NCBI GenBank assembly: GCA_002401635.1
Contig: NVTQ01000025.1
Span: 1 to 11,074, forward strand
DNA from: Pseudomonadota bacterium
GTDB lineage: Bacteria; Pseudomonadota; Zetaproteobacteria; Mariprofundales; Mariprofundaceae
Length of the DNA stretch: 11,074 bases
Direction of reading: 5' to 3'
The translations under genes and the position numbers were made by a program. The number at the start of each line of letters is the position of its first letter. Positions within the stretch are counted from its first letter, which is position 1. This document shows positions 1-11,074 of this stretch, one piece after another. The notes under the pieces were generated by a model. It was not told the origin of the DNA and ran no database searches. It saw only the letters and a program-made list of their open reading frames with translations.

Positions 1-81
1 TCCCGTTTTATCCGTGAAATCTCGGAAATGGGTGGTGATGTTACCTCATTGGTTCCTGCGCCCGTACTTTCTCGCCTTTAA
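1..81 (+). CDS. C-terminal end of an unidentified protein (partial)
   Basis: Frame 1 is open from the window edge to a TAA at 79-81 and encodes 26 residues, ending in GGDVTSLVPAPVLSRL. The gene starts outside the window and runs convergent to the glycine cleavage operon, whose last stop codon is only 35 nt away. I do not recognise the family from this tail. The evidence that it is real is the open frame up to the stop, protein-like composition, and the natural convergent spacing. Confidence 0.5.
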   Translation, partial: SRFIREISEMGGDVTSLVPAPVLSRL

Positions 82-86
82 TACCT

Positions 87-107
87 AATGCTTATTATGC
101 GAGCATT
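87..107. terminator. Weak hairpin between convergent genes
   Basis: AATGCT at 87-92 and AGCATT at 102-107 form a 6-bp stem with a 9-nt loop, placed between the converging stop codons at 79-81 and 117-119. The stem is AT-rich and has no clean U-tract, so a bidirectional terminator role is suggested mainly by position. Confidence 0.25.
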
Positions 108-116
108 TACAAAGAA

Positions 117-1607
117 TTAGTCTGACCAAACCAATACAGGTTTCCTTGCAGCTTGCGTTTCATCCAAACGTCTACGAATCGGTTTGATCGGCGCATCATG
201 AAGTACCTGCGTATCTCCTGCCTTGCATTGCGCGGCAATTTCTAACATGGCATCACAAAAGCTATCCAAGGTTGCTTTGGATTCAGTTTCAGTTGGCTCA
301 ATAAGCATTGCCCCATGCACAATCAATGGGAAATAAACCGTCATCGGATGAAAACCCAAATCAATAAGCTGCTTGGCAATATCCAAGGTTTTTACACCAT
401 GTTTGTTCTGATATTCATCCGTAAGCAGGCATTCATGTTTACACAAACCTTCAAAAGGAACGTGATAAGCATCTTTAAGGCGGTGCAACACATAGTTGGC
501 ATTTAATACCGCATCTTGGGATATTTTATGCAAATGATTCGCCCCAAAAGCTGCAATATAAGCATGCGCACGCAGCAATACACCAACCTGACCAATCGAG
601 CCTAAAATCGTTCCGCAGGATTGCTCATCTTGTGTTTCAATACGATAATCATCACCCTCTTTAACAATACGTGGTACGGGTAAATAAGGCGCAAGGGTAT
701 CATTGACTACCACAGGTCCCGCGCCAGGACCGCCACCACCATGCGGTGTCGAGAAGGTTTTATGCACATTGATATGCAGGCAATCAATACCCATATCACC
801 TGGGCGAGCTACACCCACCAAAGCATTCAAGTTCGCACCATCACCGTACACCAAACCACCAGCATCATGCACCAATTGACAAATTTCTTTGATGTCCGAC
901 TCAAATGCGCCTGCGGTGTTCGGGTTGGTCATCATCAACGCCGCAACATCACCATCGAGGTGTTTCTTCAACTCCTCTAAATCAATGCGACCATCTGCAC
1001 CTGACTTTAATTCAACACAATGCATACCGCACAAGGCTGCTGAAGCGGGGTTGGTTCCATGTGCCGAATCAGGAACCAGCACTTTCTTGCGATGTTGCTG
1101 TCCACGCGCATCAAGGCATGAACGAATCATCATCAAACCAACCAATTCACCATGTGCGCCTGCGGCAGGTTGTAAGGTGACATCGGAAAAGCCTGCAATT
1201 TCACATAACCATGTTTGCAACTCATGCAATAATGCCAACACACCCTGCACACTATCGACGGGCTGATCAGGGTGAATATTTGCCAGACCAGACAAGCGTA
1301 CGACTTGTTCATTGACCCGTGGGTTGTATTTCATGGTGCAAGATCCAAGTGGATAAAAGCCTGTTTCAATGCTGTGGTTCCATTGCGACATACGCACAAA
1401 ATGACGCACCGTTTCAGGCTCAGACAAACCAGGGATATTGGCTGGTTTTTTACGCGCAAAAGCCTTCAATTCATCAGAAATATCACCCTGAACACCTGGC
1501 AAGCTGATGGCTTCGGCGGACTCATGGGCATGCTCAAATAATAAAGGTTCTTCATGCTGGATACCGCCAACTGCGGAATAGGTGTTTAAAGTATCATCGA
1601 CACTCAT
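117..1607 (-). CDS. gcvPB: Glycine dehydrogenase (decarboxylating) subunit 2, P-protein beta
   Basis: This is the PLP-binding half of the two-subunit P-protein. With GcvPA it decarboxylates glycine and passes the aminomethyl group to the lipoyl arm of GcvH in the cytoplasm. The 496-residue length fits the family. Visible hallmarks are ETGFYPLGSCTMKYNPR near 81-97, PAAGAHGE near 148-154, DSAHGTNPASA near 180-190, YGDGANLNA near 254-262, and HINVHKTF with the expected Schiff-base lysine K283, followed by the glycine-rich loop HGGGGPGAGP at 289-298. The ATG shares an ATGA overlap with the stop of gcvPA, so the two subunits are probably translationally coupled and made in equal amounts. It is the last gene of the folD-gcv operon. 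No defect is seen, and the identification is secure. Confidence 0.97.
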   Translation of the reverse strand: MSVDDTLNTYSAVGGIQHEEPLLFEHAHESAEAISLPGVQGDISDELKAFARKKPANIPGLSEPETVRHFVRMSQWNHSIETGFYPLGSCTMKYNPRVNEQVVRLSGLANIHPDQPVDSVQGVLALLHELQTWLCEIAGFSDVTLQPAAGAHGELVGLMMIRSCLDARGQQHRKKVLVPDSAHGTNPASAALCGMHCVELKSGADGRIDLEELKKHLDGDVAALMMTNPNTAGAFESDIKEICQLVHDAGGLVYGDGANLNALVGVARPGDMGIDCLHINVHKTFSTPHGGGGPGAGPVVVNDTLAPYLPVPRIVKEGDDYRIETQDEQSCGTILGSIGQVGVLLRAHAYIAAFGANHLHKISQDAVLNANYVLHRLKDAYHVPFEGLCKHECLLTDEYQNKHGVKTLDIAKQLIDLGFHPMTVYFPLIVHGAMLIEPTETESKATLDSFCDAMLEIAAQCKAGDTQVLHDAPIKPIRRRLDETQAARKPVLVWSD

Positions 1608-2956
1608 ACCGCCACCTCCAAGGCTGCGATATAATCTTGAATATCAGCCGCTTCAATCATTTCTGTGGTGGTTACCAAAAGATGTTTATGCTCCACCGCA
1701 TCATCCAACTGCTCAAGTGGAATGCCTGCAAAGATGTCACGCTTACGTGCTTCTTGAAGGAATAAGTCTCGTATGGCTTGGCTTGAAAAGCTCAATACAG
1801 TTTCATGGAAATGTGCGCCTTGTGCAGCAGATACACTGGCTGGCAAAGAAGATATAAGCTTGTGCAAAGCTGCTGCTGAGCGCTGAGCGACTGCTTTCAA
1901 TCCTTCATCACCCATCAGGGTCATATAAGTCGCCGCCGCAGTACACATCAAACCTTGGTTGGAACAAATATTGGATGTGGCTTTCTCACGGCGAATATGT
2001 TGCTCACGGGTGGATAACGTTAGTACAAAACCACGCTTGCCATCGGCATCAAAAGTCATGCCGCACACACGCCCTGGCATTTGTCGAACATACTTTTGTT
2101 TGCAGGTAAACAGACCCAAATGAGGTCCGCCAAAACCCATCGGAATACCCAATGATTGCCCTGAACCGACAGCAATATCTGCACCCATATCACCCGGTGA
2201 CTCAATCAACGCAAAAGCTGTGGCATCAGAGAATGCCACCACCATCAAACATTTTGCCGCATCACAAGCCGCACGCAATGGAGCCAAATCATACACCGAA
2301 CCATAAAAATCAGGGTATTGCACAATCACACAGGCCGTTTTTTCATCAATCGCAGCAATGATGTTGTTTATATCTGTGCCAAAACCTTCCCCATCCATCG
2401 CAACTTCAACATATTCACCTTCAAGGCGAGATAAATAGTTTTGTGTTACCGAGCGATAACGTGGATTCACCGAGCCAGCCATAACAATGCGGGACTTGCG
2501 TGTCACACGGCGTGCCATCAAGGCTGCTTCTGCTGTGGCTGTGGCTGCTTCATACATCGAAGCATTGGACACATCCATACCCGTTAAACGCGCCACCATG
2601 GTTTGAAATTCAAAAAGTGTTTGCAATGTTCCTTGCGCAATTTCAGGTTGATAAGGCGTGTATGCAGTTAAAAACTCACCACGCGAAATCACATAATCCA
2701 CCACAGCTGGAACAAAATGATGGTATGTACCACCACCCAAGAAACAACGTGTATTACCCGCATGCCGATTCTGCTCAGATGCTTGGGTAAATTTACGCAC
2801 AATCGCCGCTTCAGATAAAGCATCAGGCAAATGCAAACTATCTTGTTCAAGATGAAATTCCTTAGGAATATCAGCAAACAAATCAGACATCGTATTCATG
2901 CCCATGCTTTCAAGCATGGCGTTTCGATCAGTGTCTGTATGGGGTAAAAATCTCAT
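1604..2956 (-). CDS. gcvPA: Glycine dehydrogenase (decarboxylating) subunit 1, P-protein alpha
   Basis: This is the N-terminal-type half of the bipartite glycine decarboxylase and partners GcvPB. It has 450 residues, normal for the family. It begins with the typical MRFLPHTDTDRNAML and carries FLGGGTYHHFVPAVVDY near 72-88, TAYTPYQPEIAQGTLQ near 98-113, GMDVSNASMYEAATA near 126-140, and a glycine-rich segment SLGIPMGFGGPHLGL around residue 270-285. It lacks the PLP lysine, as expected for this subunit. The start is supported by the family N-terminus and by GAG in the sequence CTGAGAG shortly upstream on the coding strand. It is separated from gcvH by 70 nt holding a foldback sequence, and it overlaps gcvPB by ATGA. 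Confidence 0.97.
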   Translation of the reverse strand: MRFLPHTDTDRNAMLESMGMNTMSDLFADIPKEFHLEQDSLHLPDALSEAAIVRKFTQASEQNRHAGNTRCFLGGGTYHHFVPAVVDYVISRGEFLTAYTPYQPEIAQGTLQTLFEFQTMVARLTGMDVSNASMYEAATATAEAALMARRVTRKSRIVMAGSVNPRYRSVTQNYLSRLEGEYVEVAMDGEGFGTDINNIIAAIDEKTACVIVQYPDFYGSVYDLAPLRAACDAAKCLMVVAFSDATAFALIESPGDMGADIAVGSGQSLGIPMGFGGPHLGLFTCKQKYVRQMPGRVCGMTFDADGKRGFVLTLSTREQHIRREKATSNICSNQGLMCTAAATYMTLMGDEGLKAVAQRSAAALHKLISSLPASVSAAQGAHFHETVLSFSSQAIRDLFLQEARKRDIFAGIPLEQLDDAVEHKHLLVTTTEMIEAADIQDYIAALEVAV

Positions 2957-2969
2957 CGTTGACTCTCAG

Positions 2970-3023
2970 ACCACAAAAACAAAAGAGCACAAAAAACTTC
3001 GTGCCCTTCGCATGCTTCGTGGT
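2970..3023 (-). repeat. Intra-operon foldback repeat (CACGAAG type)
   Basis: Read on the coding strand, one arm has ACCACGAAGCATGCGAAGGG then CACGAAG, and the other ends in TTTTGTTTTTGTGGT. The arms are imperfect inverted repeats. Many of the DNA mismatches are C-to-T, so in RNA they would be G-U pairs, giving a hairpin about 25 bp long in the operon mRNA. It begins 3 nt after the gcvH stop codon and ends 13 nt before the gcvPA start. The CACGAAG heptamer is repeated within it; similar CTTCGTG-rich repeats are, from memory, dispersed in many bacterial genomes. A role in mRNA processing, stability or partial attenuation between gcvH and gcvPA is inference. Confidence 0.6.
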
Positions 3024-3026
3024 GAA

Positions 3027-3401
3027 TTATTCTTCTAAAAAGGTTGTATATTCGTCATCAGACATCAATTCGTCCGAATTACCCGACATCTTCACCTTGG
3101 CAATCCAGCCTGCACCATAAGGCTCGGTATTCAGCTTTTCAGGCTCGCTTTCAAGCAGCGTATTCACTTCAATCACTTCACCTGCCACAGGTGCATAAAT
3201 ATCCGATACCGCTTTTACAGATTCAACCACGGCATAAGCTTCCGCCGCATCCACGCTGCGACCAATTTCAGGCAGTTCCACAAATACAATATCACCCAAG
3301 GCTTCTTGGGCATGATCAGAGATGCCGAATGTCGCGGTATCGCCTTCGATGCGCACCCACTCGTGTTCTTTGGTATACTTTAAATCAGCAGGAATTGACA
3401 T
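3027..3401 (-). CDS. gcvH: Glycine cleavage system H protein (lipoyl carrier)
   Basis: GcvH is the lipoylated shuttle that carries the methylamine intermediate from the P-protein to the T-protein and is reoxidised by the L-protein. At 124 residues it has the standard size. The N-terminus MSIPADLKYTKEHEW and the lipoylation motif VVESVKAVSDIYAP are typical; K63 is the expected lipoyl attachment lysine. The C-terminal GAGWIAKVK and DEYTTFLEE segments also fit. A strong ribosome binding site (GGGAGAGG) lies just before the ATG at 3401. The gene sits 26 nt after gcvT. No L-protein gene or lipoylation genes are in this window. Confidence 0.97.
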   Translation of the reverse strand: MSIPADLKYTKEHEWVRIEGDTATFGISDHAQEALGDIVFVELPEIGRSVDAAEAYAVVESVKAVSDIYAPVAGEVIEVNTLLESEPEKLNTEPYGAGWIAKVKMSGNSDELMSDDEYTTFLEE

Positions 3402-3427
3402 ATTTCCTCTCCCTTAAACCTTCTAAG

Positions 3428-4531
3428 TTACTTTTTAACGTTACTTCTTACAAAAGGCAACGATGCCCGTTCGGCAGCTACCAGCTTACCTCGAATCTCA
3501 ATGCTGACATCACCCTCAATTGCATGCTCTGGTTTCACATACGCAAGCGCAACACCGCCAGCCATGGGCGAATGCATGCCCGAAGTTACTTCACCACTTT
3601 CAATACCATCCACGAAGACTTTATAATGCTCGCGAGGAATGCCTCGGTCTGTAAGTTTTAAGGCAATCAAGCGTTGCTTTACACCCTCAGATTTGCGTGT
3701 TTCTACCGCAGACTTCCCAATAAAATTGCCCTTATCCAACTTGGTAATCCACATCAACTTGGCTTCTACAGGTGTCACTACATCCGAGATTTCATGCCCA
3801 TAAAGCGCATAACCCATTTCTGTGCGCAACATATCACGCGCCGCCAAACCAATCGGCACAGCACCACCTACAAGCAATGCATTCCAAACTTCAGCCGCAA
3901 TCGCATTGGGAATATAAATTTCAAAACCATCTTCGCCTGTGTAGCCCGTACGCGAAATGATGCCACCTGCACTGCCCCCAGTCGGACCAATCTTACCTCT
4001 GGAAAACTTGTAATAGCCGATACTTTCCAAATCTATTTCGGTCAATGCCTGCAACGCGGCTTGTGCTTTTGCGCCTTGCAATGCCAATAATGTGGTGCCA
4101 TCGGACTCATCCGTTACGGTGACATCAAAGTTTGTAGCTTCTTGTTGCAAATGTGCCACATCTTTATGCCGATTTGCCGCATTGATGCACAAATAATATG
4201 CCTCATCATTGATTTTATACGTGGTAATATCATCAATAAATGTGCCCTGCTCATTGAGCAGCGCCGAATATTGCACCTGCCCATCAACCAGCTTGGACAC
4301 ATCATTGGTGGTCACATATTGTAAAAAATCCAATGCGCCCACACCTTCCACACGCACCTGCCCCATATGTGTGATGTCAAAGATGCCAGCCGCACCTTCA
4401 CGCACAGCAGTGTACTCTTTGAGCGCGCCATTTTTATATTGCACAGGCAATTCATAACCTGCAAATGGTACGATTTTTCCACCCGATGCTATATGCGCAT
4501 CAAATAGCGGTGTTTTCAATAGTTCACTCAC
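3428..4531 (-). CDS. gcvT: Aminomethyltransferase, glycine cleavage T protein
   Basis: GcvT moves the methylene group from lipoyl-bound aminomethyl on GcvH to tetrahydrofolate and releases ammonia. Visible family features include [20 protein letters not shown] and AGYELPVQY at the N-terminus, [20 protein letters not shown] (the Asp pair falls at residues 100-101 with the start used here, matching the catalytic Asp region), [31 protein letters not shown], and [16 protein letters not shown]. The frame is also open to ATGs at 4537 and 4546. I prefer the GTG at 4531 because it begins the protein at VSELLKTP like other family members, sits 6 nt after a GGGGG run, and gives a compact 8-nt GTGAGTGA overlap with the folD stop. 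With the GTG the product is 367 residues, with the ATG at 4546 it is 372. Confidence 0.95.
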
Positions 4532-5411
4532 CTGCATCCCCCACATGTACTTTAAATGCCTGAATAGTGTTGGCGAGCAACATGGTGATGGTCATCGGCC
4601 CGACACCACCCGGTACAGGTGTAACCCAAGCAGCACGTTTCGATGCTTCGGCGAAATCAACATCACCCGTCAACGAGCCATTTTCAAGACGATGAATGCC
4701 AACATCAATCACTGTTGCACCTTTTTTAATCCATGCGCCTTGAATCAGCCCCTGTTTACCTGCCGCCGCAACCACAATATCGGCGCGTTCAATATGGCTT
4801 TGTAAATTCTTCGTAAAACGATGGCACACTGTGACCGTTGCACCAGCCAATAAAAGCTCCATAGCCATCGGCCTGCCCACAATATTCGAAGCTCCAACAA
4901 TCACCGCCTCTTTGCCATGCAAATCCTGCCCCGTTTCTTCAAGCAGTTTCATGCAACCGTAGGGCGTGCAAGAGCGTAATGTAGGCTGGCGAACCGTTAA
5001 ACAGCCAACATTGTATGGGTGAAAACCATCCACATCCTTGCTTGGGTTAATAGCACTTAAAATCGCATCCGAATGAATATGCGCAGGCACAGGCAACTGC
5101 ACCAAAATACCATCCACCTTGGGGTCTGCATTCAATTCGCTAATCAAACCCAACAAATGTTGTTGTGTGGTCTCACTGGGTAGCTCGTAGGAAAACGAAG
5201 CAATGCCTGCTTTTTCACAGCCAATCTTTTTATTTTTCACATACACATGCGAAGCAGGGTCAGAACCAACAATAATCACCGCCAAACCTGGAGAACGCCC
5301 ATGTTTCTGCGATAAAATAGTGGATTCATCGTGCATGGCAGCACGCATACGTTCGGCAAGCGCCTTGCCATCAAGAATTTGGGCGGAAGTTGTCTGAGTC
5401 ATATCCCGCAT
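4524..5411 (-). CDS. folD: Bifunctional methylene-THF dehydrogenase / methenyl-THF cyclohydrolase
   Basis: FolD interconverts 5,10-methylene-, methenyl- and 10-formyl-tetrahydrofolate with NADP, so it uses the methylene-THF made by the glycine cleavage system encoded directly downstream. The protein has 295 residues. Motifs seen in order are [17 protein letters not shown] with the conserved Tyr and Lys, [39 protein letters not shown], the dinucleotide-binding [30 protein letters not shown], and the C-terminal [21 protein letters not shown] replaces the more usual GRS in the nucleotide loop, a tolerated variation. Two in-frame ATGs, at 5411 and 5402, are possible starts and neither has a clear Shine-Dalgarno. 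It is the first gene of the operon, with a promoter candidate about 65 nt upstream. Confidence 0.97.
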
Positions 5412-5473
5412 TGTGACAAAGGTTTTTCTTTTCGTAAATCAACCATTTACTGTAGGGCTAGGTAAGTATTTAA

Positions 5474-5501
5474 TTTATAGGGTTAGCAATTTTCATTTCA
5501 A
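5474..5501 (-). promoter_or_regulatory. Sigma-70 promoter candidate for the folD-gcv operon
   Basis: On the minus strand TTGAAA (5501-5496) and TATAAA (5479-5474) are separated by 16 bp, each matching 5 of 6 consensus bases. Transcription would start near 5466 and leave a leader of roughly 55-65 nt before folD. That is too short for a typical glycine riboswitch aptamer, and no riboswitch-like core was recognised here. Confidence 0.6.
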
Positions 5502-5523
5502 CCAATATAGGTTCATCATACCA

Positions 5524-5538
5524 AATAAAACCGTCCCC
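5524..5538 (+). repeat. Short dispersed motif AATAAAACCGTCCCC, left copy
   Basis: AATAAAACCGTCCCC occurs here in plus orientation. A nearly identical inverted copy (GGGGACGGTTTATT, one A fewer) lies at 7855-7868. The two copies bracket almost exactly the accessory island between folD and the lipoprotein/aminotransferase region. From memory, GGGGACGG-type words recur in intergenic repeats of many proteobacteria; this could not be verified here. Confidence 0.45.
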
Positions 5539-5556
5539 TTTACAACGTTTACCTGA

Positions 5557-5604
5557 TTGACAACGACCATTAAAGTGACCATTATGATTATAATGATCAC
5601 TTTA
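5557..5604 (+). promoter_or_regulatory. Promoter and palindromic operator of the toxin-antitoxin operon
   Basis: A perfect TTGACA at 5557-5562 is followed 17 bp later by CATTAT at 5580-5585; a TATAAT also lies at 5589-5594 but is too far from this -35. Overlapping the -10 is an inverted repeat: TAAAGTGACCATTAT (5571-5585) and ATAATGATCACTTTA (5590-5604) match at 14 of 15 positions around a 4-bp centre. The word GACCATTA is also directly repeated at 5565-5572 and 5577-5584, a 12-bp step. Autorepression by the antitoxin or toxin-antitoxin complex at such palindromes is known for Phd/YefM systems; its action here is inferred from position. Confidence 0.65.
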
Positions 5605-5618
5605 GAGAGGTTTAAGCT

Positions 5619-5861
5619 ATGCAGTCAATCGCAGCCAAAGAAGCCAAGACACACTTCGGGGAACTTATGGACACAGTACAACGTGAGCCTGTAAGCATTA
5701 AAAAATATGGTCGAGCTGTGGCAGTAATCATGTCTGTACAAGAGTACAAACAACTTAAACTTGAAAGGTTAAGGGCGAGATTGTCTATTGGCGAGCTCCA
5801 ACTGGACAGAGCCCAAGCGGTGGATGGGCGAACCTTCTTTCAAGGGCTTACTCAAGAATAA
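5619..5861 (+). CDS. Type II antitoxin, Phd/YefM family
   Basis: This 80-residue protein starts MQSIAAKEAKTHFGELMD and continues REPVSIKKYGRAVAVIMSVQEYKQL, the standard Phd/YefM DNA-binding fold (a helix-strand start, then an IxKxGRxVAVxxS-type core). The C-terminal half (residues ~50-80, RLRARLSIGELQLDRAQAVDG and following) should be the flexible toxin-binding tail. A strong AGAGAGG ribosome site lies 8 nt before the ATG. Its stop codon is 2 nt before the GTG of the toxin gene. It would neutralise ParE and repress its own promoter through the palindrome just upstream (family knowledge). It runs opposite to both flanking operons, consistent with acquisition as a module. Confidence 0.9.
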   Translation: MQSIAAKEAKTHFGELMDTVQREPVSIKKYGRAVAVIMSVQEYKQLKLERLRARLSIGELQLDRAQAVDGRTFFQGLTQE

Positions 5862-5863
5862 AG

Positions 5864-6160
5864 GTGACCACATATCTTCTTTCTGAACTTGCTCAGCAGG
5901 ATATTCTTAGCATCCGTGAATACAGCATGGAACAATGGGGAAAAGTACAGACCAATACATATTTAACCTTGTTACAACAACGGCTTGAATGGCTGGCAGG
6001 CAACCCTGCACTGGGCAAAAAAAGAGATGAAATCAAAGCAGGGTACTTTAGCTTCTTAGAGGGCAGGCACATCATTTTTTACCGCCATGCTCATAATGGC
6101 ATTGAAGTTATGTCTATAACCCATCAAAGTGAAGATATTGATACTCATTTCAACAGTTAG
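5864..6160 (+). CDS. Type II toxin, RelE/ParE family (ParE-like), copy 1
   Basis: The 98-residue protein has the ParE layout: a helical hairpin with DILSIREYSMEQWG near residues 13-26, ERLEWLAGNP-like helix 2 (RLEWLAGNPALGKKRDEI), then the strand pair with YFSFLEGRHIIFYRHAHNGIEVMSI and the ending HQSEDIDTHF. The GRHIIFYR core and terminal HQ.xD element are typical of ParE gyrase inhibitors, though the target is not proven by sequence. Translation probably starts at GTG 5864, directly after the antitoxin stop, because the next residues (TTYLLSELAQQDI) match the family N-terminus. Expression is likely coupled to the antitoxin. It appears intact. A 305-bp stretch from 5871 to 6175 recurs at 6522-6826. 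Confidence 0.9.
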   Translation: MTTYLLSELAQQDILSIREYSMEQWGKVQTNTYLTLLQQRLEWLAGNPALGKKRDEIKAGYFSFLEGRHIIFYRHAHNGIEVMSITHQSEDIDTHFNS

Positions 6161-6277
6161 TGCAAAAAAACTATAAATTTAAACAATAAAATGTGCGAAT
6201 CAAACCCCGACCCCATCAGTTCTCAAAACCCTTTTATGTGAGGGGAAGCAGCCCCCCCTTTGCAAGGCTGCGCCGAA

Positions 6278-6335
6278 GTATGGAAGCTTAAAAAGGATTA
6301 GCGCAGTAACACGCGCCCTTTTTAAGCTTGCATAC
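6278..6335. repeat. Long foldback (18 of 19 bp arms)
   Basis: GTATGGAAGCTTAAAAAGG (6278-6296) and CCTTTTTAAGCTTGCATAC (6317-6335) pair at 18 of 19 positions, with a single G-G mismatch. Inside the 20-nt loop a second small GCGC/GCGC stem is possible (6301-6304 with 6313-6316). Outside, CTGCG and CGCAG extend the symmetry after a short bulge. It has no poly-U tail, so it is not a standard terminator. Confidence 0.65.
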
Positions 6336-6364
6336 GCAGGAAATAAGCAGCATATCAAGGGTGG

Positions 6365-6397
6365 TTTCTTTGCTTCGTTTCTTTGACAGCAAAGAAA
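6365..6397. repeat. TTTCTTTGC / GCAAAGAAA inverted repeat
   Basis: A perfect 9-bp inverted repeat (6365-6373 and 6389-6397) with a 15-nt spacer that itself contains another TTTCTTTG. Similar TTTCTTTG-rich foldbacks are, from memory, a recurrent intergenic repeat of proteobacteria. It is followed at 6403-6416 by AGCCC-AAAA-GGGCT, which may be part of the same element. Confidence 0.5.
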
Positions 6398-6493
6398 TGA
6401 CGAGCCCAAAAGGGCTAATATTTATTCAATAAACAGGGTATTCTTTCTTGAGTTCAACATTCAAGCCCCCCCTTACGCCCAACAGGGAATGCT

Positions 6494-6513
6494 TGATTGC
6501 AAGACCTGACCCT
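6494..6513 (+). repeat. Short dispersed motif, plus copy of an inverted pair
   Basis: TGATTGCAAGACCTGACCCT lies directly before the second ParE copy, and the ParE homology begins 9 nt later, at 6522. The same 20-mer with one change occurs inverted at 7755-7774. A degenerate relative follows both ParE copies (TGTGCGAATCAA at 6192-6203 and 7007-7018). This makes it a likely rearrangement boundary. Confidence 0.5.
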
Positions 6514-6811
6514 AAAAGTTCCATATCTTCTTTCGGAACTTGCTCAGCAGGATATTCTTAGTATCCGTGAATACAGCATGGAACAATGGGGAAACGTACA
6601 GACCAATACATATTTAACCTTGTTACAACAACGGCTTGAATGGCTGGCAGGCAACCCTGCACTGGGCAAAAAAAGAGATGAAATCAAAGCAGGGTACTTT
6701 AGCTTCTTAGAGGGTAGGCATATCATTTTTTACCGCCATGCTAATGATGGCATTGAAATTATATCTATCATCCACCAAAGTGAAGATATTGATGCCCATT
6801 TCAACAGTTAG
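6497..6811 (+). CDS. ParE-like toxin, copy 2 without antitoxin
   Basis: The open frame repeats nearly the whole ParE toxin from PYLLSELAQQ onward. About 16 nucleotide changes over the aligned 305 bp (counted by eye) are concentrated in the 3' third, with no indel, and the reading frame is intact. Amino-acid changes include K-to-N after MEQWG and a run of substitutions in the last 30 residues (HANDGIEIISIIHQ). No antitoxin gene or operator is present. The original GTG start region is replaced by a dispersed motif, so translation would need the TTG at 6497, which has only a weak AGGGA upstream. It may be silent, or an orphan toxin neutralised in trans by the intact antitoxin; this is inference. 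Treat as a probable non-expressed or degenerate copy. Confidence 0.6.
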   Translation: MQDLTLKVPYLLSELAQQDILSIREYSMEQWGNVQTNTYLTLLQQRLEWLAGNPALGKKRDEIKAGYFSFLEGRHIIFYRHANDGIEIISIIHQSEDIDAHFNS

Positions 6812-6826
6812 TGCAAGAAACCTATA

Positions 6827-6987
6827 GGGAACCTCGAAAAACCTAGTTATTTCGTTAAGCTTGTCTTTTTCACCTGTAGCGGTGTTGGATAAAGCGTGCA
6901 ATAGCTAAGGCTATTCCCCATTTTACCCGCCTTGCTACAAGCAAAAAACACCGACGCTTAACTCAGACGAGGCTTTTCGAGGCTCCC
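6827..6987. mobile_element. 161-bp palindromic MITE-like insertion with TATA target duplication
   Basis: The terminal inverted repeats are GGGAACCTCGAAAA (6827-6840) and TTTTCGAGGCTCCC (6974-6987), 13 of 14 matching. TATA flanks both sides (6823-6826 and 6988-6991). The first ParE copy has the equivalent site uninterrupted, CTATAAATTTAAAC at 6171-6184, giving an empty-site control. The whole element is an imperfect palindrome: GTTAAGC/GCTTAAC-type words, TGTAGC/GCTACA and AATAGC/GCTATT recur in mirrored order, and the centre is the TAAG at 6906-6909, exactly the midpoint. It carries no transposase, so it would depend on one acting in trans. The end sequence recalls DDE transposon ends of the IS5 type, but the parent family is not established. 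Confidence 0.85.
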
Positions 6988-7079
6988 TATAGATTTAACA
7001 AGAGAATGTGCGAATCAAGACAGGACAATCGCATTAAAAAACACAGTTTTTCATTATATTTTCAAGCAAACTCCGTAGC

Positions 7080-7149
7080 GTCATGCCCGAATGCCTTTAT
7101 CGGGCATCCATCAAAGACATGGATTCCCGATAAAAACCTCGGGAATGAC
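7080..7149. repeat. 70-bp imperfect palindrome with GTCATNCCCG ends
   Basis: The left arm runs GTCATGCCCGAATGCC then TTTATCGGGCATCCAT. The right arm, reverse-complemented, runs GTCATTCCCGAGG then TTTTTATCGGGAATCCAT. The arms of about 31 bp are separated by CAAAGAC. Each arm also contains its own CCCGA...TCGGG inverted repeat, so the element is a palindrome of palindromes. GTCATTCCCG...CGGGAATGAC elements are a widespread class of proteobacterial intergenic repeats (known from memory, not searched). Confidence 0.7.
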
Positions 7150-7263
7150 CAACTTTATTAACACGCGTCAGAGTAAAAAAAAGGCTTTTTTTGACCTAAA
7201 TACACGACTTATGCTCTGATAAAGCGCAACTGAATTTTAATACGATTGCCCTGGATTTTGGAC

Positions 7264-7278
7264 TGTCAAGGCTTGACA
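7264..7278. repeat. Perfect palindrome TGTCAAGGCTTGACA
   Basis: Seven-bp arms meet around a single G. Outer GATTTT (ending at 7257) and AAAATC (from 7286) extend the symmetry with unequal gaps. It could be a binding site or part of a foldback repeat. No gene starts nearby in an orientation that would make it an obvious operator. Confidence 0.4.
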
Positions 7279-7412
7279 AAGCGCTAAAATCGAACCCATT
7301 GGGAAAGGGCGTACACGCGGCACTTCGTTGCGTTTTTCAGCCCAATTTACCCTTATCTGGGCACCTTTCACACAGGCCTCGCCTGCTCGTAAATTTACAA
7401 ATTCTTCTTCGC

Positions 7413-7595
7413 TTATTCTTTATAATTGCCCAAAACACAATGCTTGGTAAAGGTGCCTGCTTCTTGCATTGTCCACTCACTTTGAGACTTATCTTTCATA
7501 TCCTTGCACCATGATTCACTGCTAGGCTCGGCAGAACATCCCGAAAGTAGTGATGCCAGAAATAGTAAGCACATAGCAACTACGGTTTTTTTCAT
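7413..7595 (-). CDS. Small DUF3012-type lipoprotein, copy A
   Basis: This 60-residue protein starts MKKTVVAMCLLFLASLLSGC, a lipoprotein signal peptide with lipobox LLSGC and acylated Cys20. The mature part is about 41 residues with WC near 29-30, MKDKSQSEWTMQEAG and TKHCV near 50-54. The WC..MK.K....W...EA...KHC pattern is that of the DUF3012 family of small lipoproteins, whose function is unknown. The start is fixed by a GAGGAGG ribosome site 5 nt before the ATG at 7595; a longer frame upstream to 7673 is not used. It is 48 of 60 residues identical to copy B. It lies behind a truncated duplicate of the aminotransferase 3' end, so it is probably expressed only from a local or read-through promoter. 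Confidence 0.8.
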   Translation of the reverse strand: MKKTVVAMCLLFLASLLSGCSAEPSSESWCKDMKDKSQSEWTMQEAGTFTKHCVLGNYKE

Positions 7596-7623
7596 ATTGA
7601 CCTCCTCAGCTAACCCAAATTGT

Positions 7624-7716
7624 TCATATCGAACTTGCATAAGCAGCTCTCGCCGCCGCAATGGCAACACCATGATTCACAGGCGCATGCAATCGTGCCA
7701 ACACATCATCCAATGC
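7624..7716 (-). pseudogene. Duplicated C-terminal fragment of the class V aminotransferase
   Basis: The minus strand encodes ALDDVLARLHAPVNHG, then VAIAAARAAYASSI and a stop. This is the last 30 residues of the aminotransferase ending at 8082 with two changes: S-to-A and loss of one Leu near the end. It lies upstream of lipoprotein copy A exactly as the real 3' end lies upstream of copy B. The similarity stops abruptly near 7718, next to a tandem repeat. It cannot make a functional enzyme and marks the edge of a segmental duplication of the aminotransferase-lipoprotein junction. Confidence 0.85.
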
Positions 7717-7718
7717 CG

Positions 7719-7762
7719 TAGGGAGAGGGTCATAGGGAGAGGGTCAATAGGGAGAGGGTCAA
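7719..7762. repeat. Three tandem 14-15-bp repeats TAGGGAGAGGGTCAA
   Basis: The unit TAGGGAGAGGGTCA(A) occurs at 7719-7732, 7733-7747 and 7748-7762 without other changes. The repeat abuts the end of the aminotransferase fragment on one side and overlaps the 20-bp dispersed motif (7755-7774) on the other. It appears to have grown from the AGGGTCAA end of that motif by slippage. Confidence 0.85.
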
Positions 7763-7774
7763 GTCTTGCAATCA
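7755..7774 (-). repeat. Short dispersed motif, minus copy of an inverted pair
   Basis: Reads TGATTGCAAGACTTGACCCT on the minus strand, 19 of 20 identical to the plus copy at 6494-6513. The two copies enclose ParE copy 2, the MITE-like element and lipoprotein copy A. Confidence 0.55.
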
Positions 7775-7783
7775 TGTATTTCT

Positions 7784-7855
7784 TCAAGCTATTCGCATCG
7801 TTACCTTATGCTCAAGTTTGGTAAGGATATTAACAAGCATATCAATGGAAAATCG
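7784..7855 (-). pseudogene. Relic of a HigA/XRE-type (HTH_37-like) antitoxin C-terminus
   Basis: Twenty-three codons and a TGA encode RFSIDMLVNILTKLE then HKVTMRIA. An RFSxDxLVxxLxxLxxxVxxRxA ending is characteristic of small XRE antitoxins of the HigA/HTH_37 kind, in which RFSLD..V..L begins the last helix. Nothing of the rest of the gene remains: the similarity begins exactly at the GGGGACGG motif (7855-7868), and the frame meets a stop inside the lipoprotein stop region. It is therefore read as a leftover of another toxin-antitoxin module cut by rearrangement. The match is from memory of the family pattern and the stretch is short. Confidence 0.5.
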
Positions 7856-7868
7856 GGGACGGTTTATT
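7855..7868 (-). repeat. Short dispersed motif, inverted right copy
   Basis: Reads AATAAACCGTCCCC on the minus strand and pairs with AATAAAACCGTCCCC at 5524-5538. It overlaps the stop codon of lipoprotein copy B and forms the truncation point of the antitoxin relic. Confidence 0.45.
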
Positions 7869-8046
7869 CTTTATAATTACCTAAAACACAATGTTTGGTA
7901 AATATCCCAGCTTCTTTCATTGTCCACTCACTTTGAGACTTCTGTTTCATCTCATTACACCATGATTCACTGCCAGGCTCAGCAGAACATCCCGAAAGTA
8001 GCGGTGCCAGAAATAATAAAAACACAACAACCATCATTTTTTTCAT
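7864..8046 (-). CDS. Small DUF3012-type lipoprotein, copy B
   Basis: A 60-residue lipoprotein starting MKKMMVVVFLLFLAPLLSGC, with lipobox LLSGC and Cys20. Mature part SAEPGSESWCNEMKQKSQSE then WTMKEAGIFTKHCVLGNYKE, with cysteines C30 and C53 as in copy A. It should be exported and anchored to a membrane by acylation. It belongs with the DUF3012-like small lipoproteins of unknown function. The start at 8046 has a perfect AGGAGG 5 nt upstream; an upstream extension to 8085 overlaps the aminotransferase stop and is unlikely. With only 35 nt after the aminotransferase stop it probably ends that operon, and this is likely the original location from which copy A was duplicated. Confidence 0.82.
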   Translation of the reverse strand: MKKMMVVVFLLFLAPLLSGCSAEPGSESWCNEMKQKSQSEWTMKEAGIFTKHCVLGNYKE

Positions 8047-8081
8047 ATTAGCCTCCTCAGCTAAAAACATTCCCCGCTTGT

Positions 8082-9269
8082 TCATATTAAAGAACTTGCA
8101 TAAGCAGCTCTCGCCGACGCAATGGCAACGCCATGATTCACAGGTGCGTGTAAACGTGCCAATACATCATCCAATGCTGCAAGGCATTTAAAGACATTTT
8201 CTTTGCGACAAGCATAACCCATCAAACCAATACGCCATACCTTACCTGCCATCACGCCCAAGCCTGCACCAATTTCCAATTGATAATCCTGAAGCAACAA
8301 GCTCCGCACAGTTGCATCATCCACACCTTCAGGAATCCGCACCGCATTAAGCTGCGGCAACCGCTCCGCTACAGGCACAACAAAATCCAAGCCCACCGCC
8401 TCAAGCCCTGCTTTTAGAGCTTGGTGATGTCGCTGGTGTCGTGCCCATACCTGCTCAAGACCTTCTTCTTTAAGTAGCAATAATGATTCATGCAAGGCAT
8501 ATAGTGCATTCACTGGTGCTGTATGGTGATAAGATCGCTTGTCTGAAGAACCCCAATAACCCATTACCAAATTCAAATCTAAAAGCCAACTTTGCACTGT
8601 TGTTTTACGTTTTTTAATCACATCCAAAGCCGCATCATTCAATGACAACGGCGATAAACCTGGTGTGCATGAGAGACATTTTTGTGTGCCCGAATACACC
8701 GCGTCCACACCCCAATCATCCACCCGCAACGCTGTACCTCCCAGAGAAGTCACTGCATCCACAATGGTTAAACAATCATAACGGTGCGCCACCTCACACA
8801 TGGCTTCCACATCCGTACTTGCACCCGTTGAAGTTTCTGCATGCACAAATGCGACAAAACGTGCCGCTGGATGAGCTTTAAGAGCATCTTCCAACTTATT
8901 CGCATCACATGCCCTACCCCAATCATCATTCACCATAATCGCCGTCGCACCACAGCGTTCAACATTTTCTTTCATGCGTCCACCGAACACGCCATTTTGA
9001 CATACAATAACCGTATCACCAGCCTCTAACAAGTTCACAAAGCATGTTTCCATACCTGCGGAGCCTGGTGCGGATACTGCAATGGCAAGTTCATTTTGCG
9101 TTTGAAATGCATATTGCAAAAGACTTTTCACTTCATCCATCATGGTTACAAACAAAGGATCAAGATGCCCAATCGTTGGGCGAGACATGGCGGCTAAAAT
9201 ACGCGGAGGAACATCCGAAGGTCCTGGTCCCATCAATGTGCGTTGTGGTGGGTAAAATGATGTAATCAT
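8082..9269 (-). CDS. Class V aminotransferase, alanine/serine-glyoxylate type
   Basis: This 395-residue PLP enzyme has the fold-type I class V layout. MGPGPSDVPPRILAAMSRPT at 13-32 and GHLDPLF at 34-40 mark the N-terminal substrate region, SAPGSAGMET near 66-75 the PLP phosphate loop, and DAVTSLGG near 171-178 the pyridine-binding Asp171. SGTQKCLSCTPGLSPLSL carries the expected Schiff-base Lys197, and VWRIGLMGY the carboxylate-binding Arg346. These match alanine-glyoxylate and serine-glyoxylate aminotransferases, which make glycine from glyoxylate; the exact amino donor cannot be read. The ATG overlaps the coaE stop as ATGA. The product could feed the glycine cleavage system encoded at the other end of the window. 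Its last 30 codons recur as a fragment at 7624-7716. Phosphoserine transaminase or cysteine desulfurase are less likely given the GPGPS...GHLDPLF motifs. Confidence 0.9.
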   Translation of the reverse strand: MITSFYPPQRTLMGPGPSDVPPRILAAMSRPTIGHLDPLFVTMMDEVKSLLQYAFQTQNELAIAVSAPGSAGMETCFVNLLEAGDTVIVCQNGVFGGRMKENVERCGATAIMVNDDWGRACDANKLEDALKAHPAARFVAFVHAETSTGASTDVEAMCEVAHRYDCLTIVDAVTSLGGTALRVDDWGVDAVYSGTQKCLSCTPGLSPLSLNDAALDVIKKRKTTVQSWLLDLNLVMGYWGSSDKRSYHHTAPVNALYALHESLLLLKEEGLEQVWARHQRHHQALKAGLEAVGLDFVVPVAERLPQLNAVRIPEGVDDATVRSLLLQDYQLEIGAGLGVMAGKVWRIGLMGYACRKENVFKCLAALDDVLARLHAPVNHGVAIASARAAYASSLI

Positions 9270-9859
9270 GAAGACTCCTTGCTTAACTGCTCTGATAGCT
9301 GCACGACCTGTTGTTGTAAGGCTTGCAATGAGCCATCATTGTGCAAAATATAATCGGCATGTTTGTGGCGCATGTTATCATCACACTGGCGCTCAATAAT
9401 CTGGTTGAACATCGCTTCATTCTGTTTACCACGCATTAAAACACGTTTTTTACGCACGGATTGATCAGCAAGCACGACAATCAACCCGTCCATGCGCGAT
9501 ACGCCACCCGATTCCAACAATACCGATGCCTCAATGATTACATAAGAAGCATGCTGTTTTTTTAACCATTGCTGCTCATAAGCGGCTATTTCAGGGTGTA
9601 AGATAGCGTTCAAACGCGCTGTTTTATCAGCATCACAAAAAGCCCGCGCCGCCAAAGTTTTACGATCGATATGACCTTGAGAAGTTTGAATATCCGTGCC
9701 AAATGCATGCATCAATGCAGCTTGAACCTTTGGGCTATCAAGTAATTCTCGTCCAACAGCATCCAAATCAAGCACAGGAATTTCCATATCAGCAAACATC
9801 TTGGCAACCGTACTTTTGCCGCTGCCAATGCCTCCTGTTAGCGCGATGGCTCGCGTCAT
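9266..9859 (-). CDS. coaE: Dephospho-CoA kinase
   Basis: CoaE phosphorylates dephospho-CoA at the 3' ribose hydroxyl with ATP, the last step of coenzyme A synthesis in the cytoplasm. The N-terminus MTRAIALTGGIGSGKSTVAK contains the P-loop GGIGSGKST. VLDLDAVGRELLD supplies the conserved substrate-site Asp, IDRKTLAARAF and LHPEI follow, then VLLESGG in the lid region, and the end HADYILHNDGSLQALQQQV is typical. I chose the ATG at 9859 (197 residues) because it fits the family start; GTG codons at 9871 and 9868 would add only MVRS-type residues. It follows pilD by 13 nt and overlaps the aminotransferase by ATGA. A pilD-coaE arrangement is common in proteobacteria. Confidence 0.96.
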   Translation of the reverse strand: MTRAIALTGGIGSGKSTVAKMFADMEIPVLDLDAVGRELLDSPKVQAALMHAFGTDIQTSQGHIDRKTLAARAFCDADKTARLNAILHPEIAAYEQQWLKKQHASYVIIEASVLLESGGVSRMDGLIVVLADQSVRKKRVLMRGKQNEAMFNQIIERQCDDNMRHKHADYILHNDGSLQALQQQVVQLSEQLSKESS

Positions 9860-9872
9860 GCTTCGCACCACA

Positions 9873-10658
9873 TTATAACCCTTGCTTGCCCATAATCAGT
9901 GCCATATACCATTGCAAAAACTGCTCTCCCCATAAAAAATACAGCATGCCTGCCAAAGCTAGATAAGGCCCAAATGGAATTTGGGTTTGCCTGTCTTTGT
10001 TCGCTATTTTTAAATATACAATACCGACCACCGCGCCTACAAAAGACGATGCAAAGACAATAAATGGCAGTGCCTCCCAGCCCATAAAGGCTCCCAGCAT
10101 GGCGAGCAGCTTAAAATCACCATACCCCATGCCTTCTTTACCCGTAAACAATAAGAAAACCCGCGCCACCAGCCAGAATACACCATACCCCGCTACTGCA
10201 CCAATCGCCGCTTCCTGCAAGAAACCAAACCACCATGCAAATAACAAACCAACAACAATGCCTGGCAAGGTCAAAACATTGGGTAACAAACCTGTTTCAA
10301 GGTCAATCAGTGTCAAAATCCACAACAGACTAATTAATACAATCGCCTGTAATAACACTGGCGAAAAGCCATAATGATATGCCAGCCAAGCCCAGCTGAT
10401 GCCCATCAAGGCTTCTAAGAAAGGATAGCGCACTGAAATGCTACCTGAGCAATGTCTACATTTCCCGCCCAATATTAGCCATGAAAACAATGGTATATTG
10501 TCATACCAAGCAATGTCATGCCCACAAGCAGGGCAATGACTACCAGGGAATGCCACCGATTCCCTTCGTGGAATACGATACACACAAACATTGGCAAAAC
10601 TGCCAACCATCAAACCCACAAATCCACACATCACAACAATAAAAAGTTGCACGTCCAT
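9873..10658 (-). CDS. pilD: Type IV prepilin peptidase / N-methyltransferase
   Basis: PilD is an inner-membrane aspartic protease that cleaves the leader of type IV prepilins and type II secretion pseudopilins and methylates the new N-terminus. The 261-residue protein begins with a membrane segment (about 5-25) ending in GSFANVCVYRIPRRES. It has the zinc-type cysteines C42, C45, C67 and C70 in the cytoplasmic domain (HCPACG and CRHC). It then has a series of hydrophobic segments with the two catalytic aspartates in LIDLETGLLPNVLTLP (D119) and GMGYGDFKLLAMLGAFMGW (D181). Both halves of the enzyme, methylase domain and peptidase domain, are present. It starts 1 nt after the pilR stop codon and precedes coaE, fitting a pilus regulation and processing operon. 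Confidence 0.96.
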   Translation of the reverse strand: MDVQLFIVVMCGFVGLMVGSFANVCVYRIPRRESVAFPGSHCPACGHDIAWYDNIPLFSWLILGGKCRHCSGSISVRYPFLEALMGISWAWLAYHYGFSPVLLQAIVLISLLWILTLIDLETGLLPNVLTLPGIVVGLLFAWWFGFLQEAAIGAVAGYGVFWLVARVFLLFTGKEGMGYGDFKLLAMLGAFMGWEALPFIVFASSFVGAVVGIVYLKIANKDRQTQIPFGPYLALAGMLYFLWGEQFLQWYMALIMGKQGL

Positions 10659-10659
10659 A

Positions 10660-11074
10660 TCAATCGCCTTTCATACGTAGTTTTTTCATACGGTAACGAA
10701 TCGAACGAAAACTAATACCCAGTAATTTGGCTGCTTTTGTCGCATTACCACCCGTTTCAGCCAAAGCTTCTGAAATAAGTTGCCGCTCTACACCCTCAAC
10801 AACCTCATCCAAATTACTATCCGCGCGCTGCATAATATCCAAACCGATCCCTGTTGCATCACTGACCGCATAAAATTCATCCAGCAATGATACATCCAGT
10901 TCATGATCATCTGACAATGCAATCAAACGCTGTAACAAATTTTCTAGCTCCCGAACATTGCCCAACAATGGCAACGTCATTAATCGTTTCATGCATGCGT
11001 CAGGCACATCCACATTGCCACCCGCTCGTTTAATCAATGCTGAAACCAAGTCAGGTATATCTTCACGCCGCTGT
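10660..11074 (-). CDS. pilR: Sigma-54 response regulator, C-terminal part (PilR-like), partial
   Basis: The frame is open to the window edge, so only the last 137 residues are seen. RREDIPDLV and LLGNVRELENLLQRL are the end of a sigma-54 AAA+ domain (the latter includes the GNVRELEN motif, although the usual WP before GNVREL is PLL here). The last 45 residues, with LISEALAETGGNATKAAKLL then GISFRSIRYRMKKL, form a Fis-type helix-turn-helix. The GISFRSIRYR.KK ending is the one seen in PilR, which activates pilin transcription from sigma-54 promoters with its partner kinase PilS. A TTG at 11049 is a Leu codon inside the domain, not a start. Position 1 nt before pilD supports a type IV pilus role. 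The receiver domain lies outside the window. Confidence 0.88.
   Translation of the reverse strand, partial: QRREDIPDLVSALIKRAGGNVDVPDACMKRLMTLPLLGNVRELENLLQRLIALSDDHELDVSLLDEFYAVSDATGIGLDIMQRADSNLDEVVEGVERQLISEALAETGGNATKAAKLLGISFRSIRYRMKKLRMKGD

Follow-up and report, generated by a model that had tools for sequence, protein, structure and literature searches.

The window, i.e., the whole analysed stretch of 11,074 bases, encodes a Phd-ParE pair (PF02604, PF05016; 5619-6160), which is followed by a second parE gene (6497-6811) with 95% identical DNA. The second ParE-type open reading frame (ORF) has no antitoxin gene of its own directly before it, and its stop codon lies 15 bp short of an inserted element of 161 bp (Table 1). 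Past the element, the sequence from about 7015 to 7171 matches at least seven places in genome G001 and three in genome G003 with identities of 76-81% and represents a further dispersed repeat. A second tandem duplication in the window comprises two DUF3012 genes (7413-7723 and 7864-8184; 86% identical DNA), and the upstream gene is followed by a repeat copy of the 3' end of a class-V aminotransferase gene.

Table 1. Positions of the inserted element, its parts, and the duplicated parE region in the window.
Feature	Position	Strand	Basis
Duplication copy A, no insert, holds most of parE	5871..6170	+	95% identical to copy B over 300 nt
Empty paralogous site, single TATA	6172..6175	.	sequence read and joint alignment
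Second ParE-type ORF, 104 aa, TTG start	6497..6811	+	PF05016, E 1e-16
Duplication copy B, followed by the element	6522..6821	+	homology to A resumes at 6994 (88% over 25 nt)
TATA, target duplication, left copy	6823..6826	.	sequence read
MITE, single long imperfect palindrome, 161 bp	6827..6987	+	sequence read; at least 36 places; hairpin z -5.2
Left terminal inverted repeat GGGAACCTCGAAAAACCT	6827..6844	+	1 mismatch to consensus GGGCACCTCGAAAAACCT
ERIC-type core, degenerate	6880..6934	+	left tag 6880-6887 CGGTGTTG (module CTGCGTTG); right tag 6928-6934 CGCCTTG intact
Right terminal inverted repeat, complement of GGGAGCCTCGAAAAGCCT	6970..6987	-	3 mismatches to consensus
TATA, target duplication, right copy	6988..6991	.	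sequence read

The ends of the element, its length of 161 bp and the TATA on both sides had been proposed in a first-pass annotation, and direct reading confirmed them. The end consensus GGGCACCTCGAAAAACCT occurs with at most three mismatches at only two places in the 11,074 bases, and none of 200 shuffled sequences contained as many. With its small size, 18-bp inverted ends and no evident coding capacity the element has the features of a miniature inverted-repeat transposable element (MITE); a 64-aa ORF on the minus strand covers part of its left half. Reading also verified the imperfect palindrome, which is centered on the TAAG at 6906-6909, and the predicted long hairpin was recovered by folding: as RNA, the 161 nt reach -56.3 kcal/mol, compared to -36.2 +/- 3.9 kcal/mol for shuffled sequences (z -5.2; 0/200 as good).

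An empty copy of the site with one TATA had been placed at 6171-6184, and the TATA indeed lies within this interval. After removal of the element and one TATA the joint agrees with the other copy of the duplication in 86 of 100 columns, with one 1-bp gap. The empty site was also recovered independently in a search with the joined flanks: among the matches listed, positions 5996-6203 on this contig are the only stretch to which the window joint aligns beyond the boundary (92%, query 1-207). The window copy is a MITE that was inserted after the duplication; the observation is confirmed, and the interpretation, including the proposed order of events, is supported by the paralogous empty site and the 95% identity of the two copies. 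A formal alternative to insertion after the duplication would be that the element excised precisely from the other copy of parE.

The element is multicopy. A BLAST search of its own genome (G000; 2.1 Mb, 79% complete, with the window on contig 76), as suggested in the annotation, revealed at least 36 places at E < 1e-7 including the window copy, a lower bound with 40 of the 48 candidates scored, seven partial copies and one locus that is present twice in the assembly. The closest relative of the window copy is 83% identical, so that recent mobility of this copy would be conjectural. Matches were found in 5 of the 61 genomes searched, namely the own genome, the sister genome G003 from the same genus, G032, and two genomes in which the matches are fragments (26 and 47 bp). 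The 18-base end with at most one mismatch is present in 5 of the 78 genomes of the class (G000 29+34, G003 83+79, G066 2+1, G014 1+0, G032 1+0), while reversed-pattern controls yielded zero. When up to three mismatches were allowed, 41+43 ends were found in the own genome and 88+93 in G003, with 1+1 and 1+0, respectively, in the reversed-pattern control. Plasmid and phage collections contained no relatives of a 169-bp query. In total, 62 copies of full length were aligned, of which G000 contributed 26 and G003 36; the mean identities of about 84% within G000, 87% within G003, and 77% between the two are somewhat low, as four rows were misoriented in that comparison.

The proposed 4-bp target duplication was borne out by the copies, their flanks and empty sites. 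When both flanks of the paired ends were available, the 4-bp flanks were identical in 71/111 cases and the 5-bp flanks in 0/110, a count that includes some register artefacts. TATA is the commonest target, and TACA, TAAA, TTCA, TGGA, TGCA, TACT, and TAAT are also used. A TA target with longer ends, as in the IS630/Correia type, was rejected, because related copies have the non-TATA 4-bp targets TGGA, TTCA, TGCA, TACT, and TAAT. The comparison of orthologous loci, which had also been suggested, was performed with the joined flanks of 18 of the 26 own-genome copies in 11 genomes of the genus and refers to the matches listed. It revealed orthologous empty sites for five other copies and no orthologue of the window site itself. 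In three of the five the exact 4-bp target is present once: TGGA (in the context TTGGA) in G003 and G006 for L019, TATA in G009 for L008:189, and TTCA in G001 (77% identity) for L008:1502. At the empty site of L006 both G006 and G009 read TATC, and the site of L002 is aligned across in four genomes, with indels at the junction. The G003 alignments at both L008 sites are too poor to be read, and a sixth copy, L013, aligns across at 71% in G006. Together, the paralogous and the five orthologous empty sites provide a clear insertion history for the window. Several window-type copies (at L004, L011, L020, L022, L024) share common flanking sequence (e.g., ..GCTGAATGACTATA), hinting that the repeat is composite or that a nested target is preferred. 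In G032 one window-type element (L031/L036; G032:C93:4701-5049) is split near its center by roughly 180 bp of other sequence.

As had been noted, the window contains no transposase gene. Public genomes contain at least 111 stretches with exact ends; besides the sister genome, these are mostly from beta- and gamma-proteobacteria by record title. The exact 18-bp end also occurs in records of Baldrarchaeum (L134), Dietzia (L084), and Propionibacterium (L184), for which transfer, contamination or chance are possible. The recommended search for full-size transposons with the same ends uncovered IS5-type elements: eight end pairs at distances of 1,232-1,280 bp enclose a transposase-like ORF of 217-352 aa, i.e., they are insertion sequences (IS) in other bacteria. 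The 345-aa transposase from Pseudogulbenkiania ferrooxidans (L100) matches NF033581 (transpos_IS5_4, E 9e-90) and contains DDE_Tnp_1 and DUF772; it is the only one of the eight that was scanned, the others being alike by eye and two having shortened ORFs. Two of the seven IS with both flanks have 4-bp target repeats. In this IS5-family group (e.g., L100, L110 of Duganella lactea, and the IS of G078) most of the eight IS have a left end that matches that of the MITE at all 18 bp, and the right end is GGGCACCTCGAATAACC or similar. The IS differ from the MITE by their size of 1.23-1.28 kb and their transposase ORF, and the interior of the MITE shares with them at most short-word similarity (best 15 nt, E 0.004).

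Within the class, a transposase match at E <= 1e-40 was found in only one of the 78 genomes, G078 (53% identity), which belongs to the same family as the source genome. It contains two identical 1,245-bp IS copies (L197, L198) with a 347-aa ORF, flanked by TATG/TATG and AGGG/AGGG. Their ends, GGGAACCTCGAAAAACCG and GGGGACCTCGATCAACCG, have 2 and 4 mismatches of 18 to the MITE consensus and hence escaped the search with at most one mismatch (0 matches), and one of them is identical with the first 17 bases of the left end of the window element. In the own genome, 79% complete, no DDE_Tnp_1 domain (PF01609) was found, and a single partial match had 31% identity to the L100 transposase. The sister genome G003 has one gene of 30% identity, and the respective element bears other ends, GGGAGGTGCTGATTAA. 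Weakly similar transposases in G000, G003, and G032 were rejected as helpers, because the ends in question are not paired beside any of them (at most 4/15 mismatches). Thus, the element has many copies and its ends are shared with autonomous IS, so that neither of the outcomes named as refuting in the annotation was observed, and a helper transposase was found neither in the 79% complete own assembly nor in G003. The annotation had postulated a helper acting in trans, which fits these results. The IS of G078 is the best candidate in the class, and a helper in the same family is plausible as judged from the similarity of ends and transposases.

Comparison of same-end MITEs across taxa uncovered a core module, CTGCGTTG-stem/loop-CGCCTTG. 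The two tags are common to a 141-bp type of Rhodocyclales, a 143-bp type of Halothiobacillus and Burkholderiales, and the 161-bp window type. The exact tag pair is present in place in 9/36 same-end MITEs of other taxa and absent in the 96-, 99-, 120-121-, and 153-bp types; its absence from 27/36 indicates that the ends are not tied to the core. Among the 62 window-type copies the left tag is exact in 26, the right tag in 57, and both are exact in 22.

Two covariance models of the core were used. R1 was built from G121 only. R2 was built from alignment A4, i.e., 39 matches at E <= 0.01 from 44 of the 50 loci L263-L312; three loci of G376 (L284, L295, L306) were left out on purpose, and L293, L301, and L304 because of messy flanks. 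R2 contains neither ERIC nor window-type copies, and it includes cores of G040 and G061, which belong to the order and family of the window genome and have other ends. The core of the window copy is degenerate and not significant alone (R1 E 0.18, the best in the window; R2 E 0.23, second to a chance match at 4712-4742), and therefore core membership rests on the family and not on this copy. Of 31 window-type elements, 27 were hit by R2 at the core position with E <= 1, including six with E <= 0.01 (best 2e-4 in 88 kb); six further hits are elsewhere, two of which are in a second MITE family. Ten same-end MITEs from Rhodocyclales, Halothiobacillus, Burkholderiales, and Methylophilaceae bins were matched at E < 0.001 (best 2e-8). 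With an HMM built from the interior of the window type, the MITEs of other taxa yielded no homologue, in contrast to the tags and the covariance models, which do find them. Rfam contains no family that matches the window at gathering score, and scanning of 14 core loci gave a single weak match (mir-35, E 0.69); therefore, a known Rfam RNA was discarded as the identity of the core.

The structure of the core is seen in G121, most copies of which read CTGCGTTG-stem-TGCTCA-stem/loop-CTSCGC-stem-CGCCTTG. In 16 of 18 G121 cores (set A3, without one core that belongs to another class and one that has a deletion) 91.9% of the cells pair (shuffled 66.6), double changes are present in 17/17 pairs, and the covariation is 0.720, compared to 0.223 in shuffled alignments (0/500 as high) and 0.243 in the best slide. 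For the 39 cores from several genomes, three of them from G121, the values are 87.4% pairing (shuffled 53.6) and a covariation of 0.353 versus 0.099; this alignment was fitted to the structure, and 16/500 shuffles had as many doubly changed pairs and 10/500 as many pair types as observed. The loops of the core are conserved and mispaired, while the surrounding stems covary. Inside the window-type family the support for the hairpin is mixed. For the palindrome of the window copy, the 62 copies have 66 cells with double changes, compared to 35.8 after shuffling and at most 32 after sliding. However, the number of doubly changed pairs (15 versus 13.5; reached by 98/500 shuffles) and of pair types (49 versus 50.3; reached by 430/500) does not exceed the shuffled level, and RNAalifold kept 22 pairs, one of them doubly changed.

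Template switching can keep the arms of a palindrome complementary without selection. The element might be an ordinary internal-deletion MITE with a neutral interior, a palindrome derived from easily formed inverted dimers, and tags that are present by chance or by functionless descent. This would agree with the divergence of the copies, the mixed hairpin support, the missing tag pair in most of the same-end MITEs, and the fact that no phenotype is known here. However, a neutral process that keeps palindromes would make the loops complementary, and the conservation of non-complementary loops argues against a merely palindromic leftover. In addition, none of the eight IS contains CTGCGTTG, four contain a single CGCCTTG and none the pair, and the exact pair recurs in the ERIC consensus and between differing ends. 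This explanation is thus improbable. The conserved mispaired loops and the compensated stem changes rather point to selection on a folded single strand, either RNA or single-stranded DNA, and would predict a specific partner, a protein or an RNA process.

The tag pattern CTGCGTTG-N35-65-CGCCTTG has at least one match in 217 of 398 genomes of the phylum. Many single matches are due to chance: the flanks in the 30 genomes at the top of the list have a median inverted-repeat score of 8, as in the null set, and 3/30 exceed the 95% point of the null set, which is 12. In repeat-bearing genomes the median is 19, and 43 of the 47 scored loci (of 50) are above 12. Just inside the tags, pairing was at 34/85 positions in 17 genomes (17 of the first 18 listed, G240 being omitted as a near-duplicate; shuffled 35.2) versus 69/90 positions in 18 cores picked by eye from 17 genomes (shuffled 41.1; 0/2,000 as high). 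It should be noted that most core loci were collected by the tag pattern, so that the tag conservation among them is circular.

The core is situated inside many differing inverted repeats, namely GGGCACCTCGAAAAACCT, GGGAGGTGCTGATTAAC, GTAACTATTCAGCTCA, TAGGGCGTGTCCTCAATTAG, GGAAACACTGAAT, AGTGTCCTGTGTCACAAATGC, AGAGCCTGTTCACG, AGAACCTATCTCAGTAG, AGAAGGTGTGAA, CTTGTGAAAAA, GAAACCTCTG, CAGGCTGTTGAAAAAC, GGCAATAAGTTG, and the ATACCC of ERIC, although some of these end types may be distant relatives of each other. With strict filters R2 matched 34/61 genomes at E <= 0.01. G273 has three end types in one genome, and the own genome carries the core with at least three kinds of ends: R2 found 23 places at E <= 1 and 18 at E <= 0.01 (best 2.4e-7), the window copy not being among them. 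Tags were found in 11/23 of these loci, two of which are chance-like; GTAACTATTCAG-type ends are present in five and GGAAGCGCTGA-type ends in four, one of the latter (L333) at 210 bp from the model match. In G001, G008, and G009 there are 22, 29, and 23 R2 matches though the window-type end is absent (0 at most one mismatch). Target duplications of other end types were read as one 8-bp, one 4-bp, and four 2-bp cases in 37 of 40 fetched regions that were scored, and the automatic reading mostly failed because the palindrome runs beyond the ends. A second MITE family with a similar core, present in G000 and G003, has the ends GGGAGGTGCTGATTAACTC (GGGAGGTGCTGATTAAC). Its loci include L124 and L169, its ends match an IS with a 318-aa transposase (L191:1342-2488; G003:C6), and it is nested in the first family at L075 and L081. 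G039 has at least 86 core matches, and the fetched ones mostly have GTAACTACTCAG-type ends.

How the same core came to lie between different ends could be explained by recombination between MITEs, with the core being a hot spot of recombination that swaps ends and not a functional module. An element of this kind exists: in the hybrid L055 of G003 the left half comes from the window family and the right half from the GGGAGGTGC family, with the junction in the core. However, it is a single case, a hybrid whose ends differ should be unable to transpose, and the covariation of the stems would be left without explanation, so that end swapping appears rather unlikely. Alternatively, the core could be a small mobile element in its own right, similar to REP and moved by a tyrosine transposase, that inserts into MITEs. 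REP/REPIN elements with their GTAG/CGTC tags are dispersed stem-loops with unpaired tags, and, according to the available part of a published account, REP units often lie close together in opposite orientation (PMC3733652). Likewise, the cores of G359 occur in opposed pairs about 108 bp apart, and one MITE bounded by CTAGGGGGCGTTCTCAATTAG (L308; G175:C47) contains two cores in opposite orientation. However, the REP units described there have 20-40 bp and a tag at one end (PMC3733652), whereas here the apex has a different tag on each side, and the entire structure is inside a MITE bounded by inverted repeats. Furthermore, the core is central in the palindrome, with the arms running outward, in 43/47 loci, while an inserted unit would sit anywhere. 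A REP-like origin is therefore even less probable than end swapping. The carriage of one module by different transposon ends is the reading that we prefer.

The occurrence of the tag pair in ERIC is of special interest, because ERIC is in use for strain typing and, to our knowledge, its origin and its mover are unsettled. The divergence of ERIC among Gammaproteobacteria has reportedly been treated by Zo in 2011. The E. coli ERIC consensus contains CTGCGTTG-N60-CGCCTTG at positions 27-101 of 127, while the tag pattern was found in 0/200,000 mononucleotide shuffles of the consensus. The sequence used is the reverse complement of that of Wilson and Sharp in the form in which it is printed in PMC2759123. 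ERIC was noticed via tag-pattern hits in G376, from one of which L313-L315 were then found by BLAST; therefore, the printed consensus alone is independent of the pattern. In ERIC copies R1 gave E-values of 1.1e-6 for Pantoea, 1.9e-5 for E. coli, and 0.018 for Klebsiella (15 kb), and R2 gave 2.2e-6 for G376, 4.2e-6 for E. coli, 5.1e-6 for Pantoea, and 0.16 for Klebsiella, while three further G376 cores were at 1.4e-4 to 1.6e-4. The ERIC primers, which occur as terms in ERIC-PCR papers, have 4 mismatches each to L295 and 1-4 to L313-L315. At another locus of G376, L306, three ERIC-like cores are located between tRNA repeats, and their arms are unlike the ends of ERIC.

Like the window family, ERIC (enterobacterial repetitive intergenic consensus; IRU, RU-1; 127 bp) is palindromic and dispersed and has the tags around its center. 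However, the window element has neither the 127-bp consensus nor the TATACCC ends and is no ERIC element: it is 161 bp long, its interior is otherwise unlike, and it has IS5-type ends and 4-bp targets, in contrast to the ends TATACCC..GGGTATA of ERIC with TA at the termini, as given in the available part of PMC2229807. Other short, non-autonomous elements, namely YPAL (RU-2), Correia/NEMIS, RUP, and Nezha, mostly have inverted ends and target duplications according to the accessible sections of two sources (PMC2229807, PMC3733652). For Candidatus Thiomargarita a MITE has been described that has a long hairpin and is bounded by TATAG as terminal direct repeats (PMC4853749, section on group I introns). 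The tag pattern was absent from the printed S. enterica ERIC copy and from the published sequences of YPAL and RU-3. The latter two are thus unlike the core-bearing MITEs, and YPAL was rejected as a relative. Literature listings and the available parts of PMC10969869, PMC3733652, PMC2229807, PMC2267715, PMC2759123, PMC4853749, and PMC12306157 contain no statement that links ERIC to a core common to MITEs of other ends. What seems to be new here is that the center of the window family resembles a structured module that also occurs in ERIC and in MITEs bounded by other ends. ERIC may well be one member of a class of palindromic mobile elements that extends over the Pseudomonadota, the conserved unit of which would be the core CTGCGTTG-stem-GCTC-stem/loop-CTSCG-stem-CGCCTTG, carried by many kinds of ends and working as a folded single strand. 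If the center of ERIC is a module that is carried between identifiable IS ends, its origin and its mobilizer would become testable where a helper is known, and G078 offers a known helper candidate for such tests.

The window element itself is a MITE, a non-autonomous transposon, with ends of the IS5 group, and its family probably holds a portable ERIC-type core that would act after folding. As for its history, the parE segment was duplicated first, and the MITE was then inserted 15 bp past the stop codon of the second copy. An IS5-group transposase supplied in trans would bind the inverted ends, the insertion would take place at a staggered 4-bp cut, often at TNNA and above all at TATA, and repair of the cut would leave the 4-bp duplications. 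While the target duplications and the empty sites are observed, this enzymology of the insertion is what we infer. The core would be the portable module that different transposon ends carry and that acts after folding. It could act as RNA in untranslated regions, for which we see slightly less than an even chance, and a role as a DNA hairpin in transposition or replication is nearly as probable. According to a review, ERIC insertions at gene 3' ends of Yersinia enterocolitica act through an RNase E site and thereby alter the amount of transcript (PMC10969869). The genomic context of the 62 window-type copies was derived from crude ORF calls. Convergent genes surround 17 copies, tandem genes 30, and divergent genes 8, while 7 have one neighbor missing, and five of the 62 copies are inside an ORF of at least 80 aa. 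Within 60 bp of the copies are 23 gene 3' ends versus 18 gene 5' ends, and neither position nor orientation stands out clearly. At the gene 3' ends 14 copies are in the same sense and 9 in the opposite sense, where a role as folded RNA would predict a bias.
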